Source: an uncultured Bacilli bacterium
Lineage (GTDB): Bacteria > Bacillota_I > Bacilli_A > RFN20 > CAG-449
DNA length: 48,740 nucleotides
Reading direction: 5' to 3'
Assembly: GCA_947588815.1 (NCBI GenBank)
Contig: CANQAG010000010.1
Coordinates: forward strand, 1-48,740
Position numbers and translations under genes: made by a program. Within the stretch, counting starts at the first letter, position 1, and each line of letters starts with the position of its first letter. Below the pieces are notes generated by a model, which saw nothing but the letters and a program-made list of their open reading frames with translations, was not told the DNA's origin and did no database searches. Below are positions 1 through 48,740 of this stretch, piece after piece.

Positions 1-54
1 TTCCTCTTGAAACACCTAATTCAATCTTAACACTCAATATATATATTTCATATT

Positions 55-86
55 GCAACACCTTTTATCGGCATGTGTTGCTTTTT
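55..86 (+). terminator. Rho-independent terminator of the gene upstream of the window
   Basis: GCAACAC at 55-61 pairs perfectly with GTGTTGC at 75-81 and is followed by a run of five T. It ends whatever transcription unit enters from the left and insulates the ileS leader. Bases 1-54 are AT-rich and hold no gene that I can see. Confidence 0.8.
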
Positions 87-129
87 CAATTTAGATTAAC
101 ATTTTTATCTTGAATTCACGCTTTTTAAG

Positions 130-158
130 TTGAGTTTAACTAAAGATTATGCCATAAT
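130..158 (+). promoter_or_regulatory. Promoter of the ileS operon
   Basis: A -35 box TTGAGT (130-135) and a -10 box CATAAT (153-158) are separated by exactly 17 bp, a good sigma-70/SigA-type match. Transcription would start near 165, just before the T-box leader. Confidence 0.7.
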
Positions 159-161
159 ACT

Positions 162-390
162 ACATAAAGGCGGAGAAAGACAAAAGCCCTGGTAAACCAC
201 ATTCTAGCGACTCTTCAAAACGGTGCAAGGAAGAGATGTTAAAACCGGACACTTATCACTTTTTAGCCGAAGAGTTGAACTAAGAGTAAATTCTTCCGTA
301 TGTGCGGCGTTAGCGCAACAATGAGTGCTTACACTAGTAGGAACTAAGGTGGTACCACGCATAAGCGTCCTTAGAGGGCGTTTTTTTATG
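162..390 (+). promoter_or_regulatory. T-box leader (Ile) upstream of ileS
   Basis: The conserved T-box core CTAAGGTGGTACCACG lies at 344-359. CTAAGG (344-349) can pair with CCTTAG (369-374) as the antiterminator, and the competing terminator ends in TTTTTTT at 381-387. The likely specifier codon is ATC at 255-257 (Ile), followed by A and the 3' strand of the stem I base, the same arrangement as in the leuS leader in this window. Known T-boxes read the charging state of the cognate tRNA, so uncharged tRNA-Ile should allow ileS read-through. The specifier assignment is an inference from position. Confidence 0.93.
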
Positions 391-407
391 TAATAAGGAG
401 AGATAAA

Positions 408-3158
408 ATGGAAATCAACAAGACTTTACTGATGGGAAAAACCGCATTTGAAATGCGGGGAAATCTTAATAAGAAAGAACCGGTGATGCTTGAAAAATGG
501 CAAAAAGATGATTTATATCATCTGCTATTAGAAAAGAATAAGGGCAATGAAGAATATATGCTTCACGATGGCCCACCGTACGCTAACGGCGACATGCATT
601 GCGGTCATATGTTAAATAGAATTTTGAAGGACGTGGCGATTCGCTATAAGGCGATGCAAGGTTACTACACGCCTTTTATTCCAGGATGGGATACCCATGG
701 TCTTCCAATTGAAAATGCGGTCACTAAACAAGGGGTTAACCGCAAAGCCATCTCTCCGAAAGAGTTTCGCTTAAAATGCGAAGAGTATGCTAAAAAGCAA
801 GTCGAAAGACAGATGAAACAAGTGCAGAGGCTAGGAATTTTAGGCGATTTTGACGATCGTTACGTGACTCTTGACAAGCGTTTTGAAAAATCGCAAATTG
901 AAATATTCGCCAAAATGGCCCTCGACGGATTGATCTACAAAGGACTAAAGCCGGTCTATTATTCTCCATCCAGCGAATCCGCCCTCGCTGAAGCCGAGAT
1001 CGAATATCGCGATGTCACCAGTAAAACCATCTATGTCCGCTTCCAAGTTCGTGATGGAAAAGGCGTTTTGGATTCTTCGACTTATTTTGTAATTTGGACG
1101 ACGACACCATGGACGATTCCTGCCAATCTTGCGATATGCGTCAATCCAAATTTTGAATATGGCTTGTTTGATACGAATAAAGGCAAACTAGTTTTCTTGG
1201 TTTCTTTAAAAGAGCGTCTTATCAAAGAGTTAGGACTTACAAAAGCCGATTTAATCAAGACTTTCAAAGGTCAAGAACTTGAATATATTCAAACTAAACA
1301 CCCCTTATACGATCGCGATTCTGTAGTGATCTGTGGGGATCATGTCACCGATGATGCCGGTACTGGATGTGTCCATACCGCTCCAGGACACGGCGAAGAT
1401 GACTTTATCGTCGGTAAGAAATATAATTTACCGCCATATTGTCCGGTCGATGAACATGGATTGATGGATGAAACTAGCGGCGAACGCTTAAAAGGTCTTT
1501 TCTATGAAGAGGCAAATGACGTCGTGATTACGATGCTTCAAGAAAATCAAGCGCTCCTCGGCTTGAATGAAATCGTCCACTCCTATCCGCACGATTGGCG
1601 AACCAATAAACCACTTATTTTTAGGGCGACACCGCAATGGTTCTGTTCAATCGATAAAATTAGAGATCGTTTATTAGAAGAGATTGACAAAGTCAATTGG
1701 ACACCGGCTTGGGGTAAACTAAGAATGCACAACATGATTAAAGATCGGGGCGATTGGTGCATTTCGCGTCAAAGAGCCTGGGGTGTGCCACTTCCCATCA
1801 TCTACAATGAAGACGGAAGTCCGATCATGGAAGAAAAAGTGTTCGCCCATATCGCTGATTTAGTCGGTAAATATGGCTCCAATATCTGGTTTGAATTGTC
1901 AGCTAAAGAGTTGTTGCCTGAAGGTTACACCAATCCGTTATCGCCGCATGGTGAATTTAAAAAAGAGACCGATATCATGGATGTGTGGTTCGATTCCGGT
2001 TCTTCGTTCAATGGCGTCGTCCGTGAACGTGGCTATAAATATCCGGTCGATTTATATTTAGAAGGAAGCGATCAATATCGTGGATGGTTCAATTCGTCTT
2101 TGATTATCGCCGTAGCCACTACCGGAGAAGCACCCTATAAAAATGTCGTTAGCCATGGCTTCGTCCTAGACGGAAATGGCAATAAGATGTCAAAATCCTT
2201 AGGTAATGGTATCGATCCTAATAAGATCATCAATGTCTATGGCGCCGATATTTTGCGTTTGTGGGCGGCGACTGTCGACTATCAAGCCGATGTAAGAATC
2301 TCCGAAGAACTTGTCAAACAAGTCTCAGAAAGCTATCGCAAAATCCGCAACACCTTTAAATTTATGCTCGCCAATTTATCGGACGGGGAAAATCAAACGT
2401 TCTGTTACGAAAAAGAGCGCGTCACTAGTTTTGGAAGAATTTCTTCCTATATCTTAGCGACGCTTGAAAAAGTTAAAAATAATTGTTTAGAATGCTATGA
2501 TCGTTACGATTACGCTAATGCGGTGAGCAGTATCACTTCCTTTTTAGCCACCGATATTTCTTCGTTCTATTTGTCGATCGCCAAAGATCCGTTATATTGC
2601 GATAAAAAGGATAGCGCTTTACGTCGCGAAATCCAAACGGTGATGTACGAAGTGACTTTGACTTTAGCTAAATTGCTTTCACCGATTTTAGCTTTTACGA
2701 TGGAAGAAGTTTACGAGAATTTGCCTGGCGTTACTAAAAAATATCTCGCTTTAGAAGATATGGTTAAAGAATCGCACGAATATGATTCAAAGATTTTAGC
2801 CGATTATGAGAAGTTTAAAGAAGTGCGGAGCGAAATCATGAAGGCTCTTGAAGAATCGCGTTTTGAAAATCTCATCGGTTCTTCGCTTGAAGCCACTTTG
2901 ACGCTTTCGTTTAAAGATGCGGAAACGCTCGAGCTTTTCAAAGATCCTAAGTGGAGTATGGAATTGTTATTCATCGTTTCTAAAGTGAAGATGGTCACTA
3001 ACTTAGACCAAGGAAAAGAGTATCCACATTGCACCGTGCAAATCGAACGTCACGATGGTCAAAAATGCGAACGATGCTGGGCTTACTTCGATAGTTTAAA
3101 TACGTGTGAAGAACATCATGTTTGCACTCGTTGCCATGAGGTGATTAAGGGTGAATAA
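408..3158 (+). CDS. ileS: Isoleucyl-tRNA synthetase
   Basis: Cytoplasmic class I aminoacyl-tRNA synthetase that charges tRNA-Ile. The 916 residues match the usual length of bacterial IleS. The ATP-binding HIGH motif appears as HCGH at residues 64-67, after the typical PPYANGD. KMSKS is at about 593-597. The WTTTPWTIPAN segment marks the editing (CP1) domain. Near the C-terminus CERCW and CTRC form the zinc-binding cysteine pairs of the bacterial zinc-containing type. The start ATG follows AAGGAG at 395-400. The gene is controlled by the Ile T-box in front of it and overlaps lspA by 8 bases. The second residue of HIGH is Cys instead of Ile, which is a tolerated position in the family. The assignment is secure. 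Confidence 0.98.
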   Translation: MEINKTLLMGKTAFEMRGNLNKKEPVMLEKWQKDDLYHLLLEKNKGNEEYMLHDGPPYANGDMHCGHMLNRILKDVAIRYKAMQGYYTPFIPGWDTHGLPIENAVTKQGVNRKAISPKEFRLKCEEYAKKQVERQMKQVQRLGILGDFDDRYVTLDKRFEKSQIEIFAKMALDGLIYKGLKPVYYSPSSESALAEAEIEYRDVTSKTIYVRFQVRDGKGVLDSSTYFVIWTTTPWTIPANLAICVNPNFEYGLFDTNKGKLVFLVSLKERLIKELGLTKADLIKTFKGQELEYIQTKHPLYDRDSVVICGDHVTDDAGTGCVHTAPGHGEDDFIVGKKYNLPPYCPVDEHGLMDETSGERLKGLFYEEANDVVITMLQENQALLGLNEIVHSYPHDWRTNKPLIFRATPQWFCSIDKIRDRLLEEIDKVNWTPAWGKLRMHNMIKDRGDWCISRQRAWGVPLPIIYNEDGSPIMEEKVFAHIADLVGKYGSNIWFELSAKELLPEGYTNPLSPHGEFKKETDIMDVWFDSGSSFNGVVRERGYKYPVDLYLEGSDQYRGWFNSSLIIAVATTGEAPYKNVVSHGFVLDGNGNKMSKSLGNGIDPNKIINVYGADILRLWAATVDYQADVRISEELVKQVSESYRKIRNTFKFMLANLSDGENQTFCYEKERVTSFGRISSYILATLEKVKNNCLECYDRYDYANAVSSITSFLATDISSFYLSIAKDPLYCDKKDSALRREIQTVMYEVTLTLAKLLSPILAFTMEEVYENLPGVTKKYLALEDMVKESHEYDSKILADYEKFKEVRSEIMKALEESRFENLIGSSLEATLTLSFKDAETLELFKDPKWSMELLFIVSKVKMVTNLDQGKEYPHCTVQIERHDGQKCERCWAYFDSLNTCEEHHVCTRCHEVIKGE

Positions 3159-3696
3159 AGCGAAAATATTAGGCGCTTTAAAGTTTTTCTTTACAAGCGG
3201 ACTATGGCTTATATTAGTCTTGTTTGTCGCGGATATCGTCTCGAAAGCCGTGGTTTTAAACGTCTTAAAAACCGAAGGTGCGGCGATTACCGTTATCCCG
3301 AATTTTTTCCGGATCGCTTTAGTGTTTAATCAAGGCGCCGTCGCCGGAATTTTAAGGGGGACCGGAATCTTGCTTCCGTTAGTTTCACTTATCGGGGGTG
3401 GCTTGATGATTTTCGCGTTAGTTCGTTATTGGAAAAAGATGTCAAAGCTTTCGCGTTACGCCTTTTTCTTAATGATTCCGGGATGCTTTGGAAATCTTGT
3501 CGATCGCGCATTATATAACAATCGTGGCGTCGTCGATTTTTTGGAATTTAAATTCGGGGATTTCTATTGGCCGACTTTTAATCTTGCCGATTCTTGTTTG
3601 GTAATCGGGGTTTTGATGATTCTTCTGGCGCTTTTTTTAGAAGAACGCAAAAATTCTGCGTCTAAAAATCCCAAAGAGGAAGAGGAAAATGATTGA
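3151..3696 (+). CDS. lspA: Lipoprotein signal peptidase (signal peptidase II)
   Basis: Membrane aspartyl peptidase that cleaves the signal peptide of diacylglyceryl-modified prolipoproteins, consistent with several lipobox proteins in this window. The 181 residues hold four hydrophobic segments. The two catalytic aspartates are in GNLVDR (D118) and FNLADS (D147), and the NQGAVAG segment at about 60-66 corresponds to the conserved loop near the active site. Start is GTG at 3151, chosen because GAGGTGA (3139-3145) sits at good spacing and the protein then begins just before the first membrane helix. It overlaps ileS by 8 bases and rluD by 8 bases, so the three are translationally coupled. The ileS-lspA-rluD order is common in Firmicutes. 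The charged C-terminal tail (EERKN...KEEEEND) is slightly longer than usual. Confidence 0.96.
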   Translation: MNKAKILGALKFFFTSGLWLILVLFVADIVSKAVVLNVLKTEGAAITVIPNFFRIALVFNQGAVAGILRGTGILLPLVSLIGGGLMIFALVRYWKKMSKLSRYAFFLMIPGCFGNLVDRALYNNRGVVDFLEFKFGDFYWPTFNLADSCLVIGVLMILLALFLEERKNSASKNPKEEEEND

Positions 3697-4609
3697 TAAC
3701 GTCACCTTTATTTGTGAAAAAGTCGATGATGATAAGCGCGTCGATTTAGTGACTTTAAGACATTTAAAAAATCGGACGCGCGCGTATGTGCAACACGCGA
3801 TCGACGAAGGTGGGTGCCTTGTAAACGGCAAAAAAGTCAAAAATTCTTATCGAGTCAAAGAAGGAGACACCGTTTCTTTCATGCATTTAGAAGAGAAAGT
3901 TTTGACCGTTGAAAAGCGCGATATTCCACTTGACATCATCTATGAAGATGAAGATTTGGTCGTAATCAATAAACCGCGAGGGTTGGTTGTCCATCCTTCA
4001 AACGGCCATTATGATGGAAATACTTTAGTTAACGCTTTACTATATCACATTAAAGATTTATCGTCGATTAACGGGGTTATTCGCCCCGGGATCGTCCATC
4101 GAATTGATAAAGACACTTCAGGTCTTCTAGTGGTCGCTAAAAATGATACCACCCATCTTTTTTTGCAAGAACAATTGAAAGATAAGACGATGCACCGCGA
4201 ATATTACGCTTTAGTCGAAGGGGTGATTCCCCATACGAAGATCAAAATCGACGCTCCGCTGGGGAAAGATAAAAACGATCGTTTGAAGCGAACTATCGAT
4301 GTTAAAGAAGGTAAAGAAGCTATCACTTACGTCGAAGTTTTAGAACGATATCGAAATCATAGTTTTATTTCGTGTCGTTTGGAAACCGGACGCACCCATC
4401 AGATTAGAGTTCATCTAGCCTATATTCATCATCCGATAGTCGGCGATACGACCTATGGTTTTAAAAAACAACCATACACTTCAAAAGGACAGATGTTACA
4501 TGCCTATAAACTCAGCTTTATCCATCCCCGCACTAAAGAGAAAATGGAATTTTTTGCGCCATTAGATGAAGAGTTTATCCGCGTACAAAACCTTCTCAAA
4601 AATCTTTGA
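3689..4609 (+). CDS. rluD: RluA/RluD-family 23S rRNA pseudouridine synthase
   Basis: Isomerises uridine to pseudouridine in rRNA. An N-terminal S4-like RNA-binding domain (about residues 12-75, including CLVNGKKVKNSYRVKEGD) is followed by the catalytic domain. The signature HRIDKDTSGLLV carries the catalytic aspartate (D140), and RTHQIRVHL near residues 235-245 is the second conserved block. Length 306 fits the family. ATG at 3689 follows AGAGGA. It is the last gene of the ileS-lspA operon. Family membership is certain. The exact uridine target cannot be read from the sequence, and RluD is assigned on overall architecture and gene order (the B. subtilis equivalent, YlyB, also follows lspA). 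Confidence 0.93.
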   Translation: MIDNVTFICEKVDDDKRVDLVTLRHLKNRTRAYVQHAIDEGGCLVNGKKVKNSYRVKEGDTVSFMHLEEKVLTVEKRDIPLDIIYEDEDLVVINKPRGLVVHPSNGHYDGNTLVNALLYHIKDLSSINGVIRPGIVHRIDKDTSGLLVVAKNDTTHLFLQEQLKDKTMHREYYALVEGVIPHTKIKIDAPLGKDKNDRLKRTIDVKEGKEAITYVEVLERYRNHSFISCRLETGRTHQIRVHLAYIHHPIVGDTTYGFKKQPYTSKGQMLHAYKLSFIHPRTKEKMEFFAPLDEEFIRVQNLLKNL

Positions 4610-4636
4610 TAAGCCAATATTCAACTTGTACTCACA

Positions 4637-4665
4637 TTGACTTTAAAGGCGAGATATATGATAAT
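4637..4665 (+). promoter_or_regulatory. Promoter of the pheST operon
   Basis: TTGACT (4637-4642) and GATAAT (4660-4665) are 17 bp apart. Transcription would start about 20 bases before the pheS start codon. Unlike ileS and leuS here, there is no room for a T-box leader. Confidence 0.7.
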
Positions 4666-4692
4666 AAATACACATTTGTAAGGAGATAAAAT

Positions 4693-5721
4693 ATGAACGA
4701 AAGAATTGAAAAAATCGCTTCGCAAGCGCTTGAAGATATCGAAAATGCTAAATCTTCGGAGGCCTTGCAAGATATCCATAATCGCTACCTTTCCAAAAAG
4801 AGCGAACTTTCGTCTTTCATGTCCAAAATGCGAGACTTGAAAGCGGAAGAAAAAGTTAAATTCGGGCAATTTATGAACGATATCCGTTTTAAAATCACCA
4901 CTTCGCTTGAAAGCAAAAAGGCCGCTCTTCAAAAGAAAGCCCTCGAAGAACGCTTGAATAAAGAAGTGATCGATTACACGCTTCCGGAAGTTGATTTGAA
5001 AAAAGGTTCTAAACATCTCTTCAACAAAATCATCGATGAAGTGTGTGACATCTTCGTCGGCATGGGCTATCAAATCGCCGAAGGACCGGAAATCGAAAGC
5101 GATCATTTCAATTTTGAACTTTTAAACGTGCCAAAAGATCATCCGGCTCGCGATATGCAAGATACTTTTTTCATCGACGAGACGCTTTTGATGCGTTCGC
5201 AAACTTCCCCGGTTCAAGCACACGTGATGCTTGAAAAAAAGGGACAAGGTCCGATTAAAATCATTTCGCCCGGCAAAGTTTATCGTCGCGATGATGATGC
5301 GACTCATTCCCATCAATTCGGTCAAATCGAAGGCTTAGTCATCGATAAAAACATCAATATGGGAAACTTATTGGCAACTCTTGAATTGTTCTCCAAAGCG
5401 ATGTTTGGCGAAAAACGCGAAGTGCGGATGCGTTCATCGTATTTTCCGTTTACCGAACCTTCGGTTGAAGTCGACATCTCGTGCTTTGAATGTGGCGGAA
5501 AAGGGTGTGCGCTTTGCAAAAAGACGGGGTGGATTGAAATTCTCGGTGCCGGAATGGTGCATCCTCACGTATTAAAAATGTGTGGCTTTGATCCGCATGA
5601 ATATCAAGGTTTCGCTTTTGGAATCGGGATTGAACGGGTGGCGATGCTCAAATATGGGGTCGATGATATCCGTCGTTTTTACAATAATGACTTGCGCTTT
5701 AACACGCAGTTTAAACGTTGA
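4693..5721 (+). CDS. pheS: Phenylalanyl-tRNA synthetase alpha subunit
   Basis: Catalytic subunit of the (alpha-beta)2 PheRS that charges tRNA-Phe. The 342 residues include an N-terminal coiled-coil region (about 1-90, rich in Lys/Glu), followed by class II catalytic motifs. These include LFNKIIDEVCDIFVGMGY, the HPARDMQDTFF segment of motif 2, and the C-terminal FAFGIGIERVAMLKYG of motif 3. A C-x2-C-x4-C-x2-C-like cluster (CFECGGKGCALCKKTGW) lies near residue 260, as in many bacterial PheS. The start follows AAGGAG at 4680-4685. pheT starts 11 bases after its stop. The gene has its own promoter with a short leader and no T-box. Confidence 0.98.
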   Translation: MNERIEKIASQALEDIENAKSSEALQDIHNRYLSKKSELSSFMSKMRDLKAEEKVKFGQFMNDIRFKITTSLESKKAALQKKALEERLNKEVIDYTLPEVDLKKGSKHLFNKIIDEVCDIFVGMGYQIAEGPEIESDHFNFELLNVPKDHPARDMQDTFFIDETLLMRSQTSPVQAHVMLEKKGQGPIKIISPGKVYRRDDDATHSHQFGQIEGLVIDKNINMGNLLATLELFSKAMFGEKREVRMRSSYFPFTEPSVEVDISCFECGGKGCALCKKTGWIEILGAGMVHPHVLKMCGFDPHEYQGFAFGIGIERVAMLKYGVDDIRRFYNNDLRFNTQFKR

Positions 5722-5732
5722 GGAGGTCACTT

Positions 5733-8123
5733 ATGAAAATCAGCTTGAATTTACTTAAACAATTCGTCGATTTATCGGGTTTATCGACCGAAGAAATCGT
5801 CCATAAATTGACTTTCGCCGGACTTGAAGTGGAAGGTGTCACTAAACTCGCGGAAGCTTCTAATCTAGTAATCGGTGAAATTTTAAGCGTCGAGGAACAT
5901 CCAAATAGCGATCATCTCCATATCTTAAAGGTCGATGAAGGTCCTAAATATGGAATTCATCAAATCGTCTGTGGTGCTCCTAACGTCAAGGTCGGACTTA
6001 AAGTGATCGTCGCTCGAGAAAAAGCGGTTTTACCGCGTTTAGGAGTCACGATTCAAAAGTCTAAAATCCGCGATGCCGAAAGTGACGGCATGTGTTGTTC
6101 GCTTGTCGAACTCGGAGTCGATAAGACTTATCTAAGTGAAAAACAAATTAACGGAATCGAAGAATTGGACCCTAGTGCACCGGTCGGTGAAGAGGAAGTT
6201 TTAAAATATTTAGGATATGACGATGAGGTATTAGACATCAACGTCTTAGCCAATCGTTCTGATTGTTTAGCGGCTTTTTCTTTAGCTAAAGAATTGGCAA
6301 GTCTTTTCAATCGACCGTTAAATATACCAACCTTTAAAGAAGAAAAATTGAAAGAAAGCGATTTTAAAGTTTCTAGCGCTACCTCTAAATGCAATCAATT
6401 TTCATTAAAAGTGTGCAAAGATCTTAAAATCAAAGAATCGCCGACATGGTTGAAACGTTACTTGATGGCCTCTAATATCCGTTCGATCAACAACATCGTC
6501 GATATCGGCAATTATGTGATGCTTTTAACCGGCCAACCTTTACACATGTACGATATCGATAAATTGCCTTCCCGTGAATTTATCGTTAAAGATGATGTCG
6601 AAAGTGATTTTGTGGCCTTAGATGAAAAAACGTATCAAATCGAAAAGGGCGATCTTGTAGTCACTAACGGAGGCCACAATGTTTGTTTGGCCGGGGTGAT
6701 GGGGGCTTTAGAATGTGCGGTTGACGATAATAGTAAAAACATCGCGATTGAAGCGGCCTATTTCCACGGGGCGACCATTAGAAAGACCACGATTAAAACC
6801 GGTTTATCGAGCGATTCTTCAGCGCGTTTTATAAAAGGTATCAATCTCAATCAAGATCGTTATGTGCTTGATTTGACCGTGAGTTTATTAAAAGAATTGG
6901 CCGATGCAAAAGAAATCTATGAGACGGTCTCCTATCGTGAAAAAGAAATTGCTCCTACTGTTATCGAATGCAGTGTCTCCTATATCAACAATCGCTTAGG
7001 CACCGACTTTGAAGCAAGCAAAATCAAAGAAATCCTCGAGCGTCTTTATTGTCTTGTGACATTTGACGAAGATCAAGATCATTTCAAAGCGACGATTCCT
7101 AGCCACCGTATCGATTTAAAATGCGATGCCGATCTTTCAGAAGAAGTCATTCGCTTTGTTGGGTTTGAAGCTATCAAATCGCGATTGCCGATGATGGAAA
7201 CGACGCGCGGCGGACTCACTTTTGAACAACAAAAACGCCTTAAAATTCGTGAAATGTTGATCGCTAATGGATACAACGAAATTTTGACTTACACTTTGAT
7301 TTCTCCTGAAGAAGATCAAAAGTTCGTGTTATTAAATGAAGATGAGCCGTACATTTTAAAAAATCCGATGACGGTTGAACATAGTGTCGTGAGACGATCG
7401 CTTATCGTCTCGTGTCTCAATACTTTAAAGTATAATCTCGATCATCAAAATCGCGACTTGGCGCTTTTTGAAGTCAGCGAAGTTCAAACCAAAACTTCCC
7501 GTTACACCGCGCTTGTCGCCGCGTTAAACGGCGCTTGTCACGTGCGTGGTCAATTAAAGACCCGCCCGTATGATTTTTACGATTTATACGGAGCTTTCTT
7601 GATGATTATGGAAGAACTTGGCATTGAAGAATCGCGTTATAAAGTCGCTCGTTTGACATCCCCTTATTTCCATCCGGGGCGCAGCGTTAAAGTTACGATT
7701 CAAAATCAAGTGGTCGCAGTCATTGGACAAATTCATCCTCAATATCAAGAAAAGATGGGTGAAACCTACGTGATGGAAGTCAATTTAAGTGCTTTTATGG
7801 CTTTGAAAGTCGGCCCGTTAAAGATGAAAAACATCTCGCGTTATCCTAGCGTCAGCCGTGATCTAGCGTTAGTGGTCGATAAAAATGTCTTGGCAAAAGA
7901 GATGATTCGTCAAATTAAAAAGAGCGGTTATCCGTTAGTGAGCGAGGTTTCGGTTTTCGACATTTACGAAGGGTTACCGCTAGAACACGATAAAAAATCC
8001 CTCGCCTTATCGATTACCTATAGCGATTGCAATAAGACGATGACTAGCGAGGAGATCGCTAAATGCGAAGCGAAGATCATCTCCGATTTAAACAATGTTT
8101 TCAAGGCGGAATTACGCAAATGA
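5733..8123 (+). CDS. pheT: Phenylalanyl-tRNA synthetase beta subunit
   Basis: Partner of PheS; contributes tRNA binding and editing. The 796 residues have the normal bacterial layout: an EMAP/OB-type tRNA-binding domain (about 40-150), a B3/B4 editing domain (about 200-380), a B5 domain (about 400-480), a catalytic-like core and a C-terminal FDX-ACB anticodon-binding domain (SRYPSVSRDLALVVDKNV onward, about 700-796). I chose the ATG at 5733, not the in-frame ATG at 5718, because AGGAGG (5721-5726) sits 6 bases before it and the product then starts MKISLNLLKQFVDL as in the family. Its stop overlaps the next start in an ATGA. Confidence 0.98.
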   Translation: MKISLNLLKQFVDLSGLSTEEIVHKLTFAGLEVEGVTKLAEASNLVIGEILSVEEHPNSDHLHILKVDEGPKYGIHQIVCGAPNVKVGLKVIVAREKAVLPRLGVTIQKSKIRDAESDGMCCSLVELGVDKTYLSEKQINGIEELDPSAPVGEEEVLKYLGYDDEVLDINVLANRSDCLAAFSLAKELASLFNRPLNIPTFKEEKLKESDFKVSSATSKCNQFSLKVCKDLKIKESPTWLKRYLMASNIRSINNIVDIGNYVMLLTGQPLHMYDIDKLPSREFIVKDDVESDFVALDEKTYQIEKGDLVVTNGGHNVCLAGVMGALECAVDDNSKNIAIEAAYFHGATIRKTTIKTGLSSDSSARFIKGINLNQDRYVLDLTVSLLKELADAKEIYETVSYREKEIAPTVIECSVSYINNRLGTDFEASKIKEILERLYCLVTFDEDQDHFKATIPSHRIDLKCDADLSEEVIRFVGFEAIKSRLPMMETTRGGLTFEQQKRLKIREMLIANGYNEILTYTLISPEEDQKFVLLNEDEPYILKNPMTVEHSVVRRSLIVSCLNTLKYNLDHQNRDLALFEVSEVQTKTSRYTALVAALNGACHVRGQLKTRPYDFYDLYGAFLMIMEELGIEESRYKVARLTSPYFHPGRSVKVTIQNQVVAVIGQIHPQYQEKMGETYVMEVNLSAFMALKVGPLKMKNISRYPSVSRDLALVVDKNVLAKEMIRQIKKSGYPLVSEVSVFDIYEGLPLEHDKKSLALSITYSDCNKTMTSEEIAKCEAKIISDLNNVFKAELRK

Positions 8124-8845
8124 TTAAGACGGTGTTATTTGATTTAGACGGAACATTGCTAGGCATGAATGAAGAGAAATTTCTGGAAATTTATCTTCCG
8201 GGTCTTATCGCTTCGTTTTCTACTCCGGTGGCGTTTAAAGAAGGGGTAAACATGATCTTTAAAGCCCTCGACATGATGATCGCTAATCCTAATCCGAACG
8301 TCACTAATTACGATTCCTACAAGCGTTATTTTACGGAACTTCGTAAAGATCAAGCCGCGGCTGAAGCTGATTTTATCAATTTTGAAGCGTATTATAAAAC
8401 CGATTTTGAGATGGTAAAAAAAGCGGTGTGGGTTAAAGAAGAAATGGTAAATGCGGTCAAACTTTTAAAGGAGCGTGGCTATCGACTAGTCGTCGCCACT
8501 AATCCGGTTTTTCCGCGAATTGCGATTGAAAAGCGCATCGAGTGGGCACATCTTGATATCGCCGATTTTGAATTTGTCACTTATCAAGAAAATTCACATG
8601 CCGCTAAACCGCATTTAGAATATTATAAAGAAATTCTTGCTAAGTTGAATTTAAAAGGCGAAGAGTGCCTGATGGTCGGCAATGACGTCGAAGAAGATAT
8701 GATCGCCGCTCAATTGGGGTTGAAGACTTATCTTGTGACCGATTGCCTGATTTCACGTCACCATCACGAAAATCAAATCGCCTTAAAAGGCGATCCTCAG
8801 TCTTTTTATAATTATGTAAAGGAGCATTTCGATGATTGTCGTTAA
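8120..8845 (+). CDS. HAD-superfamily hydrolase
   Basis: Probable cytoplasmic phosphatase of the haloacid dehalogenase superfamily. Motif I is FDLDGT with the nucleophile D8 and acid/base D10. Motif II is the threonine in VVATNPVFP, and motif IV is MVGNDVEEDM near residues 193-202. A helical cap lies between motifs I and II. The start is the ATG overlapping the pheT stop (ATGA), giving 241 residues. The substrate cannot be inferred; similar proteins are annotated as HAD family hydrolases or phosphoglycolate phosphatase-like. It is translationally coupled between pheT and thyX, which says little about its role. Confidence 0.88.
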   Translation: MIKTVLFDLDGTLLGMNEEKFLEIYLPGLIASFSTPVAFKEGVNMIFKALDMMIANPNPNVTNYDSYKRYFTELRKDQAAAEADFINFEAYYKTDFEMVKKAVWVKEEMVNAVKLLKERGYRLVVATNPVFPRIAIEKRIEWAHLDIADFEFVTYQENSHAAKPHLEYYKEILAKLNLKGEECLMVGNDVEEDMIAAQLGLKTYLVTDCLISRHHHENQIALKGDPQSFYNYVKEHFDDCR

Positions 8846-9722
8846 ACCAAGTTTTGAAGAGATCGATAGTGAAGATTTATATCGCAAAGTCGAAAGATGC
8901 GGTCGGGTCTGCTACAAATCGGAAAATTTAATCACAGAAGAAAGCGCTAAAATATTTGTCAAAAAAATCTTGAACAATCATCATGGCGCGGTTTTGGAAC
9001 ATTTTTCATTTGCTTTTAAAGTCGATGAAAAACTTTATAAAGCTTTAGAAAGGGAACATTATCCATTTATCACGCTTTCTAATATTTCCTTTCCGTTAGT
9101 GTCATTTAATTTAAGGACGATAGTCGACCATTATCAAAAGGAAAAGAATAATGTGACTCTTGCTCCGTTTTATGGCTATTTAGAAAAGCGATATCCGGAT
9201 ATTTTTTGTTCTTCTCAAGGCGATAGGAGTGAAGAAGTCTATTGCCTAAGCAAAGATGAATTGATGAATCTAAAAGCGGAAGAACGCGACAAACATCTAA
9301 AAGTGACAATCAAAGTGATCACTGATCGTGGCATTTCGCATGAACTGGTGCGACATCGTCTATGTTCTTTCGCGCAAGAGTCGACTAGATATTGCAATTA
9401 TGCTAAAGATAAGTTCTCTTCGCAAATCACGGTGGTTTGTCCAATATCCATTAACGACGATGAAAAAAAGTATGCGCTTTTTGAAAAAGCAATGCAAGAG
9501 GCCGAAAAGTCGTATTTTGACTTATTGGAAGCTTCTCAATCGCCCCAAGTGGCTCGTTCGGTCTTACCGACTGCTTTAAAAACCGAGTTAGTGATGACTG
9601 CGACAGTCGAAGAGTGGCGTTTGATTTTTGATTTAAGGACTGCCGCTGCAGCCCATCCTGATTGTCGTTATTTGATGGAAATGGTCAAAGAATACTTTTT
9701 AAGGAAAGGATATATATCATGA
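8832..9722 (+). CDS. thyX: Flavin-dependent thymidylate synthase
   Basis: Makes dTMP from dUMP using FAD/NADPH and methylenetetrahydrofolate. The ThyX signature RHR-x7-S is present as RHRLCSFAQES (residues 174-184). The conserved GRVCYKS and the HHGAVLEHFSFAF segment (near 50-62) are also typical. At 296 residues it is longer than the usual 210-250; the extra length lies in a segment around residues 95-155 between the conserved blocks. AAGGAG at 8818-8823 precedes the start, which overlaps the HAD gene by 14 bases. Its presence suggests the genome may lack a classical ThyA, but that cannot be tested here. Confidence 0.96.
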   Translation: MIVVKPSFEEIDSEDLYRKVERCGRVCYKSENLITEESAKIFVKKILNNHHGAVLEHFSFAFKVDEKLYKALEREHYPFITLSNISFPLVSFNLRTIVDHYQKEKNNVTLAPFYGYLEKRYPDIFCSSQGDRSEEVYCLSKDELMNLKAEERDKHLKVTIKVITDRGISHELVRHRLCSFAQESTRYCNYAKDKFSSQITVVCPISINDDEKKYALFEKAMQEAEKSYFDLLEASQSPQVARSVLPTALKTELVMTATVEEWRLIFDLRTAAAAHPDCRYLMEMVKEYFLRKGYIS

Positions 9723-10222
9723 TTGTTACTAGAACGGAGATCTTAAAAAAGGGTCATTTGACCTTTGAAAAAGATTATCGTCAAGGTGATTTAGCGTTAA
9801 ATTCTAAAGATATAATCGAATTTCAAAGCGCTCATGCGGTATTTGATATCGATCATTTAGGCAATTTTGTAATTATCAAAATCGTTCTTGATTTTTCGCT
9901 CGTTCTTAAAAGTACCCGTTCCTTAAAACCAGTTCCGTATTCAAATCACGATGAAGATGAAATCACATACACATTAAAAGGTGAAGGCGACGATGAGATT
10001 TTGAAGTTTGAAGGAGAAGAGCTCGATTTAGATGAGCATGTCATCTCTTTGATTATCAGTTCTCTTCCGTGCAAGATTTATCGTGACGATGACGAGATTA
10101 ATGTTGCAGGTGATGGTTATGAAGTTATCAGTGAAGATGAGTATTATCGTCGTCAGCAAGAAACTGAAGATCCACGATTAAAAATACTCAATGATTTTAT
10201 AAAAGACGATGACGAAAATTAA
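9719..10222 (+). CDS. yceD: YceD/DUF177-family protein
   Basis: A 167-residue acidic protein that looks like the YceD/DUF177 family, usually encoded just before rpmF (ribosomal protein L32) and implicated in 23S rRNA/ribosome biology in plants and bacteria. The middle portion (FQSAHAVFDIDHLGNFVIIKIVLDFSLVLKSTRSLKPV) resembles the conserved core, and the C-terminus is dominated by Asp/Glu. Start chosen at the ATG overlapping the thyX stop (ATGA) with AAGGA upstream. The usual downstream rpmF is missing: a terminator follows and then the mraZ promoter. The family call is moderate, based on size, acidity, segment order and position close to the dcw cluster. Confidence 0.7.
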   Translation: MIVTRTEILKKGHLTFEKDYRQGDLALNSKDIIEFQSAHAVFDIDHLGNFVIIKIVLDFSLVLKSTRSLKPVPYSNHDEDEITYTLKGEGDDEILKFEGEELDLDEHVISLIISSLPCKIYRDDDEINVAGDGYEVISEDEYYRRQQETEDPRLKILNDFIKDDDEN

Positions 10223-10265
10223 TGTCTATCGGAAGTAAATACTTAATAATCATATATTAAATAAA

Positions 10266-10302
10266 CGAAGCAAGTTCAAGTTACTGGACTTGCTTTTTTT
10301 TG
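10266..10302 (+). terminator. Terminator after the pheST-thyX-yceD operon
   Basis: GCAAGTTC (10270-10277) pairs with GGACTTGC (10286-10293), with one G-U pair, followed by eight T. This ends the pheS operon before the mraZ promoter. Confidence 0.88.
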
Positions 10303-10330
10303 TTTTGCCAATAAAAAAATAAATTTTATG

Positions 10331-10385
10331 TTGCCAAAGTGGAGGCAAAGTGTTATTATGTGTTTGCAAGTGGAGGCAAATAGTG
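10331..10385 (+). promoter_or_regulatory. mraZ promoter with MraZ-box-like direct repeats
   Basis: A -35 TTGCCA (10331-10336) and a -10 TATTAT (10354-10359) are 17 bp apart. The spacer holds AAAGTGGAGG (10336-10345) and AAAGTGTTAT (10347-10356), 11 bp apart. A third copy CAAGTGGAGG (10367-10376) falls just downstream of the -10. MraZ of Mycoplasma is known to bind AAAGTG repeats and E. coli MraZ binds spaced TGGG/GTGG repeats upstream of its own operon, so autoregulation is likely. Confidence 0.75.
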
Positions 10386-10393
10386 ATTTAAAA

Positions 10394-10861
10394 ATGAATT
10401 TGTATGGCAAATATTTTCATAGCATTGACGACAAATCGCGTTTGATCCTACCACTTAAACTGCGCAATGAGTTAGGCAATGAAATCTGTTACACTCGTGG
10501 ATTAGATGGATGTATTGCGATTTATCCACTCAAAGAGTACGAAAAAATCGTCGCTCGATATGAAGAACTCGATTATATGGAAAGTGATAATCGTAACTTC
10601 TTGCGCACCTTTTACGGCGATACGGTAATTCCGGATATCGATAAACAAGGCCGCATTCTCATTACTAAAGATCATTTGACCCGTTTGGGGTTAGATAAAA
10701 AAAGGAATGTAGTAATAGTCGGTGTTCATGATCATATTGAAGTTTGGGAAGAAGAACGCTTTTTAGCATTAGAAAGCATTAATAGTTCTTCTTATGAAAC
10801 ACAAGCCGGAACTATTGCCCGTAACGCGAGAGAAAAAGAGAGGCTTCGTAATAATGGATAG
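10394..10861 (+). CDS. mraZ: Transcriptional regulator MraZ
   Basis: AbrB-like DNA-binding protein that controls the division/cell-wall (dcw) operon it heads. The 155 residues begin MNLYGKYFHSIDDKSRLILP, matching the family N-terminus, and the second SpoVT/AbrB-like half contains DIDKQGRILITKDHL. In-frame GTG (10370) and ATG (10358) codons upstream were rejected because the family starts at MNLYG-like residues and the predicted transcript starts near 10366. The best ribosome site (GGAGG, 10372-10376) is then rather far, 17 bases, from the ATG, so a start at GTG 10370 cannot be excluded. It overlaps rsmH by 8 bases. Confidence 0.95.
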   Translation: MNLYGKYFHSIDDKSRLILPLKLRNELGNEICYTRGLDGCIAIYPLKEYEKIVARYEELDYMESDNRNFLRTFYGDTVIPDIDKQGRILITKDHLTRLGLDKKRNVVIVGVHDHIEVWEEERFLALESINSSSYETQAGTIARNAREKERLRNNG

Positions 10862-11783
10862 ACACATTCCGGTGCTTCTCGAAGAGACGATTGAAAATTT
10901 GGCGATTAAAGAAAATGGGATTTACGTCGATATGACCTTAGGTCGTGGCGGACATTCTGAAGCGATCTTGCATCAGTTAAAGAACGGACATCTCTATTGC
11001 TTTGATCAAGATCACCAAGCTATCGAAGAAAGTTATGATCGTCTTAAAGCTGTATCTAACAATTTCACATTGATTGAGGATAACTTTGTCAATGCGAAAA
11101 CGCGACTGTCTCTCCTTGGTGTCGAGAAAGTCGACGGAATCTTATTTGATCTTGGTGTTTCATCAGCGCAATTCGACGATGGAGAAAGAGGTTTCTCATA
11201 TCGATACGATGCACGATTAGATATGCGTATGAATCGGAATAATGATTTGAGTGCCTATGAAGTGGTCAATCAATATTCCAAAGAAGCACTCACTCGAATT
11301 TTTAAACAATACGGTGAAGAACCATTCGCATCGAAAATTGCTTCGATGATCGTTAAAAAACGAGAAGAAAAACCGATTGAAACAACATTTGAATTAGTCG
11401 ATATCATTAAGCTTAGTTTACCTGAATGGGCTAAACGAAGACGGGGACATCCCGCTAAACAAGTGTTTCAAGCAATACGCATTGAAGTAAACAATGAGTT
11501 AGAAGTATTGAAAATTGCACTAAAAGAGGCGCTAACGATGCTGAAAGTTAACGGAAGAATTGCCATTATAACCTTCCACTCCCTTGAAGATCGCATCGTT
11601 AAAAAAATGTTTCATGAAAAGACGACCGAGTCTAATGCTTCAAGATTTTTACCTCCAAGTTTAGAACCGGTCGCTTATCGCCTCGTAAATCGTAAACCGA
11701 TTACACCAAGCGAAGAAGAAATAAACGAAAACCACCGCGCCAGTTCTGGTAAATTGCGGGTTATAGAAAGGATTAAAGTATGA
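10854..11783 (+). CDS. rsmH: 16S rRNA (cytosine-1402-N4)-methyltransferase
   Basis: SAM-dependent methyltransferase (MraW) that modifies C1402 in the ribosomal P site. The 309 residues show the SAM-binding GRGGHSEAIL (about 30-39), the DLGVSSAQFDDGERGFSYR block (about 100-118) and the C-terminal ITFHSLEDRIVK block. The start ATG at 10854 gives the usual MDRHIPVLLEE N-terminus; an earlier in-frame ATG lies deep inside mraZ. mraZ-rsmH-ftsL is the standard head of the dcw cluster. Its end overlaps the next gene by 4 bases. Confidence 0.97.
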   Translation: MDRHIPVLLEETIENLAIKENGIYVDMTLGRGGHSEAILHQLKNGHLYCFDQDHQAIEESYDRLKAVSNNFTLIEDNFVNAKTRLSLLGVEKVDGILFDLGVSSAQFDDGERGFSYRYDARLDMRMNRNNDLSAYEVVNQYSKEALTRIFKQYGEEPFASKIASMIVKKREEKPIETTFELVDIIKLSLPEWAKRRRGHPAKQVFQAIRIEVNNELEVLKIALKEALTMLKVNGRIAIITFHSLEDRIVKKMFHEKTTESNASRFLPPSLEPVAYRLVNRKPITPSEEEINENHRASSGKLRVIERIKV

Positions 11784-11998
11784 ACAAAATTACAAAAACT
11801 AACATGACAAAATTTGATTACATTTCACGAAGATTAGGTTTTATTGGAATCGTAATCATTGCAATTGCTTTACTGGTCGGATTACCATTGATACAAACGA
11901 TTACCAAAAGCAATGAACTTCTGGTACAGGAAATACGGGAAGTCAACAATGTCAATCGAGAACTCGATGAATCGAAATTAGAACTTGATGCAAAATAG
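11780..11998 (+). CDS. ftsL: Short FtsL/DivIC-like membrane protein
   Basis: A 72-residue protein: a basic N-terminus, one transmembrane segment (about residues 20-40, rich in Ile/Leu/Val) and a short heptad-like charged tail. That topology and the position straight after rsmH are those of FtsL, the bitopic divisome protein that pairs with FtsB/DivIC through a coiled coil. It is short; FtsL is usually about 100-130 residues, so the extracytoplasmic coiled coil is reduced. FtsL diverges quickly in sequence, so the call rests on size, topology and synteny. Its TAG stop lies inside the terminator stem, which also closes the operon. No penicillin-binding protein, mraY or mur gene follows. Confidence 0.6.
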   Translation: MNKITKTNMTKFDYISRRLGFIGIVIIAIALLVGLPLIQTITKSNELLVQEIREVNNVNRELDESKLELDAK

Positions 11999-12027
11999 GT
12001 TAATCCCGAAGATTAGCCTATTTTTGT
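11993..12027 (+). terminator. Terminator closing the shortened dcw operon
   Basis: AAATAGGTTAATC (11993-12005) pairs with GATTAGCCTATTT (12011-12023), with one G-U pair, and the T run continues to 12025. The ftsL stop codon is within the left arm. It ends the mraZ-rsmH-ftsL unit after three genes. Confidence 0.85.
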
Positions 12028-12080
12028 TTAATTTAATAGCGGATTTTTGCCGTTTGTGGTAGGATAAAAAAGGTGATATT

Positions 12081-14654
12081 ATGGCTAAAGAAAAAAAGAC
12101 TCCCAAAACTAATTCTGATTTAAAAATTCTTTCATCGGACGCTGAAGCGATTCTTTATGGTTTGATATTAACGATGATTGCGATTATCGGACTTTTAAAT
12201 CGCGGTTGGGTTGGCGAATTTTTAACATACATTACAGTCTATTCATTTGGAGTTTTTTACTCTTTATTCTTTTTGCTAATCATCTTTTTTGGCTTACATC
12301 TGATCGTCAAAAAGAATTTTTATCGTCTGAAGGTCAATCTTTATCTCTTGGGGGCGATTTTACTTATATTTTCTTCAACCATCGCCGCCAGCAAGGGAAT
12401 CGAAGGCTTAAATGTCACTAATGCCTTTACTTTGTTCAATCAACGGATGGGCTATTTATCGTCTTCGTCATTTCACATCGACTCGATGGATGCCATCGCT
12501 TCTTCCGGTGGTGGTCTTATCGGTTTCTTTCTTTGCGGGTTGCTTAATAGTTGCATTTCGCCATTAGGGACTGAAATCATCGTTTATATTCTATTTATCA
12601 CCGGTTTTATTCTTTTGTTCAAAGGTCTTTTTATTAGAGCTTACAAATGGTGGAAAAACTTTATCAATAAGCGTAAAGAACGTCTGGCGTTAGCCGATAA
12701 TAATAATTCTAATAAACAAATTGTGCTTAAGAATGAGCAAACTATAGGTAATAACAATGAAACAACGCCTTCGACTCCGCAGTTTGTTACTAGTAGTACT
12801 GCGCCGCTTCAAGGCAAGGAATTATTGAAAGAAGTGGCTTTTGAAGAAAAGGTAGTCTCGACTCCTTACGAAAAGAAAGATTACTTTGTAAATGAGGAAG
12901 AGACGAACGCAACCAAGGTACAACCGTTCTTTTTCGATGAAAAGGATGATAAAGAGACAAATTTTGATGAAGCTAGAATGCCATTTGAGGAGAATTTTAA
13001 AGAAGATTCTACTCCGACATTTGAAACGACCGTCGAAAAGGATAATGAGCAACAGCCGCTTGTTGAAGAACACGCTTCATATCGCGAAGAGGTGAAGCCG
13101 TTCTTTGAAAATCCTCAGATTAAAAGCAATCAAGTGACTGCTCCAAAGTTTAATGAGTCGCAAAATATAGAAAGCGTAAAGCCCACTGTCGAAGAAAAAT
13201 ATCGTTCTTACATCTTGCCACCGCTATCGCTATTGCACGATCATAGTGATCCAGATACATCAAAAATCAACATCGAAGTCGCCAATTTGCGCGCGGCTAA
13301 GATCAATGAACTATTTCAAGAGATGAAAATCGGAGCTTCCGTTATTTCTTACACTATCGGGCCATCGGTCACCCGTTTTGATGTCAAAACCAATCCCGGA
13401 GTTCGTGTAGCTTCTTTGTCGTCTTTGGAAAGTGAAATTGCAATTAAATTATCAGGCAATCGAACCGTTCGGTTTGAACCGATCGTCGAAGGAATGGAAA
13501 CTTCGGGAATCGAAGTCGGAAATGAAAAAGTTTCCACGGTTTCTTTTAAAGAATGTATGCAAGCTTTAAGCGCTTATCCGAATGAAAAACTTCTCTTCCC
13601 GCTTGGAAAAGACATTTCCGGAAACGTGATTAAAGCCTCGATTGACGATCTTCCGCATATGCTCGTCGCCGGAACCACCGGATCTGGTAAATCGGTATTT
13701 ATCAATAGTTTGATTACTTCCTTAGTGATGCGAAATCGCCCGGATGAACTAAAATTATTATTAATTGATCCAAAGTTCTGTGAATTCGCACAATACGCGT
13801 CAATTCCGCATTTGCTGTGCCCGGTAATCACCGATGCTGCAACCGGTAAAGCGGCGTTAAAAAAACTTTGCGAAGAGATGGATCGCCGCTATGAAATGTT
13901 TGCTAAAAACGGGCGTGGAGCCACGAAATATAGCGAATATGTCAAAGTTTGTAAAGCGCGTAATCTTCCAATTCCTCCAGTCATTGTGCTAGTGTGCGAT
14001 GAATACAGTGATTTCATGTCTGAAAAGAATCACGAAGAGGTCGAATCCTTGATTCAACGAATCGGGCAAAAGGCGAGGGCTAGCGGTATTCACATGATCC
14101 TTTCAACCCAACGTCCTTCCGCGGATGTCATCAATCCGAAAATTCGTTCCAATTTGCCATCAAAGATCGCTTTATCGGTTACTAACGCCACCGAATCGCG
14201 AATTATCATTCAATCTAACGGTGCCGAATCATTGCTCGGTAAGGGCGATATGTTAGCTAATTTGCAATCATATCGCAGTCTTAAAAGAATTCAATCGCCG
14301 TTTATCGACGGCCCTGAAATCGCCGATGTCATGGAATATATCGCCAATCAGGCGAAACAGGAATTCGATCCTAATTTTATGAATCTTGAAGAAAAGGTCA
14401 ACACTAATAACATCACCGAATCGTTGTACGCCAACGTCAGAGTTGACCCGTTGACCGATCAGGTGCGCGCTTATCTTATTGAGACGCAACAAGTTTCAAC
14501 CGCCAAGATCGAAAATCTTTTTGGAATCGGCTATAAACGGGTCGATTTGATTCTTGATACCTTGGAACGCGAAGGAGTCGTGCAGAAAGTTTCCAATAAC
14601 CGCCGCATCGTGCTCATCAAGAAAGAAGAAACCCCTGAAGATGAAGAAAATTAA
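12081..14654 (+). CDS. ftsK: DNA translocase FtsK/SpoIIIE
   Basis: Membrane-anchored ATPase that pumps chromosomal DNA through the closing septum. Of its 857 residues, about 25-200 hold four or more membrane helices. A low-complexity acidic linker (about 200-375) follows, then the RecA-like motor: Walker A GTTGSGKS at 531-538 with K537, and Walker B VIVLVCDEY at about 634-642. The C-terminal winged-helix gamma domain (VRAYLIETQQVSTAKIENLFGIGYKR, about 795-820) reads the polarity sequences. AAAAAAGGTGAT precedes the ATG. It heads an operon with the YmfF/YmfH pair, as in Bacillus where spoIIIE lies near ymfF-ymfH. Whether it serves vegetative division only or also sporulation is not decidable. 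Confidence 0.97.
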   Translation: MAKEKKTPKTNSDLKILSSDAEAILYGLILTMIAIIGLLNRGWVGEFLTYITVYSFGVFYSLFFLLIIFFGLHLIVKKNFYRLKVNLYLLGAILLIFSSTIAASKGIEGLNVTNAFTLFNQRMGYLSSSSFHIDSMDAIASSGGGLIGFFLCGLLNSCISPLGTEIIVYILFITGFILLFKGLFIRAYKWWKNFINKRKERLALADNNNSNKQIVLKNEQTIGNNNETTPSTPQFVTSSTAPLQGKELLKEVAFEEKVVSTPYEKKDYFVNEEETNATKVQPFFFDEKDDKETNFDEARMPFEENFKEDSTPTFETTVEKDNEQQPLVEEHASYREEVKPFFENPQIKSNQVTAPKFNESQNIESVKPTVEEKYRSYILPPLSLLHDHSDPDTSKINIEVANLRAAKINELFQEMKIGASVISYTIGPSVTRFDVKTNPGVRVASLSSLESEIAIKLSGNRTVRFEPIVEGMETSGIEVGNEKVSTVSFKECMQALSAYPNEKLLFPLGKDISGNVIKASIDDLPHMLVAGTTGSGKSVFINSLITSLVMRNRPDELKLLLIDPKFCEFAQYASIPHLLCPVITDAATGKAALKKLCEEMDRRYEMFAKNGRGATKYSEYVKVCKARNLPIPPVIVLVCDEYSDFMSEKNHEEVESLIQRIGQKARASGIHMILSTQRPSADVINPKIRSNLPSKIALSVTNATESRIIIQSNGAESLLGKGDMLANLQSYRSLKRIQSPFIDGPEIADVMEYIANQAKQEFDPNFMNLEEKVNTNNITESLYANVRVDPLTDQVRAYLIETQQVSTAKIENLFGIGYKRVDLILDTLEREGVVQKVSNNRRIVLIKKEETPEDEEN

Positions 14655-15846
14655 TTATTATCCTGATTCAAGATTTCCGCTTAATTATATCTCGCTTGCG
14701 TTTGCCGTGAAGGTTAAACCGAGCGAGATTTCTGCGTTTAGTCTTTTAGCGATGATGTTGATCGATAGCACCAAGTCCCTATCCGGAGAGCGGGAATTTG
14801 CTTTGAAACTCGGGGCATTATACGGAGCTTCTATTTCAGTGTTTTTGCGTTTTTACGGCGAGACATTGGTTTTTTTTGTTACCGGAAATTATTTAAAAAA
14901 GAAACTAGTTAAAGAAAATTTGATTTTGTCGCTGGTCGCTTTAATCGATGAAATCGTGTTTGGCGAAAAGGACTTTAGCCGTCATTTTTCATATTATCAT
15001 CATCAACTTATAGAACAAATCGAAGCGAGCGATACTCACCCAAACGAATATGCTTTAAAAGAATTGCTCAAAAAAATCAGTCCGCGTTCTCATTTAGCTT
15101 TTACTAATTACGGCGATAAAAAAAGCGCCTTGAATCTCAAAGAAGACGATGTGATTAAAACATATCGAAAGCTTTTGAATGCGCCCTATAAAATATATTT
15201 GCAAGGCCAATATACCAAAAGCGATCTCAAAGCGATCTCGCGTTTGGCGATCAATCGTAAAAACGATACTAAAATCGCGTTATCTTCTTTGAAATTCAAA
15301 GAACAACCGACTTTATTTAAGTCAAGAAAAATCAATCAAACGGTGTTGTTGTCGTGTTATTCGTTCACGCCTTCGTTTGATGCTAAACAACGTTTAATCG
15401 TCACATTGTTGAATGGAATGCTTGGCGGTTTGCCATCTTCCAAGCTTTTTTCAATCGTTCGCGAAAAGTATTCTTTGTGCTATGAAATATCTTCATTGGC
15501 GATTCAAAATAGCGGCTTATTATTCATCAAAGCTGCGGTCAGTAAAAAGACATATACTAAAGCCCAAAAATTGATAAAAGAGATCGTCGCCACTTTGAAA
15601 ACGACGATTACTGAAAATGAATTAGAAGAAACTAAAGCGATGGTAAGCGCTAGTAATAGAACGCTTGAAGATGATCCGCAACGACTGTTTGAGAATCGAA
15701 TTTCGCGTGAACTTAATCATCAAAACATCGATTTAAATATCGACCTTAAGACGCTTGAAGAAATTACCCTTGAAGAAATCATAGATTTCGCTAAGACTCT
15801 CAAATATCGTGGCGAAATCGTAGTGAAAGGTGAGGAAAATGATTGA
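14641..15846 (+). CDS. M16 family peptidase-like protein, non-catalytic partner (YmfF type)
   Basis: A 401-residue member of the M16 (insulinase/processing peptidase-like) family. The HxxEH zinc site is absent from the N-terminal half, so it is probably the inactive half of a heterodimer with the next gene product. The later segment MLGGLPSSKLFSIVREKYSLCYEISS resembles the conserved C-terminal-domain motif of M16 proteins (small residues, then R-E-x-x-SLCY). The ATG at 14641 overlaps the end of ftsK by 14 bases; an earlier ATG in the same frame lies inside ftsK and was rejected. The pairing follows the ymfF-ymfH arrangement of Firmicutes. The natural substrate is unknown. Confidence 0.85.
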   Translation: MKKINYYPDSRFPLNYISLAFAVKVKPSEISAFSLLAMMLIDSTKSLSGEREFALKLGALYGASISVFLRFYGETLVFFVTGNYLKKKLVKENLILSLVALIDEIVFGEKDFSRHFSYYHHQLIEQIEASDTHPNEYALKELLKKISPRSHLAFTNYGDKKSALNLKEDDVIKTYRKLLNAPYKIYLQGQYTKSDLKAISRLAINRKNDTKIALSSLKFKEQPTLFKSRKINQTVLLSCYSFTPSFDAKQRLIVTLLNGMLGGLPSSKLFSIVREKYSLCYEISSLAIQNSGLLFIKAAVSKKTYTKAQKLIKEIVATLKTTITENELEETKAMVSASNRTLEDDPQRLFENRISRELNHQNIDLNIDLKTLEEITLEEIIDFAKTLKYRGEIVVKGEEND

Positions 15847-17077
15847 TTATCGACGCATTAAATCTTTAAAACTAAGTAATGGCTTGAAGGTGATTGATAT
15901 TTATGATCCTCATAGCACTTCGGTGATGTGTGGGATTTACGTGCCTTATGGAAGCAATATGCTAGAATATCGTCTTTCCGATTACCAATTTAAAAGCGGA
16001 ATTGCTCATTTTTTGGAACATCGCATTTTCGATACTCCTCAAGGCGATGCCTTTACGCTTTTGAGCCAAGAAGGGTTATCCTCGAACGCCTATACCTCAT
16101 TTACGGAAACGGTCTACTATTTTGAAGGACCGCGTAAAAACTATTTAAAGGGACTCGAAATTCTTTTAAGTTTTATCAGCAAGATGGAATTTGATCCATC
16201 GCACGTCGATAAAGAAAAAGGGATAATTTTAAGCGAAAGGCAATTAGACTACGATGATCCCGATCATCGTAGCTACATGAAAATACTACAAAATCTTTAT
16301 AACGCCCCGATGTTTCAAAAGGACATTTTAGGTTCAAAGGAAGATATCCAAAGCGTCACGTATCAAGACTTGAAAAAAACCTTTGATGCGTTTTATGCTA
16401 CGGAGAATTTATATCTAATAATCGTCGGCAATTATAATCGGGACGATGTGCTTTCATTATGCGCCAAATATGAGAAAAAAAGGACTTTCAAGCCTGTAGC
16501 AATTTCTAAAACAAATGAAGATTTTACGAAGGTTAAGCGTCAAGAAGGACATTTAAAAGGCGACGTAACGCGCCCGTTATTTTACTATGCGATTAAATTA
16601 GACAAAAAGAGGCTTGAAAAACAATTTTCTAAAGAGCGGCTGTTCTTTTTGTTACGGATTTATCTTGAAGGCAATTTCTTACAGTGCTCCCGCTTTTACG
16701 AAGCGATGAAAAAGCAGGATTTAATCGATACTTCTTTTAGCGGCTATATCGATCAAGTCGGGGATTATTTGACGCTCATCTTTATGGTGGAAAGTGAAAA
16801 GTATTTGGAACTTAAAACCGCGCTTGAAAAAGAAGTGGAGCACCCTCAAATCGATGAAGAAACCTTTGAGGCAATCAAGAAAGGGCTTTATGGAAACCTT
16901 CTACAACTATCTTCAAATGAGGAATTGTTCAATCAAATTTGCAGTTCCTTATCGTTAAGTATCGACTTTTTTCAGCTCGCACGCAAAAAAATGCAAATTA
17001 CCTATTCCATGCTGCAGTCATTAATTGATATAATACATACGTCCCCACGTACTTGGTGCGTTACGAGGAAAAGGTAA
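15839..17077 (+). CDS. M16 family zinc peptidase, catalytic partner (YmfH type)
   Basis: A 412-residue M16 peptidase. The inverted zinc motif HxxEH is present as HFLEH at residues 57-61 (IAHFLEHRIFDTP), with the downstream zinc-ligand region around EKGIILSE. The ATG at 15839 overlaps the ymfF-like stop and follows GGTGAGG (15829-15835). It presumably forms a dimer with the preceding protein. The last 16 residues (DIIHTSPRTWCVTRKR) are basic and unlike the usual family end, so the C-terminus may have drifted or run into a promoter region: an extended -10 (TGATATAAT, 17026-17034) sits there. acpS starts 2 bases after the stop. Confidence 0.9.
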   Translation: MIDYRRIKSLKLSNGLKVIDIYDPHSTSVMCGIYVPYGSNMLEYRLSDYQFKSGIAHFLEHRIFDTPQGDAFTLLSQEGLSSNAYTSFTETVYYFEGPRKNYLKGLEILLSFISKMEFDPSHVDKEKGIILSERQLDYDDPDHRSYMKILQNLYNAPMFQKDILGSKEDIQSVTYQDLKKTFDAFYATENLYLIIVGNYNRDDVLSLCAKYEKKRTFKPVAISKTNEDFTKVKRQEGHLKGDVTRPLFYYAIKLDKKRLEKQFSKERLFFLLRIYLEGNFLQCSRFYEAMKKQDLIDTSFSGYIDQVGDYLTLIFMVESEKYLELKTALEKEVEHPQIDEETFEAIKKGLYGNLLQLSSNEELFNQICSSLSLSIDFFQLARKKMQITYSMLQSLIDIIHTSPRTWCVTRKR

Positions 17078-17078
17078 A

Positions 17079-17408
17079 ATGGACGTCGGAATCGATATCA
17101 CTTACAAAGAGCATTATCTCAATCATGAACTGCAGTTGGCCCATAAAATTTTGACTCCGCACGAGTTGGCGCTTTTTGAAAAAAGCCCTGACCCCTTGCG
17201 GTTTTTAATGGGACGATACGCCGCCAAAGAGGCGTTTTTAAAAGCGAATGGCAAAGGTCTTTTTGAGATTAGCTTTACGGATATTGAAATTCTTAACGAT
17301 GAAAGCGGAGCGCCGCATATATATTATCAAGGCAAAGAAGAATTCGACGTGTCTTTGTCTCATGATGGCGATTATGCCGTCGCAATAGTGATAAGGAGAA
17401 ATAGATGA
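17079..17408 (+). CDS. acpS: Holo-[acyl-carrier-protein] synthase
   Basis: Transfers 4'-phosphopantetheine from CoA to apo-ACP, activating it for fatty acid synthesis. The 109 residues are typical for AcpS. MDVGIDIT holds the magnesium-binding aspartate (D6), and RYAAKEAFLKANGKG (about 46-60) holds the second conserved block with its Glu (E51). VSLSHDGDYAVAIV is the C-terminal block. It starts 2 bases after the YmfH stop and overlaps the pullulanase start in an ATGA. A weak extended -10 just upstream (17026-17034) could add expression independent of ftsK. Confidence 0.96.
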   Translation: MDVGIDITYKEHYLNHELQLAHKILTPHELALFEKSPDPLRFLMGRYAAKEAFLKANGKGLFEISFTDIEILNDESGAPHIYYQGKEEFDVSLSHDGDYAVAIVIRRNR

Positions 17409-19546
17409 GTTATCGTGATTTATTTAAAGCTGAACTGAAAAGCGATCATTTAATCGAAATCAGCGTCGCCAAATCTTATAATGGTCGCGGTTGCGAAAAA
17501 TTTTATTTGTACGACTACGATCAACTGATGGGTGAATTAAAGATCGTCTCGAAAAGTGAATCTTTGCATTCATTTAAATACATCGTTAGCAGCCATCCCG
17601 ATTTAAAGATCGGTCACAATTATTTTATTTACGATGAAAGAAACTCGCGTTTTCCGCTTAATTATTCGATTATGATGCGCGATGATCGTTACATCTTTTC
17701 GTATTATTCCGATGAAAAAATGGGAGCTACCTACTTTAAAGATCACACTGATTTCGCGCTTTTTTCTCCCCAAGCTTCTGAAGCCTACGTCTTTTATTTT
17801 AAAGGCGAAGAGCTGTTTTCGATGCGGATGATCAAAAATCAAAAAACCGGAGTCTTCAACGTGACGGTAAAGGGAGATTTGGAACGCTATTACTATTATT
17901 ACGTCGTTAATGTCAACGGGGAAATTGTCTCCGCTAACGATCCATATGCTAGAAGTTTCAACACCAATTCGATCCGCGGCATGATCGTCAATCCCGAAGC
18001 GGTCGCCGTCGATTTGCATTTAGAAGATTTGCCGGATTTTGAAAAACCTACCGACGCAATCATTTATGAAATGTCGATTCGCGATATGACGAGTTTTAAA
18101 GATACGTCGCTTATTAACAAAGGAAAATATTTAGGGTTAACCGAACATGGCTTGACTACCAAAAAGGGCTTACCGATCGGTATCGATTACATAAAATCCT
18201 TAGGAGTCACCCACGTTCAAATCATGCCGATGTATGACTTTTTGACCACTAACGATCTCTATCCTGAAAACACGTATAACTGGGGTTATGATCCGTTGAA
18301 TTACAATAGCCCTGAAGGTAGTTTTGCAACCGATCCTAGCGACCCATATTGCCGGATCATCGAGATGAAAAAGATGATCGGCGAATTCCATAAAGCGGGA
18401 ATTAGAGTCGTGATGGACGTCGTTTACAATCACATGTTCTGTCGTGAAACCAGTCCTTTTGATATCTTGTGTCCCGATTACTATTTTAGGTACAATTTTG
18501 ACGGAACGCCTTCAAACGGCTCTTTTTGCGGCAACGACTTAGAAAGCCGTCATCCGATGGTACGGAAATTTATCGTTGATAGCTGTCTCTATTGGGTCAA
18601 AGAATTCGGAATCGACGGTTTCCGATTTGACCTTATGGGAATTTTAGATATCGATACCATGAATCTTATCGAAAGCGAGTGTCGAAAAATTCGAAAAGAT
18701 TTCATCATTTACGGAGAAGGTTGGGATATGCCAACGGCCTTAAGCAATCATGAAAAAGCCAAAACCGCCAACGCTTTTAAAATGCCGTCGATCGGATTCT
18801 TTAATGATCGTTTTCGCGATACCGTGAAAGGCGGTTCTTCCGATCATGAACTGGAACATCGCGGTTATCTATTAGGTGATAGCAATTATATCGATGGTTT
18901 TAAGCACACGTTTATCGGATCTTCAACTGCCATCAGCTTCCCGCCTTTATTCATCAATCCGTCACAGTCGATAAATTACGTTGAATGTCACGATAACGCG
19001 ACGCTTTTCGATAAAATCATCAAATCCAATAAGGATGAGGACATCAAGGATCAACTGAAACGGATTAAATTGATCAATGCGATGACGATTTTCAGTTTCG
19101 GGATTCCTTTCATTCATAGCGGACAAGAAATCGGAGCTACCAAAAACGGAGTCTACAATTCATATAACTCCCCGGATAATATCAACCAATTTAATTACAA
19201 TTTACTCGATGAACGAGTTGAATTATATCGCTATACCAAAGATGCGATCGCCTTTAGAAAGCAATCGCCGTTTATGCGTTTGGATGAAAACGAAAAGATC
19301 ATGTCGATGATCAGTTTCGTAAATTTACCTTCCGGGGCATTGCTCATCGAATTGAAAAACGACGAGATGATTCTACCATATCGAGCTTTAAAAATTTTCG
19401 TCAATCCCAGTCACGATAGCGTCGCTTACGATTTGGACGACTATTATCAAGTGCTGTTTAACGAAGCCGGAATGTTAAAGCAACCGTTATATGCCCAGCA
19501 TTTAGTGATCAATGCGATCACTTGTCTTGTGTGTGCCAAACTTTGA
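17405..19546 (+). CDS. pulA: Type I pullulanase (GH13), glycogen/starch debranching
   Basis: Cleaves alpha-1,6 linkages in pullulan, limit dextrins or glycogen. The 713 residues begin with beta-rich domains (including a CBM48-like module, about 100-190) and continue with a GH13 barrel. The YNWGYDP signature of pullulanase is at about 290-297. Catalytic residues are D409 in GFRFDLMG, E438 in YGEGWD and D530 in VECHDN. There is no signal peptide or LPXTG, so the enzyme is cytoplasmic and probably acts on stored glycogen or imported maltodextrins. ATGA overlap with acpS puts it in the ftsK operon, an unusual place. It complements glgCDA at 30-34 kb. Confidence 0.95.
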   Translation: MSYRDLFKAELKSDHLIEISVAKSYNGRGCEKFYLYDYDQLMGELKIVSKSESLHSFKYIVSSHPDLKIGHNYFIYDERNSRFPLNYSIMMRDDRYIFSYYSDEKMGATYFKDHTDFALFSPQASEAYVFYFKGEELFSMRMIKNQKTGVFNVTVKGDLERYYYYYVVNVNGEIVSANDPYARSFNTNSIRGMIVNPEAVAVDLHLEDLPDFEKPTDAIIYEMSIRDMTSFKDTSLINKGKYLGLTEHGLTTKKGLPIGIDYIKSLGVTHVQIMPMYDFLTTNDLYPENTYNWGYDPLNYNSPEGSFATDPSDPYCRIIEMKKMIGEFHKAGIRVVMDVVYNHMFCRETSPFDILCPDYYFRYNFDGTPSNGSFCGNDLESRHPMVRKFIVDSCLYWVKEFGIDGFRFDLMGILDIDTMNLIESECRKIRKDFIIYGEGWDMPTALSNHEKAKTANAFKMPSIGFFNDRFRDTVKGGSSDHELEHRGYLLGDSNYIDGFKHTFIGSSTAISFPPLFINPSQSINYVECHDNATLFDKIIKSNKDEDIKDQLKRIKLINAMTIFSFGIPFIHSGQEIGATKNGVYNSYNSPDNINQFNYNLLDERVELYRYTKDAIAFRKQSPFMRLDENEKIMSMISFVNLPSGALLIELKNDEMILPYRALKIFVNPSHDSVAYDLDDYYQVLFNEAGMLKQPLYAQHLVINAITCLVCAKL

Positions 19547-19583
19547 GACAACTTCAAACGAAACTTGAGATTCAATTTAAGTG

Positions 19584-19612
19584 ACCTCCGTTACAATAAA
19601 AGAAGCGGAGGT
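19584..19612 (+). promoter_or_regulatory. Hairpin covering the ribosome binding site of the SSB-like gene
   Basis: ACCTCCG (19584-19590) pairs perfectly with CGGAGGT (19606-19612), and the right arm contains the GGAGG ribosome site 7 bases before the ATG at 19619. Five T follow the stem, so it could also be a weak terminator for pulA. Either way, the fold would hide the site and tie translation to opening of the stem. Confidence 0.55.
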
Positions 19613-19618
19613 TTTTAT

Positions 19619-19912
19619 ATGATTAATTCAGTTACATTGCTAGGAATCTTAAAAGAACGCGACCAAGATGAAGAGGCGATTCGCTATTTGGCGGTCGAAA
19701 GGGACTATAAGGATAGTCACGGTCATTTTGAATGTGATCGACTACCGCTTATGTATTGGACTCGCGATCAAAAAAACGTCCTTTTTTCCTTGCCGGAAGA
19801 AAGTTTGGTGGTGATTCGCGGAAGAATTGAAACGCAGAACAAAATCGCTATAATTATAGTAGAGAGTTTGAACTTAGTCCTCGGTTCTGGAGGTAAGATC
19901 GAATCTCTTTAA
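19619..19912 (+). CDS. Short single-stranded-DNA-binding (OB-fold) protein
   Basis: A 97-residue protein resembling the OB-fold of SSB: MINSVTLLGILKER at the start, a strand-rich middle, and VVIRGRIETQNKIAIIIVESLNLV near the end, which parallels the L-V-x-G-R-I-E...I-V-V-E segment of SSB. It lacks the acidic C-terminal tail of replicative SSB that recruits partner proteins, so it is likely a minor paralogue or a PriB-like protein. Start chosen at the ATG after GGAGG; upstream residues in frame lie within the hairpin. It is followed after 9 bases by plsC, probably in the same transcript. Fold call is fairly firm, cellular role is not. Confidence 0.7.
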   Translation: MINSVTLLGILKERDQDEEAIRYLAVERDYKDSHGHFECDRLPLMYWTRDQKNVLFSLPEESLVVIRGRIETQNKIAIIIVESLNLVLGSGGKIESL

Positions 19913-19921
19913 GGAGGAGTT

Positions 19922-20671
19922 ATGCTCAAGTATGTCAAAGCGGTGATTTTGCTACTTCCTCGATTGCTAGTTTCTTATGTTTGGATTTTTCGATATTCGC
20001 GACATCCGGAACGTTTCTCATATTTGAAACGTTACGAAAAATCGTCGAAGATTTGCGCTAAAGTTTTAAAAGCATTCAATGTTAAATATTATATTGACGG
20101 GTATGAAAATCTGCCATGTGAACAAAGTTACTTGTTGACACCCAATCATCAATCGGTCGCAGATCCTTTGGTTTTCCTAGCGATTTTTAAAGAACCGACC
20201 ACTTTCGTGGCAAAGAAGGAAATCGAAAAATATCCGTTGATTGGAAGAATCGTAAAAGCCATCAATGGGGAATTTATCGATCGCGATAATTTACGTCAGG
20301 AAATGAATGTGATGAAAGCGATTAAAAAATCGCTATTATACGATAATCGCCGATGGATTATTTTTCCGGAAGGTACCCGTACTAAAGATAAGAATATGGA
20401 ACTTGGCGAATTCAAAGCCGGAGCTTTAAAACCGGCGCTATCGACCGAAAAGAAGATCGTACCGGTCGCTATATACGGGACATTTAGAGTCTTTGATACA
20501 AAATATAAAAACCGGGAATTCCCGGTTCAAATACGCTTTTTAGAGCCTATTGATCCTTCTCAATATCAAGGGACGAGCGGTACTGAAATTGCTCCTTTAA
20601 TCGAAAAAAGGATTCGTGAAGAAGTCGATAAGATGCGTCTTCGCGATCAAGAGTTAGTTAAAAAATTATAA
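19922..20671 (+). CDS. plsC: 1-acyl-sn-glycerol-3-phosphate acyltransferase
   Basis: Acylates lysophosphatidic acid to phosphatidic acid in membrane phospholipid synthesis. The 249 residues open with a hydrophobic anchor (about 5-25). The acyltransferase H-x4-D motif is NHQSVAD (H76, D81), and the glycerophosphate-binding motif is FPEGTR (about 148-153). ATG follows AAGGAGGAG. It sits behind the SSB-like gene and meets a convergent gene at its 3' end, overlapping by 6 bases. Together with acpS, this gives two lipid genes in the neighbourhood. Confidence 0.95.
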   Translation: MLKYVKAVILLLPRLLVSYVWIFRYSRHPERFSYLKRYEKSSKICAKVLKAFNVKYYIDGYENLPCEQSYLLTPNHQSVADPLVFLAIFKEPTTFVAKKEIEKYPLIGRIVKAINGEFIDRDNLRQEMNVMKAIKKSLLYDNRRWIIFPEGTRTKDKNMELGEFKAGALKPALSTEKKIVPVAIYGTFRVFDTKYKNREFPVQIRFLEPIDPSQYQGTSGTEIAPLIEKRIREEVDKMRLRDQELVKKL

Positions 20672-21112
20672 TTTGATGCCTGGATAACGATTTTGAAATT
20701 CTGTTTCGTCGATCGTTTGAGGGCATCTTTTTTTCAATTCTTGACCGAGAGTATTTTCTTTGTCAGTTACTAATGCAAGGGAGCGACCATCGTAAAAATA
20801 AATCGTCAAGTGATGTCCCTTTAAGGCATGATGGTCAGCGATAAAAATCACATCTTTATAGTCGTAAACAGTGGTTTTAGAAATCGTTTTGTAAGTAAAG
20901 GAATGGTTTTCCATCAAATATTCCGTTTTAATGAGCATTAAAGCGGTGTAAATGATCGAGATGACAAGGATAGCGCCTAGTATTAAAAAACCTTCGATAG
21001 GCATTGTTATATGTTGAAAATCAAAATAAATCAAAAAGATGATAATCATAGCGATTAAGGTAATTACACTATTGGAAATCAAAGGTATTTTGATATAAGG
21101 TTTAATTTTCAT
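20666..21112 (-). CDS. Hypothetical membrane protein, two transmembrane segments
   Basis: Not recognised. The 148 residues start MKIKPYIKIPL, with two membrane segments (about residues 12-30 and 38-58) and then a soluble beta-rich domain (YLMENHSFTYKT... DGRSLALVTDK), which could be a small PH-like domain. I chose the inner ATG at 21112 because GAGGT lies 8 bases before it on the minus strand; an ATG 10 codons earlier has no such site. It is convergent with plsC and overlaps its stop. The gene is more AT-rich than plsC, like the pocket to its right. Confidence 0.65.
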   Translation of the reverse strand: MKIKPYIKIPLISNSVITLIAMIIIFLIYFDFQHITMPIEGFLILGAILVISIIYTALMLIKTEYLMENHSFTYKTISKTTVYDYKDVIFIADHHALKGHHLTIYFYDGRSLALVTDKENTLGQELKKRCPQTIDETEFQNRYPGIKL

Positions 21113-21403
21113 GTTGTTGACCTCGCAATATGAGTTTAACACAAGTCATATCGCATTAAAATAATTATAAAAAATGAAAATAGTTTATTTATAAACCTTT
21201 ATTAAAAGAGTTAATATTTTTAAAATTGATAAATTTAAAAATTTTATGAAGCGATGTAACAATATAATTAAAATTTGCAAATTAACTTTTAACATTAATA
21301 ATAAAAACGATTCAATCACAATTAATCTGTTATTAATACTGTTAATAATTTTATAATTAAAATGAAAAAAATTATTAAATTTAATTATAAACCGGAGGTA
21401 AAA
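21113..21403. other. AT-rich intergenic stretch between divergent genes
   Basis: About 290 bases, strikingly AT-rich, with long A and T runs. Nothing coding is seen. A -10-like TATAAT at 21352-21357, about 50 bases before the lipoprotein gene, is a plausible promoter element but I see no good -35. CGGAGGT (about 21393-21399) is the ribosome site for the gene at 21404. Confidence 0.5.
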
Positions 21404-21943
21404 ATGAAAATATCACATGGTGTAAAAATACTATCGGCATTACTGATGGCGATGACTACCTTAGGTGGTTGTACAAGTACAGAAAGTAATGGGTCATATG
21501 TAGATTTAAAGTCATTAAATATTATATATGATTTAGATGAAACAAATCATACATATACTGTTATCGGTGTTAAAGATAGGCAAGTAGAAGATTTAGATTT
21601 GCCGAGACTATTGACTATTGATAATGTTACATATGAATTAGAAAGTATAGGAGCTTATGCATTTTATGATTGCGGTTTTATTAATACAATTACGATTCCA
21701 AATAGTGTTACAAGTATAGGAGTTTATGCATTCGAATATTGTTATTCTTTAGAAAGTATTATTATTCCAAATAGTGTTACAAGTATAGGATACTCTGCAT
21801 TCGAATATTGTTATTCCCTAACCATCTATTGTGAAGCATCATCAAAGCCAAGTGGATGGCATAGTCATTGGAATTACAATTTTCGTGGAACAGTTTACTG
21901 GGGAGATGAATGGCATTATGAAAACGGAGTGCCGACACGTTAA
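21404..21943 (+). CDS. Leucine-rich-repeat (BspA type) lipoprotein
   Basis: Surface lipoprotein of 179 residues. A signal peptide with lipobox TLGGC ends at Cys 23 (counting from MKISHG), so it would be processed by the LspA in this window. The second half carries LRR_5/BspA-like 23-residue units: GAYAFYDCGFINT, then two almost identical units ITIPNSVTSIGxxAFEYCYSL. BspA-type repeats are common on gut bacteria and mediate adhesion in known cases. The C-terminal part (WHSHWNYNFRGTVYWGDEWHYENG) is aromatic-rich and has no assignment. The inner ATG was chosen because of CGGAGGT upstream and a proper signal peptide. Base use is much more AT-rich than neighbours, suggesting transfer or fast evolution. 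It is short for the family. Confidence 0.85.
   Translation: MKISHGVKILSALLMAMTTLGGCTSTESNGSYVDLKSLNIIYDLDETNHTYTVIGVKDRQVEDLDLPRLLTIDNVTYELESIGAYAFYDCGFINTITIPNSVTSIGVYAFEYCYSLESIIIPNSVTSIGYSAFEYCYSLTIYCEASSKPSGWHSHWNYNFRGTVYWGDEWHYENGVPTR
21695..21832 (+). repeat. Two tandem 69-bp direct repeats in the LRR lipoprotein gene
   Basis: Copies start at 21695 and 21764, exactly 69 bp (23 codons) apart, each opening with ATTCCAAATAGTGTTACAAG. They are nearly identical at DNA level, including synonymous positions, so the duplication is recent. Copy number could vary by slippage. Confidence 0.85.
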
Positions 21944-22373
21944 ATAAATAGACCTTAATCAAGTTAGTCCCAGTTATTGATTTTTAACTAAAAGTAGGAT
22001 AACAAGATATTTTATGCTACGAAATTTTTTATGTTTTAGTTTACAATTATAAGATGAAAAATCCTATGCTTTTGCATATGAACGTTTGAAAAAGAGAAGA
22101 ATCGTTCCCTAAGAACGCGATTTGTTTTTGAAGGAATCTGCGCGAGAAGAAGTAGTGGGAAGCGATAATTAAAGATTCTATAGAGTATGAAACATTTAAT
22201 AATTATTATCTTATTGAATTTTGCTTTTAAAGTATTTTTTTGTTTGCAATTATTTTTAAAATTTTACTTTTAATTAAACTATGAAAATAACTATGAAAAA
22301 ATGCAAAATAAATTGCTTTTTAGACTATCTTTAAGGCATTTTTTTTGATATGATAATCGCAGGAGGTTTTAAC
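21944..22373. other. 430-base intergenic region before jetA
   Basis: AT-rich at both ends with a less AT-rich island at about 22053-22172 (described separately). A hairpin-forming stretch AATCGTTC-CCTAA-GAACGCGATT is at about 22101-22123. A -10-like TATGAT/GATAAT lies at 22349-22357, close to the jetA ribosome site AGGAGG (22361-22366), but I see no convincing -35. No RNA gene was recognised. Confidence 0.45.
22053..22172 (+). pseudogene. Possible remnant of a coding gene
   Basis: One frame reads DEKSYAFAYERLKKRRIVP, a TAA stop at 22110-22112, then ERDLFLKESAREEVVGSDN and a second stop. Composition resembles coding DNA more than the AT-rich flanks. There is no start codon or ribosome site, and the family is not recognisable. 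It might equally be chance or a structured RNA. Confidence 0.25.
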
Positions 22374-23813
22374 ATGAATTTATTTAATAAAATTCCTGAG
22401 AACTTCTTCTCGATTTTGTCATCAAAAAATAAGAATATCTATGGTGTCGCTTTAGTCGCATTGTATGATTGTCTGACAATATATCGCAATAAAATCCGTA
22501 AGGCTGATTACATTGATCTTTTAAAAGGACGAATCGATAAAGATTTGGAAACTTTCGATGTTTCAGTAGAGGGTGATGTCGATGACGATATCATTTTTCA
22601 ACCCACTTTACAATCAAAAATCAATCTAGTCTTTAGACGTTTGGTCGATACCGGATGGATTGTGGTAGATGTGGATTTTAAAACGGGCGTCGAGTATGTT
22701 TTGGTACCCAGTTATTCGGTAGCATTGCTTAAAATCATTTATGAATTCGTCGATTCGTCTTCGACGCGTTACGTAAGCAATGTTCATTCCACTTACATTG
22801 AATTGAAAAATGCCGATGAAGAACAACCAGAATACATGTATAAAGCATTGAATGACGCTATGGCGCGTACTAAAGATCTTTCGCTTCAAATGACGACCTT
22901 AGATCATTCAATCCGCGTGTTTCAAAATCAACTGTCGACGATTTTTACACCAAACGACGTATTGAAACAACACTTTGATATTGCTAGAGAAGATGTCTTG
23001 GATCCTTTATATCATCCGTTAAAGACTACGGATTCGATAATTCTTTACAGCGAACCGATCAATATCATCCTTAAACGCTGGATGATTACTCCAAGTGTTC
23101 TAGAAAAAATTGCCGAGCAGGCTAAGGTTGAACAACCCGAAGCAACACTAGAGGAACTTCAAAGTCAAATTATCGATAAAATAAACTATATCCGCGATAC
23201 TTATTCTCGTTTATCGCTAGAAATGAACGAAATTGATAAGACGCGTGCCGCTTACACTAAAGCGAGTGCCGAAAAAGTCATTTATTTGAATAACAGCGAC
23301 AAATCAATCAAAGGAAAGCTAGAGACGATTTTTCTTGCTGTTGCTAAAGCTGAAGCCGGTGAGCGATATGAAAAAGGGCAATCATACCCTTCAATCATTC
23401 GCGATATCACGAATTCGGTAACGCTATTCCGTCAATGTTATTTTGATGCTGATAGTTTGCAAAAACCGATTCATCGTAGCGAACGTGTCGAAACTGCGCC
23501 TTTAACGATCGAAGAAGAAGGCGAAAGCAACGATTTCTCTTCGATTATCGGTGAGGAAGACTTGATGTTTACCGACGATAAAGTTCTCGATTTTATGGAT
23601 GAGGCTTTCGGCGATAACGATAAAGTTATGGTTTCCGAACTCGATATTAAAAACATCAATGACTTTATCTATTTGATTCTCGGTACTGTTAAATCCAACG
23701 ACTATAATTCGTTTTATAGCATCGATTATCAAAAGACGATCGATCAATTTGTCAACGAAAAATTTTCGATGCCAAACTACACTTTTGAAAGAAGGGAGAC
23801 TAAGAATGTTTGA
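22374..23813 (+). CDS. jetA: JetA/MksF-like kleisin subunit of an SMC complex (Wadjet type)
   Basis: A 479-residue protein resembling the Wadjet JetA (DUF5716) family, the kleisin-like counterpart of MukF/MksF. The N-terminal winged-helix-like region begins LFNKIPENFFSILSSKNKNIYGVALVALYDCL. The middle is helical and coiled-coil rich (about 160-330), and an acidic segment (about 380-430) precedes the C-terminal domain. ATG at 22374 follows AGGAGG; an earlier in-frame ATG at 22350 was rejected because the ribosome site lies after it. It overlaps jetB by 8 bases. In studied systems this subunit bridges the JetC ATPase heads and binds the JetB dimer. Codon use matches the housekeeping genes around it. 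Fast-evolving family, so the call leans on gene order as well. Confidence 0.85.
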   Translation: MNLFNKIPENFFSILSSKNKNIYGVALVALYDCLTIYRNKIRKADYIDLLKGRIDKDLETFDVSVEGDVDDDIIFQPTLQSKINLVFRRLVDTGWIVVDVDFKTGVEYVLVPSYSVALLKIIYEFVDSSSTRYVSNVHSTYIELKNADEEQPEYMYKALNDAMARTKDLSLQMTTLDHSIRVFQNQLSTIFTPNDVLKQHFDIAREDVLDPLYHPLKTTDSIILYSEPINIILKRWMITPSVLEKIAEQAKVEQPEATLEELQSQIIDKINYIRDTYSRLSLEMNEIDKTRAAYTKASAEKVIYLNNSDKSIKGKLETIFLAVAKAEAGERYEKGQSYPSIIRDITNSVTLFRQCYFDADSLQKPIHRSERVETAPLTIEEEGESNDFSSIIGEEDLMFTDDKVLDFMDEAFGDNDKVMVSELDIKNINDFIYLILGTVKSNDYNSFYSIDYQKTIDQFVNEKFSMPNYTFERRETKNV

Positions 23814-24420
23814 AGAAACATACAACAAATTACAGGAACATGAACGTGATGATTTTGCACGAATCGTCAATGAGTTGATGCTAAAATCATTCTTACTTCG
23901 TGAAAACTATGACCGTCATAGCAAGATGATAAAATCCAATCGCGATTATTATTTTGTCGAACGCAACATCGATTTAATCCGCGAATATTTATCTTACACG
24001 GGGTGGATTATTGAAAAAGATTCCCGCCTTGGGGTAATTATGATCACCAATCAATTTCAAGATAATCGCATTCGTCTCGATTTTATGACCTCGCTTGTTA
24101 TATATTGCTTACGCTACGCTTATGAGTGCGAAAAAGAGAAAAACCAAACGGCCTCCGAAGTATATTTTAGCGCGGCTGAAGTCAATAAAATTCTTAGCGA
24201 TAAATCGCTAGTGCGAAGCGATAAGAAAATCCCACAGACTACTTTTGCCGCTTCTTATCGACTTTTGGAACAACACAATATCATCGCTAGAATTTCAGGG
24301 GAATATCGCGAGCGCAACTTGCAATTCTATATTCTTCCTTCAATTTTATATGTGATTGACAATGAAAGAATCAACAAGATCTTCGAAGACATTCAAAACT
24401 TCGAAGGCGAAGAATTTTAG
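23806..24420 (+). CDS. jetB: JetB/MksE-like KITE subunit (DUF4194 type)
   Basis: A 204-residue protein in the place and with the size of JetB/MksE (DUF4194), the tandem winged-helix subunit that bridges kleisin and SMC. Recognisable elements include LMLKSFLLRENYD near the start and RYAYECEKEKNQTASEVYFSAAEVNKIL in the middle. A further winged-helix-like segment TTFAASYRLLEQHNIIARIS is followed by FYILPSILYVID near the C-terminus. The ATG at 23806 follows GAAGGGAG, the ribosome site at about 23790-23797. It overlaps jetA by 8 bases and jetC follows after 9 bases with its own AGGAGG. No sign of damage. Confidence 0.85.
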   Translation: MFEETYNKLQEHERDDFARIVNELMLKSFLLRENYDRHSKMIKSNRDYYFVERNIDLIREYLSYTGWIIEKDSRLGVIMITNQFQDNRIRLDFMTSLVIYCLRYAYECEKEKNQTASEVYFSAAEVNKILSDKSLVRSDKKIPQTTFAASYRLLEQHNIIARISGEYRERNLQFYILPSILYVIDNERINKIFEDIQNFEGEEF

Positions 24421-24429
24421 GAGGCCAAC

Positions 24430-27400
24430 ATGAAATTATTAACTAAGATGCGCCTTATTAACTGGCATTATTTTCAAAATGTAACGATGGATTTCGGCAA
24501 AGTTAACTTTTTGACCGGTGAAAATGCTTCCGGAAAATCGACTCTTATCGATGCGATGCAAGTGGTTTTGCTTGGAGATACGACCGGAAGATCGTTTAAC
24601 AAAGCCGCTAATGAGAAATCCGGACGTACTTTAAAAAGTTACTTGCGCGGACAAACCGGGGGAGATGGAAAAGGGAGCGTCACTTATTTAAGAAGCGGTC
24701 GCTTTTCGTCTTATATCGCGATGCAGTTTCACGATGACTATGAAGACTGTGATTTCACGATGGGTATCGTCTTTGACGTCTATGACGATGGCAGTGAAGA
24801 ACACAAATTTTTCATTTTAGACAGTGAATTTCCAAGCAACAATTTCGTGGTTGACGACGTTCCGATGTCATATGAAACCCTTTTGCAATTTTTCAAAGAA
24901 AATTACGATGGACGCTTCATCTTTACGGAAACTAACGCTCAATACCAAAAATTGCTCAAAAAGAAATTCGGTAATTTGTCCGATAAATATTTTTCACTAT
25001 TTAAAAAGGCGGTCTCTTTTCAACCGATCACCAATATCGAACAATTCATCACCGATTATGTTTGCGATGTTCCAAGCGAAATCAATATCGATGTGATGCA
25101 AGAAAATATCCGTCAATACAAAAAATTGGAAATCGAAGCGGAAGCTATGCAAGTAAAAATCAAAAAACTTGAAGACATTCAAGAAGTCTACAATCAATTT
25201 GCTAGCAAAAAAGATGAATTGAATCTAGCCAGTTACATTTCTAAACGTGTGACTTATCAAATGCATCTCAATCGGATACAGACGCTGCGCGATGATATCA
25301 CCGCTTCAAAAGAACGTCTTCAAGAAATCGATCGCGAAGTTCAAGAACTTGAAAATCAAAGCAAAGAACTCAACACTTTAAAAGAACAATACATCGCTTC
25401 GAAAGTTGGAAACGGAGCTTATCAATTGACCGCCGATTTGAAAAATTCAAGGACACGGACCAAAGAGAAAATCGAACGACTTGAAGCAAGCATCAACGAC
25501 ATTCAAAAGAAATTCGGTTCCTATATCAACGAATTTAATAATTTGGCGAATAAAGTAGAAGCTTGCTTTGAAAGTCTCAAAGAAGACCAACTGACCTCAA
25601 GCATCGATTCAAAAGCGATTCTTTCTGCTTGCAAAGAGGTTAGAGATACTGCCTCCAAATTGCGACAGGTGCTTCAAACGAAAGAAAATATCGAACCGCA
25701 GGTAATCGGCGATTTCCGCGATGCGACGATCGCTTTTAAAAGTGCTTGCGGCGAATTGGCTTTCTCTTTGAAAAAAGATCTTGCGACATTGGTGCAAGAT
25801 ATCAATTATACCAAACAGCAACAAGCCAATAGCGATATCGGCGGCAAACTTTACGACTATCAATTAGTTCAAGTCCGCAACCAACTCGAAAATGCGCTTT
25901 CCAATCATTATGGTAAAAAAATCAAAGTTTACATTTACGCCGATTTGGTCGATGTCAAATCACCAAAATGGGTGAATGCTATCGAAGGTTTTATCTCTTC
26001 GCAAAAACTCAATATGTTTGTTGAAGAAGAGTATTACGATGCAGCCAATCGAATTTTACCGGAAATCATGCGCCGCAATCACTATTATCGAACTGGGCTT
26101 GTCGACAGTGAAAAATTGCATGAGCAAAATTTCATCGCGGAACGCAATTCTTTGGCCGAAGAAATTTTAACGGATCATGACGGCGCGCGTGACTACACCA
26201 ACTTCTTGATGGGTCGCATTTACAAATGCGCCGATTTGAGCGAAGCTCGCGCTAGAGGTCGTGGCATTACTCCTACCTGTGAAGGTTATCGAAATTTCTC
26301 TTCGTTTGTAATTCCCGAAAGCAATTATAAATACGCGCTTTTAGGTCGCCAGATTTCAAAAGAGAGTTTGAAGCAAACCGAAGAAGAATTGGCTTTAAAG
26401 GAACGTTTGGCTGAAACTTATCGAACGGTGATCGCGTTATTGCAAGAGGTCAATGGTCAAGACGTGATTAACAACAACGAATTGAACAGCGCGACCGCTG
26501 CTTTAAATGAGGCTGAAAGTCTTGAAGGTTTACGCCGTAACTTAAAAACTTACGAAGCGGAACTTGAAGAGTCGGGTTCTTCGGAAATTTCGGTTCTCGA
26601 CGAGAAAATCAATCGGATCAATCTCGATCTTGAAAATATCGCCAATGAGATTCAAGAATTAGTGATGCAAAAAGGTACTTTAAAAGCTACCATTCAAAAT
26701 ATCAATGACGAAAAGATTCCTTTTGAAATGAACACCGCTTCTGCTTTGCTCAAAGAACTAGAAGAAAAATTCGATCAAGAGTTTGTCAACAATGTGGCGA
26801 TGGTTACTTTCCATAACGAAGAGGAAACTGGCGATTCATTACCGCAGATAAGAGAACGTTACGATGAAATTTACATCAAAGCCCAAAATAAGATCAACAG
26901 TCTTAAGGCGGCTTTGTTTGAGTTGCGGCGTGATTATGTCCTCACTTATCGCCTCAGTTACGATGTTCAAGCCGAAAACAACGACGATTACGAACGCGAT
27001 TTAATCAACATCCGCGACGTCAAACTGCCTGAATATCAAGAAAAGATTCAAGACGCTTACGAAAAGGCTTCAAAAGAATTCAAAGATCACTTTATTCATA
27101 AACTCAACACGTCGATCAATATGGCGATTGCACGAATTGAAGAACTAAATGAAGCGATTCGCGACTCGCAATTCGGCGAAGACACCTATGAATTCCGCGT
27201 CGAACCACGCAGTGAATATCTCGATTACTACAACATGATTATGGACGATCTGCTTTTGACAAGCGGCAATGACGAAACTTATCTTGAAAAGTACAAAGAG
27301 ACGATGGATAGTCTCTTTAAAGCCATCGGCGATGTTTCCAACTCGCGCGATCAAAATGCGGTCTTGGAACAAAATGTAGCTAAATTTACCGATTATCGTT

Positions 27401-27783
27401 CTTATTTGTTATTCGACTTGCTTTCGAAAAAAGGCGATCGTGTCAATTCGTTATCATATATGATCAATCAAGCTTCAGGGGGCGAGACGCAGACTCCGTT
27501 CTATATTTCGATTTTGGCATCTTTCTCGCAACTTTATCGTATCAATGGTAGTAAGAGCACCTCTAATTGCACGCGACTTGTGATCTTCGACGAAGCTTTC
27601 TCAAAGATGGATAGCGCTAGAATTATCGAGGCGATTGCGATCCTTGAAAAGTTCGGACTTCAAGTGATTCTTTCAGCACCACCAGATAAGGTGCAACACA
27701 TCTCGAAGATCGCCGACGAAACTTTGGTCGTGACAAGAAATAACAATCGTTCTCAAGTCGGTCGCTTTGAAATCCGTGTTTAA
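24430..27783 (+). CDS. jetC: JetC/MksB-like SMC ATPase
   Basis: The motor subunit: 1117 residues with ABC-type head halves at both ends joined by long coiled coils. Walker A is GENASGKST at 30-38 (K36). The ABC signature ASGGETQ is at about 1015-1021, and Walker B LVIFDEAFSKMD lies at about 1048-1059. Coiled-coil regions (about 230-370 and 640-960) flank a central globular part (about 470-620) that would be the hinge. This is the MukB/JetC layout, shorter than Smc-type proteins by sequence style and lacking an SMC hinge motif I recognise. All ATPase motifs are intact. In known Wadjet systems JetABC extrudes DNA loops and JetD cuts; here no JetD gene follows. Confidence 0.93.
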   Translation: MKLLTKMRLINWHYFQNVTMDFGKVNFLTGENASGKSTLIDAMQVVLLGDTTGRSFNKAANEKSGRTLKSYLRGQTGGDGKGSVTYLRSGRFSSYIAMQFHDDYEDCDFTMGIVFDVYDDGSEEHKFFILDSEFPSNNFVVDDVPMSYETLLQFFKENYDGRFIFTETNAQYQKLLKKKFGNLSDKYFSLFKKAVSFQPITNIEQFITDYVCDVPSEINIDVMQENIRQYKKLEIEAEAMQVKIKKLEDIQEVYNQFASKKDELNLASYISKRVTYQMHLNRIQTLRDDITASKERLQEIDREVQELENQSKELNTLKEQYIASKVGNGAYQLTADLKNSRTRTKEKIERLEASINDIQKKFGSYINEFNNLANKVEACFESLKEDQLTSSIDSKAILSACKEVRDTASKLRQVLQTKENIEPQVIGDFRDATIAFKSACGELAFSLKKDLATLVQDINYTKQQQANSDIGGKLYDYQLVQVRNQLENALSNHYGKKIKVYIYADLVDVKSPKWVNAIEGFISSQKLNMFVEEEYYDAANRILPEIMRRNHYYRTGLVDSEKLHEQNFIAERNSLAEEILTDHDGARDYTNFLMGRIYKCADLSEARARGRGITPTCEGYRNFSSFVIPESNYKYALLGRQISKESLKQTEEELALKERLAETYRTVIALLQEVNGQDVINNNELNSATAALNEAESLEGLRRNLKTYEAELEESGSSEISVLDEKINRINLDLENIANEIQELVMQKGTLKATIQNINDEKIPFEMNTASALLKELEEKFDQEFVNNVAMVTFHNEEETGDSLPQIRERYDEIYIKAQNKINSLKAALFELRRDYVLTYRLSYDVQAENNDDYERDLINIRDVKLPEYQEKIQDAYEKASKEFKDHFIHKLNTSINMAIARIEELNEAIRDSQFGEDTYEFRVEPRSEYLDYYNMIMDDLLLTSGNDETYLEKYKETMDSLFKAIGDVSNSRDQNAVLEQNVAKFTDYRSYLLFDLLSKKGDRVNSLSYMINQASGGETQTPFYISILASFSQLYRINGSKSTSNCTRLVIFDEAFSKMDSARIIEAIAILEKFGLQVILSAPPDKVQHISKIADETLVVTRNNNRSQVGRFEIRV

Positions 27784-27795
27784 ATATTTTATATC

Positions 27796-27824
27796 TTGCA
27801 TTTATTGCTAAAAGAAAATATAAT
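27796..27824 (+). promoter_or_regulatory. Promoter of the small membrane protein gene
   Basis: TTGCAT (27796-27801) and a perfect TATAAT (27819-27824) are 17 bp apart. This separates the gene at 27851 from the jetABC operon. Confidence 0.75.
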
Positions 27825-27850
27825 CAAAATGAAAGTGTAGGTAAATTATT

Positions 27851-28315
27851 ATGAATATGCTTCTCGGCGTTGTGTTTCCATTTGAATCACTTGATATTCT
27901 ACAAGCTTTAGTCATCATCGGCGTGATGCTGCTTCCAATTTTCTTTTCATCCTTTGTATGTCGCTTTAGAAGTTGGATCGCAGGACTTTTCAATTTTATC
28001 GCGCTTTTGGCGATTTTAAATTTCGTGCTTCATTTAGATGCACTAAAAGATTTCTTTGGTAAAACCGATGGATATATGCCGTATGTCACTTATGGTCTTA
28101 CTCTTGTAACTTATCCTATCGATGTGGTAAACACCATTATCTGCGATTTCATTAAAACTTCATTGTCATCTGTTTCCTTACCGCAGATTGTTGTCGATGT
28201 TATCAACAACGAAATCACTTACCTCTGTTTGTGGGTGATCTTGGCTCTTATCGCGTTCTTGGTCTTTAAAAAGAGACGTAAAAAGAGACACGAATTCGAC
28301 GACTACGATGAATAG
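27851..28315 (+). CDS. Hypothetical multi-pass membrane protein
   Basis: Not recognised. The 154 residues contain about four hydrophobic segments (about 16-36, 42-62, 78-100 and 122-146) and a very basic then acidic C-terminal tail (KKRRKKRHEFDDYDE), which should be cytoplasmic. Its own promoter stands in front and a terminator behind, so it is a single-gene unit. It is therefore not part of the jetABC operon, and it has no resemblance to the JetD nuclease. Confidence 0.7.
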   Translation: MNMLLGVVFPFESLDILQALVIIGVMLLPIFFSSFVCRFRSWIAGLFNFIALLAILNFVLHLDALKDFFGKTDGYMPYVTYGLTLVTYPIDVVNTIICDFIKTSLSSVSLPQIVVDVINNEITYLCLWVILALIAFLVFKKRRKKRHEFDDYDE

Positions 28316-28343
28316 AAAACTTCCTGAAAAGGAAGTTTTTTTT
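28316..28343 (+). terminator. Terminator after the small membrane protein gene
   Basis: AAAACTTCC (28317-28325) and GGAAGTTTT (28331-28339) form a perfect 9-bp stem with loop TGAAA, followed by T to 28343. Confidence 0.9.
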
Positions 28344-28400
28344 ATTCGTTTTCTTATCATAATTCTTTTTTTTGATGCACATACATTATTAGGTGATTAT

Positions 28401-29381
28401 ATGTGTACGGCAATTAGGTGGAAATGGAAAGAGCAAGCATTTTTCGGAAGAACTTTGGATAGTGCCGAAATGTTTGCGCAAAAGGTCGTGATTACGCCAC
28501 GAAATTATCAGTTTAAATTCAATTATTGCGAAATTGAAGATCGCCATCTGGCGATTATTGGAATGGCGACCGTCTACAAAAATTATCCGTTATACGCTGA
28601 AGCGGTAAACGAAAAAGGACTTTGTATCGCGGCATTAGAATTTCCGAGCAATTCGCATTATTTTCCGTTTTATCCTAGCAAAGTCAACATCACGCCATTT
28701 GAGATAATTCCGTTTATTTTGCGACAATGTCAAAATATTGCGGAAGTCAAAGAAATCATAAAAAAAACACAGTTGGTCGATAAGAGTTTCGATGAGATTG
28801 TGTTGACGGTGCCGTTACATTGGATGATTTCCGATAAGGAACAATCGATAGTCGTCGAATCGACTGAAAATGGTCTTAAGGTTTACGATGATATCTACAA
28901 CGTGATGACCAATAATCCGCCGTTTCCCTATCATCAGGAAAATATCGCCAATTATATCAATTTGACCTCGGCATATCCCTCTAATCGATTTAGCAAAGCC
29001 CTCGATTTGATGCCTTTTTCAAACGGGATGGGCGGATTAGGGCTTCCGGGAGATTTTTCTTCGCCGTCGCGGTTTGTCAAAGCGAGTTTTTTAACTTGCA
29101 ACAGTTTGCAAATCGAAAGTTACGATGAGGCGGTAGCGCAATTTTTTCACGTTCTTGACGCCGTGAGTCCGTTAAAAGGTTCAGTTAAAAATCAAAATCA
29201 AAACTGTGTCTACACCATCTATTCATGTTGCATTGATTTAAAAGAATCGATCTATTATTTTAAAACCTATTGGAACAATACTATAAACGCTGTTACTTTG
29301 GACCATGAAAATTGTGATGGGAGCGATCTTATCGTCTATCAAATCGATTTTAGACACTCATCATTTTTGTATTTAAATTAA
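28401..29381 (+). CDS. Choloylglycine hydrolase family protein (bile salt hydrolase or penicillin V acylase)
   Basis: An Ntn-hydrolase of 326 residues. The start at 28401 is set by Cys 2 (MCTAIRW), the nucleophile exposed after Met removal; the upstream extension in frame is not used and runs through the terminator. Family residues visible: GRTLD (R17, D20), TNNP (the Asn near 175) and SRF (the Arg near 225-230). GGLGLPGDFSSPSRFVKA matches the conserved block of bile salt hydrolases. One difference: the segment NEKGLCIAALEFP has Glu where bile salt hydrolases usually have Asn (GLNFP). There is no signal peptide, so it is cytoplasmic. Bile salt hydrolysis would fit a gut host, but penicillin V acylase or N-acyl-homoserine-lactone activity is possible in this family. 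Confidence 0.88.
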   Translation: MCTAIRWKWKEQAFFGRTLDSAEMFAQKVVITPRNYQFKFNYCEIEDRHLAIIGMATVYKNYPLYAEAVNEKGLCIAALEFPSNSHYFPFYPSKVNITPFEIIPFILRQCQNIAEVKEIIKKTQLVDKSFDEIVLTVPLHWMISDKEQSIVVESTENGLKVYDDIYNVMTNNPPFPYHQENIANYINLTSAYPSNRFSKALDLMPFSNGMGGLGLPGDFSSPSRFVKASFLTCNSLQIESYDEAVAQFFHVLDAVSPLKGSVKNQNQNCVYTIYSCCIDLKESIYYFKTYWNNTINAVTLDHENCDGSDLIVYQIDFRHSSFLYLN

Positions 29382-29470
29382 ATTTTTTCTTTTAACAAAG
29401 AAACGCCACAAAATTTCTCTTGAAAAAAACGCAAAATTTAATGTTCGAGACTATTTTTTTTCAATCATCA

Positions 29471-29479
29471 TGTTATAAT
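29471..29479 (+). promoter_or_regulatory. Extended -10 promoter of the glycogen operon
   Basis: TG-T-TATAAT (29471-29479) is an extended -10 element 20 bases before the first gene. There is no good -35, as expected for this promoter class. It would drive the membrane protein gene and glgC-glgD-glgA. Confidence 0.6.
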
Positions 29480-29498
29480 AGAAAAAGAGGTAGAGCAT

Positions 29499-30455
29499 AT
29501 GAAAAACTATTCAATTGCCGGACGTACTGTTGTCCGTTATCGTAGAAAATTATTGTTTTGGCGAAATTTTGTGAGTCTTCTTTTATTTGTGTTACTAGAA
29601 GGAGCTCTTGTAGTGTTCGCTTTGTACACTTTGCAACTTGTTAATTTTGGCGAGTTGCCAAGTTTTATTCCTGCACCGCTCAATCTTCGTTTCTTTAAAG
29701 AGAGACGCCTTTATGACGGACTTATCTATGCTGGAGTCGGACTTGTCTTTTTAGGTTTGATTTGGCTTATAAGACATTTGCAATATCGATCCAGTGATCG
29801 TAAATATCGTAAACGATATCTCGAAATTTTATTTGAAGAAGCGCATCTTCACGATTTGAATCTTTTTGTAAAAAATAATCCGACCGTCAACGATTTTGAA
29901 AAAGAAGAGGCTAAAATGTTAGGTTACAATTCATTTAAGTACCTCAGTTCTTATAGTGACGCTTCAACTGACACGGTCATCGAAATGACCCAAGTTCGCT
30001 ATACTCGTAAAAATAATGGTTATGGATTGTTGATTACCACATATCTAGATCAAGCGATCAATGGATTTATGCAACTCCGTAAATGCGGTGTGCCCGGAAT
30101 TCAAGAATATCGCGATAAAGCGGTGCTTCACTTCGGGCATGAAAGCACCCAATTCTTACGTAATTGCGCGGTGTTTTCAACTTTGGAACGCGAAACTTAC
30201 AAGTTGTTGCGTAACGGACTTGAAAGCTCGGTATTCGCTTTTGGAAAATTTGTGCAATCGAACTGGATCGTCACTTACTATGACAATCGCTTGGTGATTA
30301 TGTTAGATGGGTGGCGCTTAAGATTGATGCGTCCGTTGAAATGGAAACCGCGTCCCAATGAACTTGACACCCAAGTTGAAGGTTTGAAAAAACTGCATCA
30401 ACAAGTATTCATGTTGATCGATTCGATAAAAAATTGGAATATCGGGGAGCACTAA
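29499..30455 (+). CDS. Unknown two-helix membrane protein leading the glycogen operon
   Basis: Not recognised. The 318 residues have a basic N-terminus (RTVVRYRRKLLFWR), two membrane helices (about 24-46 and 74-92), and then a roughly 220-residue cytoplasmic domain that is mixed alpha/beta and rich in Arg and Tyr (FMQLRKCGVPGIQEYRDKAV..., LVIMLDGWRLRLMRPLKWKPR). It has no motif of an enzyme that I know. It is 3 bases from glgC and shares its promoter, so it is expected to be made with the ADP-glucose pathway. It might place glycogen synthesis at the membrane, or just be co-expressed. Confidence 0.75.
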   Translation: MKNYSIAGRTVVRYRRKLLFWRNFVSLLLFVLLEGALVVFALYTLQLVNFGELPSFIPAPLNLRFFKERRLYDGLIYAGVGLVFLGLIWLIRHLQYRSSDRKYRKRYLEILFEEAHLHDLNLFVKNNPTVNDFEKEEAKMLGYNSFKYLSSYSDASTDTVIEMTQVRYTRKNNGYGLLITTYLDQAINGFMQLRKCGVPGIQEYRDKAVLHFGHESTQFLRNCAVFSTLERETYKLLRNGLESSVFAFGKFVQSNWIVTYYDNRLVIMLDGWRLRLMRPLKWKPRPNELDTQVEGLKKLHQQVFMLIDSIKNWNIGEH

Positions 30456-30458
30456 ACG

Positions 30459-31571
30459 ATGCAAACTGAAATCGTAGCGATGATTCTTGCCGGTGGCAAG
30501 GGTACAAGATTAGAGTCTTTAACCAAAAAGATGGCGAAATCGGCGGTCTTTTTTGGCGGAAAGTACCGCATCATTGATTTTACGATGTCAAATTGCGCTC
30601 ATTCCGGGATCAATAACGTCTGGGTTTTAACCCAATATGAATCGATCTCTTTAAACAATTATATCGGCAACGGATCTCATTGGGGAATCGACGGAAACCG
30701 TTCTAAAACCGGCGTATTGACGCCTAGACAACATGAAGACGGTATCAGTTGGTACCAAGGCACCGCGGATGCGATTTATCAAAATCTCGAATTTATCGAT
30801 GAAATAAATCCCAAATACGTAATTATTCTTTCAGGTGACCAAATTTACAAGATGAACTATGCTAAGATGTTGGCATTTCATCGAGAAAAGAATGCAGATG
30901 TTACTATCGCTTCTATCACGGTCGAAAAGAAAGACGTCTCGCGTTTTGGGATTTTAAAATTCGATGAAAATCGCTTGATTACCGCCTTTATCGAAAAGCC
31001 GACCGCGAGCGATTCTCTTACCGCGTCAATGGGAATTTACATTTTCAATTACGACATATTAAAGAAAGTCCTCATCAGCAATAAAGTCGGCGGCAATAAT
31101 AATTACGATTTCGGCAAAAACATCATTCCTTATATTCTCGAACAAAAGTTAAAAGTGTACGCTTTTCCATATGTTGGATATTGGCGTGACGTAGGAACAA
31201 TCGAGTCATTATGGCGCGCCAACATGGATTTAATCGACGGCGATCCTTTAGGATTATACGCTGACGATAGTTTTAAAATACTTTCAGAAGACACCCGTTC
31301 CTTGCCGCAATACATCGGTCATCACGCTTTGATTTCTGATTCAATCATTAATCAAGGAGTCAAATGTGACGGAAAAGTTTTTCACTCCGTGATCTTTACC
31401 GATGTGATCATTGAAGAGGGTGCGGAGATTTACGATTCGGTGATTATGCCTGGGGCTATCATTCGTCGCGACGCGATTATTCATAAGGCGATTATCGCAA
31501 GTGGCGTTGAAGTTATTAAAGAGCGGAAGATCAACCCCGACAATAAGAAGATCGTTTTAATAGGAAAGTAG
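30459..31571 (+). CDS. glgC: Glucose-1-phosphate adenylyltransferase, catalytic subunit
   Basis: Makes ADP-glucose from glucose-1-phosphate and ATP, the committed step to bacterial glycogen. The 370 residues begin with the nucleotidyltransferase signature AGGKGTRL (11-18) and KSAVFFGGKYRIIDF (27-41). The WYQGTADA block follows near 90, then the sugar-phosphate-binding VGYWRDVGTIESLW (near 236-249) and a C-terminal left-handed beta-helix of hexapeptide repeats (about 285-370). The usual KPAVPFGGK reads KSAVFFGGK here, a small departure. GGGGAG precedes the ATG. It lies in the order unknown-glgC-glgD-glgA. Confidence 0.96.
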   Translation: MQTEIVAMILAGGKGTRLESLTKKMAKSAVFFGGKYRIIDFTMSNCAHSGINNVWVLTQYESISLNNYIGNGSHWGIDGNRSKTGVLTPRQHEDGISWYQGTADAIYQNLEFIDEINPKYVIILSGDQIYKMNYAKMLAFHREKNADVTIASITVEKKDVSRFGILKFDENRLITAFIEKPTASDSLTASMGIYIFNYDILKKVLISNKVGGNNNYDFGKNIIPYILEQKLKVYAFPYVGYWRDVGTIESLWRANMDLIDGDPLGLYADDSFKILSEDTRSLPQYIGHHALISDSIINQGVKCDGKVFHSVIFTDVIIEEGAEIYDSVIMPGAIIRRDAIIHKAIIASGVEVIKERKINPDNKKIVLIGK

Positions 31572-31579
31572 GGATCATT

Positions 31580-32692
31580 ATGCCACGATTTTTAGGCCTA
31601 GTAAACTTACACGATTCGCCGCAACTTCGCGGGATAACTGAAACACGTCCGTTGGCGAGTGCGTCTTTTTTAGGGCGCTTTGCGTTCGTCGATTTTCCGT
31701 TATCGAACTTTTCCAATTCCAAAATCGATACCATCGGTATTTTGGTGAAAGAAAAACCGCGTTCTTTGATTAAGCACATCGGCTCTGGCAAAATGTGGAA
31801 TGCGAACACTAAAATCGGTTCGTTATCTTTGATGTATAACGAAAAGGGCGGTGCCGATTCGCTTTATAATCACGACATCAACAACATTATTGAAAATCGG
31901 TGGGTCATCGATCAAGCCGATGCCGATTACGTGTTGATTGCTCCGTGCCATTTGATCTATCGTCTCGATTTTTCAAAAGTGATTCATCAACATATCAAAA
32001 ATAAGAGCAAAATCACGATGGTTTATAAAACCATCAAACCGAGTGAAAAGAACGATTTTATCGATTGTGATTGTTTGATACTCGACCATCATAAACACGT
32101 CAAAATGATTCAAAAAAATTTCGGAAATGTCACCAATACACACATTTCGCTTGAAACATACGTTATATCACGTGACTTTTTGGAAGAATTATTCAATCGG
32201 GCGCAACGGGCGAGCGGCTTTTTTTCCTTGCGGGATATTCTTTCTTATGCCTGCTCGGAAATCGAGATTGACACTTACGAATACGAAGGATATTTACGAA
32301 ATTTCAACTCGTTAGAGCACTATTTTAAATATTCGCTTGAATTTCTTAAAAAGGATAATTTAGCTCTATTAGATGAAGATTGGCCGATTTTTACCCGCAC
32401 CTACGATTCGCCTCCGGTTCATTATACTGCGAGTGCTAAAGTACGCGATTCCTATATCGCCAATGGTTCGATCATCGAAGGAAAAGTGACTTCCAGCATT
32501 ATTTCTCGTTCTTGCAAAATCGAAAAAGGAGCCCACGTCCGCAACTGCATCGTTTTTTCAGAAGCGACGATCAAAAGCGGTACCATCATCGAAAACTGTG
32601 TGATCGATAAAAAAGCGACGATTGAGAATGTGCGAAAATTGGAAGGAGACGCAAAGATTCCGTTATATATCAAAGAAGGAGACAAAATTTAA
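31580..32692 (+). CDS. glgD: GlgD, regulatory/paralogous subunit of ADP-glucose pyrophosphorylase
   Basis: A paralogue of GlgC of the same length (370) whose N-terminus has lost the GGKGTRL nucleotide loop (it reads LVNLHDSPQLRGITETRPLASASFLGRFAFVDFPLSNF). This is the Firmicutes GlgD pattern, where a non-catalytic GlgD joins GlgC and raises its activity. The C-terminal part keeps hexapeptide repeats (AKVRDSYIANGSIIEGKVTSSIISRSC). Start 8 bases after glgC; its TAA overlaps the glgA start (TAATG), so translation is coupled. Confidence 0.94.
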   Translation: MPRFLGLVNLHDSPQLRGITETRPLASASFLGRFAFVDFPLSNFSNSKIDTIGILVKEKPRSLIKHIGSGKMWNANTKIGSLSLMYNEKGGADSLYNHDINNIIENRWVIDQADADYVLIAPCHLIYRLDFSKVIHQHIKNKSKITMVYKTIKPSEKNDFIDCDCLILDHHKHVKMIQKNFGNVTNTHISLETYVISRDFLEELFNRAQRASGFFSLRDILSYACSEIEIDTYEYEGYLRNFNSLEHYFKYSLEFLKKDNLALLDEDWPIFTRTYDSPPVHYTASAKVRDSYIANGSIIEGKVTSSIISRSCKIEKGAHVRNCIVFSEATIKSGTIIENCVIDKKATIENVRKLEGDAKIPLYIKEGDKI

Positions 32693-34119
32693 TGAAAGTT
32701 TTAATGGTGGCCTCCGAGGCTTTTCCATTTGCCAAAAGCGGTGGCTTGGCCGATGTTTTATTTTCACTGAGTTCCAAATTGGTGGAACGACGACAAAAAG
32801 TGACGATCGTTATTCCACTTTATCGCGAAGTTTTAAGACACATCTCTTTTGAGGCGTTAGAACTTTTCGCTTCTTTTGAAGTACAAATGTCATGGCGCAA
32901 GAAAAGATGCGACGTTTATCGCTTAGAGTACAAAAGAATCACATACCTATTTATCGATCAAGAGTCGTATTTTATGCGCGATAAGCTATATGGTTACGAT
33001 GACGATATCGAACGTTTTTCGTTTTTTACGATGGCAATCAAAGGTTTGATCATCAATAAAAACCTTCATTTTGACGTCATTCACATTCACGATTGGCACG
33101 GGGGAATGTTGCCTTTAGTGATGCGCGATTATGAAGTGCGAAAAAAGAAATTCAAATACGTTTTCACCATTCACAATATCGCTTATCAAGGAATTTGTGC
33201 CAAAGAGAAACTCGGAGATTATTTAAATCTCGACGATTATTATTTCGATAGTGGCGTCGTTCGTTTCAACGGGGAAGTAAACTTCATGAAAGCGGCGTTA
33301 GTAACGTGCGATAAAATCACGACCGTCTCTTTAAATTACGCGAAGGAAATCTTGAACGGCAAATACGATTATGGATTGCAACCGATTCTTAAAATGCGCG
33401 AAAAAGATATCGTCGGCATTTTAAACGGCATCGATTATAAATATTACAATCCTAAAAGCGATCACCTCTTGCCCTTAAATTACGGACTTGTTGATTTTGC
33501 GCTTGGCAAAAAACGTGCCAAAGCGGAAATAATCAAAAAATTCGGGTTAAAAGATGAAGAAAGGCCGTTATTTGCAATCGTCACGCGTTTGACCTTTCAA
33601 AAAGGCATCGAATTGGTCAACGATGTGATTCCGACCCTCGTTAAAACCGGAGCCAACGTCATCGTCCTTGGAACTGGGGAATACAATTTGGAAAATCAAT
33701 TGTCGTTCCTTTATCACGAACATCCAGAACACCTCTACGTCCACATCGGTTTTGATGAAGACGAAGCCCATCTTATCTATGCCGCGAGCGACTTTTTCTT
33801 GATGCCTTCGTTATTTGAACCCTGCGGTATTGGACAGCTCATCGCCTTGCGCTACGGAGCCTTACCGATTGTTCGTCCTGTCGGCGGTTTGGCGGATACC
33901 GTCATCGGTTACACCGGATTAAATCCCAATACGGCCAACGGACTTTATATCTATCATTATTCATTATCGGCATTTGAATCGGCGATAGGTATGGCTTTCA
34001 ATCTTTATAAAAATAGAACTTTATTTAAAAAACTTTCTAAAAATGCCTTAAAAGCGCGCTTTGATTGGAAAATCTCCGCGAATAAATATCTTGAACTTTA
34101 TCGTCTGTTACTCAATTAG
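32692..34119 (+). CDS. glgA: Glycogen synthase (ADP-glucose type)
   Basis: GT5 glucosyltransferase that extends alpha-1,4-glucan from ADP-glucose. The 475 residues show the N-terminal KSGGLADV (residues 15-22). HIHDWH is at about 133-138, and the C-terminal Rossmann half has FEPCGIGQLIALRYGALPIVRPVGGLADTV (about 378-408). All match active bacterial GlgA. AAGGAG lies before the start inside glgD. Its last 12 bases overlap a convergent gene. Branching enzyme and phosphorylase genes are not in this window. Confidence 0.97.
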   Translation: MKVLMVASEAFPFAKSGGLADVLFSLSSKLVERRQKVTIVIPLYREVLRHISFEALELFASFEVQMSWRKKRCDVYRLEYKRITYLFIDQESYFMRDKLYGYDDDIERFSFFTMAIKGLIINKNLHFDVIHIHDWHGGMLPLVMRDYEVRKKKFKYVFTIHNIAYQGICAKEKLGDYLNLDDYYFDSGVVRFNGEVNFMKAALVTCDKITTVSLNYAKEILNGKYDYGLQPILKMREKDIVGILNGIDYKYYNPKSDHLLPLNYGLVDFALGKKRAKAEIIKKFGLKDEERPLFAIVTRLTFQKGIELVNDVIPTLVKTGANVIVLGTGEYNLENQLSFLYHEHPEHLYVHIGFDEDEAHLIYAASDFFLMPSLFEPCGIGQLIALRYGALPIVRPVGGLADTVIGYTGLNPNTANGLYIYHYSLSAFESAIGMAFNLYKNRTLFKKLSKNALKARFDWKISANKYLELYRLLLN

Positions 34120-34731
34120 TGAGCGAAGATACTTGATAAATTTAAGACGCAATTTTCCTTCTAACATCTCGGGATGAAACTGGAAACCATAAACTTTTAA
34201 ATAGCGATGTTTGATTGCTTCGATTTCGTGATCGTCACTGATGAGAGTGGAGATAAGATTCGGAGCAATTTTTTTTATGCTTTGATGATGATAGGAATTT
34301 ATTTTTTGATCATTTAAAAAATTTAATGAGGGATCTAAACTTATTACCCGATGGTAGGTATTTAAATGTCCTTCGATATGACCTTTCAAAGTGCCATTAA
34401 AGTAAACATTCAAGGTTTGTAGTCCACGACAAATTCCAATAATCGGCTTCTGCGCTTCAAGAAAAAGATCGATAAGACGCATTTCATAGTCATCAAGATT
34501 TCGATCAAAAACGATATTTTGATCATCTACACCATATAGCGACGGGTCCAAATCGCCACCTCCCGGCAATAACAAAGCGTCGTATTCATTAAGCACCTTT
34601 TTAAGTTCGCTAGTTTTGCTCATCAACGGCATCATCAAGATACATTGACATTCTTTGAAAAATTCAATGTAGCGAGCATTGCAAAATATTTTATTTTGTT
34701 CGATTCGCGGACAGCAAAGAATTCGTTTCAT
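34108..34731 (-). CDS. Class I glutamine-amidotransferase-like (peptidase C26) hydrolase
   Basis: A 207-residue stand-alone class I GATase domain, like gamma-glutamyl-gamma-aminobutyrate hydrolases (PuuD type). The nucleophile is C101 in GICRGLQTLNVYFNG, and the H-x-E pair is in YGFQFHPEM (H186, E188). The oxyanion region is LLPGGGDLDPSLYG (about 53-67), a hallmark of PuuD-like enzymes. AGGAGG lies just before the ATG on the minus strand. It is convergent with glgA and divergent from asd, so it has its own unit. The true substrate (a gamma-glutamyl amide or peptide) cannot be determined. Confidence 0.88.
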   Translation of the reverse strand: MKRILCCPRIEQNKIFCNARYIEFFKECQCILMMPLMSKTSELKKVLNEYDALLLPGGGDLDPSLYGVDDQNIVFDRNLDDYEMRLIDLFLEAQKPIIGICRGLQTLNVYFNGTLKGHIEGHLNTYHRVISLDPSLNFLNDQKINSYHHQSIKKIAPNLISTLISDDHEIEAIKHRYLKVYGFQFHPEMLEGKLRLKFIKYLRSLIE

Positions 34732-34821
34732 GGTTCCTCCAAACTATCTTATGCCGAAGTTATCTCATGTGCTAATCATATAAAAAGCAGATTTTGAATA
34801 CTTTTTAGATGAGGTATAAAT

Positions 34822-35823
34822 ATGAGCAAGAAATATGATGTGGCGTTAGTCGGTGGTCGCAGTTTAGTGTTACAGCACATTTTAAAATTATTAAAAAAAC
34901 GGAGTTCCGTTATTGAAAGAATCACCATTTACGCTTCTAAAGATGGTGTCGAGAGTTTAAAAAGCGATGAATATCAAGTTAAAGAGATGAAGTTTGAAAA
35001 TATCGCCTCCCACGATTTTGCGTTTTTTTCAGGAGGCGATCTCATAAGTCTTAAATATGCCGCGCGTTTTATGGAATTAGGGGCTACGGTGATCGACAAT
35101 TCCTCGATCTTTCGTTTAAATCAAGAAAGCAAATTGATCGCGATGCACGTCAATGACGAAGATCGCTTTGAAAAAGGGGAACTATATTGCAATCCTAACT
35201 GTGTCACGATTATGGTCGCGAGAGTTTTAAAACCTTTGCATGATCTTTTTAAAATGGAAAAAGTGATCGTTGCGACTTATCAAGCGGCCTCGGGCATGGG
35301 AAAAAAAGCGCTTGAAGGCTTTTTAAAAGAGCAAGCATCGCCGGATTTTATTAGTGGCTTTTTTCCAAATGAAAATGTTAAAAAACGGCCTCTATTCAAT
35401 AACATTTTGCCATTAATCGGAACCCTAGAAAATGATGGTTACACCAGTGAAGAATATAAAATTCGTCATGAATTAAAAAAGATCTTTCACGATCCGGAAC
35501 TTGAATCGTCGATCACGGCCGTTAGAGTTCCGCTCACTAACGGACATTCTTCCGTCATACACGTCACTTTTGAACGCGAAGTCGATGTAACTAAAGCTTT
35601 GGAAGCACTACAAAATTGCGAAGGGATCAAATATCAAACGGAATATTGTTGCCCATTAGATGCGACGGGTAGTGAAGATGTCTTCGTTTCGAGATTTCGT
35701 CGCGATTTAGATTGCCCTTACGCATTAACCTTCTTTGCTAGTAGTGATAATCTATTAGTCGGCGCGGCTTCCAATGCGCTATACATCTTCGATTTATTAG
35801 TGCAAGGTGAAAACATCAAATGA
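34822..35823 (+). CDS. asd: Aspartate-semialdehyde dehydrogenase
   Basis: Reduces aspartyl phosphate to aspartate semialdehyde, the entry to diaminopimelate, lysine and threonine. The 333 residues have an N-terminal Rossmann start (VALVGGRSLVLQHILKLL, where the typical G-A-x-G is replaced by GGRSLV), FFSGGDLISLKYA, and the catalytic cysteine in CNPNCVTIM (C127). ASGMGKKALEGF follows. The C-terminal histidine region RVPLTNGHSS holds the substrate-binding residues. GAGGTAT precedes the ATG. Its TGA overlaps the dapF start (ATGA). Context confirms a role in the DAP branch. Confidence 0.95.
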   Translation: MSKKYDVALVGGRSLVLQHILKLLKKRSSVIERITIYASKDGVESLKSDEYQVKEMKFENIASHDFAFFSGGDLISLKYAARFMELGATVIDNSSIFRLNQESKLIAMHVNDEDRFEKGELYCNPNCVTIMVARVLKPLHDLFKMEKVIVATYQAASGMGKKALEGFLKEQASPDFISGFFPNENVKKRPLFNNILPLIGTLENDGYTSEEYKIRHELKKIFHDPELESSITAVRVPLTNGHSSVIHVTFEREVDVTKALEALQNCEGIKYQTEYCCPLDATGSEDVFVSRFRRDLDCPYALTFFASSDNLLVGAASNALYIFDLLVQGENIK

Positions 35824-36530
35824 CGCCATTTTATAAATATCAAGCTTCGTTCAATCATTTTATCGTCTTCAATAAATTGAATGAAATATACGGAAATCGT
35901 AACGCGATCGCTTATCTATGTCAAAAAGAGATCATCGGCGGTGATGGTATTATCTATATTTTAAAAGTCGGAAACACGTATCTTTTCCGCATTTTCAATC
36001 GTGATGGTAGCGAAGCTCTCACCTGCGGAAACGGGTTAAGAATTGCCGCTAAAATACTTTTATACTCGCAAAATGAATCGACGATTAAAGCCCTTGACGG
36101 TACTCACCAATTATTGAAAAAAGACGATAAATATTTTGTATCATTTAAAAAACCGGAAATCGTTGAAAGCGATAATGTTAGTGGCATCGTCAATAATGGC
36201 AATCTTCATCATTTAAAAATCAGTAATGATTTGAATCTCGATGATCTTAAACACGATGAAATATACAATCATAGTCTCATTAAAGTCGTCGACCGCCATC
36301 ATTTCGATATCGTAACCAATGAACGGGGCGTGGGACTTACAAAAAGTTGTGGAAGTGCGTCAGTCGCGGCTTATTTCTTTTTGCGGAATCGCGATTTAAT
36401 CGATGATCAGGTGACCATTAAAAATCCTTACGGAGATCTAACGCTTTATGAAAGTGACGGATTAATTTATTTAGGCGGTGCGGTTCAATTTATCTATCAA
36501 GGAGCGCTAAACGATGAACTATTTAAATAA
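35820..36530 (+). CDS. dapF: Diaminopimelate epimerase
   Basis: Converts LL- to meso-diaminopimelate, used in peptidoglycan and lysine. The two catalytic cysteines are present: C69 in LTCGNGLRIAAK and C177 in TKSCGSASVAA. At 236 residues it is shorter than the usual 270-280, with loops trimmed between the two halves. Two features differ from the typical enzyme: NHFIVFNK replaces the common GNDF-type start, and SCGSAS replaces ACGTGA. It lies between asd and a DapL-like aminotransferase, which strongly supports the assignment. Confidence 0.9.
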   Translation: MTPFYKYQASFNHFIVFNKLNEIYGNRNAIAYLCQKEIIGGDGIIYILKVGNTYLFRIFNRDGSEALTCGNGLRIAAKILLYSQNESTIKALDGTHQLLKKDDKYFVSFKKPEIVESDNVSGIVNNGNLHHLKISNDLNLDDLKHDEIYNHSLIKVVDRHHFDIVTNERGVGLTKSCGSASVAAYFFLRNRDLIDDQVTIKNPYGDLTLYESDGLIYLGGAVQFIYQGALNDELFK

Positions 36531-37686
36531 ATATCTTTATAAGAATCAAGCGACGATTAAAAATCGTTTTACGGAATATATGCAGTTAAAAAAAGAGTAT
36601 CGCGGCAATCTCTCGTTACTTGACTTTGGAATCGGCGAATCGAATCATCGTATTCCTTCAAAAAGTATTTCGATTCTTCAAGAAAGCGTCGCTAATCAAT
36701 CCCTATATCATTACACCGATAACGATGATTATGGCTTTTTAGAAGCGGCAAAGCATTATTTAAAGGAAACGCATAATCTTGATGTTAAAAGTGAAAATCT
36801 CGCCCCGAGTTTAGGCACTAAAAGTGCGTTAGTGTTATTAAGCGAACTTTTTGTAAGCGAAGGGGATATGGTGATTGTGACCACTCCCGGATATAACGTT
36901 TTTGAAAATGCCGTCAAAAGGCGCGGAGGCGAAGTTTATTCATATGTGCTCAACGAAAGTAACGATTATCGCTTTAAAATCGACGATATCGAAGAAGAGA
37001 TCTTAAAACGCGCGAAGATTATTCTTATCAATTATCCTAATAATCCTAGTTCTAGAGCACTCGATAGCTTCGAATATCAAAAAATCGGACAAATCTGTAA
37101 AAAATATCACATTGTTTTGATTAATGATGCGGCCTATCTTGACGTTACGAATACGAAAATTCCGTCACTATTTGAATGCATTTCTTTTGATAATTACGCT
37201 ATCGAATTATTTACTTTGTCGAAAAGTCACAATATGACGGGAGTGCGTCTAGGTTTTATTCTTGGAAATGCGATTTTAATACAAGCATATCGAAGTCTTA
37301 AAGAACAGGTCGATTCTGGAACATTTTTACCACTTTTGCTCGCTGGAAAGGAAGCGCTTGAAGATCTAGCGTTTCTGCGTGACAATCAAAGCTATTATGC
37401 GTATCGAAGAAAAATGCTTACTTCACTTTTAAAACAACTAGGCTTTATCTATCTCGATAGCGAGGCAACTTTTTACATTTACGTTAAAATTCCAAAAAAT
37501 TTCAATGGCAAATCAATTAAAAACGCCACGGAATTTGCCACGTTATTGCTAGATAAATTCGGAATTTTCGTAATTCCTTATGACAGTGACGATCACGTTC
37601 GTTTTTCTTTAACATATCGCGAAAAAACCGGAGATATTATTAAGGAAGTGCAATATCGTTTACGAAATGTGACAATCGAGTATTAA
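36514..37686 (+). CDS. PLP-dependent class I/II aminotransferase, probable LL-diaminopimelate aminotransferase
   Basis: A 390-residue fold-type I aminotransferase. The lysine that binds pyridoxal phosphate is K237 in TLSKSHNMTGVRLGF. NYPNNPSS and NDAAYLDV are the usual cofactor-contact blocks. Context (asd-dapF just upstream, overlap of 17 bases with dapF) suggests it is the DapL step, which turns tetrahydrodipicolinate straight into LL-DAP and bypasses the succinylated or acetylated intermediates. KSHNMTG resembles the KTYNMTG block of DapL. Alternatives are a general aspartate or aromatic aminotransferase. It overlaps dapF with AAGGAG (36499-36504) as its ribosome site. Confidence 0.8.
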   Translation: MNYLNKYLYKNQATIKNRFTEYMQLKKEYRGNLSLLDFGIGESNHRIPSKSISILQESVANQSLYHYTDNDDYGFLEAAKHYLKETHNLDVKSENLAPSLGTKSALVLLSELFVSEGDMVIVTTPGYNVFENAVKRRGGEVYSYVLNESNDYRFKIDDIEEEILKRAKIILINYPNNPSSRALDSFEYQKIGQICKKYHIVLINDAAYLDVTNTKIPSLFECISFDNYAIELFTLSKSHNMTGVRLGFILGNAILIQAYRSLKEQVDSGTFLPLLLAGKEALEDLAFLRDNQSYYAYRRKMLTSLLKQLGFIYLDSEATFYIYVKIPKNFNGKSIKNATEFATLLLDKFGIFVIPYDSDDHVRFSLTYREKTGDIIKEVQYRLRNVTIEY

Positions 37687-37689
37687 AGA

Positions 37690-37719
37690 TTGACTTTAAA
37701 AAGACGAATTTACTATAAT
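37690..37719 (+). promoter_or_regulatory. Promoter of leuS
   Basis: TTGACT (37690-37695) and a perfect TATAAT (37714-37719) are 18 bp apart, a few bases after the aminotransferase stop. Transcription would start near 37726, at the front of the T-box leader. Confidence 0.8.
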
Positions 37720-37725
37720 TCTAAT

Positions 37726-37918
37726 AGCAAGGAAATAGTAATCGTCTTTTTTGTTGAAGAGAGATGGTGGATGGTGCAAACCATTAAGAAGAAAACGATG
37801 AACTCACTCCATCACATTGCTTGTATGCCGCATTAAGGCAAACTAAGAGGGCGAATCAAAGTGATTCGAACTAAGGTGGTACCGCGCATAAGCGTCCTTA
37901 GGACTACCTTTTTTATTT
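37726..37918 (+). promoter_or_regulatory. T-box leader (Leu) upstream of leuS
   Basis: The T-box core CTAAGGTGGTACCGCG is at 37871-37886, with CTAAGG (37871-37876) able to pair with CCTTAG (37896-37901) as the antiterminator. The competing stem uses AAGGTGGT and ACTACCTT and ends in a T run (37909-37914). Stem I base GATGG/CCATC brackets the specifier loop, whose codon CTC at 37803-37805 reads Leu. Uncharged tRNA-Leu should permit read-through to leuS. Confidence 0.95.
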
Positions 37919-37935
37919 TTTGGAGGCGATGATAC

Positions 37936-40335
37936 ATGGCTTACGATCACATCAAAATCGAAAAGAAATGGCAAGATTATTGGGAGAAAAACAAAACTTA
38001 TTATTGTGACGTTCACGATATGTCGAAACCCAAATTTTACGCTTTGGATATGTTTCCGTATCCTTCCGGTGCCGGTTTACATGTCGGACATCCCGAAGGT
38101 TATACCGCGACCGACGTTATCTGTCGGATGAAAAGGATGCAAGGTTACAATGTTTTGCACCCGATGGGTTGGGATGCGTTTGGTTTACCGGCGGAACAAT
38201 ATGCTTTAAAGACCGGTAATCATCCTGAAAGTTTTACTAAAAAGAATATCGATAACTTCAGAATGCAAATCAAAATGCTAGGCTTTTCTTACGATTGGAG
38301 TAAGGAAATCGCCACTTGCGATCCGGAATATTATAAATGGACACAATGGATTTTCCTTGAACTTTACAAACATGGTTTAGCCGAAATCAAAGAAATTCCG
38401 GTCAATTATTGCCCGGAACTAGGAACGGTCTTAGCCAATGAAGAGGTGATCGACGGCCGTTCTGAACGCGGTGGTTATCCGGTGATTCGAAAACCGATGA
38501 AACAATGGGTTCTTCTGATTACAAAATACGCTGAAAAATTGTTGAGCGGCCTTGATAAAATCGATTGGCCGTCCTCGACGATTGAGATGCAACGCAACTG
38601 GATTGGAAAATCGGAAGGGGTCGAAATCGACTTTAAAGTAGTCGACAGCGACTATTCTTTTGTGGTTTTCACCACCCGTGTCGATACCTTATTCGGTTGC
38701 ACGTACTGCGTGTTAGCACCTGAACATCCCCTTGTTTCTAAAATCGTTACTCCAAAACAACAACAAGCGATACAAGAGTATCTAAAAGCGATCGAATCGA
38801 AATCCGATTTAGAAAGAACGGAACTCAACAAAGATAAAACCGGAGTCTTTACTGGCGCTTATTGCATTAATCCGATCAATGGTAAAAAGGTTCCGATCTA
38901 CATCGCCGATTACGTGCTTGCAAGTTACGGAAGCGGAGCGGTGATGGCGGTTCCCGCGCATGATTCACGCGACTACGCTTTCGCTAAAAAATATCATTTA
39001 CCGTTTATACAGGTGCTAGAAGGGGATATCACTTCTGAAGCTTTTGAAGGCGATAGCCGTCATTGCAATTCGTCTTTTGCCGATGGCCTCATGATTAAAG
39101 AAGCTAAAGAAGCAATCACCAAGCGTCTAGAAGAACTGAAAGTCGGAAGACGCAAAATCAACTACAAGTTGCGGGATTGGCTTTTTTCAAGACAACGTTA
39201 TTGGGGCGAACCGATTCCGATTATTCATATGGAAGACGGAAGTTTAAAGGCCGTTCCTAGCGACGAACTTCCCTTGCTTTTGCCACGAATTGAAAACTTT
39301 AAACCTTCATCTAACGGCGAATCGCCTTTAGCTAATGCTACCGAGTGGTTAAATGTCACTATCGATGGTCAAAAAGGGCGAAGGGAAACCAACACCATGC
39401 CGCAATGGGCTGGGTCTTGTTGGTATTATCTCCGTTACATCGACCCACATAACGATAAGGCTCTCGCGGACGAAGAACTTTTAAAGCATTGGTTGCCGGT
39501 CGATTTATATGTCGGTGGCGCCGAACATGCCGTTTTACACTTATTGTATGCCCGTTTCTATCATAAATTTCTCTATGATATCGGGGTTGTCCCGTGTGAG
39601 GAACCATTTAAGAAATTGTTCCATCAAGGGATGATTCTCGGTGAAAACGGCGAGAAGATGTCTAAATCACGGGGTAACGTCATCAATCCAAACGAAATCG
39701 TTGAACAATATGGGGCTGACACGTTGCGTCTTTATGAGATGTTTATGGGACCGCTTGAGGCTTCGCTTCCGTGGTCAAATAATGGATTAGACGGAGCGCG
39801 ACGTTTTCTTGAAAGAGTCTATCGAATTTTCACCGATCAAAATTTCTTGATGAAATTTACCGATGAAAACGACGGAACACTCGACTATGTCTACCATAGC
39901 ACGATTAAAAAAGTCACTGATGATTATGAAAAACTGCAATTCAATACGGCGATTAGTCAAATGATGATCTTCATCAATGAGGTTTATCGTGCAAACAGGA
40001 TTTATCGTCCATATCTAGAAGGATTCGTGAAGGTTTTCAGTTGTATCGCTCCTCATCTCGGTGAAGAGATCTACTCTTTATTGGGTCATCAGACGATTAT
40101 TGATTTTGAATCGTGGCCGACTTATGATCCTTCAAAGTTAGTTAAAGACGAAATTGAAATTGCCATTCAAATCAACGGAAAACTTCGCGATGTGATGCAA
40201 GTTAGTAGCGGTAGTGATGAAGAAACGATCAAACAGACGGCTCTTGCTCGCGAAGCGATTCAAAAGCGACTTGAAGGCCAAACGATCCGACGCATCATCG
40301 TCATTAAAAATAAAATCGTCAACATTGTCATCTAG
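37936..40335 (+). CDS. leuS: Leucyl-tRNA synthetase
   Basis: Class I synthetase that charges tRNA-Leu. The 799 residues fit bacterial LeuS, perhaps slightly shorter than the common 800-870. HIGH is HVGH at 49-52, following the typical [16 protein letters not shown] is at 574-578 ([13 protein letters not shown]). The editing domain is recognisable from [25 protein letters not shown] and the [12 protein letters not shown] block. The C-terminal domain ends with [12 protein letters not shown], as is typical. GGAGG (37922-37926) precedes the ATG. It is governed by the Leu T-box. Confidence 0.98.
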
Positions 40336-40388
40336 TAAATCGACAAAATCTCGTTTGAATCATTCTTATAATCAAAAAAGGTGATATT

Positions 40389-40553
40389 ATGATTCAAGTC
40401 GAATTATTCGAAGAGACAAGTATCGACGAGTTGACAAACAATATTAATTTTTTTCTTAGCAAATTGGAGGATCATTTGTATATCGACATCAAGTATATGC
40501 CGATAAACGATGATCCGACGCGATATACGGCGATGGTCATCTATCGCGTGTAA
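40389..40553 (+). CDS. Small Cse60-like protein (54 residues)
   Basis: MIQVELFEETSIDELTNNIN begins an ORF of 54 residues. It looks like the Cse60 family (short proteins beginning MIQVKLF with a conserved N-x-F-L motif, first seen as a SigE-dependent sporulation gene in Bacillus but widespread in Firmicutes). AAAAAGGTGAT provides a ribosome site and a -10-like TATAAT is at 40367-40372. It is followed after 10 bases by a lipoprotein gene. The reading frame shows good codon use and clear start signals. Function is not known and sporulation is not implied. Confidence 0.65.
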   Translation: MIQVELFEETSIDELTNNINFFLSKLEDHLYIDIKYMPINDDPTRYTAMVIYRV

Positions 40554-40563
40554 GGAGGTAATA

Positions 40564-41040
40564 ATGAAAAAAGCAGCGCTGACTCTTCTTTCTGTCGGAA
40601 TATTATGCACCGCGTGCAATGGATTTTCGACATATCAAGATGATGTTCTAGAACTAAAAAAGAACACACCGCAAAGTTATGACTCACAAAAAACGCTTCT
40701 TCCGTTTTTTGTAGAAGGAACTTATGCCAATTCATCGTCAGTCAAAGGCTTCTATTTGATTTCTTTAGTCGTTTCTTATAAAAACGAACGGCTTGAAAAC
40801 GTGAAGTTGATCATGATGCCAAGTAGTGTCGATGAAAACGAAGAAGCTACCCAATTTCCGTCTCTAGGATATGGAACCGACGGAGCGCAAAACATCGATA
40901 AAGTCGCTAGTGAAACGACACATCAAGGGGTTATTTTGAATTTTACGGCCTCCAAATACGATGTGGTATATAAAGTGCGTTTAAGCACTGCTTCTAGCAC
41001 TTATTTTTTCACATTTAATGAATTTGAGGCCTTAGAATAA
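40564..41040 (+). CDS. Small lipoprotein of unknown function
   Basis: A 158-residue protein with a signal peptide and lipobox LCTAC (Cys 18 from MKKAAL), so it should be anchored outside the membrane after LspA cleavage. The mature part is beta-rich (GFYLISLVVSYKNERLENVKLIM..., VVYKVRLSTASSTYFFTFNEFEALE) and has no family I recognise. AAGGAGG (40552-40558) decides the start; an upstream ATG overlapping the Cse60-like gene was rejected. It sits between that gene and tex and probably shares their transcript. Confidence 0.78.
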   Translation: MKKAALTLLSVGILCTACNGFSTYQDDVLELKKNTPQSYDSQKTLLPFFVEGTYANSSSVKGFYLISLVVSYKNERLENVKLIMMPSSVDENEEATQFPSLGYGTDGAQNIDKVASETTHQGVILNFTASKYDVVYKVRLSTASSTYFFTFNEFEALE

Positions 41041-41041
41041 G

Positions 41042-43180
41042 ATGAATTTAATAAATATTTTAGCGACGGAACTTGAGATTAAACCGTCGCGTGTAGAAGC
41101 TGTGATCAATTTGATCAACGAAGGAAATACGATTCCTTTTATCGCTAGGTATCGTAAAGAGATGACCGGCTCTTTAAGCGATGAAAAACTGCGTCAATTT
41201 GACGAACGTTATCGTTATTTAGTCGGTCTTGAGGAACGAAAAAAATCGATTGTAAATTCACTTATTGAACAGAACATCAACGATGAACAACTTTTTAAAG
41301 CCATCGATGAAACATTAGTAATGAGTGAATTAGAGGATTTATATCGTCCCTATAAACCGAAAAAAAAGACGCGCGCTTCAATCGCTAAGGCGCGTGGATT
41401 AGAACCTTTGGCGACTTTTATTCTAAATCAAGAACACTATGAAAAATTGAATGACTATGTTAATGAGTTCATCGATCCTAAGCGGGAAGTGAATTCATTT
41501 GAAGAAGCTTTAAATGGAGCTAAAGATATCATCGCCGAGATGATTTCCGACAATGCGTCATATCGTAAGCACATCCGTAACGTGAATTTTTCATGTGGTC
41601 TAATCTGCACCAAGAAAAACGATAAAAATTATTCTCCGATTTTCGAGATGTATCAAGATTATCAAGAACCGATCAATAAAATCGTCGCTCATCGCATTTT
41701 AGCGATCAATCGTGGCGAAAAAGCCGAGGCCTTAAAAGTAACGTTGTCGACACCTGACGATGACAACATTAACTATATCTTAAATCAGCTTTTAAAGGGT
41801 GAAAATCAATTTAAGACGATCATTTTTGAAGCGGCAAGCGATGCGTATAAGCGATTGATCAAACCTTCAATCGACAATGAAATTCGAAACGACTTAACCG
41901 AAATCGCCGAGAATCGTTCGATTGTGACTTTTAAGAGTAATTTAAAAGAATTGTTACTGGAACCACCGGTTAAAAACAAAGTGGTTTTAGGTTTTGATCC
42001 GGCTTATCGAACAGGTTGTAAATTAGCGATTGTCGATGCAAACGGAAAAGTTCTTTACACTGGGGTCATCTATCCGACTCCACCTCAAAATAAAATCGAA
42101 GAGGCCAAAAAAGTGATTAAAGAGATCGTCACTAAGTATAAAGTCGATTTGATTTCACTTGGAAACGGCACCGCTTCCCGTGAATCAGAAGCTTTTCTAA
42201 AGAAAATGATCGACGATCACGAAATTGATTGCGATTATATCATCGCCAATGAAGCAGGCGCTTCCGTCTACAGTGCTTCAAAATTAGGAACGGAGGAATT
42301 TCCGCAATTTGACGTCTCCTTAAGAAGTGCCGTCTCTTTAGCAAGACGCGTTCAAGATCCACTAGCGGAACTAATTAAAATCGACCCGAAATCGATTGGG
42401 GTTGGACAATATCAACATGACATGAATCAAAAACATCTCGGTGAAGCTTTAGGTGGCGTGGTTGAAGATTGCGTCAACATGGTCGGTGTCGATTTAAATA
42501 ACGCTTCACCTTCGCTCCTTAGCTATGTTTCAGGCATTAATAGCGGTTTAGCTAAATCTATCGTCGCGTATCGCGAAAATAATGGATCGTTTAAAGCCCG
42601 CGACGAACTTAAAAAAGTACCAAAACTCGGTGACAAAGCCTTTGAACAATGCGCCGGCTTTTTACGTATCAGCGGACATTATCCTTTAGATAATACTGCC
42701 GTGCATCCTGAATCCTACAATATCGCTTTGGAATTATTGAAAGAATTGGAGCTTTCACTCGACGATTTAAATTCCGAAGAATGCAAAAAGCGGCTTGAAA
42801 GTATCACCGATTATGAAAAATTGGCCGCAAAATTGAACATTGGAGTTCCTACGCTTAAAGATATCGTTTCCGAATTAACTAAAATCGGTCGTGATCCACG
42901 TGATCTCAACAAGAAAGCGATCTTAAGGCACGATGTGATCGACATCAAAGATCTTAAAGAGGGGATGATTCTTGAAGGAACAGTGAGAAATATCATGGAT
43001 TTTGGCGCCTTCATCGACATCGGCGTCCATCAAGACGGCTTAGTTCACATTTCTAAAATTGCTTCTCATTATATTAAGCATCCTTTAGAGGTTCTCCATA
43101 TCGGTCAAATTGTTCGTGTCAAGGTGATCGGTGTCGATAGTGCCAATAAAAAGATCAGTCTTTCAATTCGCGATGTCTAA
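41042..43180 (+). CDS. tex: RNA-binding transcription accessory protein Tex
   Basis: Nucleic-acid-binding protein (YhgF/Tex) thought to act in transcription and RNA metabolism. The 712 residues match family length. The N-terminal helical domain has TIPFIARYRKEMTGSLSDEKLR (about 30-51). LGFDPAYRTGCKLAIVD (about 315-332) opens the RNase H-like YqgF domain, followed by helix-hairpin-helix repeats including YRENNGSFKARDELKKVPKLGDKAFEQ. A C-terminal S1 domain GTVRNIMDFGAFIDIGVHQDGLVHIS ends in KKISLSIRDV. ATG follows the lipoprotein stop by 1 base. A terminator closes the unit. Confidence 0.97.
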   Translation: MNLINILATELEIKPSRVEAVINLINEGNTIPFIARYRKEMTGSLSDEKLRQFDERYRYLVGLEERKKSIVNSLIEQNINDEQLFKAIDETLVMSELEDLYRPYKPKKKTRASIAKARGLEPLATFILNQEHYEKLNDYVNEFIDPKREVNSFEEALNGAKDIIAEMISDNASYRKHIRNVNFSCGLICTKKNDKNYSPIFEMYQDYQEPINKIVAHRILAINRGEKAEALKVTLSTPDDDNINYILNQLLKGENQFKTIIFEAASDAYKRLIKPSIDNEIRNDLTEIAENRSIVTFKSNLKELLLEPPVKNKVVLGFDPAYRTGCKLAIVDANGKVLYTGVIYPTPPQNKIEEAKKVIKEIVTKYKVDLISLGNGTASRESEAFLKKMIDDHEIDCDYIIANEAGASVYSASKLGTEEFPQFDVSLRSAVSLARRVQDPLAELIKIDPKSIGVGQYQHDMNQKHLGEALGGVVEDCVNMVGVDLNNASPSLLSYVSGINSGLAKSIVAYRENNGSFKARDELKKVPKLGDKAFEQCAGFLRISGHYPLDNTAVHPESYNIALELLKELELSLDDLNSEECKKRLESITDYEKLAAKLNIGVPTLKDIVSELTKIGRDPRDLNKKAILRHDVIDIKDLKEGMILEGTVRNIMDFGAFIDIGVHQDGLVHISKIASHYIKHPLEVLHIGQIVRVKVIGVDSANKKISLSIRDV

Positions 43181-43184
43181 ATTT

Positions 43185-43219
43185 AAAGGTTTCTCATTAC
43201 AAAATGGGGAACTTTTTTT
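43185..43219 (+). terminator. Terminator after tex
   Basis: AAAGGTTTCTCATT (43185-43198) pairs with AATGGGGAACTTTT (43203-43216) with three G-U pairs, followed by T to 43219. Confidence 0.85.
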
Positions 43220-43257
43220 AATATTTCCGACACTTTAAATATATTTGATTGCAAATC

Positions 43258-43288
43258 TTGCCTTCAAAATTTAAAATATAGATATAAT
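43258..43288 (+). promoter_or_regulatory. Promoter of the exported protein/GH13 unit
   Basis: A perfect TATAAT (43283-43288) with a TTGCCT (43258-43263) 19 bp upstream. The spacing is a little long, so the -35 is less sure than the -10. It stands about 30 bases before the GTG start. Confidence 0.5.
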
Positions 43289-43316
43289 CTATATTTAGAT
43301 TAGAAAGGAGCGCAGG

Positions 43317-44207
43317 GTGATCAAACTCAATTTGCTTTTAATATCAGGCGTCACCGCTTTAGGATTCAGTTCCTATAGCAATGATTCGACCTCGCAAATC
43401 GATAGTGCTTCCATCAAAGTGTGGGATACTACGAGTTTTTTGGTTACTGATGATAAAGCAAAGAAACTTACCGTGAATAACGACAAAAACTTGGTAGTAA
43501 AATTTGATATTCACGCCTTGAGTGAAGTTTCACCTTCTTTAAGTTTTACCTTTGAAGCTCCGATTTTATTTGAAACCAATAATTTTATTCCGGCTTTTGC
43601 CCGCAGTTATAAATTAAACGATGACATTGACAATTATAGTGCTCAAAAGCTTTTGTTAGGGTCTTTGTTAGCTAACAATAACGATACTCGACACGATGAA
43701 AATAATGCTATGGTATTTAAGGGATGGTATCTTGAAAGTTTTTTCAAAACAAATCAAGAACTTTTAGATGAGATCGATTATGGCGAATTAAACGCTCGAG
43801 ATATTGCCGATAAATATAATTTTAGCGCCAGTCGCGATGGCGATTATATCAAATTTTCCTTGGGAATAAGTCCCGATATTCTCGACAAAGGATTAAATCT
43901 CAACACCTTAATGGCTTCAAGCGACAATGAAAATTTTAATTTCGATACCGAGAAAAATGAGGATTGGTTAGCCGATTTAAATCTTTTAGAAGAAGAAAGC
44001 AATACTTTCTCGCTTTTAGAAGACGAGGATTTTGAAAAGAGAAATTACGAAGATATGACCTTTATTTCGTTTTTATCCACGGTTGAAATCAAAACCGAAC
44101 GCTACTTAAAGGCCCCAGTCAATGTCCAAAGCACCGATTTACAATTTGATGAAGAAATCGGGGAATACTCATATATGAACTTTACCGATGAAGAGGAGAA
44201 AAAATAA
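43317..44207 (+). CDS. Acidic exported protein of unknown function
   Basis: Not recognised. The 296-residue protein begins MIKLNLLLISGVTALGFSSYSNDST, a likely signal peptide without a lipobox Cys, followed by an acidic Ser/Asn/Asp-rich mature region (for example LEEESNTFSLLEDEDFEKRNYEDMTF). The start is GTG at 43317, chosen for AAAGGAG 6 bases upstream. It is 2 bases from the GH13 gene and likely co-transcribed with it. The GH13 enzyme looks cytoplasmic, so a direct partnership is not obvious. Confidence 0.7.
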   Translation: MIKLNLLLISGVTALGFSSYSNDSTSQIDSASIKVWDTTSFLVTDDKAKKLTVNNDKNLVVKFDIHALSEVSPSLSFTFEAPILFETNNFIPAFARSYKLNDDIDNYSAQKLLLGSLLANNNDTRHDENNAMVFKGWYLESFFKTNQELLDEIDYGELNARDIADKYNFSASRDGDYIKFSLGISPDILDKGLNLNTLMASSDNENFNFDTEKNEDWLADLNLLEEESNTFSLLEDEDFEKRNYEDMTFISFLSTVEIKTERYLKAPVNVQSTDLQFDEEIGEYSYMNFTDEEEKK

Positions 44208-44209
44208 TT

Positions 44210-45730
44210 ATGGCTAAATGGTTGAAAGATGCGATTTTTTACGAAATATATCCGACCTCATTTTACGATTCTAATGGCGATGGAATCGGTGATTTAAAAG
44301 GCATTCAACAAAAATTGGATTATGTTGAATCGTTAGGAGTAAACGCGATATGGCTGAATCCGTTCTTTAAATCGCCGTTTAAAGACGGCGGATACGACGT
44401 GAGTGACTTTAAAGATGTCGATCCACGTTTCGGAACGATGAAAGATTTCGAAGATTTGCTTGAAGATGCCCATAAACGCAATATTAGAATCATTATCGAT
44501 TTAGTGGCTGGACACGCTAGTGAAGAAAATAAGTATTTTATCGAAAGTGGTAAAGCCGAACGCAACGAATATTCCGATCTTTTCATTTGGAATAACAACG
44601 TTTGGGAATTGCCGCCTTACTATCGAATGATCGCCGGACGCTATGACCGTTTCGGCTGTTATATGGTAAATTTCTTTTTTACGCAACCGGCCTTCAATTA
44701 CGGGTGGAATAAAATCGAATATCCCGAATGGCAGATTCCTTTCGGCGATAAAAGAACGGAACCCGCGAAAAACTTTTTGAAGTCGGTGATGCGCTTTTGG
44801 TTACAAAAGGGCGTCGATGGTTTTAGAGTCGACATGGCCGATTCCTTGGTTAAAGGCGACGATGACAAGACGAAAACAATGGAGTTGTGGCGGGAATTTA
44901 AACGCGACGTCTTTGAAAAAGATTATCCCGAAGCTGTTTTGGTTTCGGAATGGTCAAACCCCAAGCGCTCATTAGCTTGCGGATTCGATGCCGATTTTGT
45001 TTTGGATCATTGGGACAATTGTTTCCATCGTCTCGTTCGTTCTACTGAAAGTACGCGCGGTAAAGCGGTTTTAAATGGCGGTGACTTTTCTTTCTTCAAG
45101 AAAGACCTACTTGAAAGGATCGACGATGCCAATCAAAATAATGGCTATTTGGCTTTTATCTCCGGCAATCACGATACGCCACGTATCGCTTCTTTCTTAG
45201 ATAAAAAACCATTAAGAATCTTTTATATGATGCTTTATACTTTACCCGGAACGCCATTTTTATACTATGGCGATGAAATCGGGATGGTCCATCGCGATTT
45301 ACCGAGTAAAGACGGCGGTTACCAACGCACCGGAGATCGAACACCGATGCAATGGAGCGATGAACCGCAACGCGGTTTTTCAACTTCTAAAGAGCTTTAT
45401 TTACCAGTTGGCGATGACGAAGCTTCGGTAGCTTCACAAGAGCAAAATCCGAAATCGCTATTAAATTACATTCGCCGTTTAATCGCGATTAGAAACAATA
45501 ATGAAGAGCTTCGCTCACGCGATTTTCAACTTGAAATTTGCGACGATGCTAGTAAAATCATCGCTTATAGAAGAGGGACGATCCGCGTTGTGATCAATCT
45601 TTCTTCCGTCGATTATAAACTTCAAGACGTCAAAGAAATCTTAGCAATCAATGGTTGCGAACATTGTTGCTTAGATCTCGATCAAATGGCTTTAAAACCG
45701 AATTCTTCGGTCATTTATCGCCTTAAATAA
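44210..45730 (+). CDS. GH13 family alpha-glycosidase
   Basis: A 506-residue GH13 enzyme, like oligo-1,6-glucosidases, alpha-glucosidases and related exo-acting members. GDGIGDLKGI (about 24-33) is the calcium-loop-type QPDLN-family signature region. Catalytic residues are D208 (GFRVDMADS), E247 (VSEWSNP) and D322 (SGNHDTPR). Region I reads DLVAGHAS (D97-H102), with Gly where most GH13 enzymes have Asn before His, an unusual departure. There is no signal peptide. GAGGAG sits before the ATG. Substrate (maltodextrin, isomaltose, sucrose or trehalose) is not decidable, but glycogen or dextrin breakdown fits with pulA and glgCDA in this window. Confidence 0.9.
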   Translation: MAKWLKDAIFYEIYPTSFYDSNGDGIGDLKGIQQKLDYVESLGVNAIWLNPFFKSPFKDGGYDVSDFKDVDPRFGTMKDFEDLLEDAHKRNIRIIIDLVAGHASEENKYFIESGKAERNEYSDLFIWNNNVWELPPYYRMIAGRYDRFGCYMVNFFFTQPAFNYGWNKIEYPEWQIPFGDKRTEPAKNFLKSVMRFWLQKGVDGFRVDMADSLVKGDDDKTKTMELWREFKRDVFEKDYPEAVLVSEWSNPKRSLACGFDADFVLDHWDNCFHRLVRSTESTRGKAVLNGGDFSFFKKDLLERIDDANQNNGYLAFISGNHDTPRIASFLDKKPLRIFYMMLYTLPGTPFLYYGDEIGMVHRDLPSKDGGYQRTGDRTPMQWSDEPQRGFSTSKELYLPVGDDEASVASQEQNPKSLLNYIRRLIAIRNNNEELRSRDFQLEICDDASKIIAYRRGTIRVVINLSSVDYKLQDVKEILAINGCEHCCLDLDQMALKPNSSVIYRLK

Positions 45731-45753
45731 AAGAGTATTATAGGAGGTACGTT

Positions 45754-46089
45754 ATGGCTGAATATGTTTATATTCAAAACTATAATAATCGCGGGGCTTT
45801 AGGCATTTCAAGAGTCGTTTTCGATCAGATTGCCACCGATGTCACCAATAGAATACAAGGGGTTAAAATCAAACCGAATTCCGATAAATTTTTCTTTACT
45901 TTCCATAAACCCGTTCATTGTGAAATCCGAAACGGAAAAGTGATGGTTAAAATCGAAATCTGCGTCGGTAGCAACGTCAATGTCAATGACGTATGCACTC
46001 AGATTCAAGAAGAAGTCGCCTCCGCTTTTACCCAGATGATTGAAATGGTTCCATTTTCGGTGGATATCAAAGTTATGGGTGTTCAATAA
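45754..46089 (+). CDS. Asp23/Gls24 family protein
   Basis: A 111-residue protein with the Asp23/Gls24 (YloU-like) layout: GALGISRVVFDQIATDVTNRIQGVKI, the beta-strand core VKIEICVGSNVNVNDVC, then QIQEEVASAFTQMIEMVPFSVDIKVMGV, which matches the family C-terminal half. Family members are envelope-associated or stress-related in Firmicutes. AGGAGG sits before the ATG; the stop overlaps the next start (TAATG). Confidence 0.85.
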   Translation: MAEYVYIQNYNNRGALGISRVVFDQIATDVTNRIQGVKIKPNSDKFFFTFHKPVHCEIRNGKVMVKIEICVGSNVNVNDVCTQIQEEVASAFTQMIEMVPFSVDIKVMGVQ

Positions 46090-46577
46090 TGGATAAAATC
46101 CATTCGTTAAAGGAAGAAATCAAACTCAAATATACGCGATATAAACGTTTTGCTCGGCTCCCGATGTGGGGAGCTATTTTGTCGACCGTCGCCTTATTTT
46201 TTGTTTTTATCAATGGACCACGCTCGTACACCATCGCTTTTTCGCCGATCGGTTTTATTTCGCTTCTTGCCGCGAATAACGGGATTAGCGGAGAAATCAA
46301 CTATCTATTAACTTTAGCGTGCGGATTAGTTATCAATCTTATCGTGGCTTTTGCGGGTTATTTGGCTTTTAAGGGACGCTTATATGGACTTATCGCTTCG
46401 ATTATCTATTATATATTTGATACCATAGCTTACTTTTATCTCGATTTTGAATATTTGAATAGTGGAATATACGATTATATTTTCGGACTTGCTTTTCGTT
46501 TTGGAGTCCTTATAATGTCTATTATCGCACTGTTTCTTTATCTAAAAATCAATAATTTGGTACAAAAACATCGATAG
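46089..46577 (+). CDS. Hypothetical multi-pass membrane protein
   Basis: Not recognised. The 162 residues have four hydrophobic segments (about 24-42, 46-64, 72-98 and 130-155) after a charged N-terminus (MDKIHSLKEEIKLKYTRYKRF). It is coupled to the Asp23-family gene by TAATG. Asp23-type proteins can be tethered to the membrane by small partner membrane proteins (AmaP in Staphylococcus), so this could be such an anchor; that is an inference from position only. Confidence 0.7.
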   Translation: MDKIHSLKEEIKLKYTRYKRFARLPMWGAILSTVALFFVFINGPRSYTIAFSPIGFISLLAANNGISGEINYLLTLACGLVINLIVAFAGYLAFKGRLYGLIASIIYYIFDTIAYFYLDFEYLNSGIYDYIFGLAFRFGVLIMSIIALFLYLKINNLVQKHR

Positions 46578-46609
46578 ATCGCTTGTGGTGTAGAAAGGAA
46601 TTGTTAGTG

Positions 46610-48616
46610 ATGAAAAAAACGACTTTAAATCTTTTGACGATCATGATGCTTGCAACATTGGTCGGTTGTAGCGGAATAAACGATGACCCAACTAGCGGTG
46701 TATTAACTGATAATTCTAGTTTTGAACCGCATTCAAGCGACAGTAGCAGCGCTACATCGCATTATGCCGAGAATTATTTTACCGATGAAGTATCGGCAAC
46801 TGTAGTACGCCGTATCAGTGAACAAACCTTCGTGGATTTTGATGGTACCTATCGTTCTTTTGAATATTTGCTCGATCGACAGATAGGAAGCATTGCAAAT
46901 GGCATCATCAGTCGACTAGACAATATCTACGGTCATGGCAATAATTACACCTATGAATACGACGGTAAGATATTCAATAGTTGGAAGGAAGGTACATCGC
47001 TTGGCGAAAAATATGCCGTACATCAAGACGGCAGTATGTACTACGTCTTCCTTTATGACGAGGATGGCAAGAATATCTCGTCCTCGGGTGTCACACGTTT
47101 TGATGAGATTACACAAAAGTGGGGCAGCGTAGTATTTTATCAGAGTGCGTCTTACAACAATATCGACCAATACGAGTGTGACTTGTCCACAATGGTACTT
47201 ACCGCATTCCTTGCAAATAATCGTATCGCTCGTGACACATATAGTGAGAAAAATGATTACATCACATCGCACTACACTATCCCATATGGCTCGATGTATG
47301 GCGAGAATTATTATACGATACTAGAAAGTGAGAAAAAGATAGGTACGACGACAGACGATAGTCGCAAGTGGCTATGGGCGGACTACTTTGCGGATGGCAC
47401 AGCACAAGAGAGAATGAAACTAGTCATCGCACAGCTTGTAGTGGGTTACGCGCCAAATGAGTGCACGTCCTATAGCGCGGATATATCTAAGGTAAATAGT
47501 GAATACAATGAACTATTAGACAAAATATACTATCTTGGAAATTATGCACAAGATTTTGCTGATAATATCAAAGAATTTGTCACAAAGTATGTAGTTGGTG
47601 ACAATTTACTTCAAGATGACCGGCGTAGCAAAGAGACCTTTGCTGAAGTCAAAGAGCGCTATGAGGAGTTTTGTAATACGTTTGAATATTGCAAGAGTGA
47701 TAATTCACTTAATGCTGTGTTGACATGTAATCTAATAGATTCAGATTTTCCTTCTCCTTTTGTGGGCAATTTTTATACATTAAGTGATATTTACTTAGAA
47801 ATTAACTTAAATATGAAGACGGAAAATATTTACTTAGTTAACAACACCACAAACCAAACATTTTCTGATGAATTTGATAAACTTGTTCATAATGGCGGTT
47901 ATATCCACTCTATGATGTATTTATCTAAATATGCTATGGAAGAATTTTATGGTAATCTTTTTGATTATTCTCATTTGATGTATTACGGTGAGAATGATTC
48001 AGGATATATCACAGACGGAGTTAAAGCATTTAAAGATATGCGTGCTCCATTTACGCCAAATGAGCAGGCGGGTATGCGAAATATATACAATTATGCTCAA
48101 GCTGTAAATGCGGTAGTCGACGCGGTCGCAAATGAAAAATTTGATGCTGATATAGAGGGAAATTTGAATACAGATGATAGTGTATATCTAGTTTCTACGC
48201 GTAGTAGTATTGATAGTGGTGCGACACATCTAAGCGATATCTCATCGAATAAAAATTGCTACGATACCATTGCTATACATGCGTCAAAAGAAATTGAAAA
48301 TATCCGCGACTATGCGATTACTATTTCTCTTGATATAGAAGATGATATGAAAGTCGAGATGTATCTTGACTTCGTAAAAGGTGGCAATGTAGAAGGATAT
48401 AAGAAATATACGCTACAGAAAGGCACACAAAACTTAACACTAAATAATTTATCGCAATCCTTGTTGTATCCTAATCTTAGTGAACTTAGCAAAGTAGAGT
48501 GTGAAAATGGTATAATTTTGCATTTTAGAGTGCTAAGTACAAACGATAATCGGCGGGTTATAGCGCCTTTCAGTGCCGATATCGTTATTAATAACACCAA
48601 ATTGATTTATGATTGA
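46610..48616 (+). CDS. Large lipoprotein of unknown function
   Basis: Not recognised. The 668 residues start MKKTTLNLLTIMMLATLVGCSG, with lipobox LVGC (Cys 20 of this start), then a Ser/Thr linker (about 25-55) and a large mature domain. ATG at 46610 was chosen over 46583 because AAAGGA (46594-46599) precedes it and the signal peptide is then proper. The mature region has no domain that I know; it is Tyr, Asn, Asp and Ser-rich. Codon choice shifts from the GAT/ATC-rich style of the neighbours to one with more TAC, CAC and ATA codons in the middle, which suggests a different history. A terminator follows. Confidence 0.78.
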   Translation: MKKTTLNLLTIMMLATLVGCSGINDDPTSGVLTDNSSFEPHSSDSSSATSHYAENYFTDEVSATVVRRISEQTFVDFDGTYRSFEYLLDRQIGSIANGIISRLDNIYGHGNNYTYEYDGKIFNSWKEGTSLGEKYAVHQDGSMYYVFLYDEDGKNISSSGVTRFDEITQKWGSVVFYQSASYNNIDQYECDLSTMVLTAFLANNRIARDTYSEKNDYITSHYTIPYGSMYGENYYTILESEKKIGTTTDDSRKWLWADYFADGTAQERMKLVIAQLVVGYAPNECTSYSADISKVNSEYNELLDKIYYLGNYAQDFADNIKEFVTKYVVGDNLLQDDRRSKETFAEVKERYEEFCNTFEYCKSDNSLNAVLTCNLIDSDFPSPFVGNFYTLSDIYLEINLNMKTENIYLVNNTTNQTFSDEFDKLVHNGGYIHSMMYLSKYAMEEFYGNLFDYSHLMYYGENDSGYITDGVKAFKDMRAPFTPNEQAGMRNIYNYAQAVNAVVDAVANEKFDADIEGNLNTDDSVYLVSTRSSIDSGATHLSDISSNKNCYDTIAIHASKEIENIRDYAITISLDIEDDMKVEMYLDFVKGGNVEGYKKYTLQKGTQNLTLNNLSQSLLYPNLSELSKVECENGIILHFRVLSTNDNRRVIAPFSADIVINNTKLIYD

Positions 48617-48673
48617 AGGGGATGTTGAAAAACCTAAATTAAAAAAATAGGGATAATCAACATCCCTTTTTTA
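48616..48673 (+). terminator. Terminator after the large lipoprotein gene
   Basis: AAGGGGATGTTGA (48616-48628) pairs with TCAACATCCCTTTT (48657-48670) around a loop of about 28 bases, followed by T. The loop is long, so a tighter alternative fold is possible. The last 67 bases hold an AGGAGA ribosome-like site (48731-48736) that probably belongs to a gene beyond the window. Confidence 0.8.
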
Positions 48674-48740
48674 GTGAAAAAAAGACAAAATCACGAAGAT
48701 TCTGCCTTTTGTGATAAAATATCTTTGTTCAGGAGATATT

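Follow-up and report, generated by a model that had tools for sequence, protein, structure and literature searches.

The window analysed here is a stretch of 48,740 nucleotides on contig C10 of a 1.33-Mb assembly of 37 contigs (96.6% complete), and it carries jetA, jetB and jetC in an intact operon with ancestry in Wadjet type I. The genes of this operon and the features found immediately downstream of it are as follows, f1 denoting the family to which the window belongs.

22374..23813, + strand: jetA, mksF-like kleisin, 479 aa (Pfam JetA, 253 bits, E 4e-75; PADLOC JetA1)
23806..24420, + strand: jetB, mksE-like KITE subunit, 204 aa (DUF4194/MukE-like, E 5e-19; PADLOC JetB1)
24430..27783, + strand: jetC, mksB-like SMC ATPase, 1117 aa (PADLOC JetC1, 1058 bits)
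27796..27824, + strand: TTGCAT-17-TATAAT promoter-like box with a weak -35
27851..28315, + strand: small membrane protein, 154 aa, no Pfam family; perhaps the transcript's fourth gene, in family f1 only
28314..28341, + strand: intrinsic-terminator-like hairpin of 12 pairs with a T run, where the jetABC transcript may end

The three jet genes lie on one strand in open frames, with an overlap of 8 nt between jetA and jetB, a gap of 9 nt between jetB and jetC, and good ribosome-binding sites, that of jetA (aggagg) standing immediately 5' of the start. The ATPase motifs of JetC are intact, namely Walker A (GENASGKST) at residue 30, the signature (SGGETQ) at residue 1016 and Walker B (LVIFDEAF) at residue 1050, and PADLOC assigned JetA, JetB and JetC to Wadjet type I. 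The Pfam and PADLOC matches, the open frames and the ATPase motifs together bear out an earlier note on this DNA, which had read 22374-27783 as a complete jetABC operon. When the profile of the window JetC was compared with solved structures, JetC chains (9qxt, 8as8) scored 96-103 bits and the MukB head 31 bits. In fold comparisons against the PDB, the predicted JetB model matched JetB of Pseudomonas aeruginosa PA14 and MukE, while the best matches of the predicted JetA model were JetA/MukF chains, at a low pTM (0.49) that makes this fold match supportive only. The IFDR motif of the JetB N-terminus is the contact for JetD. The N-terminal region of JetB did not separate copies with JetD from copies lacking it, and no solved JetB could be aligned for a comparison of the IFDR motif.

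The earlier note had also assigned the gene after jetC a promoter of its own. The box is indeed present at 27796-27824, but its -35 agrees with the consensus at only 3/6 positions, it was not listed by the promoter scan, and no terminator was found in the window between jetC and the membrane-protein gene. Since the strongest terminator of the region (28314-28341) stands after the membrane-protein gene, this gene may be co-transcribed with jetABC. In family f1, 7 of the 8 loci have a membrane protein of 144-164 aa next after jetC (gap -16 to 68 nt), and no gene 3' of jetC common to all families with the nuclease-free operon was found. Further along the window, a choloylglycine (bile salt) hydrolase gene (28308-29381), two genes downstream and above the NCBIfam cut-off, fits a gut habitat, and another membrane protein (29499-30455; DUF3137-like in a relative, L098) is found near jetC throughout families f1 and f2 and in some of f4, including at loci without the glg genes described below.

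The distribution of the operon was followed through family f1 (18 genomes, 4 genera) and through the order (279 genomes, 8 families, 56 genera), in which JetC came in two kinds, a core kind sharing 33-100% identity with the window JetC and a divergent, scattered kind of 24-28% identity. JetC was present in 17 of the 18 f1 genomes, the sole miss being a 65%-complete genome, and core JetC in 97/279 genomes of the order. Outside family f4 it was found in 53/55 genomes, comprising f1 (17/18), f2 (23/23), f3 (4/4), f5 (4/4), f6 (1/1) and f8 (4/4), with f7 at 0/1 (a genome 69% complete); in f4 itself it was found in 44/224. Among the core jetC matches listed, a single one, in a 66%-complete genome, had an in-frame stop. 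About 180 of the 224 f4 genomes had neither core JetABC nor SMC, and a nearly whole-genome scan of one of them (G070, 1.21 Mb, 100% complete; L254-L318) revealed no SMC, ScpA, MukB or JetC-like protein. JetABC is thus dispensable in some relatives, and some f4 bacteria may do entirely without an SMC condensin.

The absence of a jetD gene after jetC, pointed out in the earlier note, was confirmed and extended to the rest of the assembly: the JetD_C family (PF09983) had no match anywhere in the 96.6%-complete window assembly, with Corynebacterium glutamicum as a positive control. All 31 of the 31 core loci extracted consisted of exactly jetA-jetB-jetC, never followed by jetD, which rules out a loss confined to a single strain. 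JetD_C was found in 2/18 genomes of f1 and, above cut-off, in 22 of the 279 of the order, where it stood beside a divergent JetC (24-28% identity) in 20, beside JetA fragments in one and fused to a recombinase in one. The true JetABCD loci of the order are separate, sporadic and more divergent copies only. No JetD_C was found in 83 of the 97 core-operon carriers; of the other 14, 13 had JetD beside a second, divergent jet locus (the JetA fragments in one of these) and one (G014) had the recombinase fusion. Supply of JetD in trans is accordingly ruled out for the 83, and the proposal of the earlier note that the operon might serve plasmid defence with its nuclease encoded elsewhere is contradicted as far as the Toprim nuclease is concerned. 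Nor did any second locus turn out to be of closer kinship, a case that the note had allowed for. In the fusion (L024, 343-1983, on G014:C54), a serine recombinase with Resolvase and Recombinase domains is joined in frame to the C-terminal Toprim domain of JetD, with no jetC within 1.5 kb. Five loci of genus g42 in family f4 (L106-L110) contain divergent jetABC and no jetD, in a genus devoid of the core copy, and apparently represent a separate JetD loss.

The core operon has the neighbourhood, selection and phylogeny expected of a resident gene. In f1, f2 and f4 it often lies just before glgC-glgD-glgA and after common upstream genes. In the closest pair, formed by the window and G006 of the same genus, jetABC is under strong purifying selection, with dN/dS values of 0.010 for JetC, 0.039 for JetA and 0.081 for JetB (0.020 for GlgC and 0.050 for GlgA). 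Synonymous divergence in the same pair was 0.23-0.59 in jetABC against about 0.1 in glgC and glgA nearby, an excess that recombination or relaxed codon bias may explain. In the JetC tree, the core copies of f1, f2 and f4 formed one clade of 52 rows (support 100), broadly sorted by family and with zero JetD, and the window copy did not fall inside a four-gene Wadjet clade with recent loss in one strain, the other outcome for which the earlier note had allowed. The core copies of f3, f5, f6 and f8 were placed outside this clade and nearer to Clostridia copies, so that a single clade for the whole core group is not supported. Among the nearest Clostridia relatives (named genomes of Caldicoprobacter, Fervidicola, Alicyclobacillus and others), jetD directly follows jetC in 24/26 rows. 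Across the wider tree the presence of JetD must have changed at least 7 times, so that either the nuclease-free JetABC had several origins or JetD was gained repeatedly. Three related Clostridia loci (L182, L185 and L186) contain an intact jetABC, and downstream of its jetC (about 8350-9620) a jetD in pieces in different frames; the position of the first break agrees among the three loci to about a codon, through either shared decay or programmed frameshifting.

The canonical condensin was searched for in the same genomes. ScpA was above cut-off in 0/279 genomes of the order (0/18 in f1), the control genomes being positive, and one weak match lay below cut-off (G041, 20 bits). No SMC_hinge was found outside JetC in the 279 genomes, all 8 matches being inside jetC genes. 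A hidden canonical SMC was rejected for the order on the position of these hinge matches and the sub-threshold score of the G041 ScpA match.

Taken together, these data indicate that the locus encodes a nuclease-free JetABC complex (MksFEB-type) which is probably the sole SMC-type chromosome organiser of its host, a sequence-based reading to which we assign a probability of about 0.68. The resident condensin envisaged by the earlier note is well supported by the comparison, through its fixation in the family, conserved neighbourhood and purifying selection and the lack of both Smc-ScpAB and JetD. Folding and segregation of the chromosome is its most likely job because no other SMC complex was found and because its presence is fixed and its constraint strong. 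The solved structures show JetABC and MukBEF to be SMC motors built as dimers of dimers (PMC10586767, PMC10512200), and in the current view of JetABCD a small circle is extruded to completion, whereupon JetD is activated (PMC10586767). By homology to JetABC and MukBEF, the JetA kleisin and the JetB KITE dimer would link two JetC ATPase dimers, and the assembled complex, once loaded on the chromosome, would hydrolyse ATP to extrude DNA loops. Without JetD, completed or stalled extrusion would have no cutting outcome, and it is proposed that JetABC as a consequence compacts and individualises sister chromosomes, having presumably taken over from Smc-ScpAB and filling the role of Smc-ScpAB in Bacillus subtilis or MukBEF in Escherichia coli.

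Other functions have to be weighed against this one. The complex could still be an anti-plasmid or anti-phage machine in which the place of JetD has been taken by a different effector, for example the membrane protein encoded 3' of jetC or a nuclease in trans that escaped recognition. In known systems JetABC senses DNA shape, and the membrane-protein gene comes after jetC in most f1 loci, with no terminator separating the two in the window; it is a candidate seen only in that family, however, and no gene follows jetC in all families with the nuclease-free operon. Defence loci are moreover sporadic and mobile, like the divergent JetABCD copies, whereas the window operon is fixed and syntenic, and an exchanged effector leaves the absence of SMC unexplained, all of which makes this reading unlikely. 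Slightly less probable again is a function of JetABC in holding plasmids or other foreign DNA in check through compaction or mis-segregation instead of cleavage, any role on the chromosome being secondary. Nuclease-independent silencing is conceivable for systems that act on circular DNA, but all four subunits were reported to be necessary for plasmid suppression in B. subtilis (PMC10586767), and the fixed presence and low JetC dN/dS of the operon fit housekeeping better. Decay or neutral persistence of JetABC after the loss of JetD, although the broken jetD genes beside intact jetABC in Clostridia suggest that stepwise loss may occur, is highly improbable given the single in-frame stop among the listed core jetC matches and the intact operon in every locus extracted, and is already contradicted for the window clade by the JetC dN/dS of 0.010.

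A role of JetABC as sole chromosome organiser also gains support from the pattern across the class. In an evenly drawn sample of 198 genomes, ScpA was found in 97, SMC_hinge in 97 (2 inside jetC) and JetC in 55, and JetC and SMC occurred together in only 11/198, all of families f14 and f20 (Fisher p 2e-7, kinship ignored). JetC without SMC characterises f10, f16, f26, f27 and f28, in which a JetD-free jetABC was present in every genome examined and JetD_C was absent except in G418, which has a separate JetABCD locus. Family f16 is the Acholeplasmataceae and includes Acholeplasma laidlawii and A. palmae (G364, G436), for which chromosomes have been published (PG-8 and J233, respectively; PMC4221730). 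Family f14 has kept both SMC and a JetD-free JetABC, which shows that JetD loss by itself does not mean SMC replacement. The origin of MukBEF-type condensins from Wadjet defence by nuclease loss is an open proposal (PMC10586767). It is tentatively suggested, at somewhat less than even odds, that nuclease-free Wadjet cores replaced Smc-ScpAB as sole condensin in several Bacilli families, perhaps repeatedly and including the cultivable A. laidlawii, as independent domestications of a defence machine by the path that MukBEF is proposed to have taken.

Whole families in which a nuclease-free Wadjet core is the only SMC complex found, sometimes with JetABCD in the same cell, make the step from weapon to housekeeping directly comparable, and the same pattern in cultivable A. 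laidlawii makes the question experimentally testable. Defence-system annotators that treat JetABC as Wadjet will report too much plasmid defence in these clades. Nuclease-free MksBEF beside SMC, in P. aeruginosa, and replacement of SMC by MukBEF, in enterobacteria, are already known; the literature searched, to which subscription papers mostly did not belong, contained no earlier description of SMC-free, JetABC-only Bacilli or of a whole clade in which such a complex stands alone.

The window operon resembles Wadjet type I (JetABCD/MksFEBG/EptABCD) in that JetA, JetB and JetC match the type I models in the same order and with an intact ATPase, its closest JetD-bearing relatives being the Clostridia JetABCD loci, and differs in having no JetD in cis or in trans, in being fixed and syntenic rather than sporadic, and in belonging to a host without Smc-ScpAB. 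Like P. aeruginosa MksBEF, which has been given a chromosome role in a review (PMC7485682), it encodes a three-subunit MukBEF-like complex with an intact ATPase and no nuclease. MksBEF is found beside SMC, a coexistence paralleled by f14 with its SMC and JetD-free JetABC, whereas no SMC was found in the order of the window, a case in Bacillota separate from the proteobacterial one. Enterobacterial MukBEF, the established replacement of Smc-ScpAB by a Muk/Jet-type complex (PMC10586767), shares the architecture, but its profile places the window JetC much nearer to JetC than to MukB, and it is not of MukB type by sequence. Finally, although the order of the window has no ScpA family member and no SMC hinge outside JetC, the supposed functional slot of the complex is that of Smc-ScpAB, a chromosome condensin built from a kleisin, a KITE subunit and an SMC ATPase.
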